Source: a virus. From it: a stretch of 59,744 nucleotides of DNA. The notes beneath the pieces are model-generated. The model was not told the DNA's origin, ran no database searches, and worked only from the letters and a program-made list of their open reading frames with translations. The stretch is taken from positions 1 through 59,744 of IMG/VR virus record IMGVR_UViG_3300042861_000881; one strand, given 5' to 3'. The position numbers were made by a program, and so were the translations under genes. Of the stretch, positions 1 through 59,744 are shown piece after piece (position 1 is the first letter of the stretch; each line of letters starts with the position of its first letter).

Positions 1-221
1 GCCGCCTTCATTGTTATGTAACTTTTACCAACACCCGCTGGTCCGGAACAAACTGTGATTTCACTTTCAATCAAAGTATCGTAATACTTCTTTTGATTTA
101 TTGTTAGAAATTTTTCTTTTGTTTTCCTTTTAATAACCTGAGTAATAAACTCTTTTTTGTTAATTGGTTTTAATACAACTTCAGGAGTTGGTTTAGGTTT
201 GTTTTTGTTGTTTACGGCCAT
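1..221 (-). CDS. PhoH-like P-loop ATPase, N-terminal part (cut by window edge)
   Basis: The first 73 codons of a gene that runs off the left edge are visible. The product starts MAVNNKNKPKPTPEVV, has a basic helical stretch, and reaches a Walker A motif, GPAGVGKS, at about residues 62-69, preceded by the segment TINQKKYYDTLIESEITVCS. This arrangement (an 'NQ..Y...I' helix followed by GPAG(V/T)GK) is typical of phage PhoH-family ATPases, which resemble the N-terminal half of a superfamily 1 helicase and bind or hydrolyse ATP. Its cellular role in phages is not settled. It sits 7 bp upstream of the gmd start on the other side of no visible promoter, so it may not belong to the glycan operon. 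Only the N-terminus is seen, so another P-loop ATPase remains possible. Confidence 0.7.
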   Translation of the reverse strand, partial: MAVNNKNKPKPTPEVVLKPINKKEFITQVIKRKTKEKFLTINQKKYYDTLIESEITVCSGPAGVGKSYITMKA

Positions 222-228
222 TTTATAA

Positions 229-1218
229 TTATTTTTGTTTATAGTAGTTTAACCAATGTTCAATCATTTCGTCTAACATACTCTCAAAGGTGTAGTCGTG
301 AGACCAACCTGTGGCTTTTACTAATTTTGAGGAATCACCTTTTAAATTATGTAGTTCTTCCGGTCTTAAAAATTTATCGTCTTGTTTAACATATTTTGAC
401 CAATCTAATTCTAATTTACCAAACACATACTCACATAAGTCTTGAACTGAATGTGATATACCTGTCGAACAAACAAAATCATCCGGAGTGTCTAATTGTA
501 ATATCTCCCACATAGCTCTCACATAATCTTTTGCGTGACCCCAATCTCGAGTGGCATCTAAATTACCTAGTTTAAGTTCATTGGATAATCCAAGTTTTAT
601 TTTAACGGCCTCTTTACAAACTTTATTAGTTACAAAGTTAGTTCCTCTTCTTGGTGATTCGTGATTGAATAATATCCCGTTTGAAATAAACATCCCATAT
701 GAATTTCTATAATTACGGCAAATGTTATAACTAAACACTTTAGCACATCCGTAAGGTGACACAGGATTCATTGGTGTAGTTTCTCTTTGGAATCCATCAT
801 CATCAATAGAGTTTCCAAACATTTCTGAAGATGACGCTTGATAAATTTTGATAGATGGGTCTAATAATTTTACCGCCTCTAAAACATTTAAAGTTCCTAT
901 CCCCGTAACATTTGCGGTGTATAATGGTTGGTCAAATGATATTCTTACATGTGACTGAGCCGCTAAATTATATATCTCAATTGGTTTAACCTCACTAATC
1001 ACTCGCACTAATGATGATAAGTCAGTTAAATCAGCGTAATGTAATTTAACTTTATCATATACTTTATCTAATCTTGATGTTTGATTTTCTGATACTGAAT
1101 TTCGTTTTAAAGTTCCGTGAACTTCATAACCTTTTTCTAATAAAAATTCTGTAAGATAAGAACCATCTTGACCATTAATCCCTGTGATTAAAGCTATTTT
1201 ATTTTCTTGTTTTGTCAT
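229..1218 (-). CDS. gmd: GDP-mannose 4,6-dehydratase
   Basis: A 329-residue extended short-chain dehydrogenase that converts GDP-D-mannose to GDP-4-keto-6-deoxy-D-mannose, the first step to GDP-L-fucose. The NADP-binding TGINGQDG motif lies at residues 12-19, the catalytic S-S-E is near 130-132 and the Tyr-x3-Lys pair is Y156/K160. The segments NHESPRRGTNFVT and LGNLDATRDWGHAKDYV are hallmark GMD sequences that contact GDP-mannose. The length is close to that of bacterial GMDs (about 350-370), slightly short at the C-terminus. It overlaps the next gene (fucose synthase) by 20 bp, so the two are translationally linked, and together they supply donor for the GT10 and GT11 fucosyltransferases in this window. 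Confidence 0.96.
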   Translation of the reverse strand: MTKQENKIALITGINGQDGSYLTEFLLEKGYEVHGTLKRNSVSENQTSRLDKVYDKVKLHYADLTDLSSLVRVISEVKPIEIYNLAAQSHVRISFDQPLYTANVTGIGTLNVLEAVKLLDPSIKIYQASSSEMFGNSIDDDGFQRETTPMNPVSPYGCAKVFSYNICRNYRNSYGMFISNGILFNHESPRRGTNFVTNKVCKEAVKIKLGLSNELKLGNLDATRDWGHAKDYVRAMWEILQLDTPDDFVCSTGISHSVQDLCEYVFGKLELDWSKYVKQDDKFLRPEELHNLKGDSSKLVKATGWSHDYTFESMLDEMIEHWLNYYKQK

Positions 1219-2101
1219 AATTTTCTATAAACCAATTTATTGTTTCTTTTAATCCCTTTTCAATTGGGGTAAATTCAAAATTAGGTAAATATGACTTTAA
1301 TTTTGAATTATCGGACGGTTTTCTAAATTGACCATCCGGTTTTGAGTTGTCAAATATTACCTTCCCTTTAAAGTTAAATTCTTTTACTAATAAGTCAACT
1401 AAGTCCGTAATACTAATTTCGATAGAATTACTGAATATTATTGGTTCGGATTCGTTATAATTATCTAAAGCCCATTCAGATAATTTAGCAATATCTTTAG
1501 AATAAATAAATTCTCTTAATGGTGTTCCGCTACCCCATACAACAAAGTCCGTATTATCTCTTTGAGCGTTATACATTTTATGTAGCAACATTGGTATTAC
1601 GTGACCTGAATTAAGTGAGAAATTATCATTTGGTCCATATATGTTTGTTGGGATTACTGAGACATATTCTAACCCATATTGTTCTCTATAAGCTCTAATT
1701 TGAATATCGGCCATTCTTTTTGCGTAAGCGTAAGGATAATTTGAATTATGTGGTTCCCCAAAATGAATTTTTTTTTCGGTTAATGGATACTCAACATTGT
1801 CCGGAAATATACAAGTCGATAAAAATGAAACTAATTTTTTAACATTATGTTTTCTTGCGGATTCAATAACGTTAGTATTAATCATTATGTTGTCGTAAAA
1901 AAACTCACCCTTATAATTCATATTGGCACTGAGTCCACCAACTCTACCGGCACAATGAATAACGTGTGTTGGATTATACTTCTCAAACATTTCATCGGTT
2001 TCTTTAATATTTCTTAAATCGTATTGTTTACCTATTTTTACATCGGAAGTGATAGATGAACCAACTAAACCATTACCACCTGTTACTAAAATTTTTTTCA
2101 T
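1199..2101 (-). CDS. fcl: GDP-L-fucose synthase (epimerase/reductase)
   Basis: A 300-residue short-chain dehydrogenase that epimerises and reduces GDP-4-keto-6-deoxymannose to GDP-L-fucose. Visible signatures are the Rossmann motif TGGNGLVG (residues 7-14), the AGRVGGLSAN loop, the catalytic Ser-Thr-Cys near 95-97 (the Cys is specific to this family) and the Y124-x3-K128 pair in YPYAYAKRMADIQ. The segment SVIPTNIYGPNDNF is also typical. It is a normal length for WcaG/Fcl proteins. It partners directly with the gmd gene downstream on the same strand. The start overlaps the stop of the DUF5672 gene by 4 bp (ATGA type), as expected in a polycistronic unit. Confidence 0.95.
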   Translation of the reverse strand: MKKILVTGGNGLVGSSITSDVKIGKQYDLRNIKETDEMFEKYNPTHVIHCAGRVGGLSANMNYKGEFFYDNIMINTNVIESARKHNVKKLVSFLSTCIFPDNVEYPLTEKKIHFGEPHNSNYPYAYAKRMADIQIRAYREQYGLEYVSVIPTNIYGPNDNFSLNSGHVIPMLLHKMYNAQRDNTDFVVWGSGTPLREFIYSKDIAKLSEWALDNYNESEPIIFSNSIEISITDLVDLLVKEFNFKGKVIFDNSKPDGQFRKPSDNSKLKSYLPNFEFTPIEKGLKETINWFIENYDKTRK

Positions 2102-2775
2102 TTAAAATTGTAATTATCAATCATTATTTTATATTTTGAATTTTTACCACCAAAATTGTGAAAACAAAATGGTTGAATATGTTCAAATTCCGGAAAAACT
2201 TCTTCTTGTGAAAAGTGCTTTGCAACATCTACATCAGCAAATTTAATACCATTATCTAAAAAAAGGTCCCTATTCCAAACACAAATTTGAGTGTCTTCAT
2301 TATAATTTCCTTGATGGGGTAACCAAGGCATATTAAACTTTTTAGGTATTTCTAATAATTTTTTACTCCGTAATGACACACTATTACCAACTTTAATCTG
2401 TTTACCGTATCTATCTATAAAAGACGTATTATTCCAAATACCCCCTATATAATCATAATTTAAAAAGTCATCATCCCAAGAATCAGGATTTACAACAAAA
2501 CCATCATCGTGAATTAACAAAACGTAATCAGTATCAACATAATCAACTAAATTGTATACCATATGATAGTTCCAAGATTCAATACTGTCAATCTTATCAA
2601 TATATTCGTATTCTATAATCTCGGGTAAATTTTCAGGTTTTTGATGTGATACTAATTTAACTGATTTAAAATTTACATCCTTACAACTATACATTAGTGC
2701 TTTAATTGTCTCGTCAATTAATATAGATGTTACGGCTATTAATGTAACATTTGGTAAATTTATTTTTTTCATCAT
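2098..2775 (-). CDS. DUF5672-family putative glycosyltransferase (copy 1)
   Basis: A 225-residue protein resembling DUF5672, found beside sugar transferases and thought to be a glycosyltransferase-like fold. It opens with a strand, LPNVTLIAVTS, and carries a probable DxD-type metal site in YVLLIHDDGFVVNP followed by W-D-D-DFLNYDYIGG. Late in the protein are GNEDTQ-like and VAKHFSQEEVFPEFE segments that recur almost unchanged in the gene at 7817..8476, so the cassette holds two diverged copies. Donor and acceptor cannot be told from the sequence. It is sandwiched by 4-bp overlaps between fucose synthase and a GT11 gene, which supports a role in the same glycan. Confidence 0.75.
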   Translation of the reverse strand: MMKKINLPNVTLIAVTSILIDETIKALMYSCKDVNFKSVKLVSHQKPENLPEIIEYEYIDKIDSIESWNYHMVYNLVDYVDTDYVLLIHDDGFVVNPDSWDDDFLNYDYIGGIWNNTSFIDRYGKQIKVGNSVSLRSKKLLEIPKKFNMPWLPHQGNYNEDTQICVWNRDLFLDNGIKFADVDVAKHFSQEEVFPEFEHIQPFCFHNFGGKNSKYKIMIDNYNFK

Positions 2776-3539
2776 AGATATATAAATTCTTTAGTTTTGA
2801 TATCCTTAGGATAAAACCCTAATTCAGGTTTATTATGATTTAACCAATAATTTGGTGCAATAATAACTTTTTTATCTGTTAACCAAGCTGCCCACCAAGC
2901 GAATGTTGAGTTAGATATAATTAACAATTTAGAATTTAATAAAACTTTAAAATCAGTCATCATATCATTTGATATACAATCAAATTCCGGGAATATTTTT
3001 TTAGATTCTTCAATATCATCTGTAATAATTAGAAATAACATTTCAGGATTTTGTTGTTTAATATATTGAATTGAATTGTGATAATAACTTGAATCAACAT
3101 ACCAATGTGTGTGATGTTTATAGTCAGTGGCTCTTAAATGGATGTAACAATATTTATCCACAGGATACTTTTCAAGTATCTCATTGGTTAATTTATCGTT
3201 TTCTACTTTAAACCATTCTCTGACAATATCTTTATATTCTTCGAAATAATAAGGGGTTTGATAAAACCCCCAAATTTTTGTATTATCATTTAAGTTTAAC
3301 ACTGTTGGATTAAACGATTGGATAGTATGGTCTTCTCTAAAAAAATGTTGTATTCCGTATTCAGTTTCTTCACCCAAATCTATTGTTGGGAAATAGTCAA
3401 TTAACTTAATCCCTTCTGTTGACGGTTCACCCACTCTAGGTATATGAAATTTGTAATTATTAATATGTGCGATAATTCTACAAATAGCATATTGAAACAT
3501 TTGGTTTCCTAATCTACCATTTAAAAAGACTGATATCAT
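2772..3539 (-). CDS. GT11 alpha-1,2-fucosyltransferase-like protein (copy 1)
   Basis: A 255-residue member of glycosyltransferase family 11, which transfers fucose from GDP-fucose. The N-terminus MISVFLNGRLGNQMFQYA is the classic GT11 start (GxLGNQmFqya). The donor-site motif, normally HxRRGDY, appears as HLRATDY in YIHLRATDY, so the second Arg and the Gly are changed, which may alter activity. The C-terminal SNSTFAWWAAWL motif and the KKVIIAPNYW segment are intact. The gene overlaps both neighbours by 4 bp. Its donor would be made by the gmd and fcl products at 229..2101. The acceptor sugar is unknown. Confidence 0.88.
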   Translation of the reverse strand: MISVFLNGRLGNQMFQYAICRIIAHINNYKFHIPRVGEPSTEGIKLIDYFPTIDLGEETEYGIQHFFREDHTIQSFNPTVLNLNDNTKIWGFYQTPYYFEEYKDIVREWFKVENDKLTNEILEKYPVDKYCYIHLRATDYKHHTHWYVDSSYYHNSIQYIKQQNPEMLFLIITDDIEESKKIFPEFDCISNDMMTDFKVLLNSKLLIISNSTFAWWAAWLTDKKVIIAPNYWLNHNKPELGFYPKDIKTKEFIYL

Positions 3540-4507
3540 ATGTTATGGTTTTTTAAAATTTGTTTATAGTATTGCTCAACATCAAGTTGATTAAAATCAA
3601 AATTTTGTATTTCATTAAAAAGTGATTCATTTTCTATGAGTAACTCTTCAGTTATATCTGTAAAATTTTTAACAAATAAAACCGGTATGCCTTTAAATAT
3701 AGTTCTTAGATAATCAGAATCAATAACAATTGGTACACGTCTCATATAAATTACTTCCCAATCTCTATGACAATCACAACCAATCGCATTACCTTCGGGA
3801 CATATCATAAATTTATGATTTTTAATTTTTGATAAATAATTAGTATAGTCAGGTCTACCAATTGATGTTGGAGTATCTACCGTAACCCAACTTTTATTTT
3901 TAAAATATTCGTTAATTTCAATACGTTTAATATTAGTTGAGACATTATGGTTTATATAAAGTAAATTAGTAGGTAAAATTTCTTTATTTAAAAATTCAAG
4001 TATTATATCTTGTCGTTCGTCAAAATCTGATAGTTTTCTTTGTAGTCCATATGGCATCGGATGAACCTTATCTCCAAAAACTGTTGAGTTTGAGGAATAA
4101 ATACCAATAACATTTTCAGGTATTTTTTCAAAAATTTCCTCGTCTATCGGAGTGTCTTCAAAACTAGTAAAAATTAAAAATTTAATATCTGTTAATTTAC
4201 TACATAAGTCTAATAAATCATTATTTAAATTAAGTTCATTAACTCTAACATCTTTAAAGTGTTTAGAATAATCATCTGTCAACTCTCTTGAGGTATATTT
4301 AATACCGGGTCTTTTATATAATCTGATGTTATCAATAAACAAAGTCATAATTGGTTTACTCTGTTTAATTTCATTATATTTTAACATAAATTCTAAATTA
4401 TTTATATTGGCATTTTTCATATATCCATCCGGTAATGATTCTCCGGATTGGTCACCAAACGAATAATCGACATTATTTCTAATATATGTTGGGTCAAATA
4501 ATTTCAT
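3536..4507 (-). CDS. Exostosin-like putative glycosyltransferase
   Basis: A 323-residue protein whose C-terminal half resembles exostosin/GT47-like GT-B transferases. Residues about 225-260 read HKFMICPEGNAIGCDCHRDWEVIYMRRVPIV when scanned in pieces, matching the pattern 'F.lcP.G...D..R.wE.l..g.IPI' used for nucleotide-sugar binding. Upstream, about residues 110-150, the FLIFTSFEDTP and IGIYSSNSTVFGDKVHPMPYG segments fit the N-terminal Rossmann half. No signal peptide or membrane anchor is seen. The donor is unknown. It sits inside the overlapping operon, sharing 1 bp with the following GT17 gene. The related gene at 32961..33839 has the same organisation. Confidence 0.65.
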   Translation of the reverse strand: MKLFDPTYIRNNVDYSFGDQSGESLPDGYMKNANINNLEFMLKYNEIKQSKPIMTLFIDNIRLYKRPGIKYTSRELTDDYSKHFKDVRVNELNLNNDLLDLCSKLTDIKFLIFTSFEDTPIDEEIFEKIPENVIGIYSSNSTVFGDKVHPMPYGLQRKLSDFDERQDIILEFLNKEILPTNLLYINHNVSTNIKRIEINEYFKNKSWVTVDTPTSIGRPDYTNYLSKIKNHKFMICPEGNAIGCDCHRDWEVIYMRRVPIVIDSDYLRTIFKGIPVLFVKNFTDITEELLIENESLFNEIQNFDFNQLDVEQYYKQILKNHNI

Positions 4508-5415
4508 TAATTTTTAATTAAGTAGTTAAACTTTGTTTTTACTAAATTTGTCAATTCTAATGGATAGTATGTGTCAACATCAACAGTTTTCAAACCGTTA
4601 AAATAATATGTTTCAACACTGTTTTTACTATAGTTAGGTCTATTAAAAAGGTCCGTGTTACTATTTATTTTTTCAGTAATTTTTGACTTAATAAAATCGT
4701 TATTAAATTCTTGATGACCATAACTTTCAAGTTTATATTTGATTCGTTCAGGACCACCCATAAAACTTAAATGCCATCCACCATTTAATATTTTATTATA
4801 TGTACCTCTATCACGTCTATTAATACATAATGACTTAGTTTTTAAATCCCCATATTTTAAAATTATGGAACCCATCCAGTTAGTACTAGAGATATTATTA
4901 ATATAATATTGATGAGCATCCATATATACGCAATATTTTTCCCCATCACTTAGTGGTGTTTTTAAATTTTTAATTATTTCAGGATTGGGCATTTCGTCTA
5001 AATCACTAAATATAATAATATCTTCGTCTTCACACTCAGATAATCCTAATCCTACATATTCTCTGTGTAAGTAGTCTCTACACCAATGTGGTTGACCACC
5101 GTCAGTTTCCGAAGAGTTTTTGATTAAATTATAATTTTGTATGATATTATTATATACTACTTTTTTATTATCCAAATATGGATTATTTAAAATATTAATT
5201 TCGTCTGAATTATAATTTTTAATATATATGATTTTATCGATAAACTTAGAAAATTTATCAATATTTTGTTCAAAATTAAAATCTTTTTTAATACCGGAAA
5301 ATGTATGGTCACACTCACTAATAACAAAATAATCGACATATGGGTCAAGTAATGTTAGTCTAATTTCTAATAAATCAATTTCATTAAAAAATAAAAAAGA
5401 GTCGTATATTTTCAT
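4507..5415 (-). CDS. GT17-like N-acetylglucosaminyltransferase
   Basis: A 302-residue protein matching glycosyltransferase family 17, the family of the eukaryotic beta-1,4-mannosyl-glycoprotein GlcNAc-transferase III. The diagnostic start is MKIYDSFLFFNEIDLLEIRL ('yD.f.ffnEldlLeiRl'), followed by VDYFVISECDHTFSGIKK, which contains the usual E.d.TfsG.kK segment. A DxDE motif in IIFSDLDEMPNPEII is the likely metal and nucleotide site, and the C-terminal WHLSFMGGPERIKYKLESYGHQEFN stretch is also family-typical. Bacterial and viral GT17 genes are known but their acceptors are mostly untested. The gene lies in the fucose/GT cassette, 4 bp from the next GT11 gene. Confidence 0.85.
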   Translation of the reverse strand: MKIYDSFLFFNEIDLLEIRLTLLDPYVDYFVISECDHTFSGIKKDFNFEQNIDKFSKFIDKIIYIKNYNSDEINILNNPYLDNKKVVYNNIIQNYNLIKNSSETDGGQPHWCRDYLHREYVGLGLSECEDEDIIIFSDLDEMPNPEIIKNLKTPLSDGEKYCVYMDAHQYYINNISSTNWMGSIILKYGDLKTKSLCINRRDRGTYNKILNGGWHLSFMGGPERIKYKLESYGHQEFNNDFIKSKITEKINSNTDLFNRPNYSKNSVETYYFNGLKTVDVDTYYPLELTNLVKTKFNYLIKN

Positions 5416-5419
5416 AATG

Positions 5420-6349
5420 TTAGTTTGTTTTTTTATAGTTAATTAATTCAGACATACACTCATCTGAAGTTGAAATTTTATTATGTCTATCTAAGTATAA
5501 CCAATCTTCCACAATTGAATCTCCACAAGACCAGTAACCATCACTTTGTTTATATGCCGCCCAATATTTTGGAGCAATTACATTTTTAATTTTTTTGTTA
5601 GTCCATATTGCCCACCAAGCAAAACTTGATGACGAAATTATTGCATTTTTACAATTATTTAATATGGTGTAATCCATCCATATTGGACCTCCTAAATGAT
5701 GATTTGCTTTATAATAATCGTTAATACCACTATTTGAAGAACCAATAATTATTACATTTGGTAATATACGTCTACTAGTATTAATATCGTCAGTTACTAC
5801 AAAAAATTTAATATTAGGATTAATTTTTTTTAAGTGTTCCATCGCATTATTATAATACTCACTATTAAGCATTGCTAAACTACCATTAAAATCACCTCCA
5901 CGAATATGTATGATACAAATATCGTCATCAATATAATCAGTTATGTTTTTATCATTAAAAATATTAATTTCTGAAATAATTTCATTTCTAAAATTTTTTA
6001 TATAATCATAACATTGCATAATCCCATCGATTTTGGTATTATCCTTAATAGTTAATAAATCATTATCTTTCTCCGTAATATCTAATCTTGATATTGGGTG
6101 AAAATTCATTTTTTCTCGATAATAATTAGGAATACCATTTGGTAGTAAATTTGGTGGACCACCTTCAGGTCCGGAACCTCCAAATACTTCATTACCAAAA
6201 TCTAAACTCATAAATTCCTTACCTTTAAATTTTTCGGATGACATTATTCCAAATTCAAAGTTATTTATTTTGGCAATAGTTTTAGTTACGAAGTAACACC
6301 ATAATTGATTTCCAAGACCTTGACCATTATATAATTCAGTGACTATCAT
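5420..6349 (-). CDS. GT11 fucosyltransferase-like protein (copy 2)
   Basis: A 309-residue GT11 homologue, longer than copy 1. The N-terminal GQGLGNQLWCYFVTKTIA motif, the donor-binding HIRGGDF (a conservative variant of HxRRGDY) and the C-terminal ISSSSFAWWAIWTNKK plus VIAPKYW motifs are present in the right order. A Gly/Pro-rich insertion (FGGSGPEGGPPNLLPNG) follows the first domain. The GLGNQLW form is more like the GT11 subgroup found in large phages and marine bacteria than the enterobacterial WbwK type; that placement is an impression, not a computed tree. The start overlaps the stop of the downstream FkbM gene by 4 bp. Confidence 0.86.
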   Translation of the reverse strand: MIVTELYNGQGLGNQLWCYFVTKTIAKINNFEFGIMSSEKFKGKEFMSLDFGNEVFGGSGPEGGPPNLLPNGIPNYYREKMNFHPISRLDITEKDNDLLTIKDNTKIDGIMQCYDYIKNFRNEIISEINIFNDKNITDYIDDDICIIHIRGGDFNGSLAMLNSEYYNNAMEHLKKINPNIKFFVVTDDINTSRRILPNVIIIGSSNSGINDYYKANHHLGGPIWMDYTILNNCKNAIISSSSFAWWAIWTNKKIKNVIAPKYWAAYKQSDGYWSCGDSIVEDWLYLDRHNKISTSDECMSELINYKKTN

Positions 6350-7053
6350 ATATTTAACATATAACTTTCGGCGGTGTTATTATACTCTGAACTATTTTTA
6401 AATTTTTCAATATCATCAGAAGAAAAGAATGTGGAATCAACATACCAATCTTCAAAAGGGTCGTTTGTTGATACATTACATATATTACCAACAATTAATT
6501 CATAACCGTAAGATTTTAAAATTTGTCTGGACTCTTCTCTGTTTTTTAAAGACTCTTCCTTATCTACACTAGGGTCATATAAATCAGTTTCAAACGTTAT
6601 TACTGAAAATCTAAACTTATCTAACGGTATTAGTTTTAAACATTCCAAAGTTTGGTTTTGAGGTTCTATATCAATTTGTAGATAATCTATTCTATTCGGT
6701 AAATTGTTGTCTGTTATTAAATCTTGATAATTGATATTTAACGCATTATCAACAATTAATTTTGTGTTTTTTCTGTTTAAAAATCCGTCATAATTTACCG
6801 GGTTAATATCAATTGATACACCCTTCCAATTATAATTTTTTTCTAATAAATAAGTGTTACTTAAATTATGTGGGTCATAAGCCCCAATCTCTAAAAAAGT
6901 TCCTTCTTTTTTACCATTTAAAACGGATAAAACAAACATATCTTGATATGCTTGTGAATAATTATTTTCTATTAATTCTGAGTCAATAAACTTGAATTTA
7001 AGACTGTCGTGTTGGGATTTGTTATAAATTTTCATAATGAGGTTGTTATACAA
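6346..7053 (-). CDS. FkbM-family methyltransferase
   Basis: A 235-residue S-adenosylmethionine-dependent methyltransferase of the FkbM type, usually acting on hydroxyls of sugars or other small molecules. Family marks are SQAYQDMFVLSVLNGKKEGTF leading into the SAM-binding loop FLEIGAYDPHNLSNTYLLE, then WKGVSIDINP, and later IDYLQIDIEPQNQTLECL followed by FSVITFETDLY. Lengths and motif order fit single-domain FkbM proteins. It probably caps or modifies a sugar in the glycan made by this operon. The start is chosen at MYNNLIMKIY; the internal Met at residue 7 (MKIYNKSQ) would be as good and would remove the overlap with the neighbouring O-methyltransferase. Confidence 0.85.
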   Translation of the reverse strand: MYNNLIMKIYNKSQHDSLKFKFIDSELIENNYSQAYQDMFVLSVLNGKKEGTFLEIGAYDPHNLSNTYLLEKNYNWKGVSIDINPVNYDGFLNRKNTKLIVDNALNINYQDLITDNNLPNRIDYLQIDIEPQNQTLECLKLIPLDKFRFSVITFETDLYDPSVDKEESLKNREESRQILKSYGYELIVGNICNVSTNDPFEDWYVDSTFFSSDDIEKFKNSSEYNNTAESYMLNI

Positions 7054-7808
7054 GTTTTATCGTCAAATCTATATTGATTAACATTTTTATGTGATAATTT
7101 TGTCATAAAGTTTTCTACTTCACCATTAAATGTTTCAAAATGTGAGGTATTAAATGTTGTATAACTAAATTTAGAATTTTTAATAAAATTTTCCAAACAT
7201 TTATCTTGGTATTCACGATTACATTCGGCTAAAGCGGAATCACTAATAAATAAGTCATATTCTTTTGGAATAAATTCATCAGTTGATTTGATAAATTTTA
7301 CTTTATTTTTTAAGTCATCAAATTTAGATATGTAAATTTTACAAAGTTCAATAACATTTGGTAAATCCACTAAAGTATATTCGTCAAATTCATATACAGA
7401 ACTAAATACTTTACATAATCCACCGTAACCACCACCAACTTCAATAATTGTCTTTGGTTTAAAATCACCAACTAATTTCTGTATATCATACACAGTATTT
7501 ATGTAACGTAACGTTGACGGAGATATCTCACCTATTCCATTATAATTATGAGTAATAGGATTACCATATAAATCATTTTCTTTGAACTTATCTAAATATA
7601 GTAATAAATTCTCAAATTTAGATTTAGTATTAATATTGTCAATCGCCATCTGACCAACAATATGTTCACCACCTTCAAGTATCGTTTGATATTTTGGATG
7701 ACGTTTAAAGTTTTCAAATTCAGATGGGTTTTTTGAAAAAACCTCACACATTTGAACATAGTTTTCAAAAATATTATCAGGACATTTGTCCCACTCTAAT
7801 TTATTCAT
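7032..7808 (-). CDS. Putative sugar O-methyltransferase
   Basis: A 258-residue protein with the sequence IIEVGGGYGGLCKVFSSVYEF, a SAM-binding motif I of the 'putative sugar O-methyltransferase' family often found in O-antigen and capsule clusters. Then come YTLVDLPNVIELCKIYI (acidic end of strand 2) and YDLFISDSALAECNREYQDKCLENFI. The N-terminal third (HPKYQTILEGGEHIVGQMAI) matches the helical lid of that family. It overlaps the FkbM gene by 22 bp and follows the DUF5672 copy 2 gene by 8 bp. The substrate is unknown; a deoxysugar made in this cassette is likely by context. Confidence 0.78.
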   Translation of the reverse strand: MNKLEWDKCPDNIFENYVQMCEVFSKNPSEFENFKRHPKYQTILEGGEHIVGQMAIDNINTKSKFENLLLYLDKFKENDLYGNPITHNYNGIGEISPSTLRYINTVYDIQKLVGDFKPKTIIEVGGGYGGLCKVFSSVYEFDEYTLVDLPNVIELCKIYISKFDDLKNKVKFIKSTDEFIPKEYDLFISDSALAECNREYQDKCLENFIKNSKFSYTTFNTSHFETFNGEVENFMTKLSHKNVNQYRFDDKTCITTSL

Positions 7809-7816
7809 ATTTTTTT

Positions 7817-8476
7817 TTAAAATTTAGGGTATATTGAATTTGTTCCGTTATAATTATGAAAAACAAAAGGTGTGATACCTTCTAATTCCGGTAACATAGT
7901 TTCGTGTGAGAAATATTTGGCTACATCAATATCGGCGAATTTACAACCTTCATCTATATACTTGTGTCGATAGTTAACACATATAAAACCATCCTCGTTG
8001 GTAAAACCGTGAAAAGGTTTCCATTCTAAGTTTAATTTAACTGGAACATCTAATAATTTTTTACTTCTCAATGAAACACTGTTACCGACTCTAATAACAT
8101 TATTGGAATTATCTCTATATGAAAAATTATCACTAGGTAAAGGCCAAGGTGCTCCAATATAATCATATTCTAAAAATTCGTCTCTCCAAGATTCAGGATT
8201 AACAACAAACCCATTATCGTGAATTAATAGTGCAAATTCTGTATCAATATGTTTGGGTAAATTATAAATTATATTATAATTCCATTCATCAATATTAGGA
8301 CTTTTTTCAGTATATTCGTGAGTTATAAAATCAGGAAGATTATCAGGTTTAATGTCTGATGCTAATTTTACCTTACCAAATTTAACACCACGACAACTAA
8401 ATTCTAATGCTTTTATTGTTTCGGGTATTCTGACACTTGTTAAAGCAATTAATGTAACGTTAGGTAGTTGTATCAT
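7817..8476 (-). CDS. DUF5672-family putative glycosyltransferase (copy 2)
   Basis: A 219-residue paralogue of the protein at 2098..2775. Shared features in the same order are LPNVTLIALTSVRIPETIKALEFSC at the N-terminus, ALLIHDNGFVVNPESW in the middle, FLEYDYIGAPWP, GNSVSLRSKKLLDVP, and DIDVAKYFSHETMLPELE near the end. The copy 1 site IHDDG reads IHDNG here, so one acidic residue of the putative metal site is lost. The two copies therefore either differ in chemistry or do not use both acids. The gene is translationally coupled, overlapping the 3' end of the reductase/GT2 fusion gene by 17 bp. Confidence 0.75.
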   Translation of the reverse strand: MIQLPNVTLIALTSVRIPETIKALEFSCRGVKFGKVKLASDIKPDNLPDFITHEYTEKSPNIDEWNYNIIYNLPKHIDTEFALLIHDNGFVVNPESWRDEFLEYDYIGAPWPLPSDNFSYRDNSNNVIRVGNSVSLRSKKLLDVPVKLNLEWKPFHGFTNEDGFICVNYRHKYIDEGCKFADIDVAKYFSHETMLPELEGITPFVFHNYNGTNSIYPKF

Positions 8477-9830
8477 ATCTTTCTTTTAACATATTAAATT
8501 CATTATCTTTTAAACTTTGAGGGATTGTATCAGTTAATCTAGACCCCCAAGTCCTATTTACAACTGTAATTTTATCTAAAATATATGGTTCACCGTATTT
8601 TAAAAACATTTTTTGATAGTAGTCACAGTCCATTAACCAATTTAAACCATTATCAAAATAAATCAAGTCGTTATTTTTAATTGTCATCCCACTTGGGCAA
8701 CCCATAGTATTTAACCCTGTCCATATCCTATCATTCCAAACCGGATGATATAATCTGTAAAAATTAATACCATCATCACTATGGTAAAATTTGGTCATAA
8801 ACCACTTAATGTTAGTATCGGAATATTTTATAAAATTAAATTGATTTTCCAAAGAGTTTTCATTATATAAAAAATCGTCTTGGAATAATACTTTAATCCA
8901 TTTACCTTTACACATAGTTAAAGCGTTATTGATGTTTGGTGAAATTACTCCTCTACCAACCTCATTTTTAACATATGTTATTGACATTTTATTCTCCCAT
9001 CTCTTTATAACATCATAAATTGTGTCATCAGTACTATGGTCAGATATTACCACCTCAAAATCGGTGAATGTTTGTTTTGATATAATATCTAAACTAAAAT
9101 CTAAAAATTCAGAACCTCTACCATTATATCCATATGTTGGTATGGCGATTGAGAAAAATGGTTTTTTATTTAATTTATCTACATTCATTGTGGTATTTTT
9201 TGGTATATGTGACGGTGAATTTACCGGAGTTACGGATTTAGTTTGACTGGCCAACTCATACATAGATTTAGATTCAGTACCTACATTATAAACACCATTT
9301 TCATTATCATTGATTAACTTAATAATTAATTCGCTAATTTTATCAACATAATCAAAATTACCAATTTGGTCTACCCAAGCATTCTCATATGGAAAAGGTT
9401 TGGGTTTATGTGTACATCGACATATTAAATAATCATTAGATAATAATTGAACTAATCCATCACCTAATAATTTAGTATAACCATACCAATTATTACAATG
9501 TACCGGTACATCATTTTCTGAAGAGTTTCTATTTGAACCTGTATAAATGTAATCCGTTGAAATGTGGATTAATTTAATATTATTTGCGTTACAATAATTT
9601 ATTAAGTTTTTAATAAATTCGTAATTAAGTTTCCAATGACTTTCTCTATCGTTGGAATATGTATTAGTTTCGGCAATACAATTTAATATTGTATCAAAAC
9701 CCGTAGGGATTGATGTTTCTAAGTCATCAACATTAAAGTTGGTTTTCTTTCTTGAAACATAATCCCATCCAGTTTGTTTTACAATTTCTCCTCCTAATAA
9801 TCCATCTCCTAAAACAAGAACTTTACCCAT
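8460..9830 (-). CDS. RmlD-like sugar-nucleotide reductase fused to a GT2 glycosyltransferase
   Basis: A two-domain protein of 456 residues. Residues 1-220 are an RmlD-like short-chain reductase: MGKVLVLGDGLLGGEIV (Rossmann loop), LNCIAETNTYSND, HISTDYIYTGS, and the Tyr-x3-Lys pair in WYGYTKLLGDG. Residues from about 230 are a GT2 transferase: FFSIAIPTYGYNGRG, ISKQTFTDFEVVISDHSTDDT, and LFQDDFLY as the DxD-like site. I choose the start at 9830 because MGKVLVLGDG is the expected first strand and this ATG lies 1 bp after the stop of the RfbH-like gene. A start at 9905 would add 25 residues inside that gene. The fusion may couple making a deoxysugar donor to using it, but no donor is evident. Confidence 0.82.
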   Translation of the reverse strand: MGKVLVLGDGLLGGEIVKQTGWDYVSRKKTNFNVDDLETSIPTGFDTILNCIAETNTYSNDRESHWKLNYEFIKNLINYCNANNIKLIHISTDYIYTGSNRNSSENDVPVHCNNWYGYTKLLGDGLVQLLSNDYLICRCTHKPKPFPYENAWVDQIGNFDYVDKISELIIKLINDNENGVYNVGTESKSMYELASQTKSVTPVNSPSHIPKNTTMNVDKLNKKPFFSIAIPTYGYNGRGSEFLDFSLDIISKQTFTDFEVVISDHSTDDTIYDVIKRWENKMSITYVKNEVGRGVISPNINNALTMCKGKWIKVLFQDDFLYNENSLENQFNFIKYSDTNIKWFMTKFYHSDDGINFYRLYHPVWNDRIWTGLNTMGCPSGMTIKNNDLIYFDNGLNWLMDCDYYQKMFLKYGEPYILDKITVVNRTWGSRLTDTIPQSLKDNEFNMLKERYDTTT

Positions 9831-9831
9831 A

Positions 9832-11133
9832 TTAATTTTCCCATTTTTCTTTAAAGATTGATTCAACATAATCGAATACAGGTTCATCATAATGTGGGGC
9901 GGCACCTAAAAAGAACACTTTATCTAATACTTGATTAGCGTTTGGATATTTATTCAAATCATCTAAATGACGATATCCCGGGTGCATTAATATATTTCCG
10001 GCAAAATAATTTCTTGTTTGAATTTTATTAGATTCTAAAAATGAAACTAATTTATCTTTTAATTCTTTTGATTCACATATAAATGGAGTTCCAAACCAAC
10101 AAGTGTCCGCTTTTTCTAACATATTAACACCTTTTAATCCGTCAACATATTTCAATAAAATACTTTCAATTTTATTTTTACTTATTTTTCTTTTTGCATC
10201 AATTTCATTAAACCTTTTTAATTGAACTACTCCGATAGAACCTTGTAAATCCATAGGTTTTAAATTATACCCCATATTAGTAAAAACATATTTGTGGTCA
10301 ATTATTCCATCATATGACTCTAACCAAGTATCAAATCTTTTTCCACAAGTCCCACAAGACAATAAATTTGCCGCTCCAACACAATAACAATCTCTACCCC
10401 ACCAAGAAAAACTTACAAACAACTTTTTTAATTCAGGATTGTTTGAACAAACCATCCCACCTTCTCCGGTTGATATATGGTGAGCAGGATAGAAAGAAGT
10501 GGTCCAAGCAACGTAATAACTACTTAAATCTTTTCCGTCCCATTTAGACCCTAAACTATCACAACTATCACCAACTAATTTAATATTACGTCTTTCACAT
10601 AACTCAACCAAATAATCCATATCAGGGGCATTTCCTAAAACAGGTGAAACAAAAATTGCTTTAGTTTTGTCTGTAATTTTCTCTTCAATTTTGGTAAGGT
10701 CAAAATTTAAAGTATCGTATTCAATATCAACAAATACCGGTACTAAGTTATTTTGTACTAATGGGGATATTGTCGTTGGAAATCCAACCGGAGATACTAT
10801 TACTTCATCACCATCATTCCATCCAAAATATTTTTTAAGAGCCGCGATTAATACTAAGTTTGCGGAACTACCTGAATTAACCATATGAGCGTATTTAACA
10901 CCAAAAAGTTCACAAAACGCGTCTTCAAATTTACGAACATTTTCTCCTGCAACAACCCATCTACCCGTAATAAATGTTTTTATTGCTGCCATAATTTCTT
11001 CTTCATCCCAATATGGGCCTGAATATAAAACTTGGCTTTTACCAGGAATAAATGATTTGTTATACAAATATTTTGGTTTGTTTTCTTTTAAATGTTCAGT
11101 TAAGTCTAATAGTAATTTGTCAATTTGTTTCAT
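9832..11133 (-). CDS. rfbH: RfbH-type 3-dehydrase (PLP plus [2Fe-2S])
   Basis: A 433-residue protein of the DegT/DnrJ/EryC1/StrS aminotransferase fold, matching CDP-4-keto-6-deoxyglucose-3-dehydrase (E1, RfbH/DdhC). The usual PLP lysine is replaced by histidine in SFYPAHHISTGEGG (H218/H219), the hallmark of dehydrases that keep PMP unbound. The cysteine pattern C191-x57-C249-x1-C251 followed by C260 and C263 closely fits the E1 [2Fe-2S] motif, which GDP-sugar ColD enzymes lack. Such enzymes remove the C-3 hydroxyl to make 3,6-dideoxyhexoses and need an iron-sulfur reductase partner (E3). None is seen in the window, so the partner would come from the host or another phage region. The sugar nucleotide used is unknown. 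Confidence 0.88.
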   Translation of the reverse strand: MKQIDKLLLDLTEHLKENKPKYLYNKSFIPGKSQVLYSGPYWDEEEIMAAIKTFITGRWVVAGENVRKFEDAFCELFGVKYAHMVNSGSSANLVLIAALKKYFGWNDGDEVIVSPVGFPTTISPLVQNNLVPVFVDIEYDTLNFDLTKIEEKITDKTKAIFVSPVLGNAPDMDYLVELCERRNIKLVGDSCDSLGSKWDGKDLSSYYVAWTTSFYPAHHISTGEGGMVCSNNPELKKLFVSFSWWGRDCYCVGAANLLSCGTCGKRFDTWLESYDGIIDHKYVFTNMGYNLKPMDLQGSIGVVQLKRFNEIDAKRKISKNKIESILLKYVDGLKGVNMLEKADTCWFGTPFICESKELKDKLVSFLESNKIQTRNYFAGNILMHPGYRHLDDLNKYPNANQVLDKVFFLGAAPHYDEPVFDYVESIFKEKWEN

Positions 11134-11168
11134 AATATAGTTTTTATTTAAATTTAATTTTTATTTAG

Positions 11169-11951
11169 TTAATAGTCAAGTTTTATCCATTCATTTGGGA
11201 TGACATCTTGAGTATCTATTGGTCCATTATTTGAAAACCATTTGTTTGGTGCTATTACTTTTTTATTCGGATATTCGTTTAAATATGCTCCCCACCAACT
11301 AAATGAACTATTTGACATTATATTATTATCACACATTGTAATTAATGTTAGGTCCAATAATTCATCATTAAAATCAGGAATAAAATAGTTATCAGATTTA
11401 AAATTTTCTTTAACCCAATTTATATCATCGGAAATAAATACAAAATAAGAATCTCCAATTGTTTGTATTGCTTTTTTATAGTAATCTAATGTACAGACTA
11501 AATGGACATCACTAAACAAAAGGTAATCCCCTCGTCTAATATGAACAGAAGTTATTGGCTTATCATTTAAATTATTTTCATTTAAATAATTTTCAATTAT
11601 TGATTTATTTTTGTCTGAAAAATAAAACAATTGTTTAATTTCATTTTTATAATCTTCAAAATATTTTTCACTTTGAAAATAACCTCTAATTAATAAATCA
11701 TCCTGATATGGGATTTCCGTATAACTAAATTTCGGTTCGTGATAAAAATTTGTGAATGCGTAATTATCCGTTTTATTAATATTTTTGAATATCGTATGAT
11801 AATATTTATTGGCTAAATGTCCTTGATTTGGTGTGTAACAAATATTTAAATTAATACCATATTCCGATTTGTTTCGTAATGATAAAGCAGCCGTTGCAGC
11901 TATTTGAAACATTTGATTACCTAATCCTCCTTGTAAACTACAACTTATCAT
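11169..11951 (-). CDS. GT11 alpha-1,2-fucosyltransferase-like protein (copy 3)
   Basis: A 260-residue GT11 enzyme with the cleanest motifs of the three copies. They are MISCSLQGGLGNQMFQIAAT at the N-terminus, the canonical donor site HIRRGDYLLF (about residue 135), and MSNSSFSWWGAYLN with KKVIAPNKWF at the C-terminus. Bacterial alpha-1,2-fucosyltransferases (WbwK, FutC types) have this architecture and a similar size. It should use GDP-L-fucose from the gmd/fcl pair. It overlaps the GT2 gene at 11938..12654 by 14 bp. A 35-bp gap separates it from the RfbH-like gene that follows on the same strand. Confidence 0.92.
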   Translation of the reverse strand: MISCSLQGGLGNQMFQIAATAALSLRNKSEYGINLNICYTPNQGHLANKYYHTIFKNINKTDNYAFTNFYHEPKFSYTEIPYQDDLLIRGYFQSEKYFEDYKNEIKQLFYFSDKNKSIIENYLNENNLNDKPITSVHIRRGDYLLFSDVHLVCTLDYYKKAIQTIGDSYFVFISDDINWVKENFKSDNYFIPDFNDELLDLTLITMCDNNIMSNSSFSWWGAYLNEYPNKKVIAPNKWFSNNGPIDTQDVIPNEWIKLDY

Positions 11952-12654
11952 ACGGTTTTTTATTTCGTATTTTTGTTGCGTGGTCGTTAACCATAGTCAT
12001 ATCCACTTTATGTTCATTGATTGGATTTTCGGCATTATAAACATAATTAACGTCAGTCATAAATCTATAATGTTCTTCTCCCGCCATTTCTAACATTGGG
12101 AACATAAAACATAAGTCACCACTCCATTGCCAATAATTTCCGTTTTCATCTTTTAAATCAGATTCTTTTATTTTTCTCCAAAGGAATGCTCTCCAAGTTC
12201 TAATGTGCGACGCAGTAAATCTTGATTGTCTTAATGTATTAAAATCTTTTTGTGGTTGAGCAAATCCCATATCCCCATTTGAATATTTAAAACTACCATT
12301 TGCAATCCAAACATTATTATCTTTATATAAATCATTAATTCTTTTAAATACATTTGAGTCCGGTAACCAATCATCTCCGTCAACCTCAATAATTAATTCA
12401 TTATCGTCAATATCTTTATTATATCGTATTGTTTTATCAAAATTACCCGCTTGATAAAGTTTTTTATCATTATCATCGACTAAAATAAATCTTGAATCAT
12501 TTTTAATAAAATTTTTAACTAATTCTACGGATTTATCGGTTGATAAATCGTGAGTTATGTAACATTTAAAATCTGTAAATGTTTGTGTTTTGATTGAAAA
12601 TAGGCATCTTTCAATATAATTTTCGGCATTATAAAATCCGGTTACTATTACCAT
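11938..12654 (-). CDS. GT2 family glycosyltransferase
   Basis: A 238-residue GT-A fold transferase. The N-terminus MVIVTGFYNAENYIERCL, the FTDFKCYITHDLSTDKSVEL segment and the metal-binding ELIIEVDGDDWLPD (DxD within 'vDgDDwl') are typical GT2 features. The later QPQKDFNTLRQSRFTASHIRTW and WSGDLCFMFPMLEMAG segments form the acceptor half. The donor is unknown. Its start overlaps the stop of the reductase-like gene 12654..13334 by one base (TAATG type), which suggests coupled translation. Confidence 0.85.
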   Translation of the reverse strand: MVIVTGFYNAENYIERCLFSIKTQTFTDFKCYITHDLSTDKSVELVKNFIKNDSRFILVDDNDKKLYQAGNFDKTIRYNKDIDDNELIIEVDGDDWLPDSNVFKRINDLYKDNNVWIANGSFKYSNGDMGFAQPQKDFNTLRQSRFTASHIRTWRAFLWRKIKESDLKDENGNYWQWSGDLCFMFPMLEMAGEEHYRFMTDVNYVYNAENPINEHKVDMTMVNDHATKIRNKKPYDKL

Positions 12655-13334
12655 TATTTAATATATTTTTTTAAAAGTTTATTCGTGTAGTTTTTTTTAT
12701 CGATACCTAGTGTATCAATTGTTTTATCAATTAATTTATCATTAGATGAATCCCAATTTTCGTTATTATTAGATTTTATTAATTCAAAATTTGTCGGTTT
12801 GTCTAAAATATCGGACATTAAAAGGTATAAATCAAGCACACTAATTTTTTCAATTCCTGATAAGTGAATAATCCTATTATGTATGTTATTTTTACTTTCT
12901 TTAACAATATTAACTAAATCTGTGACATCTAATATTGACCGATATGTTTTGTCTTTTATTTTAACTAATGAACCACTGTTAATTGATTTTTTAAAAAAAT
13001 TTATAATATTATTTTTATTACCAATAAACCCTATGACTTGAGGTATACGGTAAATAATAAATTGATTCGCATTTTTAATTATAAATTCTTCAATATTTTT
13101 TTTATGTGTGTAATAAGAATTATTTATGGTATCGGTTAATATACTACTGAAATATATTAATTTTAAGTTTTTATTTTCTAATAAACATTTTTTAATTAAG
13201 GTAAATTCTCTTTGAAATGATTCATCATCTAATTCTGTAGAACTAGAGACACCGGAAGCAAATATTATACAATCGTAAAAATGTTCTTCATATTTTAAAA
13301 ATTCATTGGAAATTAATCCGGACCCAACTATCAT
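12654..13334 (-). CDS. NAD(P)-dependent epimerase/dehydratase-like protein
   Basis: A 226-residue extended short-chain dehydrogenase-like protein, shorter than the usual 290-340. The dinucleotide motif is reduced to MIVGSGLISNEFL at the very N-terminus, without the usual preceding strand residues. FASGVSSS, LIYFSSILTD and a Tyr-x3-Lys pair in YYTHKKNIEEF are visible, followed by RIPQVIGFIGNKNNII and a substrate-binding region ending in a short Lys-rich tail. It probably acts on a nucleotide-linked sugar, but neither the reaction nor the substrate can be named. The truncated nucleotide loop may mean reduced or different activity. Confidence 0.7.
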   Translation of the reverse strand: MIVGSGLISNEFLKYEEHFYDCIIFASGVSSSTELDDESFQREFTLIKKCLLENKNLKLIYFSSILTDTINNSYYTHKKNIEEFIIKNANQFIIYRIPQVIGFIGNKNNIINFFKKSINSGSLVKIKDKTYRSILDVTDLVNIVKESKNNIHNRIIHLSGIEKISVLDLYLLMSDILDKPTNFELIKSNNNENWDSSNDKLIDKTIDTLGIDKKNYTNKLLKKYIK

Positions 13335-15481
13335 ATGTCAAATATTTTTTTCCATTCATTTATTATTTTTTCATTACCCCAATAAATGTTTTCGTGAGAT
13401 GTTGAATTAGTTCCTATAAATTCTGTTCCGGTTAAAATACATTCATCTTTAACTAAAGATGCAACTTCACTTAATGATGAACTATAAACTTTACCTATCA
13501 TATCATACATTTTTTGCTTATCATCCATAAAACCTTTTACAATCACTTTGTCACTACATAATGGTTTTACATACTGATTAAAATAATCGGTATTAGGTTC
13601 TCCAAATAGATACACTTTTTCACATCCATCATTTAAAGCTCGTTGTATTGATATATGTGTTTGTTTATTAAAATCAAAAGAACCTATAATTCCGGCAATT
13701 TTTCCCACACCTGATTTATCTGATTTGGATAGATTTTGTGTAAGATTTGGTATTATTGTATAATTTCCTTTATATTGGTTATGATATTCTCTATGAGTTT
13801 CATTAATGAACACTACCTCATCCCAATGTTGTTGAACTTCCCAAACTTTAAACAAATCTTTTTCGTGACAAGATAGGATGATTCGTTTAACATCAGGTCT
13901 ATTACCTAAATTTAAGAAATGGGAAATTATATTATCATTTGGTTCAAATCTAAAATTAATTAATAAATCAGATTTACATTTATTCAAATGCCATTTGTGA
14001 GGCCCATATAATGTGCAATCAATACCCGCATCGTTTAATTGATTCGTTAGGTTAATAAATGCAAATGTTGAACCTCCTTTATCTGAGAATCCGGTTATAA
14101 TTTTTATCTTAGGTTTATCTTTTATTGATAATTCTTTTCCTACTAAACTATTATCAACATAATTTTTATACTTATCTCTTATTTTAATACAAAATTCAAT
14201 ATCTTCAAATCCTGATATATTATTTTCATTAAACATTCCTTGAGTTAAAAAAACATTTGTTCTAACCATAGTTAAATTAAATTGATTACAATTAACTTCC
14301 TCTAAAAAAATTGGGTAATTATAATAATTTTGAGAATATTTTAAAACTGGTTGAGGTTGATTTACAACTTCAACACCACAAGATTTAATAGTGTTATCGT
14401 GATAATGAACTCTAGAACTTAACGTTCCAATCTTAGAGTTGGATTTAAAATTTTTAACCATTCCATAAATTACATCATTTAATAGGATGGTATTGTTTTT
14501 AACAAAAAATAAAAAAGAATACTCTTTATTTAATTTATTTTTAATAACTTCATTATACGCTGACGATAAATAAGGTTTATCTGAGTTTATTACAGTTAAG
14601 TTTGACTTTTTAGGTATAGGTGATAATTCATTTAAATTATTATATGTGAATAATATTATATCAAATAATGTTTCATCACAATTATTATAAATTGAATTAA
14701 TAACTTCTTCATTAAAAGTGTCAAATTCATTATATCCAATTAAAATTGCGGTTTTACCTACATTTTTTATTGTATTTTGTTTTTGATTAATGTTATAAGG
14801 TTGAGATGGTTTCAAATCTAAAGGAAGAACCTCATCATATTTTTTTAAAAATATTTCTTTAGAATCAAAAAATTCTTGATTTGGTTGCCCCACAGATTGA
14901 TGTGTTAATTCAAATGAAGATGTGATACCCAATTTAACCCCATCTAAATAATTAGATAAACAAAATGGGTGGTCATAATAATGGAACTTACCAATTGTTT
15001 CATCAAAACTATGTTTGATTTTATTTTTATCAAATGATATAAATACCCCATCAATAGTCACCACAGGTATTAAAAATGGTAATTTTGGTGAATACTTACT
15101 CAACCATTTGTTTTGACCATCCGGATGATGATAAACTTGACCAACCATTGTTTGACCCATTCTATCCCAATAAACACCGGATTTTGGAAAATAACAAGAG
15201 CCTGCTTTCCCAATAATTGCAAAGTCAGGATTGTCTGAAAAATCCTTTAATAATTTTTTTCCCCAGTTTGATTCTAATTTGATATCATTATGACAACACA
15301 CAATGATATCATTTTTTGATTCAGAAATTCCCTTATTATATAATTCAGTTAATTTATATTGATTGTGGTTAACATATTCTAAAATTTGAACATTTTTTAA
15401 ACCAACTGTTTGTAACAAATGTTGTCTAAATTTGTTATTATAAGTTTCGTCTTTATGTGTTGAATAAACTATTGTAATCAT
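13331..15481 (-). CDS. Three-part glycosyltransferase (GT2-like, GT2-like, GT4-like)
   Basis: A 716-residue multidomain protein. Residues 1-200 form a GT2-like domain (MITIVYSTHKDETYN, then DIIVCCHNDIKLESNWGKKL with an acidic metal site). Residues about 245-430 form a second GT-A-like domain (TAILIGYNEFDTFNEEVINS, FLFFVKNNTILLNDVI, GIMGTLSSRVHYH-like strand). Residues about 455-716 resemble a GT-B transferase (IKIITGFSDKGGSTFAFINL, then AGIIGSFDFNKQTHISIQRAL and GEPNTDYFNQYV). It may carry out successive transfers as a single polymerising enzyme, but the second domain's metal site is weak and it could be inactive. The gene overlaps both neighbours by 4 bp. Confidence 0.72.
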   Translation of the reverse strand: MITIVYSTHKDETYNNKFRQHLLQTVGLKNVQILEYVNHNQYKLTELYNKGISESKNDIIVCCHNDIKLESNWGKKLLKDFSDNPDFAIIGKAGSCYFPKSGVYWDRMGQTMVGQVYHHPDGQNKWLSKYSPKLPFLIPVVTIDGVFISFDKNKIKHSFDETIGKFHYYDHPFCLSNYLDGVKLGITSSFELTHQSVGQPNQEFFDSKEIFLKKYDEVLPLDLKPSQPYNINQKQNTIKNVGKTAILIGYNEFDTFNEEVINSIYNNCDETLFDIILFTYNNLNELSPIPKKSNLTVINSDKPYLSSAYNEVIKNKLNKEYSFLFFVKNNTILLNDVIYGMVKNFKSNSKIGTLSSRVHYHDNTIKSCGVEVVNQPQPVLKYSQNYYNYPIFLEEVNCNQFNLTMVRTNVFLTQGMFNENNISGFEDIEFCIKIRDKYKNYVDNSLVGKELSIKDKPKIKIITGFSDKGGSTFAFINLTNQLNDAGIDCTLYGPHKWHLNKCKSDLLINFRFEPNDNIISHFLNLGNRPDVKRIILSCHEKDLFKVWEVQQHWDEVVFINETHREYHNQYKGNYTIIPNLTQNLSKSDKSGVGKIAGIIGSFDFNKQTHISIQRALNDGCEKVYLFGEPNTDYFNQYVKPLCSDKVIVKGFMDDKQKMYDMIGKVYSSSLSEVASLVKDECILTGTEFIGTNSTSHENIYWGNEKIINEWKKIFDI

Positions 15482-16083
15482 ACTAATCCTGTACTACCAA
15501 ATCCGTTGGCTCCTCGTTCTTTTTTATTTATTTGGTCCACTTGGTTTAGTTCAACCCACGCACCATTAACAACCGGACAAACAACCGCTTGTCCAAATTT
15601 CATACCTTTAGGTATTTTTACTTCAGTTGGGTTGGTATTGAATATAATACCTTTAATTTCTCCGGTGTATCCGTTATCAACCGTTCCCGGTGAGTTTAAG
15701 ACCATAAGACCTTGATTAATGGCTAATCCACTTTTAGTCCTTACTTGTATCTCAAAACCATCTTTAATATCAAAAGAAAGACCACTAGGTACCAATGCTC
15801 GACCAAAGGGAGGTATAACTATATCTTCAACAGAATGTAAATCAAAACCTGAATCACTACCATAATTATATTTTGGGTGAACAGCATCCGGATGAAGTAT
15901 TTGATAAGGTAAATCTAATTTACCATTACTCTCAACCATTTTTTGTTCAATGTCTTCTAAATCAATATCCATTTCTTTCAAAATGTCATCATAATCAACC
16001 TCAACAGTATCAGATGAAAATGTTTCTTGTAAATTAAGTAATCGTTCTCTTAATTTTCCTAATTCTTCAAAATTATCTAACAT
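15478..16083 (-). CDS. dut: dUTPase (deoxyuridine triphosphatase)
   Basis: A trimeric-type dUTPase that hydrolyses dUTP to dUMP and keeps uracil out of phage DNA. The conserved motifs are visible in order: motif 1 SGFDLHS, motif 2 RTKSGLAI, motif 3 GTVDNGYTGEIKG with the catalytic Asp, motif 4 FGQAVVCP, and motif 5 RGANGFGSTG at the C-terminus. The protein has 201 residues against about 150 for the family. The extra 60 N-terminal residues (MLDNFEELGKLRERLLNLQE onward) are predicted by eye to be acidic and helical, possibly an oligomerisation or partner-binding arm. It lies with other nucleotide/DNA metabolism genes but is coupled by a 4-bp overlap to the glycosyltransferase gene. Confidence 0.95.
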   Translation of the reverse strand: MLDNFEELGKLRERLLNLQETFSSDTVEVDYDDILKEMDIDLEDIEQKMVESNGKLDLPYQILHPDAVHPKYNYGSDSGFDLHSVEDIVIPPFGRALVPSGLSFDIKDGFEIQVRTKSGLAINQGLMVLNSPGTVDNGYTGEIKGIIFNTNPTEVKIPKGMKFGQAVVCPVVNGAWVELNQVDQINKKERGANGFGSTGLV

Positions 16084-16784
16084 TATTCTAATTCTTTTAA
16101 TTTTTTTATTACATCAATCAACACAAGAACGTCTCGTTCACAATATGCGGTGATTTCTTCTAACATATTTTTATTCCAATATGCGTCGTGAACTTTGTCT
16201 CCGGTAACATCACCTTCTTTTGGAGAAGGAACGTCCATACAAGAACACATTAAATCCAATGAACCTATTGCGGTGTAAGCTCCGTATTGCCAAATTTCTT
16301 TGGTATCTATTGCTTTAATTTCCCACGGCTTAGTATCGTATGACGGTAAAAGTGTTGGTGGCATTAACCCATTGATAATCATTCGTTTCGCCAACATTGG
16401 GATGTCAAAATTTTTAAGATTGTGACCACATAGGTAAAAATCTAATTTACCACAACGATTAAGTAATTTTTGACATTCTTTCAATAACTCTTTTTCATCA
16501 TCACCTGAGAATGATTGTTTTTTAATCTCACCATTATCCATAACAAAGGCAACACTAACACAAACAATTTTTGCAAACTCAGGAACTAATGCTGCTCTTG
16601 TTTCAAAAACTTTATCGGCAGAAAATCCAACGTCTTCTGGGAATCGTTTTTGGAACCAATCAAAATATTTTTCAAATTGTGTTGCAACATTTGGATTATT
16701 AACTTTACACTCGGTATAGTTTTTACATCCACCAACGGTTTCTATATCAAGAAACAATATTTTGGTTAATGGTATTTTTATCAT
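16083..16784 (-). CDS. DnaQ/PolB-like 3'-5' exonuclease
   Basis: A 233-residue RNase H-fold exonuclease, resembling the stand-alone 3'-5' exonucleases related to family B polymerase exonuclease domains. Exo I is LFLDIETVGG (Asp and Glu), Exo II is CGHNLKNFDIPML (Asp) and Exo III is ITAYCERDVLVLIDV (Y-x3-D). A central LMCSCMDVPSPKEGDVTGDKVHDAYW loop is typical of the PolB-exo2-like group. It probably acts in DNA repair or in degrading DNA ends. The polymerase of this phage (40446..43379) carries its own exonuclease domain, so this gene is an additional activity. It shares 1 bp with the dUTPase start. Confidence 0.85.
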   Translation of the reverse strand: MIKIPLTKILFLDIETVGGCKNYTECKVNNPNVATQFEKYFDWFQKRFPEDVGFSADKVFETRAALVPEFAKIVCVSVAFVMDNGEIKKQSFSGDDEKELLKECQKLLNRCGKLDFYLCGHNLKNFDIPMLAKRMIINGLMPPTLLPSYDTKPWEIKAIDTKEIWQYGAYTAIGSLDLMCSCMDVPSPKEGDVTGDKVHDAYWNKNMLEEITAYCERDVLVLIDVIKKLKELE

Positions 16785-16785
16785 T

Positions 16786-17235
16786 TTAATCTAAATTTTT
16801 AATTATTTCAGGGTTTTGTTTGATTGTTTGTCTAGTTATTAAATCTTTAATTTTGGTTGTTGACCAATTATGTGACCTTGTCGTGTAAATTATCTTAATT
16901 GGTAAATGGTCACCGGTAAACCTTTTACCGATGTAATCATCACCCAATATTCTAATATCCGGTTTATAAAATTCCATTAATTGAATTAAATCCTCTTCAG
17001 TTTGATAAGTAACAACTTCATCAATATATTTAATTGACATTAATGTTTTATATCGTTCATACAAGGGTATTACAGGTTTGTATTTAGTAAATCTTGTTTC
17101 AGATGGGTCTCTTTGTAAAAAAACCATAAAATAATCACAATGACGTTTTGCTTCTTCAAAAGTGTATATATAACCCGGATGTAACAAATCAAAATTACCA
17201 GCGGTAAACCCAATTATTTTTTTATTAATTTCCAT
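16786..17235 (-). CDS. TagD-like cytidylyltransferase
   Basis: A 149-residue nucleotidyltransferase-fold protein related to glycerol-3-phosphate cytidylyltransferase and other small CTP-transferases. The nucleotide-binding signature, normally HxGH, appears as HPGY in FTAGNFDLLHPGYIYTFEEAK. The second signature, usually ISST..R, is STTKIKDLI in NWSTTKIKDLITRQ. The middle part, VVTYQTEEDLIQLMEFYKPDIRILGDDYIGKRF, fits the family well. It would activate a small phosphorylated alcohol or sugar as a CDP derivative for the glycan pathway. The changed second His could lower activity or shift specificity. It lies 1 bp upstream of the exonuclease gene. Confidence 0.8.
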   Translation of the reverse strand: MEINKKIIGFTAGNFDLLHPGYIYTFEEAKRHCDYFMVFLQRDPSETRFTKYKPVIPLYERYKTLMSIKYIDEVVTYQTEEDLIQLMEFYKPDIRILGDDYIGKRFTGDHLPIKIIYTTRSHNWSTTKIKDLITRQTIKQNPEIIKNLD

Positions 17236-17237
17236 AA

Positions 17238-18499
17238 TTATTTTATTAAACTTTTATAAAACTCAGCTCTGTTTTTTGTAACAATATTTAAATCATATCT
17301 GTCTTTAACCGTATTATATAATCTTTCACCAAGTTCTTTAATCATATGTGGGTTTTGAACTAACTTTTTAATAGATTTTGCCCAATCACTATGATTTCTA
17401 TTTTCCGGAATTAATATTGCGTTACCTTCTTCATTAAACTCACCATTTTTTAAACAATGAACCAAATCAATTGTGTAAGGACCAATTTCTGACGCGATTA
17501 ACGCTTTCTTATAAAACCCTGCCTCAATAACTTTTAACTGAGATTTCATTCTATTAAAGATGTGGTTTTTAATCGGTGCCAAAGATATGTCAAATTTTGA
17601 ATAATTCATAGCATAAGTTGTAACAGGTTTAGTCCAAACTCTAACATATGGTAAATCATTACCTGATTTGTATTCACCTTCTTTAAATTCTAATAGGAAT
17701 TTTTTATAATCATCATCAATTGTTTTGTAATTGCTGGTAAAAAATTCTTCATAACGAGCCCATACTGTTTCGTGAGGTAAAATTTCTCTTTGTTTTTGTT
17801 CTCCTGTTTGTGGGTTAATCTCGGTAACTGTTCCTCTAGTGTCAAACCCGCAAATAACATATTGTAATTTATCATTTATATCTTGATTTTTTTGAACAAA
17901 ATCACCAAGTAATTCTAAATCGTGTAAGTGGGATGACCCCCCTAACCATCCTACTCTGATTTTATCAGAAGGAGGTGTTGGTTGATTAAATTGTAATTCT
18001 TTTGGATTAATTGCGTTTGGAAACACAATAACGTTTTTATTTAATTTTTTGATTTCATCAGCAAAAATATCGGTTGTTGTTGTTACATAACTCGCAACTC
18101 TTAAATTATTCTTAATTTTTTCATCAATTTTATTTTGAACGATAATATTATGAATAGGATGTTCTTTAGTTGGTAACCAATAATCATCAAGGTCAACAAT
18201 AACTACAATACCGATTGATTTTAACCATTCAATAATTTGTGGTGCCATATCATAGTCCATACCGATTGTACGGTGAGCGTGAACTATCTGATATTTTTTC
18301 CAATATTCGATATTATTTATCTGTGGTTCGTAGTCAATATCTACGTGGAAGTCATCCGGATATAGGTTTTGTAGGAATACGTGGGGGTCAACTGACCTAA
18401 ATTTACCTTTGGTTAACCAACGCCCGTACGGTCAGATGGCAGTACTAATACGCTAATCTTTTCTTGACCGTTAGGGCGTTGAAGTGAGTTTTGTGACAT
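17238..18499 (-). CDS. GT4-like glycosyltransferase, interrupted frame (candidate translational bypass)
   Basis: The first 28 codons, from ATG at 18499, end at GGT (18418-18416) and are followed at once by TAA (18415-18413). The rest of the protein continues in the -1 frame. No start codon lies in the second frame before ATG 18260, which would delete a conserved N-terminal domain. Joining the GGT at 18418 to the matching GGT at 18407-18405 and skipping 11 nt gives PSDRTGVG followed by KFRSVDPHVFLQ, as I expect for this family, and then VDIDYEP and IVHAHRTIG. The 416-residue product has a GT-B fold with VDLDDYWLPTK and VGWLGGSSHLHDL. An inverted repeat abuts the site. Possible causes are programmed bypass as in T4 gene 60, a -1 frameshift, a disrupting mutation, or assembly error. 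Confidence 0.72.
18419..18480 (-). promoter_or_regulatory. Inverted repeat able to form a hairpin next to the frame break
   Basis: On the mRNA strand the arm AACGCCCTAACGGTCA (18480..18465) pairs with TGACCGTACGGGCGTT (18434..18419). The two form 14 of 16 pairs with a small internal mismatch and a 30-nt loop. The 3' arm ends exactly one base before the GGT codon at 18418 that precedes the TAA. Just beyond it lies a perfect 12-bp palindrome, TTGGTTAACCAA (18420..18409). Stems close to a take-off codon are part of known bypass and frameshift signals, but no function is shown here. Confidence 0.65.
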
Positions 18500-18619
18500 A
18501 TTTTTGTAAAATTATGTTTATAAGTTTATTGTTGAGTTTAAGGTCACCCTCCCACACAACTTCTAAATTATAACCATAACTTTTAATTAAGTCAATTTTT
18601 TTTCAGTTTTAATATCCAT
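18471..18619 (-). pseudogene. Fragment resembling the C-terminus of a homing or Vsr-like endonuclease
   Basis: Reading toward the GT4 gene, an open frame encodes KIDLIKSYGYNLEVVWEGD followed by LKLNNKLINIILQK and ends at TAA 18473-18471, overlapping the start of the GT4 gene. The pattern 'K...IK..GYN..VVWE.D' is common at the ends of phage-borne homing endonucleases and Vsr-like nucleases. The only ATG upstream (18619) is in a different frame and the two frames meet at a run of eight A residues (18603..18596), so the piece cannot be made as one protein without slippage. I read it as the decayed tail of a mobile endonuclease. It is only about 45 residues, so the family call is tentative. Confidence 0.5.
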
Positions 18620-18680
18620 AACTTAATCCTTTATTATAAAAAGATACCGGTTTAATCAAAAGGAAACTATTTTAAAATAA

Positions 18681-18709
18681 AAAACCCCAATCTTGGTAGA
18701 GAGGGGTTT
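18681..18709 (-). terminator. Rho-independent terminator after the 18730..19356 gene
   Basis: On the minus strand the stem AAACCCC/GGGGTTT encloses a 14-nt loop and is followed by a T-rich tract (TTTTATTTT). It lies about 20 bp past the stop of the gene at 18730 and would end the 21362..18730 transcript before the GT4 gene. The plus-strand side also has a short T run, so it may work in both directions. Confidence 0.72.
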
Positions 18710-18729
18710 AGTTTTTAGAGTAAATAAAG

Positions 18730-19356
18730 TTAAGAGATTTTTTTTATCTTAGTAACCTTACCTTCAAATATATGTTTTCCAACTTTAAAAGAAAAGACTT
18801 CGTTTGATTTTTGTTCTGATTCTGATAAAATTCCGTTTTCTTGTAGGACTTCCTCCACAACTTCACGAAGCATTGACTTTAATTCTTTCATATTAAAGTT
18901 TGATGATTGTGATTGTTCTTGTATTCTTTGTTTTGGTTGATTAATTTGATTTCCTCTAGCATCGGTATTCATTAACCTTGCCGCTTTTTCAACTAATTCG
19001 TCAGATAATACTGAACCTCCACCACCCATTGAGTTAGGAACTTCGATAGGATGTTCAATCATTAATCTTTTAATTGCGTCCGGTAATTTAGATGCCATAA
19101 CTCTATCAGTAGTTATAGGTTGTGGTGCTGATGGTGTTTTTGGGATTGACGATAAATAAGGTTGATTTATTTCTGATTCTTGTAATAATTCTTGAGGTAT
19201 ATTATAAGAAGCCTTTATTGGTTCGTAATTTTCAACCATAGGTGTATTATAAGACCCCATTGATTGTGATGCACCACCTGTTGGTATTTTATTATGAGCA
19301 TCCATTATTTTTTTGGATACTGCTAATTTTTCCATTAAACTTAATTCGTTTGTCAT
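18730..19356 (-). CDS. Unknown phage protein with low-complexity middle and helical C-terminus
   Basis: I do not recognise this 208-residue protein. It begins MTNELSLMEKLAVSKKIMDAH, continues through a Ser/Pro/Asn-rich flexible stretch (about 25-95), and has a Gly-rich NSMGGGGSVLSDELVEKAA segment. A predicted amphipathic helix follows, MKELKSMLREVVEEVLQENG (about 155-175). The C-terminal FSFKVGKHIFEGKVTKIKKIS looks like a small beta hairpin. This layout is common in virion-associated or scaffold-like proteins, but that is only a guess. It is last in a five-gene minus-strand operon and is followed by a terminator. Confidence 0.7.
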   Translation of the reverse strand: MTNELSLMEKLAVSKKIMDAHNKIPTGGASQSMGSYNTPMVENYEPIKASYNIPQELLQESEINQPYLSSIPKTPSAPQPITTDRVMASKLPDAIKRLMIEHPIEVPNSMGGGGSVLSDELVEKAARLMNTDARGNQINQPKQRIQEQSQSSNFNMKELKSMLREVVEEVLQENGILSESEQKSNEVFSFKVGKHIFEGKVTKIKKIS

Positions 19357-19365
19357 AAATTTTAA

Positions 19366-19764
19366 TTATTGTATTGGGTTTTGTCCGAAAACCGCGTTTA
19401 TGATAACTCTATTCATACTTCTATCCCCATTAAAATTGTATCCGGGTTTTGGTTCGATGAATTTTTCACCTGAAGGTCTAAAAGATTGGATTTTATCCAC
19501 TCTAAATAATCTCCATCCCGGTAAAGGTTGTTCACCTTTATATGCGGTGTGTGACGCTCCTTCTTCATCCCAAGCTCTCAATACAGGATTCCCGGCCTTT
19601 GAATATCCGAAACAAACGGGTTCAATATTTCTTAAACCACGTCCACCCGGTTCATCACCGTCGTAATAAATGATTATCTTATCTTTATTTTTAATAGCGT
19701 TGACAATTGAGTCTATTGACGCTACTTCTAAAATAAGAGATTTAACTGTGTTGTAAAGTTTCAT
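19366..19764 (-). CDS. WYL-like domain protein
   Basis: A 132-residue protein whose central part fits a WYL domain, a small SH3-like ligand-binding fold best known from bacterial transcription regulators. Visible matches are IIIYYDGDEPGGRGLRNIEPVCFGYSKAGN (in pieces), VLRAWDEEGAS and PGWRLFRVDKI. That order (Y..., G..R.IEP, G.s..gn..lrA, .W..frvdri) is the WYL pattern. No helix-turn-helix is present, so it is unlikely to bind DNA alone. WYL domains often sense nucleic acids or nucleotides in defence and regulation. The gene abuts its neighbours (stop and start share an ATGA-like junction at 19764). Confidence 0.7.
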   Translation of the reverse strand: MKLYNTVKSLILEVASIDSIVNAIKNKDKIIIYYDGDEPGGRGLRNIEPVCFGYSKAGNPVLRAWDEEGASHTAYKGEQPLPGWRLFRVDKIQSFRPSGEKFIEPKPGYNFNGDRSMNRVIINAVFGQNPIQ

Positions 19765-20060
19765 TATGCACTTGGAGTTGTGTATGGTGAATTTGGTTTG
19801 TATTCGTTTATTACAATTCCGGCGTTTCTTTCTTGAATATCCTGAATCGCACCTGCTTGTTGATTATATACATCTAAAAAGTTACCGGTTCCTTTACCAT
19901 CCGTATCACCATCGGCAAGAGCGTCAGGGTTTACAGATGAATATTCATTTGCGGTTTTTTTAAAATCATTTTTTGGGAATAATATTGCTCTTTGCATTTC
20001 AGCAATTTGAGATAATTCGTTAGATGGTTGTTCAAAATTTAATGGTTCATTTACTGGCAT
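19764..20060 (-). CDS. Small hypothetical protein
   Basis: A 98-residue protein without a family I can recognise. It is polar and probably disordered: MPVNEPLNFEQPSNELSQIA at the start, a possible short helix (IAEMQRAILFPKNDFKK), a Gly/Asp-rich GDTDGKGTGNF loop and a Pro-rich tail ending TTPSA. Placement between the WYL-like gene and the 20066..20533 gene, with a one-base overlap at 19764, shows it is part of the same transcript. A structural or adaptor role is possible but not supported by any motif. Confidence 0.62.
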   Translation of the reverse strand: MPVNEPLNFEQPSNELSQIAEMQRAILFPKNDFKKTANEYSSVNPDALADGDTDGKGTGNFLDVYNQQAGAIQDIQERNAGIVINEYKPNSPYTTPSA

Positions 20061-20065
20061 AATTA

Positions 20066-20533
20066 TTATATTTTTTGCATTAATTCGTTTATTCTTTTTA
20101 AGCTTTCGGTGATTGCGGTATCAAACTTATTAATGGATGAGTTATGACTTTGATTAGGTCTATTCATACTAACCATACCATCTTTTTCGTGTGGTTTAAT
20201 ATGTTGATTTGGTAATACTTCAGATTTTGATTGCTTGTTAGCGTCTATTGTATCCCTATCACCTTTTAATGTATTTTCCACCCAATTTTTAACATAGTGA
20301 CCCCCGTTTAATATATGAGGTATTTCATCTTGATGTCCGTTAAAATTATCAAACCAATTTTTCATTCGTTTTAATTGTTGATAAGTAATCTCACCTTTCT
20401 CACGTAAATCTTTATTACGTTTGAATCCTTCGGTGGTTTCATCGACTTCTCCAACCGCCTGATTACATTGTTCCAAATATTCTATAACGTCTTGTGGGAC
20501 CGTATAGGTTTTTCCGTATAATTCACTATTCAT
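20066..20533 (-). CDS. Hypothetical protein, helical
   Basis: A 155-residue protein of unknown function. It begins MNSELYGKTYTVPQDVIEYL, has an acidic EVDETTEGF stretch, and shows a Trp-containing helix QLKRMKNWFDNFNGHQDEIP followed by HILNGGHYVKNWVENTLKGD. The C-terminus ends in a predicted helix, FDTAITESLKRINELMQK. Similar small proteins occur with head/portal gene blocks of large phages, but I cannot name a homologue. The gene overlaps the upstream 20526..21362 gene by 8 bp. Confidence 0.65.
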   Translation of the reverse strand: MNSELYGKTYTVPQDVIEYLEQCNQAVGEVDETTEGFKRNKDLREKGEITYQQLKRMKNWFDNFNGHQDEIPHILNGGHYVKNWVENTLKGDRDTIDANKQSKSEVLPNQHIKPHEKDGMVSMNRPNQSHNSSINKFDTAITESLKRINELMQKI

Positions 20534-21362
20534 CGTCGGATGATTTTAAAGCTTTTATTAACATATTGATACTGATACCTTCTTTGTCTGCAATATTTTT
20601 TATTGCTTTAATATTTTTTTTTAATATTTTACTAACACCGGTGTTTTTAATAACATCAGAATTATCTTTTGATTTTTTAGTTAAGATATCCTCAACCATT
20701 TTTTTCATTAATCTATGTTGACGTTCTTCTAATGTTTCTTTTTCTGACAATCTTTGTCTTAATTCCCCACCTTCAACTTCTTCTTTTGGTAATTTACCAA
20801 ATTGTTTGGCTCTTTCAACAGCATTATCAACACCCATCTTTTTAAGAGTTTTGACGGTATCGGTATAATCCATATCTTTGGTTTCTTCGTATCCAAACGC
20901 TTCTGAATAATCGACCTCGTTAATTACTTCGTCACTTCCTTCTTCACTCTCACCATAATAAACTCTATAACCTCTAGTTACCGGGTCATTAGTTGTTCTT
21001 GCCATTACCACAGTTTGGTCGGTAGTTTTATGTGGTGTTAAGGTTTGATTAAGATAAGGCATTCTTGAACCTAATAAACTTCCATCTTCATCAACTAATT
21101 CATCAATTTCTTTTTTAGATTTAATTCCTTTCAGTTTTTTATCTAACACTTTTTTAGTGACTTTTGATTTTGTTTTCATAGCACTTGAAACAAGACCTTT
21201 AACTTTTTTTTCATCTTTTTTATCAAACTCAATTTTATCATCTGATTTTCGTGATTCGGTTAAAGTTTCGGCTACATTATAATATAGAGAGATTTTGTTA
21301 CCTCTATCTTTAATGTAGAAGTAACAATTGTTTCCAAAATATTCAGTATTAAAATTAATCAT
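20526..21362 (-). CDS. Hypothetical charged protein, possible virion or assembly factor
   Basis: A 278-residue protein of unknown function and the first gene of the minus-strand five-gene unit. After an N-terminal beta-rich part (YFGNNCYFYIKDRGNKISLYY), a very Lys-rich region covers about residues 36-90. It is followed by an extended segment with ARTTNDPVTRGYRVYYG and an acidic stretch (SEEGSDEVINEVDYSEAFGYEE). The C-terminal half is helical and strongly charged (LSEKETLEERQHRLMKKMVE, then ISINMLIKALKSSDDE). Alternating basic and acidic blocks recall scaffold or internal head proteins, without proof. Its start faces the adhesin gene at 21418 across a 55-bp divergent promoter region. Confidence 0.65.
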   Translation of the reverse strand: MINFNTEYFGNNCYFYIKDRGNKISLYYNVAETLTESRKSDDKIEFDKKDEKKVKGLVSSAMKTKSKVTKKVLDKKLKGIKSKKEIDELVDEDGSLLGSRMPYLNQTLTPHKTTDQTVVMARTTNDPVTRGYRVYYGESEEGSDEVINEVDYSEAFGYEETKDMDYTDTVKTLKKMGVDNAVERAKQFGKLPKEEVEGGELRQRLSEKETLEERQHRLMKKMVEDILTKKSKDNSDVIKNTGVSKILKKNIKAIKNIADKEGISINMLIKALKSSDDE

Positions 21363-21376
21363 ATCAACTTTTTATA

Positions 21377-21384
21377 TATAAATA
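21377..21384 (+). promoter_or_regulatory. Candidate T4-type late promoter (TATAAATA)
   Basis: The string TATAAATA, identical to the T4 late promoter core, lies 34 bp upstream of the GTG start of the giant adhesin at 21418, in the 55-bp divergent gap. In T4 this core is read by the host polymerase with the gp55 sigma factor and gp33/gp45. The same string also occurs before the tail genes at 52079, 52131 and 56630. Confidence 0.55.
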
Positions 21385-21417
21385 CTTCGTTTCTGACTAT
21401 TTATCATAAAAAAGATT

Positions 21418-24400
21418 GTGAGTCAAAATATAAATCAATATCCGAGACCGAATTGGGGTATAAAATTAGCCATCGATGCTAGTGATATGTCTTTAGTTAG
21501 TGATGAGAGAAACTTTAATGAAGAGGTTGTTTTTTCACCATATCTTATTGCCCAAACTTATGGTAATAGATTACCTTTTTCTTTTAATACAAATAATGTA
21601 CTATCAGTCCAACCTTTAAGTTTATTATATAAACAATACAATTTTAATAATATTTTTGTATCAACAAATTATTATAACCCGGACAACATTGATTTAAGTT
21701 GTTTAACCGCTAACACATCTTGTGATATTGGATTAACAGGTATTGATAATGGGTTGGTAACCGGAATGACAGGACAAACTATAACATTTACAAATGGAAT
21801 AAATGATTTTACTAAATTTAATAGATTATCGTTTGACCGAAGATTAAAAATGTTTCAAGTTACGGGATATACTAGTTCGAATGTTAGATTTTCAGGATTT
21901 AATAAAACCATATTATACGAGGTTGTAAGTAAAAATGATTCTGTTGGTTATTACCACGAACTATATGGTGGGTTCTACCAAGGGTTTTACAAACTATTTG
22001 GTTATGATTATGAAATTTTCCCTGAGAGAATGAATAAAGGATGGTCTGTTGAGATGTTATTAAAACCAAGATTGACAAACGAATACACACCATTATCAGA
22101 TGAAACAACATTAAACGAGATATACCCGAATAATAAAGATATTTTCTTTTATTTTGGAACTCGTGCTGAAAATAAATTTTATCATTACGCTGACGGACAT
22201 CCAAGATGTCTTACCGGTTATACTAGAGTTACCTCAGAGGTTACAGGTTTAACGACTTGTGCTTGTTGTAATAATTCAGTTGTTAATAGTAGATGTATCT
22301 ATGTTTATCCACCAAGACCAACTGATGCTGATTGTAATGGTTGTATTACTTGTGGTTGGGAATATAAAATACACGATTGCCCAATTGTAACACCAACACC
22401 TACCCCAACACCTACTCCAACGGCAACACCTTCAAATTGTGAACCAATCATATCTTGTGATGACGGTTGTACTTGTTTAAAATGTTCTTCTTGTAATGAT
22501 TGTAATTCTTGTGATACTTGTAATTTAAAACAGGGTTCCGTTGAAAATACTTGTGAGAGTGACCCATTATATGATTCAATGTCGAATGTAATTGCGTTAA
22601 AATTATGTGGAGAACCAAACAACCCTCAAATAGGTGTGAGACTATTAAGATTTACAGGTGATTGTATTACAACCGGTAGTTGTTCAACTACGGGTATTAC
22701 TTATTCAACAGGATATACTGTAGATAATTATTGCACACCACCAATTTACCCATATTGTTTAGAGATTAACCCAAGTTATTTAAATATAGAACATTGGTTC
22801 CACGTAACGGCCGTTTGGGAGAGATATACTTGGTTAGATACTTGTAATTTATGGTATAGAGGAGGTCTTGGTGATATTACCGAAACCAAATTTTTGGATG
22901 GGTTGGCGGGTAATTCTGTCTCGTTAATTACTGTACCATATACTCAAACTTGTGGTACTGACCCGAAACAAATTGATTTAGTTAATTTAAATGAAAAATG
23001 GTTAATTGATAAAGATTTTAGAAAAGGAAGGTTAAAGATTTATATTAACGGAAGAATATTCCACACATTTCAAGATATTGAGGAAATAATTCCAAGAGCG
23101 TTGAGTACTGATAAAGAAAAACAAGTTGGTGTTCCATATAATGTTTCTTGGGGTGGAGGGACTCAAGGTTTAAGAGAGAATTTAACATTCTCAGCAATTA
23201 CCGGAACAACTTATATTCAAGACCCGGAATCTTTACCAACAAACGATTTATCCGGGACAACGTTTAGTGGATTAACAACCAATATATTATTAGAACAAAA
23301 TTTTGGTGGAACATTTGAAGGGGGAATCTCTCAATTTAGAATGTATATCACACCATTATCGGCTCCGGAAGTAAAACATAATTTTAATCTATTAAAAGAT
23401 ACTTTTGATATGTTTAATCCGGATTGTCCTGATTGTGGGGAGAATTTCTGTCCAACAAATGATTTTACATTTACCATAAATGGACCGAGCCCAACACCTA
23501 GTATTACCCCGACACAAACACCAACAAACACGGTAACCCCAACACAAACACCAACTAATACTGTAACACCGACACAAACACCAACAAATACTATTACACC
23601 TACTAACACACCGACAAACACAGTAACTCCAACACAAACACCGACAAATACACAAACTCCAACTAATACGCAAACACCAACAAATACTCAAACACAAACA
23701 CCAACAAACACGATAACACCGACACAAACACCAACAAACACGATAACACCGACACAAACACCAACAAACACGATAACACCGACACAAACACCAACTAATA
23801 CTCCAACACCAACATCAACACCACCACCTCCATTTATTTCAGTTTGGAGAGTTGATGGCATCCAAGGAATAACATTACCTTACGAGGTGGATGGTAATTA
23901 TAGTGGATTTATTGATTGGGGTGACGGACAAATAAGTAATAACACATACAATAATAGAGAACACATTTATGGAGGACTCCCATCACCCGACCCAACAGAT
24001 TACACAGTAAGAATTTATGGTCAAGTTGATGGATTTAGATTTAACAATGAAGGTGATAAATTAAAACTTATAGATATTACTCAATGGGGTACTAATTTTA
24101 GTTTTGGTAATAAAGGAGGTTATTTCTATGGTTGTAGTAATTTGACATTGAGTGGTGACCCGGGTAATTTAAGTTTTGAAAGAGGAAGTGTAGAGACAAC
24201 TAACTTTAGTAATATGTTCAGAGATTGTGTTTCATTCACTGGTGGTACTACAGGGTGGAAGATTGGTAATGTTACCGATATGTCAAATATGTTTATGAAC
24301 TCGGGAATTAATGAAGACCTTAGTGGATGGAAGGTTAATTCAGTTACAAATATGTCTGGTATGTTTGCAGATACGTCATTCAATTCAAATTTTGTAAATG

Positions 24401-25749
24401 ATAACGATTTTTCAAGTGTGGAAAATATGTCAGGTATGTTTAGTGGAAATACCGCGTATACCCAAAATATTAATAATTGGAATGTAAGTGGTGTTACTGA
24501 TATGTCAAATATGTTTAACGGAGCCACTTCATTTAACCAACCATTATCAGGATGGAATATTAATGGTGACCTTGAGGTGAATATGTCAGGAATGTTTAAA
24601 GGTGCAACATCATTTAATCAAGAATTATATAATGTCGAAACCGGAAGCTGGTTTGTTAGAAACGTTACTGATATGTCAAATATGTTTGATGGAGCCACTT
24701 CATTTAATCAAGATATTAATGATTGGGATGTTAGTAGTGTGGTGAATATGTCAGAAATGTTCAAAGGGGCGACTTTATTTAATTCTCCTCTCGATAAATG
24801 GGGTGAATATGTCGAGAGTGTTATTGATATGTCGGGAATGTTTAGTGGGGCAACATCATTTAAGTCTGACATTAGTGGATGGAATGTTAGTAACGTTACT
24901 AATATGTCAGGAATGTTTAATGGTGCAACATCTTTTAATGTTTCATTATATGATATTGAAACAGAGTTATGGGATGTCTCAAATGTTACTGATATGTCAA
25001 ATATGTTTAAGGGGGCAACCTCATTTGACCAAGCATTGTCAGGGTGGAATGTTTCAAATGTAACTGATATGTCAGGTATGTTCGATGGCACAACCGGGTT
25101 TAATCAATCTATAAATTCTTGGAATGTTAGTGGTGTTACCGATATGTCAAATATGTTTAAGGGTGCAACCTCGTTTAACCAAGTATTGTCAGGGTGGAAT
25201 GTTTCAAATGTAACTGATATGTCAGGTATGTTTAGCGGAGCAACCTCGTTCAATAATGAACTTACAAAGATAGGTGATTATTTTATTAAAGTAACCAATA
25301 TGTCAAATATGTTTAATGGTTCAACCGGGTTTAATAAATCTATAAGTTTTTGGAATGTCTCAAATGTAACTGATATGTCGGGAATGTTTAATGGAGCAAC
25401 CAATTTTAGAGGTGATGGTATAAGTGTTTGGAATGTTTCAAATGTAACCGATATGTCGGAAATGTTTAAGGGGGCAACCGATTTTAATTCTACTTTAGGT
25501 GATTGGAATATTTCAGGGGTTACTAATTTTACTAATTTTATGTCAGGTATAACTAATTTAGGTTATTCATCATCGAATTTAAATGATATTTACAATCAAT
25601 GGTCAACAAGAAATCCAAAAACAGGTTTAACTATTAATTTCGGAAGTATTAATTACACTTCTGCAGGGCAGACAGGAAGAAAAAAATTAACAGATGCAAT
25701 TAATGATGGTGGTTTCGGTTGGACAATTACTGATGGTGGTTTAGTGTAA
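21418..25749 (+). CDS. Giant tail adhesin with LamG-like, Thr/Pro linkers and BspA (DUF285) repeats
   Basis: A 1443-residue protein starting at GTG 21418. Residues about 200-650 contain a concanavalin/LamG-like part ([46 protein letters not shown]). Residues 270-375 hold many cysteines, split by a short TP linker (325-338). Residues 691-804 are a Thr/Pro/Gln/Asn mucin-like linker built from 30-bp tandem repeats. Next comes a PKD-like IDWGDGQ segment (about 830). Residues 920-1380 are BspA/DUF285 repeats ([20 protein letters not shown] type), ending in a C-terminal GWTITDGG module shared with the 28686..30923 protein. It is probably a receptor-binding fibre or decoration protein. No signal peptide is seen, which favours a virion role over host secretion. 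Confidence 0.85.
23490..23830 (+). repeat. In-frame 30-bp tandem repeats coding the Thr/Pro linker
   Basis: The segment encodes repeated TPTQTPTNT(V/I) units. Between about 23697 and 23790 three 30-bp units are identical at the nucleotide level (core ACACCGACACAAACACCAAC), while earlier units have drifted at third positions. The unit length is a multiple of three, so gain or loss of units keeps the reading frame and only changes linker length. Confidence 0.9.
24240..25560 (+). repeat. BspA/DUF285 coding repeat array
   Basis: Roughly 70-100-bp units encode the pattern W-N-V-S-x-V-T-(D/N)-M-S-x-M-F-x-G-A-T-S-F-N. Over a dozen copies are present, some near-identical at the DNA level (for example around 25030-25080 and 25180-25240). 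BspA-type repeats form a leucine-rich-repeat-like solenoid used in adhesion by Mycoplasma, Bacteroidota and oral bacteria. A smaller array of the same unit lies at 30290..30720. Confidence 0.9.
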
Positions 25750-25763
25750 AAAAAAAATAAAAT

Positions 25764-26807
25764 ATGTCAAATACAATAACAATACAGAGCGTAAATTATA
25801 GTGGAGAGGTTGCAAATATTTTGTTTAAACCTGTAAATGTTAATGCGGTTATTAATTTAGGAAACCAATCGTTACCATATGTGTTTAATCCGTCATTATT
25901 AACCCCTCCTCGTGATGTATATGGTGTTTATACCATATTAATTGAGGGTGCGGACTGCCCTTCAATTTTAAATGTTCCATTACCAACCCCAACCCCAACA
26001 CCTACGGTTACAACAACACCAACTACCACACCAACACCTACGGTTACCCCTACGGTTACTCCGTCGTTTAATCCTTGTAATATTTCACCAACACCAACAT
26101 CAACACCTACAATAACACCAACTAACACTATTACACCAACTAATACATCAACCCCTAACGCCCCAACTCCTACACCTACAAATACGACAACACCAACAAA
26201 TACGCCTACAATGACTAAAACACCGACCCCAACACCTACACCGGTTTATTTTGCATACTTATTTATGGAACCGGTTTCAGGTTCAACAAATATTGGTCAA
26301 TGGATGTATGATAGTGGAAGAAACTTCTTTGGATTTACTAACTATTCTCAACCAACACAAAATCAGACAGAATTTAATATTGATATGAATATTTATGTTG
26401 ATTTTAGCGGATGGACAAATGGTCTGTTCCCATCGTTAATACAACAAACAGTTCCACAAACCTCAGGTGGTGAGGATAGTTATAGTAACGCAATTGTTGC
26501 CTACAATTTCTTAACTACACAAATACCGAGTGGTTATGTTAATGGTTATAGTTGGTTTACTTGGATGATTCCTGTTTCATTAACTAATAACAAAAAACAA
26601 ACAATAATTGATATTAATACAAGTAATAACCCTAATTTATTAACAGGTGTGGGAACAGAAAGTACTATAAATTCATATACATTTACATACACCGGAACAA
26701 CAATTCCACCAACAACTTATAGAGTTTACACTACGTATCCTAGTACAATATTCAAGATAATAGACACTCAAAATATTTATATGAGAGGTAACACAATAGC
26801 ATCATAA
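25764..26807 (+). CDS. Fibre-like protein with Thr/Pro mucin-like linker
   Basis: A 347-residue protein. Residues 1-70 form a small beta-rich module ([20 protein letters not shown], ending in [10 protein letters not shown]). Residues about 72-160 are a Thr/Pro/Asn linker ([20 protein letters not shown] and onward), followed by a beta-rich C-terminal domain ([20 protein letters not shown] to YMRGNTIAS). No enzymatic motif is visible. The start 14 bp after the giant adhesin stop and the stop 1 bp before the next gene point to one operon of tail-associated proteins. I infer that the C-terminal domain is the functional head on a flexible or glycosylated stalk. Confidence 0.72.
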
Positions 26808-26808
26808 T

Positions 26809-28524
26809 ATGAGTAATTTTTTAAATAAAATACCGGTTTCGCCTATAACATCACTTGGTACTCCTTCGGTTCCAAACAATTCAACTTTTGGAACAAACTT
26901 CAGTATCCTTCAAACCGGAGGTTATATGGAGGTTTATACCTTATCAGGATTGACATATACAATACCACCGGCAACAACAGGTGTTATAGAGTTTTCGGGT
27001 AATTCAATTCCAATCCAATTTACTAAAGGTTCGGGGTCTGTATTCTCACCTGATGTGTTAACATTAAATTCGGATAACATTTCATCAGGTAGAAGAAAAC
27101 TTGGAATGTTAGCGTATGTTTATGAAACTAATAAAATTTATCAATTTAAAATTGATAATTATGATACTTTGTGGAATAACGCAACCGGGGCCACGGGACC
27201 TGGTGGTAGTACTGTGGTTATTTCAGATTATGGAACAACGGTTAAGAATAACTCAGCTGCTGGAATTGCATTTATAAGTGCTTGGACATCTTCTACAATA
27301 TCAGGTATTGGTGGTTATAACGACACAAACGCTTCTTGGAGAGTTTTATCTACCGGAGGTGGAACATCTTTTACGGGGGGGACAATATCCGGAGCAACAA
27401 ACTTTACAAATGGTTTAACCGCAAACACATTTTCTGCAGGAACTTACCAAAATTTACCTGTAAGTGGTGTTACAGGTGGAACAGGTATTTCAGCAAACAC
27501 AACTAATGGTTTGGTAACCATTGTGAATACATTACCTGACCAAACAGTTACAATAACAGGTGGAACAAACATTGGAATAAATGGTACATATCCAAACTTC
27601 GGTATTAATTTTACCGGGTCAACAGGTGCATCAGGAGATTACTTACCTTTAAGTGGGGGAACGGTAACAGGTGGAACAATATTCACTAGTGGTTTAACTG
27701 CAAATACAATATCTGCAACAACATATCAGAATTTACCGGTAACGAGTTTTTCAGGGTTAAGTGGTATAAATCTATCGGCAACAACTAATGGGGAAGTATT
27801 GACCTATAGTTCAATAGATAACACTTGGAAAAATGAAAAAGTATATAATGATTTACAAATTAGAAGAAATGGTATAACTATTTTTGATGATATGATAGGA
27901 ACAACTGCTAGTGACAACTTTCAAAAACTAACATTTAATAACGGAGCTTGGTCAGTATCTACTATATCTAATGAAAATAATCCTGGAGTTATTACAATTA
28001 CATCATCATCAGGGTCATCAAGTAGTGGTGGAAATATTGTACCAAGTAGTACTGTATCTCCAAGAAATTACGCTGTTGGTGTGGGAATGCAATATGATTT
28101 GATAATGAGAACGGGTTCTTTGAGTGCCAATGTTATTATGAGATTTGGTATAGTTGCCGGCACAGTAAATGCAACACAACCAAGTGATGGTGTTTATTTA
28201 CGATTAAATAATAATGACTTAGTTGGGCAAACAGCTACTGGAAACACTAGAAGTCAAACGGCCGCATACACGGGTATAACAACACCAACTTGGTATCATT
28301 TTAGAGTAAAAATGGCGTCAGCAAATTTATCAGTATATGAATTATATGATATGGATGGTGCATTATTATGGACAGACAGTCTTACAACTAACTTACCAAC
28401 TATAGGTACCGGTGTTCAACCTACATTCATTGCATATAATCAAATTGCAGAAGCAAGACAAATATGTCAAGTAGATTATGTGTCATTTACATACCCACCA
28501 ATGAATAGAGGTGCCTTAATATAA
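26809..28524 (+). CDS. Tail fibre-like protein with beta-rich repeats and lectin-like C-terminus
   Basis: A 571-residue Gly/Thr/Ser-rich protein typical of phage fibres. A short collagen-like NNATGATGPGGST occurs near residue 122, and two copies of a 'GGT.(S/T)GGT.F..GLTAN(T)(F/I)SA.TYQNLPV' repeat lie at about 190-240 and 285-325. LPLSGGTVTGG is the common fibre motif that precedes a trimerisation region. From about residue 350 a jelly-roll or lectin-like domain follows (FDDMIGTTASDNFQKLTFNN, WYHFRVKMASANLSVYELYD, then QVDYVSFTYPP). This C-terminal domain may bind carbohydrate. It is a probable receptor-binding or decoration component. Confidence 0.78.
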   Translation: MSNFLNKIPVSPITSLGTPSVPNNSTFGTNFSILQTGGYMEVYTLSGLTYTIPPATTGVIEFSGNSIPIQFTKGSGSVFSPDVLTLNSDNISSGRRKLGMLAYVYETNKIYQFKIDNYDTLWNNATGATGPGGSTVVISDYGTTVKNNSAAGIAFISAWTSSTISGIGGYNDTNASWRVLSTGGGTSFTGGTISGATNFTNGLTANTFSAGTYQNLPVSGVTGGTGISANTTNGLVTIVNTLPDQTVTITGGTNIGINGTYPNFGINFTGSTGASGDYLPLSGGTVTGGTIFTSGLTANTISATTYQNLPVTSFSGLSGINLSATTNGEVLTYSSIDNTWKNEKVYNDLQIRRNGITIFDDMIGTTASDNFQKLTFNNGAWSVSTISNENNPGVITITSSSGSSSSGGNIVPSSTVSPRNYAVGVGMQYDLIMRTGSLSANVIMRFGIVAGTVNATQPSDGVYLRLNNNDLVGQTATGNTRSQTAAYTGITTPTWYHFRVKMASANLSVYELYDMDGALLWTDSLTTNLPTIGTGVQPTFIAYNQIAEARQICQVDYVSFTYPPMNRGALI

Positions 28525-28536
28525 AATAAAAAAAAT

Positions 28537-28686
28537 ATGATACTAATTAAATATAGAATGATAAACGAGAATGGGTCTTGGATTGAAACAAAACATCTTG
28601 AAGAGGCTGAAACTCACGGTAACTATGTAATTATTACTGAGGAAATAATTGAAAATTCACCGGAAAATTTAATTCAACCTGAGTAA
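28537..28686 (+). CDS. Small 49-residue protein between fibre genes
   Basis: A short gene (49 codons plus stop) fills the gap between two fibre genes and its stop overlaps the next start (TAATG). The product MILIKYRMINENGSWIETKH is followed by an acidic tail, LEEAETHGNYVIITEEIIEN. It looks like a compact beta-alpha-beta unit. Exact spacing and coupling support a real gene; function is unknown. Small partners between fibre genes are sometimes assembly chaperones, but there is no direct evidence. Confidence 0.6.
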   Translation: MILIKYRMINENGSWIETKHLEEAETHGNYVIITEEIIENSPENLIQPE

Positions 28687-30923
28687 TGCAAGTAATACAA
28701 ATCACTAGTTTAACGGGACATTCTCCGTATGATATCACAATTTGTGATGTCACAAACACATATTGTTATTCCGGAGTGACCGGTGCAACAACGGCACCTT
28801 TAACTATTGATTTACCAACAGAATTATTGGGTTCAGAAGAAGTTCTTGTTGTGGTTACAGATTCTATTGGATGTCAAGAAATTCAATACCACGTATGTAC
28901 TACGGTACCAACACCAACACCAACTCCGACACAAACACCAACAATAACACCAACTAATTCCATTTGTAATTGTATATCAATAGAAAACACTTCGGGGATT
29001 ACATTAAATTTTGGTTTTACTCAGTGTGATGGGGAATCATTTTATGGTGAAATTTATTCATCAACAACATTATATGTTTGTGGTACTTTACCATATGGTG
29101 ATAGTGGTGTTGTAATAACAATATCGTCAGATATCTGTACCGGAGATGTATGTCCGGGACCTAGTCCAACCCCAACAACAACACCAACTCCGACCCCAAC
29201 ATTACCACCAATCGTTGGTTATTTTCAAGACACTTGTGACCCTTCTTATGAATTCATATTATCAGATATTCCAATCACATTTAGTCCATTGTCAGGTGTT
29301 TATTATATAAAAAGTTCGGGTTATGTAGGATGTGCTACAAATATTGTAAGTACAACATCAAGTAATATTTTTTCATTTATTGCAATGGGGTCCCAATCTA
29401 GTGTCTACTTTTGTCAAAAATCAAATTTTATTTATCCGTGTCCAACTTTAACACCTACACCAAGTATTACTCCAACAGTGACACCAACACCAAAGGTTAC
29501 GATGACTAAGACACCAACTAAAACACCGACTCAGACACCAACAACAACTATGAAGTATAGTATTTTTAAAGTTATGAATTGTTGTGATGGTAAAACAATT
29601 AAATTTGTTAGTTTACCTCATTATTTTTTATCCGGGACTTCTATTGTTGATACCGATGGTAATTGTTGGGAAATAATATCGATAAGTTCTATCACCCCAA
29701 ATATTATTTGGAACCAGTATACAACATACATAGATTGTAAATTGTGTATAACATATCAAACTTGTTCTCCAACACCGACACCAACACCATTATTTATATC
29801 TGTTTGGGACACAACAATTACTTCGGGTTCTTCTACAGCTTCAAATCAAATACAATTACCTTTGATAAACGGAGGTACATATAATTTTGTGGTTGATTGG
29901 GGAGATGGAACACAAGATACAATTACATCTTGGAATCAAGCAGAAACATTACACACCTATGCAAGTTCAGGAATTTATACTTTAGCAATAGAAGGCACTA
30001 TTTTGGAATGGTCTTTTTTTGAAAGTTTTATTTATTTCGGAGTTTCAGATTCAATAAAATTAACTTCAATATCTTCTTGGGGTAGCTTACAATTTGGTGT
30101 TTTAGCAAACTCAAACTTTAATGGATGCATAAATTTAGATTTAACATCTGTTTCAGATTTACCAAATCTTTCTAACACAATAACTTTAGATAATTGTTTT
30201 TCTGATTGTAATTCATTGACAAATATTAATAGGTCTAATGAATGGGATACTTTTAATGTTAATATTATGATAGCGACTTTTGCTAATAGTAATAATTTCA
30301 ACTCCGATATAAGTTCTTGGGACACAAGTAATGTTAACGATATGAACACTATGTTTAATAGCGCAACTGCGTTCAATCAAGATATTAGCGGTTGGGATGT
30401 AAGTAGCGTTACTAATATGTTAGATATGTTCAATTCCGCTGTTGTTTTTAATCAAAATATTGGTGGTTGGGACGTAAGTAATGTTACGAATATGAGTTTT
30501 ATGTTTGGAAGTGCAACTGCTTTTAATCAAGATATTGGTGGTTGGAATGTAAGTAATGTTACTAATATGAATTCTATGTTTATTTATGCATTTGCCTTTA
30601 ATCAAGATATTGGAGGTTGGAATGTAAGTAATGTTACGGATATGGGTAGTATGTTTAACTCCGCAACTGCTTTCAATCAAGATATTGGTGGTTGGAATGT
30701 TAGTGGTGTTACAAATTTTACCAATTTTATGGCTGATAAAACGTTTAGTGATTACTCAACAACAAATCTTGACGCAATTTATAATGGATGGAGCGCATTA
30801 CCTTCTGTTCAGTCAGGTAGAAATATTACCTTTAACACAATTAAATATACTGCGGCAGGTTCTGCCGGTAAGGCAATCCTTCAAGGAACGTATGGTTGGA
30901 CAATTACCGATGGCGGTATATAA
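28686..30923 (+). CDS. Second tail adhesin with Thr/Pro linkers, WGDG domain and BspA repeats
   Basis: A 745-residue adhesin built like a beads-on-string: small beta or Cys-containing modules separated by Thr/Pro linkers at about residues 72-92, 159-175, 255-288 and 362-368. A PKD-like FVVDWGDGTQDT segment (about 405) follows, and BspA/DUF285 repeats cover about 535-680 ([16 protein letters not shown] units). The C-terminal module NFTNFM...GWTITDGG matches that of the protein at 21418..25749, so the two genes share a repeat plus cap module, probably by duplication or recombination. It is expected on the virion exterior, binding the host surface. There is no signal peptide. Confidence 0.85.
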   Translation: MQVIQITSLTGHSPYDITICDVTNTYCYSGVTGATTAPLTIDLPTELLGSEEVLVVVTDSIGCQEIQYHVCTTVPTPTPTPTQTPTITPTNSICNCISIENTSGITLNFGFTQCDGESFYGEIYSSTTLYVCGTLPYGDSGVVITISSDICTGDVCPGPSPTPTTTPTPTPTLPPIVGYFQDTCDPSYEFILSDIPITFSPLSGVYYIKSSGYVGCATNIVSTTSSNIFSFIAMGSQSSVYFCQKSNFIYPCPTLTPTPSITPTVTPTPKVTMTKTPTKTPTQTPTTTMKYSIFKVMNCCDGKTIKFVSLPHYFLSGTSIVDTDGNCWEIISISSITPNIIWNQYTTYIDCKLCITYQTCSPTPTPTPLFISVWDTTITSGSSTASNQIQLPLINGGTYNFVVDWGDGTQDTITSWNQAETLHTYASSGIYTLAIEGTILEWSFFESFIYFGVSDSIKLTSISSWGSLQFGVLANSNFNGCINLDLTSVSDLPNLSNTITLDNCFSDCNSLTNINRSNEWDTFNVNIMIATFANSNNFNSDISSWDTSNVNDMNTMFNSATAFNQDISGWDVSSVTNMLDMFNSAVVFNQNIGGWDVSNVTNMSFMFGSATAFNQDIGGWNVSNVTNMNSMFIYAFAFNQDIGGWNVSNVTDMGSMFNSATAFNQDIGGWNVSGVTNFTNFMADKTFSDYSTTNLDAIYNGWSALPSVQSGRNITFNTIKYTAAGSAGKAILQGTYGWTITDGGI

Positions 30924-30976
30924 TTTCTATTTATCTTTTTATAAAAAATATTATTTTTCTAATAAAAAGATATTAA

Positions 30977-32224
30977 ATGAAAATATTTGTCCAAATTGCG
31001 TCCTATCGTGACCCCCAACTTATTCCAACAATTAAGTCAATGTTGGAGAACGCCAAAAAACCAAAAAATTTAGTAATCGGAATTTGTCGTCAATATCATC
31101 CTGAGGATGGGTTTGATGATTTATCAGAGTACTCTAAAGATAAACGATTTAGAGTTGTTGATGTCCTATATACGGAATCAAAAGGAGTATGTTGGGCAAG
31201 AAACCAAGTTCAACAATTATATAAAGGTGAAGAGTATACCTTACAAATTGATTCTCATATGAGATTTGAAAAGGATTGGGACGACACCTTAATTAAGATG
31301 GTTAAACAACTTCAAAAGAAAGGATTTAAGAAACCTTTATTAACCGGATATGTTTCTTCATTCGACCCGGATAATGACCCGGCAGGTAGAGTCCAAGAAC
31401 CTTGGAGAATGGCCTTTGATAGATTCATTCCCGAAGGAGCGGTTTTCTTCTTACCTGAAACAATTCCGGGATGGGAAAAATTAACCGAACCGGTTACTTC
31501 ACGATTTTATTCGGCTCATATGGCCTTTACCTTAGGACAATTTAGTGTTGAGGTTCAACACGACCCTGAGTTCTATTTTCACGGAGAAGAAATATCAATT
31601 GCAGTTAGAGCATTTACCCACGGGTATGATTTATTTCACCCACATAAAACCGTTATTTGGCACGAATATACTCGTAAGGGTAGAACCAAACAATGGGATG
31701 ACGATAAAGAGTGGGGTAAGAAAAACGAATTATCTCATAAGAAAAATCGTCAACTATTTGGTATGGACGGTGAAGACGTTACAATGGACTTTAGTTTTTA
31801 CGGGTTCGGAACTGAACGAACTTTAAAAGATTATGAAATTTATTCAGGACTTAAATTCTCAAATAGAGCTGTTCAACAATATACTTTAGATAAAAATTAC
31901 GCACCTAATCCTCAAATATTTGAAACCGAGGAAGAATGGTTGGCAAGTTACGCAAGTATCTTTAAACATTGTATTGATATTGGATTCCATCAGGTTCCGG
32001 AGAAAGATTATGATTTTTGGGTCGTAGCTTTCCACGATGAAAATGATGAAACAATTTATAGAAAAGATGCTGACATCAATGAAATTAACAATATGATGAG
32101 AGACCCTGATGGGTATTGCAAAGTTTGGAGAGAGTTTCAAACAACACATAAACCAAAATATTGGGTTGTATGGCCTCATAGTGTGTCTAAAGATTGGTGT
32201 GAAAGAATAACGGGTAATTTGTAA
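30977..32224 (+). CDS. GT60-like polypeptide N-acetylglucosaminyltransferase
   Basis: A 415-residue protein matching the GlcNAc-transferase family GT60 (PF11397 type). The start KIFVQIASYRDPQLIPTIKS, the segment VLYTESKGVCWARNQVQQLY and the divalent-metal site LQIDSHMRFEKDWD (D92, H94) are its defining features. A later HGEEISIAVRAFTHGYDLFHP segment is also typical. Characterised members are Dictyostelium Gnt1 (GlcNAc on hydroxyproline of Skp1) and Trypanosoma cruzi enzymes that add GlcNAc to mucin threonines; that knowledge is from the family, not this sequence. It follows the Thr/Pro-rich adhesins by 53 bp, which makes those linkers plausible acceptors. Confidence 0.88.
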   Translation: MKIFVQIASYRDPQLIPTIKSMLENAKKPKNLVIGICRQYHPEDGFDDLSEYSKDKRFRVVDVLYTESKGVCWARNQVQQLYKGEEYTLQIDSHMRFEKDWDDTLIKMVKQLQKKGFKKPLLTGYVSSFDPDNDPAGRVQEPWRMAFDRFIPEGAVFFLPETIPGWEKLTEPVTSRFYSAHMAFTLGQFSVEVQHDPEFYFHGEEISIAVRAFTHGYDLFHPHKTVIWHEYTRKGRTKQWDDDKEWGKKNELSHKKNRQLFGMDGEDVTMDFSFYGFGTERTLKDYEIYSGLKFSNRAVQQYTLDKNYAPNPQIFETEEEWLASYASIFKHCIDIGFHQVPEKDYDFWVVAFHDENDETIYRKDADINEINNMMRDPDGYCKVWREFQTTHKPKYWVVWPHSVSKDWCERITGNL

Positions 32225-32227
32225 TAT

Positions 32228-32980
32228 ATGGTTACTTGGAATGGTGTTAAAATAGCCGATAAAGGTTTTTTAATTAATCTTGAAGAAAGAAAAGATAGAT
32301 TAGAAGAATCTATATCGGAATTACATAAAAATAATATTGTTGGCGTTGAGAGGTTTGATGCTATCAAAATAACGGAAGATAGTGATAATGGTTGGGTTAT
32401 AAGAGGATGTACACATAGTCATATGGATATATTAAAACTCCAAGTTGACAATGAATGGGAAAAAGTTATTATATTTGAGGATGATTTTTTTTTAGATTTT
32501 GATAATTCAGTTAATGACAATTCATTAGAAGATATTATCAATAATATTACTAACTATGATGTTGATTGTCTTTTTTTAGGCTCTGTTTTGTTGAATGAAT
32601 CAGAATATATTAACAAATTTATATTAAAACCAAATAAATTAGTTCAAACAACATCATATATTACGTCTTTAAAATTTTCAAAGTTTGTGACAAAACATTT
32701 TAATTATTTAGACAAACAATCTGTGGTATACGGGGAACAAATCGATAGTTATTATTCTAATCTTTCCGAACGTAATCATTGGAAAATTAATAATGAGTTA
32801 AATGGATGTTATGACCTCTTAAATCACGATTTAAAAATATATTTCACATACCCACAATTATTTAATCAAAGAACATCTTTTTCTAACATTGAAAATAAAA
32901 TGACTGGTTACTCACAATACAATAACTTACGTAATAAAAAATATTATCCAAAATTAAATTATGACATTAACGGAAACTAA
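32228..32980 (+). CDS. GT25-like glycosyltransferase
   Basis: A 250-residue protein resembling the LPS-type galactosyltransferases of family GT25. The N-terminal GFLINLEERKDRLEESISEL matches the 'inL....R...' start. The middle segment RGCTHSHMDILKLQVDNEWEKVIIFEDDFFL has the conserved 'gc..SH...l......e..lifEDD' pattern containing the acidic metal-binding residues. Family members add galactose or other hexoses, including to hydroxylysine in collagen. The end of the gene overlaps the next by 20 bp, so translation is probably coupled. Donor and acceptor are unknown. Confidence 0.8.
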   Translation: MVTWNGVKIADKGFLINLEERKDRLEESISELHKNNIVGVERFDAIKITEDSDNGWVIRGCTHSHMDILKLQVDNEWEKVIIFEDDFFLDFDNSVNDNSLEDIINNITNYDVDCLFLGSVLLNESEYINKFILKPNKLVQTTSYITSLKFSKFVTKHFNYLDKQSVVYGEQIDSYYSNLSERNHWKINNELNGCYDLLNHDLKIYFTYPQLFNQRTSFSNIENKMTGYSQYNNLRNKKYYPKLNYDINGN

Positions 32981-33839
32981 TAATAAACCACTTAACTTAA
33001 TTTGGCAAACATTTAATGGAGACCAAACAAATTTTGAATTTGAATACACGACAGAAATTTTGTTTAAAAATATTGAACAAAATAGAATATTTGATGATGG
33101 TCAGTTATCAACAGTTTTAGATAATTCGGTAATTATTTATTCAAACAACTTAAATAATATATCTGAAGATTTTAACAATTATTTAGATAAATTTGTTGAA
33201 CTTGGGTATACTTTTTATTTATTACATTTTTCTAACGAAAATTTAAGTCATAATTGTGATTATTACTCAAAGGCAAAGTATGTTTTTAGAAATTATTATG
33301 ATTCAAATATTACTGATAAAAATGTAATGTTTATTCCTTTAGGCGTAAAATCAGGTTTTATTAATAAGAGTGAAAATTATTTAAAAACAAAAGAATATGA
33401 TTTTACATTTATTGGACAACCAAAGTCAGATAGACAAGAATTATTATCCATAATAGAGAATATGGAGAACGTTTTTATACATAAAACTAATTCTTGGAAT
33501 TGTTCAACATCATTAACTCAAGATGAATGTATTTCAATTTATATGAAAACAAAATTCACTCCTTGTCCTATGGGATGGGTTCATCCCGATTCATTTAGAT
33601 TGATGGAATGTTTGGAGTCCGGTTCAATACCTATTTTAAAAAATTACAATAATTTAGAATATTTTACTAAAGTTTGGGGTGATTCTCCAATACCGGTGGT
33701 TAATTCGTGGAATGAGATTGCCGAGTATTATAATATGGATACAGATAATTACAATCAATTATATAGTAAAGTGTTTAATTGGTATTCTGAATTTAAAATT
33801 AAATTAACTTCAAAAATTAAAAATAATTTAAATGAATAA
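32961..33839 (+). CDS. Exostosin-like glycosyltransferase
   Basis: A 292-residue GT-B-like protein. The central MFIPLGVKSGF, TKEYDFTFIGQPKSDRQELL and MKTKFTPCPMGWVHPDSFRL segments, then MECLESGSIPIL, match exostosin/GT47-like enzymes ('F.lcP.G...ds.Rl.Ea...G.iPVi'). The N-terminal part is a likely first Rossmann half (QTFNGDQTNFEFEYTTEIL). It is similar in plan to the protein at 3536..4507. It overlaps both neighbouring genes (20 bp and 8 bp). The sugar it transfers cannot be deduced. Confidence 0.7.
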   Translation: MTLTETNNKPLNLIWQTFNGDQTNFEFEYTTEILFKNIEQNRIFDDGQLSTVLDNSVIIYSNNLNNISEDFNNYLDKFVELGYTFYLLHFSNENLSHNCDYYSKAKYVFRNYYDSNITDKNVMFIPLGVKSGFINKSENYLKTKEYDFTFIGQPKSDRQELLSIIENMENVFIHKTNSWNCSTSLTQDECISIYMKTKFTPCPMGWVHPDSFRLMECLESGSIPILKNYNNLEYFTKVWGDSPIPVVNSWNEIAEYYNMDTDNYNQLYSKVFNWYSEFKIKLTSKIKNNLNE

Positions 33840-34584
33840 TTTTGATATTGGTATAACAACTTTTTCATTACGATATGATTTTGTTGAATCGTTAGTTAAA
33901 AGTATTAGAACGTTAGGTGTTGATAATAACATTTTTTTATGTATTAACGGAGAAAAAGATTCAAATTTTTCTGAAGAATACAGACAAAAAATATTATCCC
34001 TATGTCTTAATTACAAAAATGTGTATCCAATATTTTTTGTAGAAACAAGAGGATTGTCTAAAATGTGGAATACATTATTGATACATTCAACTAAAGACGA
34101 TTTGTTAATATTAAACGATGATATTGATATTGTTTCAGATAATATTTTTGAAGTTGTATCTCAACATATTACTACTCCGGATTATTTTGGGTTAAGTATT
34201 ATTAATAATACATTTTCATTTTTTGTTGTTAATAAAAAATTTATTGACGAATTAGGTTATTTTGATGAAAGATTAATTGGGTTTGGGGAAGAAGATGGTG
34301 ATATAATGTATCGATTAAAAAAACAAAAAGAAAAAAGTGTTTTTAGATTAAATGTTAGCGGTCTTGATAATATTGTTTCTGATATTAGACATAATGATAT
34401 AAAATCAGGTGTTGGTAAATATTCATTTTATAACAGAGATTATATTTTTAATCAAAAGTATAAATGTGATGGGGATATATATTATTTTCCTGAAGGTATT
34501 GAATGCGAACAAATATTAAATGATAAACAATTATATCCATATGAAAGATTTTTTATGGATAATAAACATAAACTATACATTTAA
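33832..34584 (+). CDS. GT2-like glycosyltransferase
   Basis: A 250-residue GT-A protein. The start FDIGITTFSLRYDFVESLVK, the segment RGLSKMWNTLLIHSTKDDLL and the acidic site LILNDDIDIVSDNIFEV are GT2-like. FDERLIGFGEEDGDIMYRLK is the conserved 'FDE....GE.DgD...R' acceptor/catalytic segment also present in the gene at 36466..37191. It is part of an eight-gene plus-strand transferase run with overlapping ends. Specific donor unknown. Confidence 0.8.
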   Translation: MNNFDIGITTFSLRYDFVESLVKSIRTLGVDNNIFLCINGEKDSNFSEEYRQKILSLCLNYKNVYPIFFVETRGLSKMWNTLLIHSTKDDLLILNDDIDIVSDNIFEVVSQHITTPDYFGLSIINNTFSFFVVNKKFIDELGYFDERLIGFGEEDGDIMYRLKKQKEKSVFRLNVSGLDNIVSDIRHNDIKSGVGKYSFYNRDYIFNQKYKCDGDIYYFPEGIECEQILNDKQLYPYERFFMDNKHKLYI

Positions 34585-34591
34585 TTAAAAT

Positions 34592-35539
34592 ATGAATTTA
34601 AAAGTACATAATCCTTGTAATGAACATACTAGATATTATCGTAATTATAATTTATTTTGGGATGAGTTAACAGATAAATTAAAAGAAAAATATAACGTTA
34701 TTGAAAATCGTTATTTTGAAAATGCTCACAAAGAAAGATTTACCGTTTATTTTGATTCTTTAACAAGTGAAAGAGGGTTAGAATTACAAGAATGTGATTA
34801 TGTAATAGAAAATTTAGATAATGGGGATTTTTATATCTTATCTGTTTCAGATGATTTATCACAGCCTTTATTATCAGAACAAAATAATCCTAAATTAAAA
34901 AAAGTTTTATTCTCTCAATTTATAGATTACAAAATAAAACATCACACAGGAATTAATTATAATAAATTTAGTCCTTGGATTTACTTCCAATCTAACTTAA
35001 CTGATTTAGAAGTTTATTATAAAAAACGTCAATTAAAAAACAATTTTATTAAAAAATTATATTTTAGAGGTAATGTTAATGATAGACCAATATTAGAACA
35101 TTTTACAAAATCTATATTAGACGGACCAAATTATATTGGAAATTCAAAAGTTTATTTTGACGAGTTAATAAATTATGAAATTGGGTTATCAATTGCGGGA
35201 GTTGGGGAATTATGTTACAGAGATATTGAGTATATGGCTTTAGGTATCCCATTTATTAGGTTTGAATTTCAATCCGAATTATCTGAAAAATTAATACCAA
35301 ATTATCATTATATATCAATACCATATGATAAAAGTATTCCAAAACATAATGAGGTTCACACCGATAGATTAGGAGAAAAAGAACACGTACTACAAATTGA
35401 AGCGAGATTTAGGGAAGTTATTAGAGATGAAGATTTTTTAAGATTTATTTCAAAAAATTCAAGAAAATACTATGAAGACTTTCTTTCAACAAATTCAAGA
35501 ATAAATAAAACTTTAAAAATATTAAATTTAGATGATTAA
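34592..35539 (+). CDS. Putative glycosyltransferase, family unclear
   Basis: A 315-residue protein. The C-terminal part IAGVGELCYRDIEYMALGIPFIRF resembles the donor-binding lobe of GT-B transferases, where a conserved 'G...R..E.maLGiP.i' helix faces the nucleotide. The N-terminal FWDELTDKLKEKYNVIENRY and DYVIENLDNGDFYILSVSDD stretches fit a first Rossmann half. I cannot assign a numbered family. Position between a GT2 gene (8 bp before) and a GT10 gene (8-bp overlap) supports a glycan role. Confidence 0.6.
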   Translation: MNLKVHNPCNEHTRYYRNYNLFWDELTDKLKEKYNVIENRYFENAHKERFTVYFDSLTSERGLELQECDYVIENLDNGDFYILSVSDDLSQPLLSEQNNPKLKKVLFSQFIDYKIKHHTGINYNKFSPWIYFQSNLTDLEVYYKKRQLKNNFIKKLYFRGNVNDRPILEHFTKSILDGPNYIGNSKVYFDELINYEIGLSIAGVGELCYRDIEYMALGIPFIRFEFQSELSEKLIPNYHYISIPYDKSIPKHNEVHTDRLGEKEHVLQIEARFREVIRDEDFLRFISKNSRKYYEDFLSTNSRINKTLKILNLDD

Positions 35540-36473
35540 AATAAAATTGGAATGTTGGTGGGCCGACTCAAACTCAATAAACTCAAGATTAATTAAACAA
35601 TTTGTTTCAGATGAAGATTTATTAAAATATTCTTTTGTTAATGAATCACCTGATTTTACCGTTGTTTTTGGTAGAACTGATTGGAATAAAATTGAAACCC
35701 CTAAAGAACGGACTTTTTATATTTCACAAGAACCTCTTTGGTCTCCAAATCAACCTAAAGACAATATTCATAATTATTGTTCTAAAATATTAATATCGGA
35801 CAAGGCCGACTATCCTAATAGGGATGAATATATTGAGACTCTACTTCCAATGTTTTACGCCGGAAGAGGTGAAAATGATAATCGAGAAATGTGGGATTGG
35901 TCATTAAAATTAAAAGATAGAGAATTTAATAAAAATAAAATAATGTCAATGATTGTTAGAAAAGGATATGAATCACATTTTAATCATTTAGTTAATCCGG
36001 ATACAAGTGAAATTAATTATGGTAGAAGAACTGAATTAGGGGAAACATTATCTTTAAATAATAATATTGATATTTTTGGGACTCATTGGGAAAATAATGG
36101 TGGAAACATTAAAGGTGAAGTATGGAATAAACACGTCGGGTTAGATGAATATAAATTTTCAATTTGTTGTGAAAACACAATTCAAAAAAATTATATTAGT
36201 GAAAAATTTTGGGATGCAGTATTAACTGAGACAATTCCAATTTATTTAGGTTGTTCCAACATTAATGAATATATTTCATCTGATTGTTATATTAATATTA
36301 CTAATTTAACATTTGAACAGACAGTAGAAAAAATAAATGACATTATAGATAATTCTGACGATTACTATAATAGATACGTCCAAAATATTAAAAATTTAAA
36401 ACAAGATTTTTTTAAAAATTCTAATTTTAATGTTTGGGAAAAAATTAAAAAATTAATTAAAGATTATGAATAA
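35532..36473 (+). CDS. GT10 alpha-1,3/1,4-fucosyltransferase-like protein
   Basis: A 313-residue GT10 protein. The fucosyltransferase signature is seen at about residues 207-245 as FSICCENTIQKNYISEKFWD, followed by AVLTETIPIYLGCSN; the family pattern is 'f.i.fENs...gYiTEKi.da...g.iPIY.G'. Upstream, RTFYISQEPLW and IDIFGTHWENNGG fit the N-terminal lobe and the nucleotide loop. GT10 enzymes use GDP-L-fucose, which the gmd/fcl pair in the first cassette would make, so the two cassettes are functionally linked though 20 kb apart. No membrane anchor is seen, so it should be cytosolic. Confidence 0.88.
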   Translation: MIKIKLECWWADSNSINSRLIKQFVSDEDLLKYSFVNESPDFTVVFGRTDWNKIETPKERTFYISQEPLWSPNQPKDNIHNYCSKILISDKADYPNRDEYIETLLPMFYAGRGENDNREMWDWSLKLKDREFNKNKIMSMIVRKGYESHFNHLVNPDTSEINYGRRTELGETLSLNNNIDIFGTHWENNGGNIKGEVWNKHVGLDEYKFSICCENTIQKNYISEKFWDAVLTETIPIYLGCSNINEYISSDCYINITNLTFEQTVEKINDIIDNSDDYYNRYVQNIKNLKQDFFKNSNFNVWEKIKKLIKDYE

Positions 36474-37191
36474 TATATTATTAGTTATGAAGTTTTGGGA
36501 TGATGGTCAACCAAACTCAACAAGAATTAGAAATGTAGATTATACTTGGATAAAATTAAAACAACTTTCAAAATACCTAAATGAAAATGGTATTATGTGT
36601 GAATCAAAATTATATGATTTTTCACCTGAAAAAATTATAGAAGATTCTATACATATCCCTTATGGTCTTGGAGAATATAAAAAGTCAGAAAAAACTAATG
36701 TTATCTTAAAAGAAAATAATGAATTTAATTATGTTTTTATGTTTGATTGTGACGCATTTTTTTTAAAAAGTGACAACAATAAAATATTTAACATATTAAA
36801 TAATTTAGAATCAAATCGTATTGTGACATTTGATTTAGCCAAGTTAGATGATGTGTCATCGATTAATGTTATTAATAGAGATGAGGTTGATTTAAATAGT
36901 GATGATTTTTCATATGCGTATTCCGGTAACAAAGAAAACGGACCATTATGTTGTGGACACGGAGGTGGTTTAGGTGGAGTTTATTTATGTGATATTTCAC
37001 TTATTATGGATAATGGTGGGTTTGATGAATCGTATGTCGGTTGGGGTGGTGAAGATGGAGATATGATGGGAAGAATAATGTATTCAAATAAACCATATAA
37101 ACAAATATCAACTAGAGATTTTGCTCCTTTTCATTTATCTCATTTTACGGATTGGGGTAGTGAAAAATATAATAAAAGATTTATTAATTAA
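36466..37191 (+). CDS. Galactosyltransferase-like GT-A protein (GT7 C-terminal type)
   Basis: A 241-residue protein. FNYVFMFDCDAFFLKS is the DxD-type metal site. GGVYLCDISLIMDNGGFDESYVGWGGEDGDMMGRIM, read in pieces, is the classic 'g.f.....GfdE.y.GWGgEDdDl..Ri' block of beta-1,4-galactosyltransferase (GT7) and related chondroitin-polymerising domains. That block binds the acceptor sugar and metal. A family GT2 enzyme with the same block is the main alternative. The start overlaps the GT10 stop by 8 bp. Possible reaction: galactose or GalNAc onto GlcNAc, which would fit following the GT60 GlcNAc step; this is inference. Confidence 0.75.
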   Translation: MNNILLVMKFWDDGQPNSTRIRNVDYTWIKLKQLSKYLNENGIMCESKLYDFSPEKIIEDSIHIPYGLGEYKKSEKTNVILKENNEFNYVFMFDCDAFFLKSDNNKIFNILNNLESNRIVTFDLAKLDDVSSINVINRDEVDLNSDDFSYAYSGNKENGPLCCGHGGGLGGVYLCDISLIMDNGGFDESYVGWGGEDGDMMGRIMYSNKPYKQISTRDFAPFHLSHFTDWGSEKYNKRFIN

Positions 37192-37194
37192 AAT

Positions 37195-38076
37195 ATGAAA
37201 AAAATTAAATTTATTACTGCTATATATTCTAATTTATATGGAACTGAACTAGGTGGACGACCAAATCGTCACGGACATTATAGATGGAGTTTATTGTCTT
37301 TATTAAAAATGACTGACGCCGATTTTGTGTGTTATACGTCTAAAGAAGAAATTGAAAATTTAGAACAATTTTTTTATGAATCGTATAACATTAGTAAAGA
37401 AAAATTACAATTTATTGTGTTTGATTTAAATAATAATGAATTTTCAGAAATAATTAATAAGTTTAAAGATGTTGATAGTGTTAAAAGAGGGGATAGATGT
37501 ATTGAAATTCAATATATGAAATTTATTTGGTTATTGTCGGAAGATATGTCCTATGATTATTATTTTTGGATAGACGCGGGATTATCTCATTGTGGACTTA
37601 TTCCTGAAAAATATTTGATTTCAGGTGGTGAACACAATAGAGGGTATTTTGAAAGTTCATTATTTAATAATAAATTTTTAAATAATTTAATAATTAATAC
37701 AGAAGATAAATTTACAATAATTACCAAAGATAATGAAAGAAATTTTTGGTCCGGTACGGTTGACCCAGTTCATTTCACAAATTACAATAGAAGTCTTCAC
37801 ATTATTGGTGGATTGTTTGGTGGTAAAAAAGAAATATGGGGGACAATTATTGAGTTATTTAGAAATTATGTTTATAAAGTTACTGAACACGACAAGAGAT
37901 TATATCACGAAGAAGATATTATGACGTTAATGTTTAGAAATCATCCTGATATGTTTTATGGATATTATTTTGAAACTTGGTGGCACGAAAATGAAAGAAT
38001 GGCCGGTACGGATATGGCAGAACACGTTAAAAATAATAAAAGTTTTTATAAAATATTAGAAGAATTAAATGAGTAA
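37195..38076 (+). CDS. HtrL/YibB-like glycosyltransferase
   Basis: A 293-residue protein resembling the HtrL/YibB family of bacterial protein or LPS-associated transferases. Features are KIKFITAIYSNLYGTELGG at the start, QYMKFIWLLSEDMSYDYYFW leading to the acidic site WIDAGLSHCGLIP, and IIGGLFGGKKEIWGTIIELF with YHEEDIMTLMFRNHPDMF near the end. WIDAG and GGLFGG...E...E motifs recur in the N-terminal half of the next gene, so the two genes are paralogous modules. Function within the family is poorly known. It overlaps the next gene by 8 bp. Confidence 0.75.
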   Translation: MKKIKFITAIYSNLYGTELGGRPNRHGHYRWSLLSLLKMTDADFVCYTSKEEIENLEQFFYESYNISKEKLQFIVFDLNNNEFSEIINKFKDVDSVKRGDRCIEIQYMKFIWLLSEDMSYDYYFWIDAGLSHCGLIPEKYLISGGEHNRGYFESSLFNNKFLNNLIINTEDKFTIITKDNERNFWSGTVDPVHFTNYNRSLHIIGGLFGGKKEIWGTIIELFRNYVYKVTEHDKRLYHEEDIMTLMFRNHPDMFYGYYFETWWHENERMAGTDMAEHVKNNKSFYKILEELNE

Positions 38077-39745
38077 AATAACATTAGTAACCGGATTATG
38101 GGATATTGGTAGAGGTGACCTTCAAGAAGGATGGTCTCGTTCATTTCAACATTATTTAGACAAATTCCAACAACTATTACAAGTTGATGTGAATATGATA
38201 ATATTTGGTGATGAAGAATTAGAAGAGTTTGTTAATAATAATAGACGGTCTGAAAATACTCAATTTTTTAGAAGAGATTTATCGTGGTTTAAAAATAATG
38301 AATTTTTTGAAAAAATACAAAAAATTAGAACTAATCCTGATTGGTATAATCAGGTTGGGTGGTTAACTAATTCCACTCAAGCTAAATTAGAAATGTACAA
38401 TCCTTTGGTTATGTCTAAAGTTTATTTGTTACACGATGCCAAAATTTTAGATAAGTTTGATTCAGAATATATGTTTTGGATTGATGCCGGATTAACAAAC
38501 ACAATTCATCCCGGATATTTTACTCACGATAAAGTTTTAGATAAATTACCACAATTGGTTAAGAGTTTTCATTTTGTTTGTTTCCCTTACGAAACAAATA
38601 GTGAAATTCACGGATTCAAATATCAGGAATTATGTGAATTAGCGGGGAAACCGGTTAATATGGTTGCACGAGCTGGATTCTTTGGAGGTAAAAAAGAAGT
38701 TATATCTGAAATCAATAGCATATACTATGGGTTAATGAACAATACATTATCACAAGGTTTAATGGGGACCGAAGAATCGTTATTTACTATTATGACTTAC
38801 AAGTATCCAAATTTAATTACTTACTCTGAGATTGAGGGTAATGGTTTGATGGGTAAATTCTTTGAGGATTTAAAGAATACTACGGTTGAGGTTAAATCAG
38901 AAGTAGTTAAAAATGTGACAGTAAATAATCTAGACTCATCCAAAGTAGGTCTTTATATTATAACATTTAATTCACCAAAACAATTAGAAGTTTTAATTCA
39001 GTCAATGTTAGATTATGATACCGATTTTATTGAAAAACCAAGAAAATTTTTATTAGATAATTCAACAGATTTATCAACAACACCAAGATATGTTGAACTG
39101 TGTGAACAATACGGGTTTGAACATATTAAGAAAGATAACATTGGTATTGTTGGAGGTCGAGTATTTGTTGCTGAACATTTTGATGAAACTGATTTAGATT
39201 TTTGTTGGTGGTTTGAAGATGATATGGCATTTTATCCTAGTAAAGGAGAAGTTTGTAGAAATGGATTCCCAAGATTTGTCGATAATCTATATCAAAAATC
39301 GTTAGAGATTGTTGATAAAGAAAATTTTGATTTTTTAAAATTAAATTTTAGTGAATTTTTTGGTGATAATAGTGTTCAGTGGAGTTGGTATAATGTCCCT
39401 CAAGATTTTAGACAATCACATTGGCCTAATAACTCAAAACTACCTGTACAAGGATTAGACCCAAATTCACCAAAAACAAAATTTGATAAAATAAATATTC
39501 ATAAAGGATTACCGTATGTGTCGGGTGAGATTTATTTATGTAATTGGCCGATTGTATTAACCAAGGAGGGGAATTACAAATGTTATTTAGAAACAAAGTG
39601 GGCTCATCCGTTTGAACAAACACTTATGTCATACTCTTACCAAGAAACGGTTAAAGGTAATATTAAACCCGGACTATTATTATTAACACCAACTGAACAT
39701 AACCGATTTGAACATTATGATGGGTCGTTAAGAAAAGAAAGCTAA
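38069..39745 (+). CDS. HtrL/YibB-like and GT2-like fusion glycosyltransferase
   Basis: A 558-residue two-domain protein. Residues 1-275 repeat the HtrL/YibB pattern of the preceding gene: ITLVTGLWDIGRGDLQEGWS, YMFWIDAGLTNTIHPGYF, and AGFFGGKKEVISEINSIYYG. Residues about 290-558 are GT2-like: VGLYIITFNSPKQLEVLIQS, FLLDNSTDLSTTPRYVELCE and CWWFEDDMAFYPSKGEVCRN, with EDDM as the metal site. Two catalytic domains in one chain may add two sugars in sequence. It is the last gene of the second glycan cassette, and 36 bp separate it from the Thr/Pro-tailed protein that follows. Confidence 0.78.
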   Translation: MSKITLVTGLWDIGRGDLQEGWSRSFQHYLDKFQQLLQVDVNMIIFGDEELEEFVNNNRRSENTQFFRRDLSWFKNNEFFEKIQKIRTNPDWYNQVGWLTNSTQAKLEMYNPLVMSKVYLLHDAKILDKFDSEYMFWIDAGLTNTIHPGYFTHDKVLDKLPQLVKSFHFVCFPYETNSEIHGFKYQELCELAGKPVNMVARAGFFGGKKEVISEINSIYYGLMNNTLSQGLMGTEESLFTIMTYKYPNLITYSEIEGNGLMGKFFEDLKNTTVEVKSEVVKNVTVNNLDSSKVGLYIITFNSPKQLEVLIQSMLDYDTDFIEKPRKFLLDNSTDLSTTPRYVELCEQYGFEHIKKDNIGIVGGRVFVAEHFDETDLDFCWWFEDDMAFYPSKGEVCRNGFPRFVDNLYQKSLEIVDKENFDFLKLNFSEFFGDNSVQWSWYNVPQDFRQSHWPNNSKLPVQGLDPNSPKTKFDKINIHKGLPYVSGEIYLCNWPIVLTKEGNYKCYLETKWAHPFEQTLMSYSYQETVKGNIKPGLLLLTPTEHNRFEHYDGSLRKES

Positions 39746-39760
39746 TTCCGTATTACGAAG

Positions 39761-39773
39761 TATTTATAATAAA
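39761..39773 (+). promoter_or_regulatory. AT-rich promoter-like motif before the 39782 gene
   Basis: TATTTATAATAAA lies just upstream of the ATG at 39782 and contains a perfect TATAAT string. The same 13-nt string occurs at 56731..56743 before the tail tube gene. It may be a promoter or simply an A/T-rich leader; spacing to the start here (about 8 bp) is short for a -10 box, so a leader or translation role is possible. Confidence 0.35.
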
Positions 39774-39781
39774 AACTTTAG

Positions 39782-40354
39782 ATGGAATTTTTTATAAAGA
39801 AAAACGCAACCTTACCTCTATTAAAATTACAGGTAATAAAAGATGGTAGAAGTGATTACAATAATTTTATGGAATTGTTGGAAACTTCAACCATATTTTT
39901 TTCAATGGTAAACACTGAAAATGGTATTCCAAAAATAACTTCAAAACCTGCTGGATTTGTTGAAAAAACTTTTATTGACCCCAACGCAGAACCCGAATAT
40001 TATATTTACTATCAATTCACAAATACAGACACTAACACTGTTGGAAAGTTCGAAGGTCAATTTTTGGTAAAAACTGATGACGGGAATTTAATTTTACCAA
40101 TAAGAGAAAAATTATTTATTTATATTCAAGATTCATTTATTGCAGATAATTTAGAATATGTGAATTGTTATACCTCAGAATATCCTTGTTGTATTGACCC
40201 ATCATTTCTAACACCAACCCCAACGAATACTCCAACCCCAACTGTCACTAGAACAGTTACCCCAACCGTTACTCCAACATTAACTCAAACACCAACCGTT
40301 ACTCCAACATTAACTCAAACACCAACAATGACACCAACCCCAAGTAGACCATAA
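39782..40354 (+). CDS. Small virion-like protein with Thr/Pro-rich C-terminal tail
   Basis: A 190-residue protein. The N-terminal 140 residues form a beta-rich domain (MEFFIKKNATLPLLKLQVIK to LYIQDSFIADNLEYVN) resembling the small immunoglobulin-like attachment domains found at the start of phage baseplate or fibre proteins; the likeness is by eye. It ends in a Cys-containing SEYPCC turn and a 48-residue [20 protein letters not shown]-type tail. The tail uses the same Thr/Pro composition as the adhesins at 21418..30923, so a common modification is possible. Placed between the second GT cassette and DNA polymerase. Confidence 0.65.
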   Translation: MEFFIKKNATLPLLKLQVIKDGRSDYNNFMELLETSTIFFSMVNTENGIPKITSKPAGFVEKTFIDPNAEPEYYIYYQFTNTDTNTVGKFEGQFLVKTDDGNLILPIREKLFIYIQDSFIADNLEYVNCYTSEYPCCIDPSFLTPTPTNTPTPTVTRTVTPTVTPTLTQTPTVTPTLTQTPTMTPTPSRP

Positions 40355-40445
40355 TTGACTTACCCAAACATTTCCGATATATTTATAGAAACAAGACAAA
40401 CCCGATTCAAGTCGGAGCCAATATGTCAATCTAAAAAATATATTT

Positions 40446-43379
40446 ATGGTAACACAAGAAGAAATTAAGGCATTCCTTGAAGGGAATGACCCCGAAGAGC
40501 ACATAGTTGCTATCGAGTATGATTACGTCACCGACGCAATCTACAAAATCAAAGAAATCCCGGGTCAGGGAAAAATAATCAAAAAAGATATATTTACGGC
40601 ATTTGCTTGGGTTGGTGACTTAAGAGATTTAAATTTTTATTCAAAATCTAAAGACCAACAAAAAGAGGCAATGAAAAAACACGGAATCATCATTGATAAG
40701 TTAGAAACCAAAGGTAATGAAAGATTAGAGAAAGGTCTTAAATTTATGGTTAAATCAATGAAGGGTTATCGTTCACTTATTCAATTTTTTAAAGAGGGTG
40801 GTGTTGACCCTTGGGGTGAAAAAACAAAAGGAAAACTAACGGTACTTCCACCGGTAGAACAATTTCTTATATCAAGAGAGAAAAGATTATTCAAAGGATA
40901 TGAGGAATACAACGACATCACAAGACTCGGATTTGACTTGGAGACGACCGCTTTGGAACCAAAGGATGGTCGTATATTTATGATTGGAATTAAAACCAAT
41001 AAAGGATACCAAAAAGTTATTGAGTGTGCAGACGAAGACCAAGAGAGAAAAGGGTTGGTTGAATTTTTCAACATCATCGACGAACTTAAACCATCAATTA
41101 TTGGTGGATACAATTCGGCGAACTTCGACTGGTTTTGGATATTTGAAAGATGTAAAGCACTTAACTTAGACATCAAAAAAATTGCCAAATCATTAAACCC
41201 TTCAAGACCCATATCACAAAAGGATGGAATGTTAAAACTTGCAAACGAGGTGGAGAGATATTCTCAAACTCAATTGTGGGGTTATAACATTATAGATATT
41301 ATCCACTCAGTCCGTAGAGCTCAAGCAATTAACTCAAGTATTAAATCTGCGGGTCTTAAATACATTACCCAATACATTAAGGCGGAGGCACCTGACCGTG
41401 TTTACATCGACCACTTAGAGATTGGTCCGATGTATGCCAAAAAAGAAGAATATTGGTTAAATGTTGAGAACGGAAAATATAAGAAAGCAGACAATCCATC
41501 ATTTGATAATTTAGATACAAGATTTCCCGGGAAATACTTAAAGGTGACCGGTGATAATATTGTGGAGAGATATCTTGATGACGATTTAGAGGAAACGTTG
41601 ACAGTGGATGACGAGTTCAACCAAGGAACGTTTCTATTAGCATCAATGGTACCAACAACATATGAAAGAGTTTCCACTATGGGAACTGCAACTCTATGGA
41701 GAATGATTATGTTGGCCTGGTCTTATAAAAACAAATTGGCGATACCCCAAAAAGAAGAGAAAACCGACTTCGTAGGGGGTCTCTCACGACTACTTAAAGT
41801 GGGTTACTCTACCAACGTATTAAAACTCGATTACTCTTCTCTATACCCATCTATTCAGTTGGTTCACGATGTGTTCCCTGAGTGTGATGTAATGGGTGGA
41901 ATGAAAGGTATGTTGGCTTACTTCCGTAACTCACGTATTATGTATAAAAACTTAGCTTCTGAGTTTTATGAATCTGACCGTAAAAAATCTTTATCGTATG
42001 ACCGAAAACAATTACCGATTAAGATTTTCATTAACTCGATGTTTGGGGCGTTATCCGCACCACACGTTTATGAATGGGGGGATATGTTTATGGGTGAACA
42101 GATTACTTGTACCGGAAGACAATATCTTCGTCAGATGATTAAGTTCTTTATGAATAAAGGTTACACTCCTTTGGTAATGGACACCGATGGTGTGAACTTC
42201 TCAAAACCTGAGGGTTGGGAAAACAGAAGATACGTCGGTAAAGGTTTGAATTGGAAAGTTAAAGAGGGTAAAGAATATACCGGAGATGATGCTGACGTTG
42301 CTGAGTTCAATGATATCTTTATGAGAGGTGAGATGGCATTAGATACTGACGGAACTTGGCCTTCGTGTATTAATTTAGCTCGTAAGAACTATGCGGTTAT
42401 GGAGGCAAACGGTAAAATTAAACTTACCGGGAACACCATTAAATCTAAGAAACTTCCATTATATATTGAGGATTTCTTAGACAAGGGAGTTAAAATGTTA
42501 TTGGAAGGTAAAGGACAAGAATTTATTGAGTGGTACTATGAATATCTACAAAAAATCTATGATAAAGATATCCCTCTTATGAAGATTGCTCAGAGAGCTA
42601 AGGTTAAGTTATCTATTGATGACTATAAAAAAAGATGTGGTATGAAAACTAAGGCGGGTTCCTTAATGAGTAGAATGGCTCATATGGAATTGGCAATTAA
42701 ACACGATTTAAAAGTTTCGTTAGGTGATGTTATCAGTTATGTTAATAATGGTATTAAAGCGTCTCACGGAGATGTTCAAAAAGTGAATAAACCTAAAAAA
42801 GGTTGGTCTGAAAAACAAATAGAATTATATTTTTCATCATATGATTCCACACATTATAAAGAAAAAGAAAAGTTTTTATTAAAAAATGGTTGGGAAAAAT
42901 CTTGGTCTGATGATAATTGGGTTCGTTCTGACGAACCAATGAAAGAAGCAATGAATGGTGTTCCAACGGATGTTGCTTATAGATTAGCAAATGCTGATAA
43001 TACTGATTCGGCAATACAATTAAATTGTTATATGTTAGACCAAACTGAAATTGAAAACAATCCGGATATGAGAGGCGATTATAATGTGGAGAGAGCCATC
43101 TCAACATTTAATAAACGAATTGGTCCGTTATTGGTTGTGTTTAAAGAAGAGGTTAGAGAACAACTAATTGTAACTAACCCTGAAGATAGAGGATTCTTCA
43201 CTAAAGAACAATCAGAACTTATCAATGGTGTCCCATTTAAAGAAGGTGACCAAGATAGATTGAAAGAAGACGTATTGGATATTAGTGAGGGTGAAGTGAA
43301 GTATTGGGAGAAACGAGGTATGAGTCCTGATTATATTTATGATTTAGCATCAGAAGGTTGGGAAGAATATATTAACTAA
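40446..43379 (+). CDS. gp43: Family B DNA polymerase (T4 gp43-like)
   Basis: A 977-residue replicative polymerase with proofreading. The exonuclease domain has FDLETTALEP (D164, E166), IIGGYNSANFDWFWIFERC, and a later Exo III region. The polymerase domain has motif A LKLDYSSLYPSIQ (about residue 460), motif B region RKQLPIKIFINSMFGALSAP, and motif C VMDTDGVNF (about 578-586, D-T-D), followed by a KKxY-type LARKNYAVME. Length and order match T4-type phage polymerases (T4 gp43 is 898 residues). The extra length lies mostly in the C-terminal third. A strong terminator follows at 43386. The neighbours are structural, not replication genes. Confidence 0.96.
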   Translation: MVTQEEIKAFLEGNDPEEHIVAIEYDYVTDAIYKIKEIPGQGKIIKKDIFTAFAWVGDLRDLNFYSKSKDQQKEAMKKHGIIIDKLETKGNERLEKGLKFMVKSMKGYRSLIQFFKEGGVDPWGEKTKGKLTVLPPVEQFLISREKRLFKGYEEYNDITRLGFDLETTALEPKDGRIFMIGIKTNKGYQKVIECADEDQERKGLVEFFNIIDELKPSIIGGYNSANFDWFWIFERCKALNLDIKKIAKSLNPSRPISQKDGMLKLANEVERYSQTQLWGYNIIDIIHSVRRAQAINSSIKSAGLKYITQYIKAEAPDRVYIDHLEIGPMYAKKEEYWLNVENGKYKKADNPSFDNLDTRFPGKYLKVTGDNIVERYLDDDLEETLTVDDEFNQGTFLLASMVPTTYERVSTMGTATLWRMIMLAWSYKNKLAIPQKEEKTDFVGGLSRLLKVGYSTNVLKLDYSSLYPSIQLVHDVFPECDVMGGMKGMLAYFRNSRIMYKNLASEFYESDRKKSLSYDRKQLPIKIFINSMFGALSAPHVYEWGDMFMGEQITCTGRQYLRQMIKFFMNKGYTPLVMDTDGVNFSKPEGWENRRYVGKGLNWKVKEGKEYTGDDADVAEFNDIFMRGEMALDTDGTWPSCINLARKNYAVMEANGKIKLTGNTIKSKKLPLYIEDFLDKGVKMLLEGKGQEFIEWYYEYLQKIYDKDIPLMKIAQRAKVKLSIDDYKKRCGMKTKAGSLMSRMAHMELAIKHDLKVSLGDVISYVNNGIKASHGDVQKVNKPKKGWSEKQIELYFSSYDSTHYKEKEKFLLKNGWEKSWSDDNWVRSDEPMKEAMNGVPTDVAYRLANADNTDSAIQLNCYMLDQTEIENNPDMRGDYNVERAISTFNKRIGPLLVVFKEEVREQLIVTNPEDRGFFTKEQSELINGVPFKEGDQDRLKEDVLDISEGEVKYWEKRGMSPDYIYDLASEGWEEYIN

Positions 43380-43385
43380 AACAGA

Positions 43386-43407
43386 AAAGGTGTCTAACGA
43401 CACCTTT
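43386..43407. terminator. Bidirectional Rho-independent terminator
   Basis: A perfect 9-bp stem AAAGGTGTC/GACACCTTT with a TAAC loop, followed on the plus strand by a T-run and on the minus strand by a run of U from the 5' A-tract. It sits between the convergent stops of the DNA polymerase (43379) and the 43410..43754 gene, so it can end both transcripts. Confidence 0.88.
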
Positions 43408-43409
43408 TT

Positions 43410-43754
43410 TTATTCTAACTTTAAACCGTCGGAACTAATAATGTACCAATTTCCGTCAACCCTAAAGAACTCAACCGCAGCACCCTTATCAATAAGTATT
43501 TCATCATATTGTTCATCAATTTGACCCATCATCGGTAAAATTAATACTTTTGTTAATGTTTTAATAACAATATGTTCTGTTGTGTTTTGGTCTAAAAGTA
43601 TTCGACAATAATCGATATCTTTAACCAAAATAAATTCTTCCCCATTTGTTCTATGTTCCGGAATTACTATTGTTTTAATTGGCGGTTGTGTTGGTAAATT
43701 GGACATTGTACCAAATAATTTTTTACCTGTTTTTGTTCTTGTTATAAATGTCAT
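43410..43754 (-). CDS. Small hypothetical protein, possibly virion-associated
   Basis: A 114-residue protein, unknown family. A basic N-terminus (MTFITRTKTGKKLFGTMSN), a Pro-rich turn and a beta-rich core (ILVKDIDYCRILLDQNTTEH, VIKTLTKVLILPM) lead to IDKGAAVEFFRVDGNWYIIS at the C-terminus. That last segment resembles the short beta modules found at fibre or decoration protein ends. The start is 5 bp after the stop of the neck-like gene 43760..44881, so they share a transcript, consistent with a head-neck function. Confidence 0.6.
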   Translation of the reverse strand: MTFITRTKTGKKLFGTMSNLPTQPPIKTIVIPEHRTNGEEFILVKDIDYCRILLDQNTTEHIVIKTLTKVLILPMMGQIDEQYDEILIDKGAAVEFFRVDGNWYIISSDGLKLE

Positions 43755-43759
43755 ATAAA

Positions 43760-44881
43760 TTAAATTACGTATATTTGTCTTGGCATTGCTCTGAACTTTA
43801 ATTGTTTATTTAAGTTCTCAGCAATTAACGCCTCTCGTTCCATAACCTTTTCAGGTTTTAATCGTGTTAATCTACCTTCAGCCCCAATTAATTCTTCAAT
43901 TAGTTTTGATTTTTCATCTTTAGCTTCTGTAGATAATGATTGATAATCCATAGTTATTTCACTATCAGGTGTTTTGATGTTTCCACTAAATTTACCACGA
44001 ACTCTTGCCAATGTTTCTTTTACATATGCAGTAAACCAACGACGAATCCAAACTTGTGCAGGGTTATTTAAATCAACCCAATCAATCTCATCAAAAGGAA
44101 CATCTGATGGTAATTTAATAATGTCCGGATTATCTTTTAAACATTTATCTCTATCGGCACCTTCAGTATCGTAATACCAATACCATACTTTACCTCTCAT
44201 CATAGTCGCGTTTCCAAAATCAAATTTACCACCCGGAACTTGCATTAAATGTAACGCCTTTTTACCTTCAGGTAAAGCGGTAATTCTATAAGTTAAATCA
44301 CCGGCAATTATTCTTCTTTGGATGTTAATCTCTTGCATTCTTAATAACATATCAAATGCTGGCATCATAAAATATGAACCTGACATACCCATCTGTGAGA
44401 AACCACCCGGACCACCAAGACCCGTACCACCTAAACCACCAAAAGTCCAAGGGTCAAATAATAAGTTATTAAGTTCTGCGGGGGTATACCACATTATTTC
44501 ATTTATTTCTCTTCCCGCAGGAATTTCATAAATTTGTTGGTGTGCAACTAATTCAATATAATCTTTTTTAAGTTCCCAATCACCTCCCGCTTGTAGTCCA
44601 ACAATTTTAGAATAAGCGTAAGTATAACGAGTTTCATAATCTAAACTTTTAGTTATAAAAGCTCTAGATAACGATTGTGTGTCAAGGTTAAGATTATACA
44701 ATGATGTCCATTGAGATTCAATTAACCAATCTTGAACATATTGTGAATAATCACTTATAGATAGTTCTAATAAACTATCCATCATCTCATCTTCAATTTC
44801 AACAGAAACTAAGGGTGCTCCTAATTGATGACGAATTCTGGTATAAAGTTGAGTTCTTTGAGGTTCTGCTATTATTGCCAT
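43760..44881 (-). CDS. Putative T4-type neck protein (gp13-like)
   Basis: A 373-residue protein. The start region, RIRHQLGAPLVSVEIEDEMM followed by DSLLELSISDYSQYV, has the 'G.P...VEl.dd....i..A...Y' layout of T4-type neck/head completion proteins. A Gly-rich insertion (GGLGGTGLGGPGGFSQMGMS) interrupts the middle, and LTYRITALPEGKKALHLMQV and VWIRRWFTAYVKETLARVRG lie in the C-terminal half. A Trp-rich VWYWYYDTEG turn is also present. I cannot identify it with certainty; a baseplate wedge or head-tail connector protein is the alternative. It is transcribed toward the polymerase terminator, away from the tail module at 49891. Confidence 0.5.
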   Translation of the reverse strand: MAIIAEPQRTQLYTRIRHQLGAPLVSVEIEDEMMDSLLELSISDYSQYVQDWLIESQWTSLYNLNLDTQSLSRAFITKSLDYETRYTYAYSKIVGLQAGGDWELKKDYIELVAHQQIYEIPAGREINEIMWYTPAELNNLLFDPWTFGGLGGTGLGGPGGFSQMGMSGSYFMMPAFDMLLRMQEINIQRRIIAGDLTYRITALPEGKKALHLMQVPGGKFDFGNATMMRGKVWYWYYDTEGADRDKCLKDNPDIIKLPSDVPFDEIDWVDLNNPAQVWIRRWFTAYVKETLARVRGKFSGNIKTPDSEITMDYQSLSTEAKDEKSKLIEELIGAEGRLTRLKPEKVMEREALIAENLNKQLKFRAMPRQIYVI

Positions 44882-44904
44882 AATTAGTTGTGTTGTTTTT
44901 TATT

Positions 44905-45987
44905 TTATCCAATCAATCTTTTCAAACGTTTTTTATTGATATGTAGTTGTTGTGATATATCTTCAAACATCGTTGTTTGATTTGGGTTCTCATTTTTTTG
45001 GAGTTTTTCTAATTCCTGTGATAATTGTTTTATTCTATTCTGATATTGTTTTATTAGTAAATCCTTAGAACGAGACAACTTTGGTTTAATAATCCGATTG
45101 GGTTCAGATTCTTTTTCCTTGAAATCTATATTTGTTTCTAACGGTTCTTCATAATAAATTATATTAAATTTCGGCATATTTTTATTATAGTAAGGTCTGT
45201 GTACAGTAACTATTTTACTATAATCATTATTGAATAGAACATATTTTTTAGGATTTTTATCTATATCAACATACATAATCACATCAACATTTGATTCTTT
45301 ATATTTAGAAGATTCGTTATAAGATGGTATTGAATAATAATACCCTCTTTCAGAATTATATTTTTGAATATCTTCACTGTTAATAGTTTTGATTTGAAAA
45401 TAATAATTTATATTGTCAATTATTACATCAAAATCTTGACCTAATTTTCTATCTCTTATATCACCAGCACAATGTTGTTTTATTGTTGCTTCCGGATAAA
45501 TTTTTTGAATTATTGTTTGAGCAAAACTTTCACCTTGATATCCTTTTTCTAATGTTTTTTTGTTTTCATCAACAAGTTGTTTTGTATATTTACCATTAAA
45601 TAATTCTTTAGAATTATCATTAATCCATTTTTTTAAATTAGATTTATTTTTATTATTATCTTGGTTATATAATTCTTCTATTTTTTTTATAACATTAGTA
45701 TTTGTATCAAATCTATTAACAACAGACCAATCACTTAAATTTTTATTATTAAATATAATTTTTTCAGTATAAGGACCTCCAATGACACCATAATCAGTTT
45801 TACATTCATCATTTGTTATTTGTCCAATACACCCATTCGTGTCATTCAAACCATTACATTTATCATATTGAGAGTTAATTAATGATTGCAAAGTTTTACT
45901 TGTAAATGGAAAATTAATGTTGTTAATATCCTCATTTATATTTTCTTTGATATATTCTTTTAATATTTCTAAAATAATTTCTTTCAT
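44905..45987 (-). CDS. PD-(D/E)XK nuclease-like protein A
   Basis: A 360-residue protein with a probable PD-(D/E)XK nuclease core. E153 lies in KGYQGESFAQTIIQ, the acidic D185 in GQDFDVIIDNINYY and the Q-x-K pair in FQIKT (Q198, K200), an order seen in several restriction-like folds. Residues 1-140 carry a Cys-containing region (YDKCNGLNDTNGCIG, DECKTDYG) of unknown role. The C-terminus is a helical, Gln/Lys-rich coiled-coil-like segment (IKQLSQELEKLQKNENP). It could be a free-standing endonuclease, a phage-encoded restriction or defence element, or a homing-type enzyme. Located in the nuclease island with 46000..46884 and 46898..47557. Confidence 0.68.
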   Translation of the reverse strand: MKEIILEILKEYIKENINEDINNINFPFTSKTLQSLINSQYDKCNGLNDTNGCIGQITNDECKTDYGVIGGPYTEKIIFNNKNLSDWSVVNRFDTNTNVIKKIEELYNQDNNKNKSNLKKWINDNSKELFNGKYTKQLVDENKKTLEKGYQGESFAQTIIQKIYPEATIKQHCAGDIRDRKLGQDFDVIIDNINYYFQIKTINSEDIQKYNSERGYYYSIPSYNESSKYKESNVDVIMYVDIDKNPKKYVLFNNDYSKIVTVHRPYYNKNMPKFNIIYYEEPLETNIDFKEKESEPNRIIKPKLSRSKDLLIKQYQNRIKQLSQELEKLQKNENPNQTTMFEDISQQLHINKKRLKRLIG

Positions 45988-45999
45988 ACTCTATAAATA

Positions 46000-46884
46000 T
46001 CACGATAGATTATAAATTAAATTTTCCTGAGGAAAAACAAAATTACCATCAATAATTTTAGAATTATGGTTATCAAACACTAAAATTTCTTTATTATTCT
46101 TAGAGAAAATTAACAAGTCTGTTTTATATTTCTTAACATTACCGGCTCCCATAACATAAGTTAACCCCTCTTCAGTTTTGGTATTTGTGAATGGTTTAAT
46201 TTGAGCAGTTTTTCTTTCACCATCAACAATTATTTCACAATCAATTCCACCAATCATATCTTCACTACTACCAAGTTTACCGACAGCATTTACATTATCT
46301 TTACCAAATTGTTTTTTAAGGATTTCAACTGTAGTGTCTTCTCGTTTTTGACCCCAAGCGTGGGTTTGACCTAATACCATCATAAGAGATTGGAATGTCG
46401 ATGACTCGGGATTAAAAATTCTGTCTTTATATTTGTCGATTATATTAACAAATTTTTTAACTTGATTTAATTGTTCGAAAACATTTGAGTTTTGAAATGA
46501 TATTGGTTGTTGTTTTTGAGATACTAAAACTTTGTTAACATCTCGAAGTAACACACAAAAACAATTGTAGTTTGTGTTTAATTTGTTTATTACTGAACGA
46601 CCTTCTTGTTCTAAATCATATATTCCGGACATCTCACCTTCACCATATTTTCCTTTATCATAATAATTTTCAGGAAAAACATCTTTTAAGATATTGTTGA
46701 TTGAGTTTTTAAATAAATTTTTAACTCTTGGGTTTGTGTTGAATACTTGTCTAATTTCTTCAACTTTAGATGGTGAACATTTTTCGGCTTTTGATTCTGA
46801 TAACACTAACGTTATTTTTCTATCCGATTCATTTTTTTTAATCTCTTTAATTATAAGATTAACTTTGTTTTCTGTGTTTTTCAT
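46000..46884 (-). CDS. PD-(D/E)XK nuclease-like protein B
   Basis: A 294-residue protein with a second restriction-like core: E182 in KREDTTVEILKKQ, D215 in IGGIDCEIIVDGERKTAQIK and the Q228-x-K230 pair at its end. The spacing D-x12-Q-x-K is the same as that of D185/Q198/K200 in the neighbouring protein A, which suggests relatives or convergent types of one superfamily. A small N-terminal basic region and central coiled-coil-like QLNQVKKFVNIIDKYKDR segment lie before it. No helicase or methyltransferase partner is adjacent. Its natural target is unknown. A 12-bp gap separates its start-side neighbour, the HNH gene. Confidence 0.7.
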   Translation of the reverse strand: MKNTENKVNLIIKEIKKNESDRKITLVLSESKAEKCSPSKVEEIRQVFNTNPRVKNLFKNSINNILKDVFPENYYDKGKYGEGEMSGIYDLEQEGRSVINKLNTNYNCFCVLLRDVNKVLVSQKQQPISFQNSNVFEQLNQVKKFVNIIDKYKDRIFNPESSTFQSLMMVLGQTHAWGQKREDTTVEILKKQFGKDNVNAVGKLGSSEDMIGGIDCEIIVDGERKTAQIKPFTNTKTEEGLTYVMGAGNVKKYKTDLLIFSKNNKEILVFDNHNSKIIDGNFVFPQENLIYNLS

Positions 46885-46897
46885 ATAGGCTTGTTTG

Positions 46898-47557
46898 TTA
46901 TATAAGTATCTTATTACTCTTTTTTAAGTTGTCTTTAGCCCATAGTGGTTGAAGATTAGAGTAATGACATAACTTATACAATTCTTCTTCTGTTTTTGCG
47001 GAGGATAATGGAATTATGTGGTCAATGTGCCATCCAAATAATCCGTGGTTATCCCAATTCATATCACCAACAAATTGATTCTCTAAATGTTCTTTTAAGA
47101 ATTGAGAGGTACATCCAATAATATCAAAAGTTTTTCCATCTTTTTTTGACCCCAAGATTTTATTTAATTTACTTCGGTAGTGATGTTTTAACTTAAAAAT
47201 TGGGTCATTTTTTTTCTTTATTAAAATTTGAATATTTATTTTATTTTTATTTTTTTGATAATATAATGAACTATACCCTGAATTGTTTTTTCTCCAATTA
47301 TCAGACCTTTGTATTACTTTTTCCGGATTATTTTCTCTATATTTTTTACCTCTATCTAAATTTTTTTGAGAATATTTTTTAAGATATTTTTCTTTTTGTA
47401 ATTTTACTTTTTCCGGATTATTTTGTCTCCATTCTTTAGAATCTTTACTATTACATTCTTTACAAGAACTTCGTTTTCCGTCTTTAGTTCGTTTATGAGA
47501 ACCAAACTGACAAATGGTTTTTTCTTCTTTACACTTACTACAAATCTTTGTTTCCAT
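46898..47557 (-). CDS. HNH homing-type endonuclease
   Basis: A 219-residue free-standing HNH endonuclease. Two zinc-binding Cys pairs at the N-terminus (CSKCKEEK and CKECN) precede a Lys/Asn-rich linker of repeated RxNNPEKV segments. The catalytic ββα-metal core is at the C-terminus: GWHIDHIIPLSSAKTEEELY with H-x-D-H, then CHYSNLQPLWAKDNLKKSNK with N..N. This is typical of phage-encoded homing endonucleases that spread by DNA cleavage and repair. The small ribbon-helix-helix gene upstream overlaps its start by 20 bp. Movement between phages is likely given the family, but no flanking duplication is seen. Confidence 0.88.
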   Translation of the reverse strand: METKICSKCKEEKTICQFGSHKRTKDGKRSSCKECNSKDSKEWRQNNPEKVKLQKEKYLKKYSQKNLDRGKKYRENNPEKVIQRSDNWRKNNSGYSSLYYQKNKNKINIQILIKKKNDPIFKLKHHYRSKLNKILGSKKDGKTFDIIGCTSQFLKEHLENQFVGDMNWDNHGLFGWHIDHIIPLSSAKTEEELYKLCHYSNLQPLWAKDNLKKSNKILI

Positions 47558-47699
47558 TTTTTTTATAATCTTTAAGTAGTTGATTTACAAGTGAGGATAA
47601 ATTAATATGAAGAGCTCTATAATATGTTAATAATTCCCGGTCTAACGCCACGGACACTTTAGTTTTTTTTTCCTCTTCGGTTTTTAATTTCCTTCCCAT
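47538..47699 (-). CDS. Small ribbon-helix-helix-like protein (53 residues)
   Basis: A short gene (ATG at 47699) ending inside the start of the HNH gene. The product begins MGRKLKTEEEKKTKVSVALD and continues with REL and helical LLTYYRALHINLSSLVNQLL. An N-terminal basic strand (KTKVSVAL) followed by two helices fits the ribbon-helix-helix/CopG fold, whose dimers bind DNA via the strand. It probably regulates or partners the adjacent endonuclease. A similar small gene is at 51879..52043. The overlap with the HNH gene start supports co-expression. Confidence 0.65.
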   Translation of the reverse strand: MGRKLKTEEEKKTKVSVALDRELLTYYRALHINLSSLVNQLLKDYKKNGNKDL

Positions 47700-47745
47700 A
47701 ATAATAAATATCTTCAAATTTATAAAAGTGTGAATATTCCTAAAA

Positions 47746-49551
47746 TTATTTTTTAGAATGTATTCTATTCATAATGTTAGCGATAAAATCTCCTTTATCT
47801 TCTAAATCATCACCCATTACTGTATTAATATTTTGTTTCTTTTGATTTACCATATCGTAAATTATTGCCTCGATTGTATTATCAAATAGTGGATAATAAA
47901 CTGATACCGAATTTTTTTGTCCATATCTGTATGCCCTATCTTCAGCTTGAAGTAAATGACCCGGAACAAAAGATAAATCATTCATAATAACCGCTTCCGC
48001 GGCTGTTAGTGTTATTCCAACACCTGCGGCGACCATATTTCCAACAAAAACCTTAATCTTATCATTTTCTTGAAATTGGTCAACAGCGTATTGTCTTTGA
48101 GGTTTTGATGTTGAACCGTCTAATCTTACTGCTTGTTTTCCAAAATGGTCCGCAATCTTATTTAATGTGTCTGTAAAGTTGGTAAAGATAATAACTTTTT
48201 TATCTTGTTCCAAAATATTTTCAGCTAATTCTATAGTATCTTTAATTTTTTCTTCGGCAATCACCTGACGAACTTTCATTAACTTACTAAATTGAACCGT
48301 CAAGGAGGAACTTTCGTCCGGATTCTTATCATACCAATCATAGTATTCACCCATCAATCCTTCATAAAGTTTTGACTTTAATCTTAAATAAACCGGTGTA
48401 ATAATTTTTTCAGGTAAATCTAAAACGTCGGTTTTCAATCTTCTTAAAACTTGTCTTGATGTTCGGTCCCTTAATTCTTCCAAGTTAGACGCTCCGGTGA
48501 CATTCCATATTTTACGAGTTCCCGCAGTGAATTGATAACCTTGACAATATCTAATAGCGTAAGCCATCCAATTTTGAGAAACCGGACTTTCAACTAACGA
48601 TAATAGGTTGAAATAATTCATCGGTCGGTTGGTCATTGGTGTTCCCGTTAATAACCACACTCTTTCACAACTTTTGGAGAAACTATTAACAAGTTTAGTT
48701 CTTGCTGCTTGACCATTACTAACATAATGTGCTTCATCCAAAATAATTAAATCAAAATTTCCTTGTGTAATTAAGGAGTTTTCCTTATCTTTGAGGTCAT
48801 AAAAGTTTTTAAGTATATCATAGTTAACTATTACAAAATCGTGTTCAATTGAGAAATTTTTACCTTCAGATATATAAACACTTCTATCTGAATAGTTCTC
48901 AATCTCTCTTTGCCAGTTAATTTTTAACGATGCCGGACAAACAATCAATATTTTTTTAGCACCGGTTTCTAATGCTGCGATAATGGTTGTTGTAGTTTTA
49001 CCCAATCCCATATCATCGGCAAGAATAAAACGTTTAGACCCGGCAAGTTTCTCAATAGCTTCTTTTTGATGAGTAAGTGGTGGTCGGTGTGAATATTTTT
49101 CGTAATCAATTTTAACATCCTTAATTGTGTGTGTTTTAATTAAAGCACCTTTTGGTAGCCAAAAATCGTGGATAGTTTCAGAATCTAATACTTTCCCCCA
49201 AACGTGGTAGGATTTTTCTTTCTCAACCAACAATTTTTCAACCCACACCTGTTCGGGAATTTTAATCAATAATTTTTCATCAGCAATTTTTTTGGCAAAG
49301 TAGGGGTCTAAATCTACCCACCTTTTGGCTACCTTTGGTGTAACTTCGTAATAATTTATAATATAATCACATTGAGACCTTGTAGGTAAAAATCTTTTGT
49401 TAGTTTCCTTTTGGTGTTTTAATTTTAGGATGTAGTTATTTGCCCCCTGATAAGTTTCAAGAAGATTTAACGCTCGTTGTTCTATTGTTAAATTAGAATT
49501 TTCAGTTGTATTATTTTCCAAATTTAATCTTTTTATAAAAATATAACACAT
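47746..49551 (-). CDS. SNF2-family ATP-dependent helicase/translocase
   Basis: A 601-residue superfamily 2 helicase of the SNF2 (SMARCAL1-like) group. Ordered motifs are the Q-like LTHQKEAIEKLAGSKRFILA, Walker A ADDMGLGKTTT, LIVCPASLKINWQRE (Ia), DEAH in LIILDEAHY, LLTGTPMTNRP (III), and the C-lobe VIIFTNFTDTLNKIADHFG, VGNMVAAGVGITLTAA and QAEDRAYRYGQ (VI). It is cytoplasmic and probably remodels DNA or forks in replication or recombination, as UvsW and similar enzymes do in T4-type phages. The first 20 or so residues before NTTENSNLTIEQ are a weak start; the internal Met is not obvious, so the start at 49551 is kept. It is divergent from the 49572 gene. Confidence 0.92.
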   Translation of the reverse strand: MCYIFIKRLNLENNTTENSNLTIEQRALNLLETYQGANNYILKLKHQKETNKRFLPTRSQCDYIINYYEVTPKVAKRWVDLDPYFAKKIADEKLLIKIPEQVWVEKLLVEKEKSYHVWGKVLDSETIHDFWLPKGALIKTHTIKDVKIDYEKYSHRPPLTHQKEAIEKLAGSKRFILADDMGLGKTTTTIIAALETGAKKILIVCPASLKINWQREIENYSDRSVYISEGKNFSIEHDFVIVNYDILKNFYDLKDKENSLITQGNFDLIILDEAHYVSNGQAARTKLVNSFSKSCERVWLLTGTPMTNRPMNYFNLLSLVESPVSQNWMAYAIRYCQGYQFTAGTRKIWNVTGASNLEELRDRTSRQVLRRLKTDVLDLPEKIITPVYLRLKSKLYEGLMGEYYDWYDKNPDESSSLTVQFSKLMKVRQVIAEEKIKDTIELAENILEQDKKVIIFTNFTDTLNKIADHFGKQAVRLDGSTSKPQRQYAVDQFQENDKIKVFVGNMVAAGVGITLTAAEAVIMNDLSFVPGHLLQAEDRAYRYGQKNSVSVYYPLFDNTIEAIIYDMVNQKKQNINTVMGDDLEDKGDFIANIMNRIHSKK

Positions 49552-49571
49552 TTCTCAATATTTATCAATAT

Positions 49572-49889
49572 ATGAATATAACACAAGAAATTTTAGAGAA
49601 AATGATTAGTAAAATGATAAAAATCATTAAGCCTGAAGGTGTATCTGATATTGAATTTAAGATAAGACCTGTAGATATGGTAGGTAATGAATATTCTATG
49701 AGTATTACTTATATAATTCCAGATAAAAGTGAGATAATTAATAATCAAATATCTGCGGACAAATATCGAAGTAAGTGGAACAATGAAATTGCTAATAACA
49801 TTAAAGATTATATTGGGACTAAAGTTTTTATTAATAGTTCGGGAATCACAAGGGAGTCATACCATAATTATCTGAAAAAAAATAGTTAA
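49572..49889 (+). CDS. Hypothetical protein, first gene of the neck/tail run
   Basis: A 105-residue protein of unknown family. It begins with a helix MNITQEILEKMISKMIKIIK, followed by a strand-rich GVSDIEFKIRPVDMVGNEYS core, and ends with KDYIGTKVFINSSGITRESY. The start lies 20 bp from the divergent SNF2 start, and its stop is 1 bp from the gp14-like gene. Shape and place suggest an accessory of the head-tail neck, but no motif supports this. Confidence 0.6.
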   Translation: MNITQEILEKMISKMIKIIKPEGVSDIEFKIRPVDMVGNEYSMSITYIIPDKSEIINNQISADKYRSKWNNEIANNIKDYIGTKVFINSSGITRESYHNYLKKNS

Positions 49890-49890
49890 T

Positions 49891-50403
49891 ATGCAAAATT
49901 TAGTACCAATAACAAGGATAGGTAAGTTCTTCGGAGCGGAGGATTTTAAATTACAACAAGACTTTGGAACCGAATGGTTACACGGGTGGATGAATTTTAC
50001 ATTAGTCCTATATCGTGTTGATAGATACAAGACCAAAACTGATGATGTTTATGGTGAAACCGTATCTGATGGTATCAAATTTTTACCACCGGTAGAGTTC
50101 AAAGGATACGTTCAAATTATGGCTCCTGAGAACAAGTATTTAGGTAATTCTAAAATAGACCAAATGGAACCGGGTAATATGAAAGTTTCTGTTTATCAAA
50201 GAGATTTGGACGAATTAGAAATTGATATTAGTTATGGTGATTATATCGGATACTATGAAACTGAAGATAAAGTAAGATACTATACGGTGAATAATGATGG
50301 AAGGGTGACTTCGGACAATAAACACACTTATGGTGGTTACAAACCTTTTTATCGAACTATTATGGCGTCACCGGTAACAAATAATGAATTTAGAGGGTTA
50401 TAA
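49891..50403 (+). CDS. Putative T4-type neck protein (gp14-like)
   Basis: A 170-residue protein. The segment DDVYGETVSDGIKFLPPVEF followed by KGYVQIMAPENKYLGNSKID and MKVSVYQRDLDELEID is laid out like T4-type neck protein gp14 (a beta-barrel with a conserved 'YGE...F..P' start). The C-terminal KVRYYTVNNDGRVTSDNKHT stretch is also beta-rich. Similarity is by pattern only. It precedes the tail sheath stabiliser-like and sheath genes, which fits the T4 gene order 13-14-15-18. The stop overlaps the next start by 1 bp. Confidence 0.5.
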   Translation: MQNLVPITRIGKFFGAEDFKLQQDFGTEWLHGWMNFTLVLYRVDRYKTKTDDVYGETVSDGIKFLPPVEFKGYVQIMAPENKYLGNSKIDQMEPGNMKVSVYQRDLDELEIDISYGDYIGYYETEDKVRYYTVNNDGRVTSDNKHTYGGYKPFYRTIMASPVTNNEFRGL

Positions 50404-50843
50404 TGAAAATATTAATTAAAGAAAATCAATATAAGAAACTATTAGAAACTGTCACCAATGATGTTAAAGAACATATAGGTGATAGAGTTATGGTTTATTA
50501 TAACTTACATAAACACACATTTTCGGTTAGGTCTAATAATAGAGTTGTTATCCACGCCGATTATGTTAAATTGGTTGATGTTGAATTTAAAGTTAGACAA
50601 GGTGGTAGAGAAAAAGTCGTACAAGACAAACAAAAAAATGTTCATTCATTTGTAATTGGAACTTTAGTGGACTATTGTAATTATCCTTGTGAAGATATGC
50701 CGAGCGAACCTAATAACAATATTGTGACTTATAACCCATATAAGTATAATTCATTTGTTATGAAAGATACTGAAGAATCCGTATATAAGGCGGATATAGT
50801 AAAAATGATAAATTCTAAGAACAAAATATTTATAATAAATTAA
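50403..50843 (+). CDS. Hypothetical protein, neck/tail run
   Basis: A 146-residue protein not recognised. The start MKILIKENQYKKLLETVTND is a helix, then beta-rich RVMVYYNLHKHTFSVRSNNR and HADYVKLVDVEFKVRQGGR follow. A His/Cys-containing VHSFVIGTLVDYCNYPCEDM segment near 75-95 may form a metal or disulfide site. The start overlaps the preceding stop by one base (TAATG), so it is co-translated in the neck/tail run. Role unknown. Confidence 0.6.
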   Translation: MKILIKENQYKKLLETVTNDVKEHIGDRVMVYYNLHKHTFSVRSNNRVVIHADYVKLVDVEFKVRQGGREKVVQDKQKNVHSFVIGTLVDYCNYPCEDMPSEPNNNIVTYNPYKYNSFVMKDTEESVYKADIVKMINSKNKIFIIN

Positions 50844-50847
50844 AAAA

Positions 50848-51882
50848 ATGGGTTTACCAAGTAAAATAAAAAAAAACTTACCACTAACTGAACCAAAAAC
50901 TCTTTTACCAAGAAGACAAGAGTTGTTAGACAAAATCAATAAAGACGGAACTTATCTTCCTAAATCTTTATTGCATGCCGACTTGGATAGAGGTTTTTTA
51001 GATTTTGTTAAAGATGAATTAAAAGTAGTTGTTGAAGGTAAGACAATTCCAACGGTTGATATTATTGTTACAACTCAAAATTGGACTCAGTTTACTGAAA
51101 CTTGGAACTTTCAAAATATAGATAAAAACGCTGAACCCCCTTTTATTACAACAATTAGACAACCCGAAGTTAAATTTGGTACAAACCCTTCGTTGTTATA
51201 TAACATACCAAATAGAAGACAATATTTTTATGCTCAAGTTCCAACTTGGGATGGTCAAAGAAATGGTATGGATGTTTATACAATACCTCAACCGGTACCG
51301 GTGGATATTACATATTCCATAAAAATTATTTGTAATAGAATGAGAGAGTTAAATAAACTCAATCAAGTCATCCTTGAAAAATTTGCATCAAGACAAGCAT
51401 ACGCTGTAATCAAAGGTCATTATATCCCAATTGTTATGGGTAATATTACTGATGAATCTGTTATGGAAGTTGAAAAAAGAAAGTATTACATTCAAAGTTA
51501 TGAATTTACAATGTTAGGTTTCTTAATTGATGAAGATGAGTTTGAAGTATCACCAGCAATCACAAGAGTTTTACAAGTTGTTGAATTTGATAAGACCACA
51601 ACAAGACGTGGTAAAAGAAAACCCGTTGAAGAAGGTGTTGGAAGTCAAGCGTTATTTTTATCGGGTGTTACAACCTTGTCTCAATTATTTAATTATATTG
51701 TTGATATTAAAATTGGTAATACAATAAATATTGAATCATTTGATGTGTATATCAACGATGATTATTACGGTAGTGATTTAGAGTTAATACAAATTAATTC
51801 AGGTGATATTTTAAGAATTGATGTGATTAAAACTGACAACCTATTAGAATCAAGTATTCAATTTATAGATAAGATACTTTAA
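50848..51882 (+). CDS. Putative tail sheath terminator/completion protein (gp15-like)
   Basis: A 344-residue protein. The pattern IPNRRQYFYAQVPTWDGQRN followed by VDITYSIKIICNRMRELNKL and a helix QVILEKFASRQAY, then GHYIPIVMGNITDESVMEVE, is like T4 gp15 and gp3 tail completion proteins: a beta sandwich with 'P...Y...I.....+.LN'. The N-terminus (MGLPSKIKKNLPLTEPKTLL, ...DLDRGFLDFVKDELKVVVEG) is a long extended arm. It sits directly upstream of the sheath gene, as gp15 and its relatives do. Identification is by context and shape; I cannot verify it by alignment. Confidence 0.5.
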   Translation: MGLPSKIKKNLPLTEPKTLLPRRQELLDKINKDGTYLPKSLLHADLDRGFLDFVKDELKVVVEGKTIPTVDIIVTTQNWTQFTETWNFQNIDKNAEPPFITTIRQPEVKFGTNPSLLYNIPNRRQYFYAQVPTWDGQRNGMDVYTIPQPVPVDITYSIKIICNRMRELNKLNQVILEKFASRQAYAVIKGHYIPIVMGNITDESVMEVEKRKYYIQSYEFTMLGFLIDEDEFEVSPAITRVLQVVEFDKTTTRRGKRKPVEEGVGSQALFLSGVTTLSQLFNYIVDIKIGNTINIESFDVYINDDYYGSDLELIQINSGDILRIDVIKTDNLLESSIQFIDKIL

Positions 51883-52043
51883 TCTTCTCCGTATATATCT
51901 TTCTTTGGTTTACATTTCTCAACAATAAGTCTTTCCAAGAACCGGTACATTTTAATACCCCTCTTTTCACAATAGGTTTTAAGAATCTCGTGTGTCTCCA
52001 CTGATATCTTTAAATTTTTAATCTTTTTGATGTCTTTATCCAT
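51879..52043 (-). CDS. Small ribbon-helix-helix-like protein (54 residues)
   Basis: A short minus-strand gene (ATG at 52043) whose stop overlaps the stop of the gp15-like gene by 3 bp on the opposite strand. The product is MDKDIKKIKNLKISVETHEI, then LKTYCEKRGIKMYRFLERLI and VEKCKPKKDIYGED. A basic start, a KNLKISVE strand and two helices match the ribbon-helix-helix fold; it resembles the gene at 47538..47699 in plan. It lies just before the late promoters of the sheath gene, so a regulator of that promoter is possible. Both reading and codon use suggest a real gene. Confidence 0.6.
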   Translation of the reverse strand: MDKDIKKIKNLKISVETHEILKTYCEKRGIKMYRFLERLIVEKCKPKKDIYGED

Positions 52044-52078
52044 AAGTAGAAAAAAGGTAGAAAATAATCTCCCTAAAA

Positions 52079-52138
52079 TATAAATAGTTGCTACGAAGTA
52101 AAGTATTTTGATTTTTTTTTAATATTTATATATAAATA
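52079..52138 (+). promoter_or_regulatory. Two T4-type late promoter cores before the tail sheath gene
   Basis: TATAAATA occurs at 52079..52086 and again at 52131..52138, 75 and 23 bp upstream of the sheath ATG at 52161. Tandem late promoters before an abundant structural gene are common in T4-type phages. The second is followed by AAACAAGACAAAC (52146..52158), a 13-nt string also present upstream of the DNA polymerase (40389..40401). Confidence 0.6.
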
Positions 52139-52160
52139 AAATTATAAACAAGACAAACTA

Positions 52161-55100
52161 ATGGCAACAAACAGCAAAGTATTCGTATCTCCCGGGGTAT
52201 ATACTTCCGAAGTTGATTTAAGTTTCGTAGCACAGAGTGTGGGTGTAACCACATTAGGTATTGTTGGTGAGACTCTTAAAGGTCCAGCTTTCGAACCTAT
52301 CTTTATACGAAATTTTGATGAATTTACTAACTTCTTTGGAGGGACAACACCTGAAAAATTTATTAATACACAAATACCGAAGTATGAAGCTTCGTATATC
52401 GCAAAATCTTATTTACAACAATCTAATCAGTTGTTTGTTACAAGAATTTTGGGATTGTCAGGATATGACGCGGGACCATCTTGGTCTTTTAGAACAATCG
52501 CGAACGTAGATAAATCAACCGTAGGATTTAAATGTTCAGGGTTTACATATGACTTAGCGTTATGTGCTAACGTATGTACAGGTTATACTATAACACCATT
52601 CACATTTACTTTTACAGGTTGTAATAGTGGGATTGGTACTGTTGAAGTATCTGGTGTCCCATCACCTATATCAAATAAAATTAATGATACTTACGAAACC
52701 TTTAACGGTAGTACTTCAAGAATTTTAGATAATATTCAAACACAATTATTTAACATTATAACTACACCAAGTAGTTCGGCAACATCAATTAACTACTATG
52801 GTACTATTTCAGGTTCTGACTATAACTCTTTAAGTGCTTATACTTCGGAAAATAATGTTTATGGTATTGATAGTGTAAGTTCAACTAATGCTGATTACAC
52901 AGATGCTAATAATGACCCTTGGTATTATTCTTTATTCGATAACACTAATGGTTCATATAGTGGTTTCTCATTCTATAATGTTGTAACTAATTTAACTGCA
53001 ACAACATCATCATCAAATTGTGCAACATTCTATTCATTTTCTATGAGTTCTGCAACAGTTTCAAATACTGTTGGTAGTATAAATTATAATACAAATACAA
53101 TTGACGTTGTATTACCACAAGGTACACCAACATCAGGATTAACAGCATTAACTGTTGTATATAGTGCTTGTACAACAGGTGTTACCGTTAGTGGTGTTCA
53201 ACAAGTAAGTACAGGAACAACACAAAACTTTTCAGCGGGAACAAAAACATATGTTTTAACTTCACAAGATGGTTCTAATGTACAAAGTTGGACTGTTAAT
53301 GTTAGTGTATATAATCCTTGTAATCCTGCAACATCAGGTAATACAGGTTCAAATAATACCGGAACAATAACAACTTGTTATAGTGGTACGGTAAGTGGTA
53401 AAATTTACACATATTCAGGTGTTTCGTATACTGATTTTGATGATATGGTTATAGCAACACTTCGTTCAAGAGGTATTGCAACTTATGGTACAGGTAGTGA
53501 TGGTCCGGCTTATGAAGTTACAGGAGCAACAGATGTGTCTATTAATTGTACTGCATCAACTTATTCAAACATTGCTAAAAATCCATTCGCAACGTTTGGT
53601 CTTAATGTGACTGATTATGATGGTAATACATTCTTCTTTGAAACGTCTTTTAGTGAGTCAGATTCAAAATATTTACCTAAAGTATTTGGTTCTTCAAATT
53701 TTGCTAAACCAAGAACAACAGTTCCGGTATTTGTCGAAGAAAGATTCCAAGCGTTATTGAATTATGGATATAATAAAGGATATATTAGAGGTTTAAATTG
53801 TAATTTATTAGATTTACCAAGAGCAGCGGGTGGAGATTCTTCATCAATTGCTTACTACTTAGAAAGATATCAAACACCGGTTTCTCCGTGGGTTGTTTCT
53901 GAAGTTAGAGGTAATAAAGTATTTAACTTATTTAGATTTGCAACGATATCTGATGGTAATGCTGCTAATACTGAAGTTAAAATATCTATTGCGAATATGT
54001 CTTTCGGTAATTTAACATTTGATATTTTGGTTAGAGATTTCTATGATACGGATAATAATCCTGTAGTTATTGAGAAATTTACTAATTGTACTATGAACCC
54101 AAATGATAATTCATTTGTGGCTAAAAAAATTGGTACAACTGATGGTGAGTATGAATTGAATTCAAAATACATTATGGTAGAAATGAATGAAGACGCACCA
54201 ATTGACACATTACCTTGTGGATTCCAAGGATTTAAATTCAGACAATACGGTTCATCAAGGTCTCCATTCCCGATTTACAAAACTAAATATGATTACCCTG
54301 GTGAAGTAGTATTTGACCCACCATTTGGATTAAGTTCAGGTGGTAACGACGCTACGTTAAGTCCGGGTGATAATGTTCGTAGAACTTACTTAGGGGTTTC
54401 AACAGGAAACGGAGCTGGATACGATGTTGATTTCTTCCAATATAAAGGTAAACAAAAACCTTTAAATCTATGTATTGATAGTGATGCTGCAGAATGGTTA
54501 ACATTAACAAAAGGTTTCCATATGGATAAAAACGCAAGTGGTATTACAATATCAAACGTATATACAACAAGTGGAACTCCGGCTTATTATGTTGGTGACG
54601 CAACATTCACATCTGACCCAACAAGTGAAACAAGTCCTTACTACAGAATATACTCACGTAAATTCTCATTATTAGTACAAGGTGGTTTTGACGGGTGGGA
54701 CATCTATAGAGAATCTAGAAGTAACACAGATACATTTAAATTAGGTAGAAGAGGTTACTTAAACGGAGCTTGTACGGATATACAATATCCAACAGCTACA
54801 GGATGGGGAGCGTTCAAGAAAATCACTGTTGGAAACAATAGTGTTGATTATGGTAATTCTGATTACTACGCATACTTATTAGGACAACAAACATTCTCAA
54901 ATCCTGAGGCGGTTAATATTAACATATTTGTTACTCCGGGTATTGATTATTCAAATAACTCTGACTTAGTTGAGGAGGCAATTGAAATGATTGAGTTTAA
55001 CAGAGCTGACTCATTATATATTTGTACAACGGCTGATAGTGATTTATTTATTCCAAGTCCTGACCCAAGTGCATTAATTTACCCACAAGAGGCGGTAAAT

Positions 55101-55745
55101 ATTTTAGAAGAAAGTGGTATTGACTCTAACTATACTGCAACTTATTACCCTTGGGTATTGACAAGAGATAGTGTTAATAATACACAAATCTACTTACCAC
55201 CAACGGCAGAAGTTGTTAGAAACTTAGCGTTAACCGATAATATCGCGTTCCCTTGGTTCGCAGCGGCAGGTTACACAAGAGGTATTGTAAACGCAATCAA
55301 AGCAAGAAAGAAACTTACTCAAGAAGATAGAGATACTCTTTATCAAGGACGTATTAATCCAATCGCGACTTTCTCTGATGTTGGTACCGTAATTTGGGGT
55401 AACAAAACTCTACAAGTCGCACAATCAGCACTTGATAGAATAAATGTTAGAAGATTATTACTTCAAGCTCGTAAATTAATTTCAGCGGTATCTGTAAGAT
55501 TATTGTTTGAACAAAACGACCAAAAAGTAAGACAAGACTTCTTAGATGCTGTTAACCCTATCTTAGATGCTATCAGAAGAGACAGAGGTTTATACGATTT
55601 CCGTGTAACAGTTTCGTCAGACGCGGCTGATTTAGATAGAAATCAAATGACCGGTAAGATTTATATCAAACCAACCAAATCGTTAGAATTTATAGATATT
55701 ACATTCTATATTACTCCAACCGGAGCTTCTTTCGAGAATATATAA
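52161..55745 (+). CDS. gp18: Tail sheath protein (T4 gp18-like) with large inserted domains
   Basis: A 1194-residue contractile sheath protein; T4 gp18 is 659. The N-terminal SPGVYTSEVDLS and TTLGIVGETLKGPAFEPIFI segments (residues 10-50) and the C-terminal third from EEAIEMIEFNRADSL through NPIATFSDVGTVIWGNKTLQ to DAADLDRNQMTGKIYIKPTK are clear sheath signatures. Residues about 135-500 are extra: a Thr/Ser-rich region, then a DUF5018/cadherin-like module at about 294-388 (SINYNTNTIDVVLPQGTPTS ... TYVLTSQDGSNVQSWTVNVS), followed by another Cys-containing part. Similar insert domains in sheaths face outward. It is under late promoters, and forms the contractile tail with the tube gene 56780. 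Confidence 0.93.
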   Translation: MATNSKVFVSPGVYTSEVDLSFVAQSVGVTTLGIVGETLKGPAFEPIFIRNFDEFTNFFGGTTPEKFINTQIPKYEASYIAKSYLQQSNQLFVTRILGLSGYDAGPSWSFRTIANVDKSTVGFKCSGFTYDLALCANVCTGYTITPFTFTFTGCNSGIGTVEVSGVPSPISNKINDTYETFNGSTSRILDNIQTQLFNIITTPSSSATSINYYGTISGSDYNSLSAYTSENNVYGIDSVSSTNADYTDANNDPWYYSLFDNTNGSYSGFSFYNVVTNLTATTSSSNCATFYSFSMSSATVSNTVGSINYNTNTIDVVLPQGTPTSGLTALTVVYSACTTGVTVSGVQQVSTGTTQNFSAGTKTYVLTSQDGSNVQSWTVNVSVYNPCNPATSGNTGSNNTGTITTCYSGTVSGKIYTYSGVSYTDFDDMVIATLRSRGIATYGTGSDGPAYEVTGATDVSINCTASTYSNIAKNPFATFGLNVTDYDGNTFFFETSFSESDSKYLPKVFGSSNFAKPRTTVPVFVEERFQALLNYGYNKGYIRGLNCNLLDLPRAAGGDSSSIAYYLERYQTPVSPWVVSEVRGNKVFNLFRFATISDGNAANTEVKISIANMSFGNLTFDILVRDFYDTDNNPVVIEKFTNCTMNPNDNSFVAKKIGTTDGEYELNSKYIMVEMNEDAPIDTLPCGFQGFKFRQYGSSRSPFPIYKTKYDYPGEVVFDPPFGLSSGGNDATLSPGDNVRRTYLGVSTGNGAGYDVDFFQYKGKQKPLNLCIDSDAAEWLTLTKGFHMDKNASGITISNVYTTSGTPAYYVGDATFTSDPTSETSPYYRIYSRKFSLLVQGGFDGWDIYRESRSNTDTFKLGRRGYLNGACTDIQYPTATGWGAFKKITVGNNSVDYGNSDYYAYLLGQQTFSNPEAVNINIFVTPGIDYSNNSDLVEEAIEMIEFNRADSLYICTTADSDLFIPSPDPSALIYPQEAVNILEESGIDSNYTATYYPWVLTRDSVNNTQIYLPPTAEVVRNLALTDNIAFPWFAAAGYTRGIVNAIKARKKLTQEDRDTLYQGRINPIATFSDVGTVIWGNKTLQVAQSALDRINVRRLLLQARKLISAVSVRLLFEQNDQKVRQDFLDAVNPILDAIRRDRGLYDFRVTVSSDAADLDRNQMTGKIYIKPTKSLEFIDITFYITPTGASFENI

Positions 55746-55752
55746 TAAAAAA

Positions 55753-55782
55753 ATTATGACTCATCTTAGGGTGGGTCATAAT
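55753..55782 (+). other. Hairpin of unknown role between sheath and HAD genes
   Basis: The arms ATTATGACTC (55753..55762) and GGGTCATAAT (55773..55782) pair over 10 bp including one G-T pair, with a 10-nt loop. No clear T run follows on the plus strand, so a weak terminator, an mRNA stability element or attenuation of the downstream gene are all possible. Confidence 0.4.
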
Positions 55783-55801
55783 TAAGCCTTAATTAAAAAT
55801 T

Positions 55802-56620
55802 ATGTTAAAAAATAGAATAGTTGAAGGAATAGATGAGTTTGGTGCTCCTGATGAAAAATATTACGCATTTGATTGGGACGACAATATTGTATCGATGCCC
55901 ACAAAAATAATATTAAAAGATGAAGACGGTGATGAGGTTGGTATGTCAACCGAAGATTTTGCGACTTACAGAGAAGAAATTGGAAAAGAACCTATTGAGT
56001 TTGACGGACACACAATAGTAGGGTTTGCGGAAAACCCTTTTAGATGGTTTGGAGTTAAAGGTGATAAACAATTTATTGTTGATTCATTAACCGCTAAACC
56101 AGGACCTGCTTGGCCTGATTTTGTTGAGGCAATAAATAATGGGTCAATTTTTTCAATAGTGACCGCAAGAGGTCATACACCATCAGTACTAAAAGAGGCT
56201 TGTTACAATTACATTGTTTCAAATATTAATGGTATTGATTCAAACGAATTAGTTAGAAATTTAGAAAAATATCGTGATTTAGCGGATGAAGAAAATGTCT
56301 CTAAAAGAGAGATGATTCGAGAATATTTGGATTTATGTAGGTTTTATCCTGTAAGTTATGGAGAAGGTTCCGCAACTAATCCGGAAGAAGGTAAAATTAA
56401 GGCATTAAAAGATTTTGTTAAATATGTTAAAGAGATGTCTCAACATATACAAAAAAAGGCATTCTTAAAAAATAAAATAAATAATTATTTTGTCCCAAAA
56501 ATAGGTTTTTCTGATGACGACTTAAAAAATGTGGACGTAGTTAAAAAACATTTTGAGCAAGACCCAGAAAATATTATTAAAACTTATTCAACAGCAGGAG
56601 GAATTAAAAGAGAATATTAA
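55802..56620 (+). CDS. HAD-superfamily hydrolase-like protein in the tail module
   Basis: A 272-residue protein with HAD motifs: motif I YYAFDWDDNIVSMP (D24 and D26), motif II IFSIVTARGHTP (Thr121), and a motif IV-like KIGFSDDDLKNVDVV near residue 230. A lysine for motif III is likely in the KGIKALKD region. HAD enzymes are mostly phosphatases; known phage relatives dephosphorylate nucleotides or DNA ends, but the substrate here is unknown. It lies between the sheath and tube genes, an unusual site for an enzyme, so a structural or assembly role has not been excluded. Confidence 0.75.
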   Translation: MLKNRIVEGIDEFGAPDEKYYAFDWDDNIVSMPTKIILKDEDGDEVGMSTEDFATYREEIGKEPIEFDGHTIVGFAENPFRWFGVKGDKQFIVDSLTAKPGPAWPDFVEAINNGSIFSIVTARGHTPSVLKEACYNYIVSNINGIDSNELVRNLEKYRDLADEENVSKREMIREYLDLCRFYPVSYGEGSATNPEEGKIKALKDFVKYVKEMSQHIQKKAFLKNKINNYFVPKIGFSDDDLKNVDVVKKHFEQDPENIIKTYSTAGGIKREY

Positions 56621-56779
56621 AATAATTATTATAAATAAAAACTATTAAATAATTAATTATAATAACTAGAATTTCTAGAATTATAAAAAATTTAAATCTA
56701 AAAGTCAAGATAAAAAAATTAAATAGGTAATATTTATAATAAACAAGATAAAAAAATAAAAATTAAAAACAAATAGACA
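56621..56779 (+). promoter_or_regulatory. AT-rich region with late promoter core before the tail tube gene
   Basis: The 159 bp between the HAD and tube genes hold no ORF. TATAAATA is present at 56630..56637. Further on come the palindrome CTAGAATTTCTAG-like segment near 56668, and TATTTATAATAAA (56731..56743) followed by AAACAAGATAAAA. The last block resembles the leader of the sheath gene (AAACAAGACAAAC), suggesting a common late leader or ribosome-loading element. Confidence 0.45.
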
Positions 56780-57268
56780 ATGGCTGATTTATTAATGAAA
56801 ATGCCCATACCGTATGAACCAAAAAGAAAAAATAGGTTTATTTTACGATTCCCATCTACTTTAGGGATTAACGAATGGTTCGTAGAAACAGCTGCTAGAC
56901 CACATATCACTATTAAAGATGTTGAGATACCTTTCTTAAACACTTCAACTTATGTTGCGGGTCGTTTTACTTGGGGAACTATTGGTGTTAAATTCCGTGA
57001 CCCAATCGGACCTTCTGCATCACAAGCTCTTATGGAATGGGTTCGTTTATGTGCTGAATCAGTTACGGGTCGTATGGGGTACGCAGCGGGATACAAGAAG
57101 AACATCGACCTTGAGATGTTAGACCCAACAGGTGTTGTTGTGGAAAAATGGATTTTAGAAGGAACTTTTTTAACTGATGTTAATTTTGATTCGTTAGGTT
57201 ATGCGGATGATGCTATTGCGGGTATTACAACAACTCTTCGTATGGATAGATGTATATTAGTTTACTAA
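56780..57268 (+). CDS. gp19: Tail tube protein (T4 gp19-like)
   Basis: A 162-residue major tail tube protein; T4 gp19 has 163. Typical features are the N-terminal MPIPYEPKRKNRFILRFPST, the segment RPHITIKDVEIPFLNTSTYV and the KFRDPIGPSASQALMEWVRL core. The C-terminal VVVEKWILEGTFLTDVNFDS, leading into ITTTLRMDRCIL, matches the tube hairpin and terminus. Rings of this protein form the inner tube that delivers DNA, inside the sheath encoded at 52161..55745. It has its own promoter-like region and a strong terminator directly downstream, consistent with high expression as a single unit. Confidence 0.95.
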   Translation: MADLLMKMPIPYEPKRKNRFILRFPSTLGINEWFVETAARPHITIKDVEIPFLNTSTYVAGRFTWGTIGVKFRDPIGPSASQALMEWVRLCAESVTGRMGYAAGYKKNIDLEMLDPTGVVVEKWILEGTFLTDVNFDSLGYADDAIAGITTTLRMDRCILVY

Positions 57269-57292
57269 TATTATAAAACTCATAATATATTC

Positions 57293-57325
57293 AACCCTAC
57301 ATTTAATTATGTGGGGTTTTTTATT
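57293..57325 (+). terminator. Rho-independent terminator after the tail tube gene
   Basis: A 10-bp stem AACCCTACAT/ATGTGGGGTT (one G-T pair) with a 6-nt TTAATT loop, followed by TTTTATTT. It sits 25 bp after the tube stop, so the tube transcript probably ends here while the following chaperone and tape measure genes have a further promoter. Confidence 0.85.
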
Positions 57326-57372
57326 TATATAAAAAAAACATTTCTTATTATTTATTATAAAAAGAAAAATAT

Positions 57373-58128
57373 ATGGAACAAAATTTATTAGATGCTGGAA
57401 CACAAGGATTCAATTTACCACACGACGTGGTTACATTACCTACAGGTGGTGTATTTTACAAATCAAAAAAGAAATCAGTTAAAGTTGGTTATTTAACGGC
57501 TAATGATGAAAATTATTTAATTGGTGCCGGACGTAGTAGTGAAAATATAATCTTAAAATTATTAAGAAATAAAGTTTACGAACACGATTTACGACCTGAA
57601 GAATTATTGGATGGTGATGTTGAAGCCATTTTAATATTTTTAAGAAATACTTCTTTTGGGTCTGAATATAGTGTTAATTTAACCGACCCGGCAACGGACA
57701 AACCATTTGTTGGTAAAATTAATTTAGATGAATTAAATATTAAAAAAACTCAAGTTAAACCGGATGAAGATGGTACATTTACTACTAAATTACCAAGAAC
57801 AGGTGTAACCGTTAAATTAAGACCAACAACATTCTATGACACAATTGAGTTAGATAAACAAGCGGAACAATATCCTGTGGGATTACAAGCCCCAAGAATT
57901 ACTTGGAAATTACAAAAACATATTGTTGAAGTAGATGGAGACCAAGATAGAGCAAAAATTGGTTTATTTGTAGATTCATTACCAATTATGGATTCAAAAT
58001 ACATAAGAAATTTTTTAAGAGAAAATGAGCCGTCATTGGACTTAAAAAGAAGTGTAATCGCCCCTTCAGGAGAATTGGTGTCTTTCGAGATTACCTTTGG
58101 GGTGGACTTTTTTCGACCTTTCTTTTAG
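57373..58128 (+). CDS. T4 baseplate (gp26/PF12322-type) protein; likely tail-assembly chaperone base frame
   Basis: A 251-residue protein matching the T4 baseplate family that includes gp26. The hallmark start LPHDVVTLPTGGVFYKSKK is followed by KSVKVGYLTANDENYLIGAG and helix-rich ENIILKLLRNKVYEHDLRPE. The C-terminal half (LRPTTFYDTIELDKQAEQYP, VDSLPIMDSKYIRNFLREN) is also as in the family. The stop (TAG, 58126-58128) is followed in the +1 frame by an open frame with a small acidic/aromatic domain (58139..58267). It lies between the tail tube and tape measure genes, where tail-assembly chaperones such as lambda G/GT occur. Confidence 0.75.
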   Translation: MEQNLLDAGTQGFNLPHDVVTLPTGGVFYKSKKKSVKVGYLTANDENYLIGAGRSSENIILKLLRNKVYEHDLRPEELLDGDVEAILIFLRNTSFGSEYSVNLTDPATDKPFVGKINLDELNIKKTQVKPDEDGTFTTKLPRTGVTVKLRPTTFYDTIELDKQAEQYPVGLQAPRITWKLQKHIVEVDGDQDRAKIGLFVDSLPIMDSKYIRNFLRENEPSLDLKRSVIAPSGELVSFEITFGVDFFRPFF

Positions 58129-58267
58129 TCATAGACAAATGATGATTGAGGAATATATGTATTTAGCTCAATCACTTCGTATATCATATTCGGATTTTCA
58201 TTCAATGCCGACATATGTTAGAAAATACATTATAAATAAATTAATAGATAATAACACACCAGACTAG
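58104..58267 (+). CDS. Small ORF / +1 frameshift extension of the 57373 gene
   Basis: An open frame is read +1 relative to 57373..58128. As a free gene it would start at ATG 58139 and give 42 residues (MMIEEYMYLAQSLRISYSDF then HSMPTYVRKYIINKLID). Without an ATG it is open further upstream: a +1 slip at TTT-TAG (58123-58128 region) would give PFF followed by SHRQMMIEEYMYLAQ as one chain. The sequence 'eey.yLa...risysD...MPtyvrkYi..kl' is like the C-terminal extension of tail-assembly chaperones. Independent translation from ATG 58139 remains possible. Confidence 0.55.
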
Positions 58268-58315
58268 TTAATCAAAAACTATGTTTGGTGTATTTATTTA
58301 GAAACACATTTAATT

Positions 58316-59744
58316 ATGCCAACACCAGAAACACCGGGAGGTAAATCACCTTTAGATTATGCAGAAAAAGCGGTTAAGTCAAATTTTGACCCGGAAATGA
58401 TTGCTAAAGTAGTCGTAACACTTGACAATGCTGCGAGTCAAATGCTTAAGCAGTTTGGTCAAGGTCAAGCTATGGCGGACATATTACGTATGAGTATGTC
58501 CGAATCCGTTACTTCTGTTAGAAAATTAGGTGGAGATATTGAGGATGTTCTTAAAATTCAACAAGAGGCGTCTAAAGAATTGGGTAGAAATGTTATTTTA
58601 ACCGAAGAATCAACTAAAGATTTATACGCAACAATGAAAGTTACCGGTCAAGAGGCAAGTAAAATTGTTGGTGGTATGGCGGATGTAGGTATTTCTTCCG
58701 GAAAAGCTACCGCAGAAATGTTAAAAGTTGTTAATGTTGCAAGAGAATCCGGTGTTAACGCTCAAGCGGTTTCAGGTAAAGTTTTAGATAATATGCAGGC
58801 ACTTAACAAATATAATTTTGCGGGAGGTGTTGAAGGTTTGGCTAAAATGGCCGCACAAGCTACCTCGTTAAGAATTGATATGTCTCAAACATTAGGGTTT
58901 GCTGAAAAAGTATTTAATCCTGAGGGGGCGATTGAAGTTGCCGCTGCAATGCAAAGATTGGGGGTTTCTCAAAGTTCATTATTAGACCCATTAAAATTAA
59001 TGGATTTATCACAAAATGACCCTGCGGAATTACAAAATCAAATTGCTGAAATGAGTAAACAATTTGTTCAACTTGGTAAAGATGGACATTTTGAAATTAT
59101 GCCGGGGGCTAAACGTCAAATAAGAGAAGTCGAACAAGCTATGGGGTTAGCTAGTGGTACTTTAGCTAAAATGGCGTTGGGTAGTGCGGATTTAGACAAG
59201 AAAATGAAAGAAATTTCATTTCCGGATGTACCTGAAGACCAAAAGAAAATGATTGCCAATATGGCGGAAATGGGTGCGGGGGGTGAATATAAAGTTAAAT
59301 TTACCGACGCAGAAGGTAAACAACAAGAAAAGTCTGTATCTGAATTAAGTAAAGATGATGTTGCTGCTCTTGAAAAAATGGCTAATACCGCTCCTCCAAC
59401 AATGGAAGAGTTGGCAAAACAACAGTTGTCTGCGACTGAGGCTGTTACTGCGGCAATTAATAGTTTAGGTGATAGAACAGGTTTAGGGTTGGCCGGTAGT
59501 AAATCCGGTGGACAATTATTGACTGGGATTAGAAAAGTTGGTACAGCTATTGGTGATATTCCAAGTGAAGGATTATCTTCAAAAAATATTGCTAAAGAAA
59601 TTGATAAATTTTCAGACACTGTAATGGGGGCGTTAACAGAATATGGTAATTCAGGTACGGGAGCCGGAAAATTAGCAGAAGCGTTTGTTGATTTTGCGGG
59701 ATTTGTTAAAACAGAATTAAAAGATTCTTTTTCAAATGTAAAAG
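58316..59744 (+). CDS. Tail tape measure protein, N-terminal part (cut by window edge)
   Basis: The first 476 codons of a large gene that leaves the window. The sequence begins MPTPETPGGKSPLDYAEKAV and then is almost wholly helical, rich in Ala, Gly, Lys, Gln and Met: QMLKQFGQGQAMADILRMSM, EEVLKIQQ-like helices, KVTGQEASKIVGGMADVGIS, FGFAEKVFNPEGAIEVAAAM. This long, repetitive amphipathic character, together with its position after the chaperone-like gene, identifies a tape measure protein that sets tail length and exits first with the DNA. No transmembrane or lysozyme domain is seen in this part. The start (ATG 58316) has an A-rich leader without a clear Shine-Dalgarno. Confidence 0.82.
   Translation, partial: MPTPETPGGKSPLDYAEKAVKSNFDPEMIAKVVVTLDNAASQMLKQFGQGQAMADILRMSMSESVTSVRKLGGDIEDVLKIQQEASKELGRNVILTEESTKDLYATMKVTGQEASKIVGGMADVGISSGKATAEMLKVVNVARESGVNAQAVSGKVLDNMQALNKYNFAGGVEGLAKMAAQATSLRIDMSQTLGFAEKVFNPEGAIEVAAAMQRLGVSQSSLLDPLKLMDLSQNDPAELQNQIAEMSKQFVQLGKDGHFEIMPGAKRQIREVEQAMGLASGTLAKMALGSADLDKKMKEISFPDVPEDQKKMIANMAEMGAGGEYKVKFTDAEGKQQEKSVSELSKDDVAALEKMANTAPPTMEELAKQQLSATEAVTAAINSLGDRTGLGLAGSKSGGQLLTGIRKVGTAIGDIPSEGLSSKNIAKEIDKFSDTVMGALTEYGNSGTGAGKLAEAFVDFAGFVKTELKDSFSNVK

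Follow-up and report, generated by a model that had tools for sequence, protein, structure and literature searches.

Candidate programmed translational bypassing in interrupted phage glycosyltransferase genes linked to a VSR-like homing endonuclease

How can a phage glycosyltransferase (GT) gene be expressed when its 28th codon is followed directly by a stop codon and the remainder of its reading frame resumes only several nucleotides further on? We addressed this question at a locus of the IMG/VR record IMGVR_UViG_3300042861_000881, analyzed from positions 1 to 59,744 (59,744 nt; this whole stretch is hereafter called the window). The window is a contig of an uncultured contractile-tailed phage encoding a tail sheath, a head-tail adaptor and a DNA polymerase; the polymerase is 23-29% identical to those of Salinibacter, Nostoc and Dolichospermum phages among the matches listed, and the contig is remote from cultured phages. 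Work on efficient translational bypassing has centred almost wholly on a single bacterial gene, T4 gene 60, which combines matched codons, an immediate stop, a 5' stem-loop and a defective homing endonuclease upstream (PMC5009743, PMC3014915, PMC11194080). Shorter counterparts of the T4 bypass have long been expected, and no natural in-frame stop-hop was known (PMC5009743).

The interrupted gene and its contiguous relatives

Reading of the minus strand confirmed the layout from which a sequence-only reading of this DNA had proposed a short bypass of the T4 kind, namely GGT as codon 28, an immediate TAA and a second GGT, in frame with the rest of the gene, eight bases on (Table 1). The window junction reads GGT-TAA-CCAAA-GGT-AAA, and we refer to the two GGT codons as the take-off and landing codons. 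Starting at the landing GGT, the second frame has 389 codons before its stop at 17240-17238, and its first ATG (18260) lies 49 codons into the frame. The 14-of-16 inverted repeat described upstream of the take-off codon was also recovered, with 14/16 positions of the arms 18480-18465 and 18434-18419 paired; it had been placed one base before the take-off GGT, whereas the right arm touches this codon with zero bases between. The 12-bp palindrome proposed across the gap is present as well, but was rejected as a general element of the hop and is probably incidental, because it is mostly unconserved in the relatives.

Table 1. Coordinates of features at the interrupted GT gene of the window
Feature	Position	Strand	Basis or remark
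GT start codon ATG	18499-18497	(-)	sequence read directly
GT first segment, 28 codons, MSQNSLQRPNGQEKISVLVLPSDRTGVG, last codon the take-off GGT	18416..18499	(-)	family peptide SDxTGVG contiguous with KFRS in homologues
Take-off codon GGT (GT codon 28)	18418-18416	(-)	sequence read directly
Gap TAACCAAA, 8 nt, putatively untranslated; first three bases are the stop TAA	18408..18415	(-)	
Stop TAA, directly 3' of take-off GGT	18415-18413	(-)	sequence read directly
Putative landing codon GGT, match to take-off codon	18405..18407	(-)	sequence and relatives
AAA, proposed first codon decoded after landing	18404-18402	(-)	
GT second segment, predicted GT-B/GT4-type	17238..18407	(-)	similarity and purifying selection
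Left arm of 5' stem-loop	18465..18480	(-)	also holds stop codon of the endonuclease remnant (18473-18471)
Right arm of 5' stem-loop	18419..18434	(-)	directly abuts take-off codon
12-bp palindrome TTGGTTAACCAA across take-off and gap	18409..18420	(-)	mostly not conserved in relatives
Homing endonuclease gene remnant, 149 nt	18471..18619	(-)	~766 nt deleted, frame lost; intact 304-codon copy in L001

The second segment, used as a protein query, retrieved 67 viral contigs, most of them with an uninterrupted GT gene. These contiguous relatives read ..PSDKTGVG-KFRSVDPHV.., a glycine codon and then a lysine codon with nothing between, and the continuity of the N-terminus with KFRSVDPHV that the sequence-only reading had anticipated for homologues thus holds in many GT relatives. 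Furthermore, 47 distinct interrupted versions were identified among IMG/VR contigs, drawn from this protein search and from further searches by pattern, with the endonuclease and with a more distantly related GT clade. Because the pattern-based searches enriched some versions, the 33/47 versions that came from searches without a stop-codon requirement are given separately: a stop directly follows the take-off codon in 47/47 versions and in 33/33 of this subset (24 TGA, 21 TAA and 2 TAG among the 47). The gaps measure 2 nt in three versions, 3 nt in 28, 4 nt in three, 5 nt in four, 6 nt in one, 8 nt in five, 9 nt in two and 10 nt in one, so that this range of 2-10 nt represents all three frames. 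The recurrence of the stop, the resumption codon and a hairpin in distinct relatives indicates, at the level of sequence, that their combination is more than chance. L290, L070, L077, L080, L086 and L092 were rejected as versions, being chance pattern matches, and a generic screen of all fetched loci for the same codon flanking a stop, an open frame and strong pairing returned mainly G+C-rich noise outside the GT gene.

The second segment matches phrog_7162 (E 2e-42), while its GT matches in Pfam fall below the curated cut-off. Foldseek with the model of a contiguous relative gave BshA and a family GT4 enzyme, of GT-B fold, as best matches, and the gene product is accordingly a predicted GT-B/GT4-type glycosyltransferase. 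The model has modest overall confidence (pLDDT 61) with a well predicted first strand, and the break maps to the loop after this strand (strand 5-10, loop 11-22).

Codons and hairpin at the break

Among the 19 versions whose gap differs from 3 nt, the take-off/landing pairs were GGT/GGT (9), AGC/AGC (5), GGC/GGT (2), AGC/AGT (1), GGC/GGA (1) and AGC/AGA (1). In 17/19 of them the take-off tRNA can also read the landing codon, which is identical to the take-off codon in 14/19; glycine take-off goes with glycine landing in 12/12 and serine AGC take-off with AGN in 7/7, the pair changing jointly from GGN to AGC. TCN accounts for 20/40 serine codons in the contiguous relatives of the serine versions and was never found as a landing codon. 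A looser match was observed in the 28 versions with 3-nt gaps (GGC/GGT 12, GGT/GGT 5, GGT/GGC 4, GGT/GGA 6, AGT/GGC 1). In a hop by the tRNA the landing codon would go undecoded, and its identity would therefore matter for re-pairing alone. GGG in the landing position was found in 0/44 interrupted versions vs 10/35 contiguous genes, and GGY:GGR was 28:6 for interrupted landing codons vs 8:24 in contiguous genes (Fisher 5e-6), a GGY preference that was only suggestive in phylogenetically independent pairs (median p 0.07). Among the points against bypassing, hops from GGC to GGA and from AGC to AGA would need third-base mismatch pairing.

Two versions deviate in their own ways. L154 has AGT as take-off, TAA and then GGC, so that take-off and landing codons encode different amino acids; L192, with an AGC take-off, a 5-nt gap and the third-base mismatch of an AGA landing, yet has the strongest hairpin of all (-29.8 kcal/mol).

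A strong 5' hairpin was present in every interrupted version examined and absent from the contiguous relatives. Specifically, the sequence immediately 5' of the take-off codon pairs with sequence farther upstream at energies of -17.0 to -29.8 kcal/mol in 41 interrupted versions vs -1.4 to -8.0 in 34 contiguous genes, with no overlap. Variation in the right arm falls largely at third codon positions, and the left arm covaries with it: column 62 shows six pair types with 40/41 paired, and column 65 shows C-G 34, G-C 4 and U-A 3, in an alignment whose left-arm register was picked per sequence for maximal pairing and is to that extent biased toward pairing. In a fixed-register control with 12 versions, 91% of cells were paired vs 28-48% when the arms were slid, and the covariation score exceeded all 500 shuffles. 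In addition, GGG encodes the glycine two codons ahead of the take-off in 37/44 interrupted versions vs 2/35 contiguous genes, an excess that holds in independent pairs (median p 0.004).

Other candidate signals were less regular. A local stem of 4-5 bp, a candidate for a take-off stem-loop around take-off and stop, was predicted in the window, L015, L153 and L166 and in none of L072, L124 and L063. Weak enrichment of pairing between GGGG of the right arm and GACCCC downstream (p 0.04, uncorrected for kinship) was dropped. The leaders are 26-28 residues long with variable N-terminal residues, and inspection by eye found in them no shared basic motif as expected of a T4-type nascent-peptide signal, which, together with the shortness of the leader, counts against bypassing; a signal of another kind may reside there. 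Neither the window nor any of 24 hop loci contains a tRNA gene, and a special tRNA borne nearby by the phage is therefore unsupported.

These data bear on a rival in which the hairpin stimulates readthrough of the stop, or a common -1/+1 frameshift there, and the GT gains a few extra residues. The frame is indeed kept across the 3-nt gap in 28/47 versions, where readthrough would add two residues and could account for these versions considered by themselves, and gaps of 8, 5 and 2 nt could be crossed by -1 shifts and those of 4 and 10 nt by +1 shifts. However, three recoding modes would then be required at one site, in one family and with one hairpin; no slippery sequence is apparent and the stops comprise TAA, TGA and TAG; the contiguous homologues are without the extra residues; and the codon matching, the joint switch to AGC and the avoidance of TCN and GGG in landing would all be left unexplained. 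We therefore consider readthrough or frameshifting unlikely, while bypassing is the single reading that covers every version.

A mobile endonuclease cassette

Most interrupted versions are preceded by an endonuclease ORF of ~300-315 codons whose 3' end falls within or close to the hairpin's left arm. This ORF contains NUMOD3 motifs (E 3e-8) and shows sequence similarity to the DNA-binding domain of I-TevI (E 1e-4); for the fold of its catalytic domain, the best relevant matches were I-Bth0305I and Vsr, none of which reached E 0.001, with a TM of 0.76 by target length to the I-Bth0305I structure 3r3p. The fold and motifs predict a VSR-like (EDxHD-type) homing endonuclease with NUMOD3 motifs, and searches of cultured-phage, plasmid and bacterial genome collections found no close relative. 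I-Bth0305I, which belongs to an intron setting, shares the EDxHD/VSR-like catalytic-domain fold, but the endonuclease of the GT cassette is free-standing, carries NUMOD3 DNA-binding motifs and is linked to the hop. Contiguous GT genes with an adjacent endonuclease mostly have a shorter type of ~253 codons, without the hairpin. This shorter type, found before the hop-less GT genes of L123, L129, L130, L135-L138, L151, L152 and L160, is without the region between NUMOD3 and nuclease.

In the GT tree, interrupted and contiguous genes were interspersed, with 19 changes of which at least 14 were forced by well-supported branches. Because the cassette spreads as a unit, the gains on this tree are not independent origins of the hop, and such origins are fewer than the versions. 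A direct comparison was provided by L026 (filled) and L024 (empty), whose upstream flanks are 93% identical: the former has a cassette of ~1.03 kb where the latter has ~110 nt, and the GT sequence after the cassette is 86-98% identical for ~500 nt and then 100% identical. This gradient is, as far as the sequences go, that expected of copying during double-strand-break repair (co-conversion). The family thus presents an endonuclease linked to the hop, filled and empty alleles and a co-conversion gradient, the features by which we recognize a homing cassette.

Since the left arm includes the endonuclease stop codon, and regulatory hairpins are frequent at phage homing endonucleases (PMC3014915), the hairpin might serve the endonuclease gene, as a terminator, in translational control or in DNA recognition, instead of bypassing. 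Nevertheless, hairpin and hop are kept together where the endonuclease has been lost or is absent (the window, L073, L085, L089, L093, L179, L184 and L192), which argues that the hairpin serves the hop and not merely the endonuclease gene; L088 has likewise lost the endonuclease of its near twin L076, and the hop is retained in both. No T-run follows the hairpin, and the contiguous genes are without it even beside the short endonuclease. A role confined to the endonuclease gene appears decidedly unlikely.

As a separate observation, the second segment of the hop-bearing GT genes of L153, L157, L166, L173 and L179 also seems to carry an in-frame insertion of intein type, placed after WLGGS(C) or close to KMKC; one GT gene would then host two kinds of homing element.

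Coding on both sides of the break and the proposed bypass

Coding constraint was found on both sides of the break. Across the interrupted versions, pN/pS was 0.24 for the last 15 codons of the first segment (0.23 in contiguous genes) and 0.27 for the first 46 codons of the second (0.16 in contiguous genes), values that are rough because synonymous changes are near saturation. This conservation indicates that both GT segments are expressed as protein. In the window, these 46 codons would be untranslatable without joining, because the first ATG of the frame comes after them. An insertion that kills the gene, or leaves two separate products with an internal start in the second frame (ORF2), would accord with the capacity of homing elements to disrupt genes and with the ATG at 18260. 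However, ORF2 is of full length (~388 codons) in nearly all versions, its first 46 codons are under purifying selection, L001 and L048 have no ATG, GTG or TTG within 100 codons after the landing site, and ORF2 by itself is missing the predicted first strand (residues 5-10), all of which makes loss of the gene or two products highly improbable. A sequencing or assembly artefact is a negligible prospect even for data that are metagenomic contigs throughout, because identical junctions recur in contigs whose dataset numbers differ (L015/L016/L017; L089/L094/L095; L124/L125/L127; L166/L167/L168) and one architecture is maintained across divergent versions.

The recurrence, the matched codons, the covarying hairpin, the two-sided coding constraint and the mobility of the cassette, all read from sequence, make it highly probable that the GT gene is read by programmed translational bypassing and that this is spread by a homing endonuclease, as for T4 mobA/gene 60. 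The bypass first suggested for the window is thereby supported by 47 variants in three frames, and the likeness then drawn to T4 gene 60 extends to the family in the immediate stop, the hairpin and the matched codons. The other outcomes then considered, a plain frameshift mutation, a start at ATG 18260 and a -1 frameshift, fit poorly with these variants, because coding is conserved on both sides of the gap and the hairpin covaries. The sequence-only reading had missed the whole family, the link to the endonuclease, and the hairpin and codon matching as shared parts.

We infer the following ribosomal steps for the window. The ribosome would translate 28 codons up to GGT, and the stop codon would enter the A site; peptidyl-tRNA(Gly) would dissociate, the ribosome would slide 11 nt and the tRNA would re-pair on the next GGT; decoding would then restart at AAA, giving the product ..SDRTGVG-KFRSVDPHV... 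In the model for T4 gene 60, part of the 5' stem-loop forms beyond the exit channel, and the stem-loop acts as a motor by completing itself as mRNA is released (PMC5009743). On this model, the slide in the GT gene is probably driven by the hairpin, the right arm of which ends at the take-off codon. With the right arm at about positions -16 to -1 from the take-off codon, the geometry suggests that there could be room behind the ribosome for the upper helix to form, while the lower one would sit in the mRNA exit path until a movement of a few bases, comparable with the 5-13 nt skipped. The gap and hairpin would form the 3' end of a mobile cassette of ~1 kb inserted just upstream of the GT start, with the VSR-like (EDxHD-type) endonuclease with NUMOD3 motifs as its other part; by analogy with T4 mobA/gene 60, the gap probably splits the site that the endonuclease itself would cut, and thereby gives protection from cleavage. 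In the window, the endonuclease would have decayed through deletion with the hop still present, presumably because nothing but exact removal would restore the gene.

The proposed bypass can be set beside several known systems. First, T4 gene 60 with mobA likewise has a glycine take-off, an immediate stop, a matched landing codon and an upstream stem-loop, an endonuclease gene just upstream that is defective in T4 as in the window, and gap-less relatives. It differs in that T4 gene 60 skips 50 nt and the GT versions 5-13 nt (gap plus landing codon), and in that its leader has 46 codons with KKYK whereas the GT leader has ~28 with a variable N-terminus, KKYK not being evident. The GT versions use glycine or serine codons instead of glycine alone, their hairpin abuts the take-off codon, and they have no consistent take-off stem-loop, unlike T4 gene 60. 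Furthermore, the host gene is a glycosyltransferase instead of a topoisomerase, the nuclease is VSR-like with NUMOD3 instead of HNH, and 47 versions stand against one. Second, synthetic stop-hops in E. coli use a 9-nt codon-stop-codon sequence with re-pairing (PMC5009743), the same layout as in the 28 versions with 3-nt gaps, but the GT versions are natural and have a strong conserved hairpin. Third, the bypassing elements of Magnusiomyces capitatus mitochondria are similarly many short blocks that translation must skip, but they are mitochondrial and seem to need neither a given mRNA context nor strict codon matching (PMC5009743). Fourth, the Streptomyces phage Hau3 terminase, a likely bypass, also has a short gap in a phage gene, but involves the rare codon UUA, and the review describes no endonuclease cassette (PMC5009743). 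Searches of a literature collection of incomplete coverage turned up no account of bypassing in GT genes of this kind.

Beyond this one gene, the sequences make it likely that short stop-triggered programmed hops (5-13 nt, with glycine or serine tRNA, a push from a 5' hairpin and no nascent-peptide signal like that of T4) are a class of their own, widespread among uncultured phages and passed horizontally between them. Their carriers would be VSR-like homing endonucleases, which use the hop to remain harmless within a gene while their own target is blocked; this class would include the first natural in-frame stop-hops. If so, the partnership of endonuclease and bypass in T4 is no one-off but a strategy of selfish elements, and gene callers would split such genes in many phage genomes. 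In addition, the family offers a natural mutagenesis series for ribosome release and landing, with 47 variants, gaps of 2-10 nt, two tRNA types, all three stop codons and a hairpin that covaries.

Several minor features were noted in passing. Upstream of the contiguous GT genes of L018-L065 lies a common terminator-like element, GGGG-TTTTTT, with TTGATATT...TATATTTT after it, a putative promoter that to the eye resembles the Bacteroidota type. In the window, an ORF at 46898-47557 looks HNH-endonuclease-like by eye and adjoins two nuclease-like ORFs (44905-46884), and large proteins with PT-rich and BspA-like (MFxGATxFNQ) repeats are encoded at 21418-25749 and 28686-30923; the latter are probably phage surface or adhesion proteins.

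Follow-up and report, generated by a model that had tools for sequence, protein, structure and literature searches.

The gene that starts at position 57373 of the window, the 59,744-nucleotide stretch of viral DNA analysed here (IMG/VR record IMGVR_UViG_3300042861_000881, positions 1 to 59,744), ends at a TAG codon across which the +1 frame stays open. This raises the question of whether the second frame is translated as an extension of the first and, if so, where the ribosome changes frame. The zero frame (57373-58128) ends in TTT TTT CGA CCT TTC TTT TAG, and the +1 frame runs on to TAG 58265-58267 with the product ...DLSFSHRQMMIEEYMYLAQSLRISYSDFHSMPTYVRKYIINKLIDNNTPD, as the initial annotation had described. 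The predicted long form has 297 aa, with a 50-residue C-domain. The features of the locus are listed in Table 1.

Table 1. Position of the features discussed in the text (window coordinates).
Feature	Position	Strand	Remarks
Tail tube protein (gp19-like)	56780..57268	+	phrog_4542 E 4.6e-25
Short form (putative TAC-N, T4 gp26-like), 251 aa	57373..58128	+	stop TAG 58126-58128
Invariant TTTGGGG element, 5' of the slip site	58096..58102	+	TTT and GGG codons invariant, 31/31
Probable slip site UUU|CGA	58111..58116	+	TTT invariant, 31/31 close relatives
Extension in the +1 frame (50 aa, then stop TAG)	58115..58267	+	0 stops, pN/pS 0.38; profile links to other extensions
UUU-UAG, main site of the initial annotation	58123..58128	+	TTT TAR in just 5/89 distinct junctions
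Start of long gene at tape-measure position, running off the window end	58316..59743	+	open ORF

The locus very probably encodes a tail assembly chaperone pair of T4-like contractile phages (TAC-N/TAC-NC), the long form of which is made by a +1 slip at UUU|CGA. The majority of ribosomes would terminate at TAG 58126 and release the short chaperone (TAC-N, gp26-like). In a fraction of them, tRNA-Phe in the P site would shift by +1 from UUU (58111-58113) to the overlapping UUC (58112-58114) with the arginine codon CGA pending in the A site, and the shifted ribosomes would read the +1 frame to 58264, giving TAC-NC. If the pair works like lambda gpG/gpGT, short and long form alike would attach to the tape measure protein, and the long form would use its C-domain to recruit tail tube subunits. 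We infer the slippage itself, its efficiency, the exact codon and the chaperone function of the pair from the comparisons presented below.

The short form and its neighbourhood

Profile matching places the short form in the family of T4 gp26 and gp51 (PF12322, 'T4 bacteriophage base plate protein'; 39.6 bits, cut-off 24.5, E 6e-10), in agreement with its earlier assignment as a T4 gp26-type protein; its match to phrog_150 has an E value of 1.6e-12. In fold comparisons, the AlphaFold2 model of the short form (pLDDT 85) came close to the SP-15 baseplate hub subunit (TM 0.83) and to gp26 of Aeromonas phage 25 (E 7e-6). Neither the PDB sequence search with T4 gp51 nor the fold search with the window model returned a solved relative.

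The gene is located downstream of the gp19-type tube gene and upstream of the gene in tape-measure position. The G/GT-like map position proposed for it is supported, with the tube gene (phrog_4542) on the 5' side and a putative tape measure gene on the 3' side. The latter is so designated from its position alone, as it had no tape measure family match among the Pfam and PHROG profiles; in relatives, the equivalent position is occupied by an annotated tape measure gene. No tRNA genes were found in the window. Further upstream on the + strand lies an unusually long tail sheath protein of 1194 aa (52161-55745), whose profile matches are confined to the C-terminal 300 residues and the remainder of which may consist of inserted domains. 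The interval between sheath and tube holds a 272-aa ORF (55802-56620, +) with no convincing match in Pfam or PHROG.

Conservation and coding selection of the extension

Searching IMG/VR with the short protein brought up 322 matching segments; the 80 best loci were retained and form, together with the window, a close set of 81 loci. All 80 of these best loci carry the zero-frame stop at the same place, followed by a recognisable +1 extension, which in one of them (L045) is cut by the contig end. Selection statistics were based on the 40 codons 3' of the zero-frame stop in 31 non-redundant sequences. Within these codons the +1 frame contains no stops and the other frames contain 152 and 146. The pN/pS ratio of the +1 frame, 0.38, is similar to the 0.34 of the upstream part of the short gene; the two remaining frames have ratios of 0.93 and 1.44. 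The variability at the three codon positions of the +1 frame is 0.20/0.12/0.34. The +1 extension is a real coding sequence under purifying selection.

No start codon is universal to the extensions, and in four loci (L069, L075, L077 and L079) the stretch up to the conserved [MI]PTY contains no ATG. The second frame is therefore under coding selection without a start of its own, as is characteristic of a programmed frameshift. The same arrangement is present in the cultured phages GXN1, SP-15 (a Bacillus phage), immuto (a Flavobacterium phage), Mel-JY01 and LIS04. The initial annotation had suggested looking for homologues in which the two frames are fused: no in-frame fusion of short form and extension was found among the close relatives, but T4 gp51 resembles a short-plus-extension protein in one frame.

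The slip site and the alternative routes

Both slip sites named in the initial annotation are present in the window; only the upstream one (58108-58116) is conserved. The junction survey covered 154 loci with a +1 extension, representing 89 distinct junctions, and each of the 89 has, within the permitted interval, a zero-frame TTT with C or T as the next base. As several relatives have a +1-frame stop shortly upstream of the junction, the slip is confined to the last few codons. In the group L088-L096 this stop lies 23 nt upstream, and the remaining interval, TTC TTT TGG CCT GAC GAA TGA, leaves TTT|TGG as the sole candidate site. The junction is TTT CGN in the window clade, where all four CGN forms of the A-site arginine codon occur, TTT CGT in Streptococcus phage GXN1, TTT CAC in SP-15 and TTT CTT, TTT CTA or TTT TGG in immuto-like phages. 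Because tRNA-Phe on UUU can re-pair with UUY after a +1 shift, a single rule fits all of these junctions. Moreover, L071 reads TTC TTT CGG, so the first TTT of the window site is dispensable. The site that had been listed second, TTT TTT CGA, is the probable one, since UUU|Y is found in 89 of 89 distinct junctions, and the original proposal of a programmed +1 frameshift is strengthened by the coding selection together with this conserved site, which permits re-pairing.

The codon usage near the end of the short gene points in the same direction. Among degenerate columns with an invariant amino acid, the codon itself is invariant in five of eight within the last ten codons vs three of 78 elsewhere (p 8e-5). 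The invariant codons are TTT(-9), GGG(-8), the P-site TTT(-4), CCT(-2) and TTC(-1). The invariance of the last two is explained by the Leu and Ser that they encode in the +1 frame, so translation seems to have entered this frame by then.

A prfB-like +1 slip at the stop, UUU-UAG, had been the preferred site of the initial annotation, and re-pairing from UUU to UUU would be perfect in the window. It is nevertheless very unlikely, as the slip codon directly 5' of the stop is poorly conserved (TTT TAR is retained in only five of the 89 distinct junctions). Most relatives end in UUC-UAA, where tRNA-Phe would be forced to re-pair on UCU, and the invariant CCT and TTC codons behave as though the +1 frame were already in use.

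It is also very improbable that the extension forms a small gene of its own, with translation restarting at the ATG ATG at 58139 once ribosomes have ended the zero frame. Such a gene does exist in the distant relatives L099 and L103 (L099:2001-2708, L103:2001-2708 plus downstream), where the module is a free ATG-started gene, and in P-SSM2-like phages an ATG immediately follows the stop (it is absent in syn9, HTVC008M-like contigs and L327), which makes reinitiation possible for them. However, the ATG pair is missing from most close relatives, the four loci named above lack any ATG ahead of [MI]PTY, and the coding constraint spans the overlap, including CCT and TTC. A free gene or reinitiation was thus rejected for the window lineage owing to the lack of start codons, and it is real in L099 and L103; the free ATG gene without fusion, named beforehand as evidence against the slip, is limited to these two lineages. 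In both, the free gene lies in the -1 frame just 3' of the short-form stop and has about 25 extra N-terminal residues.

A frame change by RNA polymerase slippage on the T run, instead of by the ribosome, could make use of the T6 present in the window, but it is extremely unlikely given that L071 and L081 (both TTCTTTC) and the relatives with TTTCTT or TTTCTA have a run of at most three T at the site. The T homopolymer at the junction also brings to mind a sequencing or assembly error, the chance of which is practically negligible, as the identical frame break recurs in 81 close contigs as well as in cultured phages whose genomes are complete, and no in-frame version was seen in the window lineage; so many independent records refute the idea.

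Upstream of the +1 slip site, the TTTGGGG element is invariant across the window clade. GGG encodes 31 of 31 Gly at the element position, but its share in the rest of the gene is 46 of 425 Gly codons (11%). Of the predicted anti-SD pairings around the site, that of the element is the strongest, at -6.0 to -9.2 kcal/mol against a background 1% quantile of -6.7. SD-like motifs stand upstream of only three of the 54 window ORFs of 120 aa or more, and the start contexts of the window are A-rich, presumably resembling those of Bacteroidota phages. The element is a conserved one, for which anti-SD pairing is a possible role. In immuto-like phages, the upstream elements are weaker and more variable. 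prfB likewise carries an upstream SD-like element, located closer to the P site than the GGGG element is here, and the A-site codon of the window, unlike that of a slip at a stop, is a sense codon. Nothing consistent was detected in the search for downstream RNA structure (mean z about -0.5).

Other phages with the same C-domain and known systems

In other members of the family, the extension is reached by different routes. The sequences of the LR756511 jumbo-phage group, Agrobacterium phage Atu_ph07, the cyanophages syn9 and P-SSM2 and about 85 further cyanophage-like and Pelagibacter-phage-like contigs point to a -1 slip instead, at U UUU UUY ahead of the gp26 stop. In P-SSM2 (L235:1718-1891), syn9 (L234:2749-2892) and Pelagibacter phage HTVC008M (L236:1867-2004) the -1 frame is annotated separately, as gp51 or baseplate hub assembly catalyst. 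In syn9 and P-SSM2 this frame reaches back into the gp26 gene over the U UUU UU run; for HTVC008M, the run-back was observed via near-identical contigs. The annotated gp51 or hub-catalyst genes of these three phages are probably the C-terminal parts of a -1 frameshift product. The three resemble the window in the family of the short form and in an extension that is homologous through profiles, and differ from it in the -1 shift at U UUU UUY and in the annotation as two genes.

According to profile comparisons, the window extension is homologous to the -1-accessed extensions of other phages. The comparisons gave 93% (E 2.5e-7) for window and immuto, 94% (E 1e-7) for window and jumbo phages and 81% (E 1.2e-5) for immuto and cyanophages, and reversed decoys were negative. 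T4 has two separate genes and no frameshift, and both proteins, gp26 and gp51, match PF12322 like the short form of the window (E 9e-64 and 4e-52, respectively). The two are paralogues (profile comparison 99.6%, E 1.4e-23), gp51 being longer by a C-tail: its residues 1-201 match the family and are followed by about 45 residues of helical tail. The cyanophage extension matches this gp51 tail (98%, E 1.2e-12), and the P-SSM2 extension frame matches columns 227-278 of phrog_150 (E 1.4e-10), where the T4 gp51 tail falls. The direct HMM match between the window extension and the gp51 tail was not significant, and the proposed relationship of the two rests on a chain through immuto and the cyanophages.

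Pfam and PHROG scans with the extensions by themselves gave nothing above noise except for L196, which matched phrog_20255 (function unknown) at 8e-4. A link to DUF6760 and eCIS was also considered and rejected: DUF6760 was not reported by the Pfam scans of the extensions and is not named in the literature searched, and single-protein genome scans gave no bacterial relative.

It is conceivable, albeit doubtful, that one orthologous chaperone gene switched its route to the same C-domain repeatedly (+1, -1, free gene, duplicated fused gene) and that the +1 slip of the window lineage is stimulated by pairing of GGGG with the 16S anti-SD. If this were true, the anti-SD in the window phage would serve recoding and not initiation, given the rare use of SD motifs in its ORFs.

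Genes 26 and 51 are reportedly named in earlier work on the chaperones of T4-like phages, in several groups of which frameshifting is said to be conserved. In the lambda G/GT system the short form serves to coat the tape measure, and recruitment of the tube falls to the long form; the same review lists T4 as the exception to G-T frameshifting in long-tailed phages (Atkins 2016, PMC5009743). T4 gp26 and gp51 were listed as hub assembly chaperones by Leiman 2010 (PMC3004832), who described gp51 as an essential protein that is missing from the finished particle and whose function is unknown. The study of Vladimirov, Gautam and Davidson 2022 (Virology 566:9-15), as represented in the papers that cite it, established which proteins are the chaperones of T4-like phages, so the idea of a chaperone pair in these phages is already published. 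The PRFect paper cites it for separate short and fused long genes in some T4-like phages (PMC10885494), and the Adele paper for -1 signals on poly-T in the TAC-N genes of T4-like phages (PMC12846349). Like these TAC-N/TAC-NC pairs, the window proteins fall into the gp26/gp51 family (PF12322) and would come in two forms, one with an additional C-domain; the signal in those citations is -1, whereas the shift predicted in the window is +1, an unusual direction, at UUU|Y. lambda gpG/gpGT also precedes the tape measure gene and has a short and a frameshifted long form; lambda uses -1. A probable +1 chaperone frameshift has a precedent in HSTV-2 (PMC5009743), which has a different host. The influenza motif UCC UUU CGU given in the PA-X papers is of the same UUU CGN site type as that of the window, in a different gene and host. 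No description was found, in the accessible parts of this literature, of the UUU|Y site with its +1 slip, the window clade, the invariant GGGG element or a single family in which +1, -1, split and duplicated arrangements occur side by side, and these appear to be new.

The results show that chaperone-frameshift signals occur in relatives of T4, of the +1 type in some groups and of the -1 type in others; the sequences fit the published view of T4 gp26 as the short form and gp51 as the long form. The chaperone family thus offers a natural series for the evolution of frameshift direction. In cyanophages, SP-15, immuto and many metagenomic phages, what is annotated as a 'baseplate hub' gene and a 'gp51' gene is probably one frameshifted gene.
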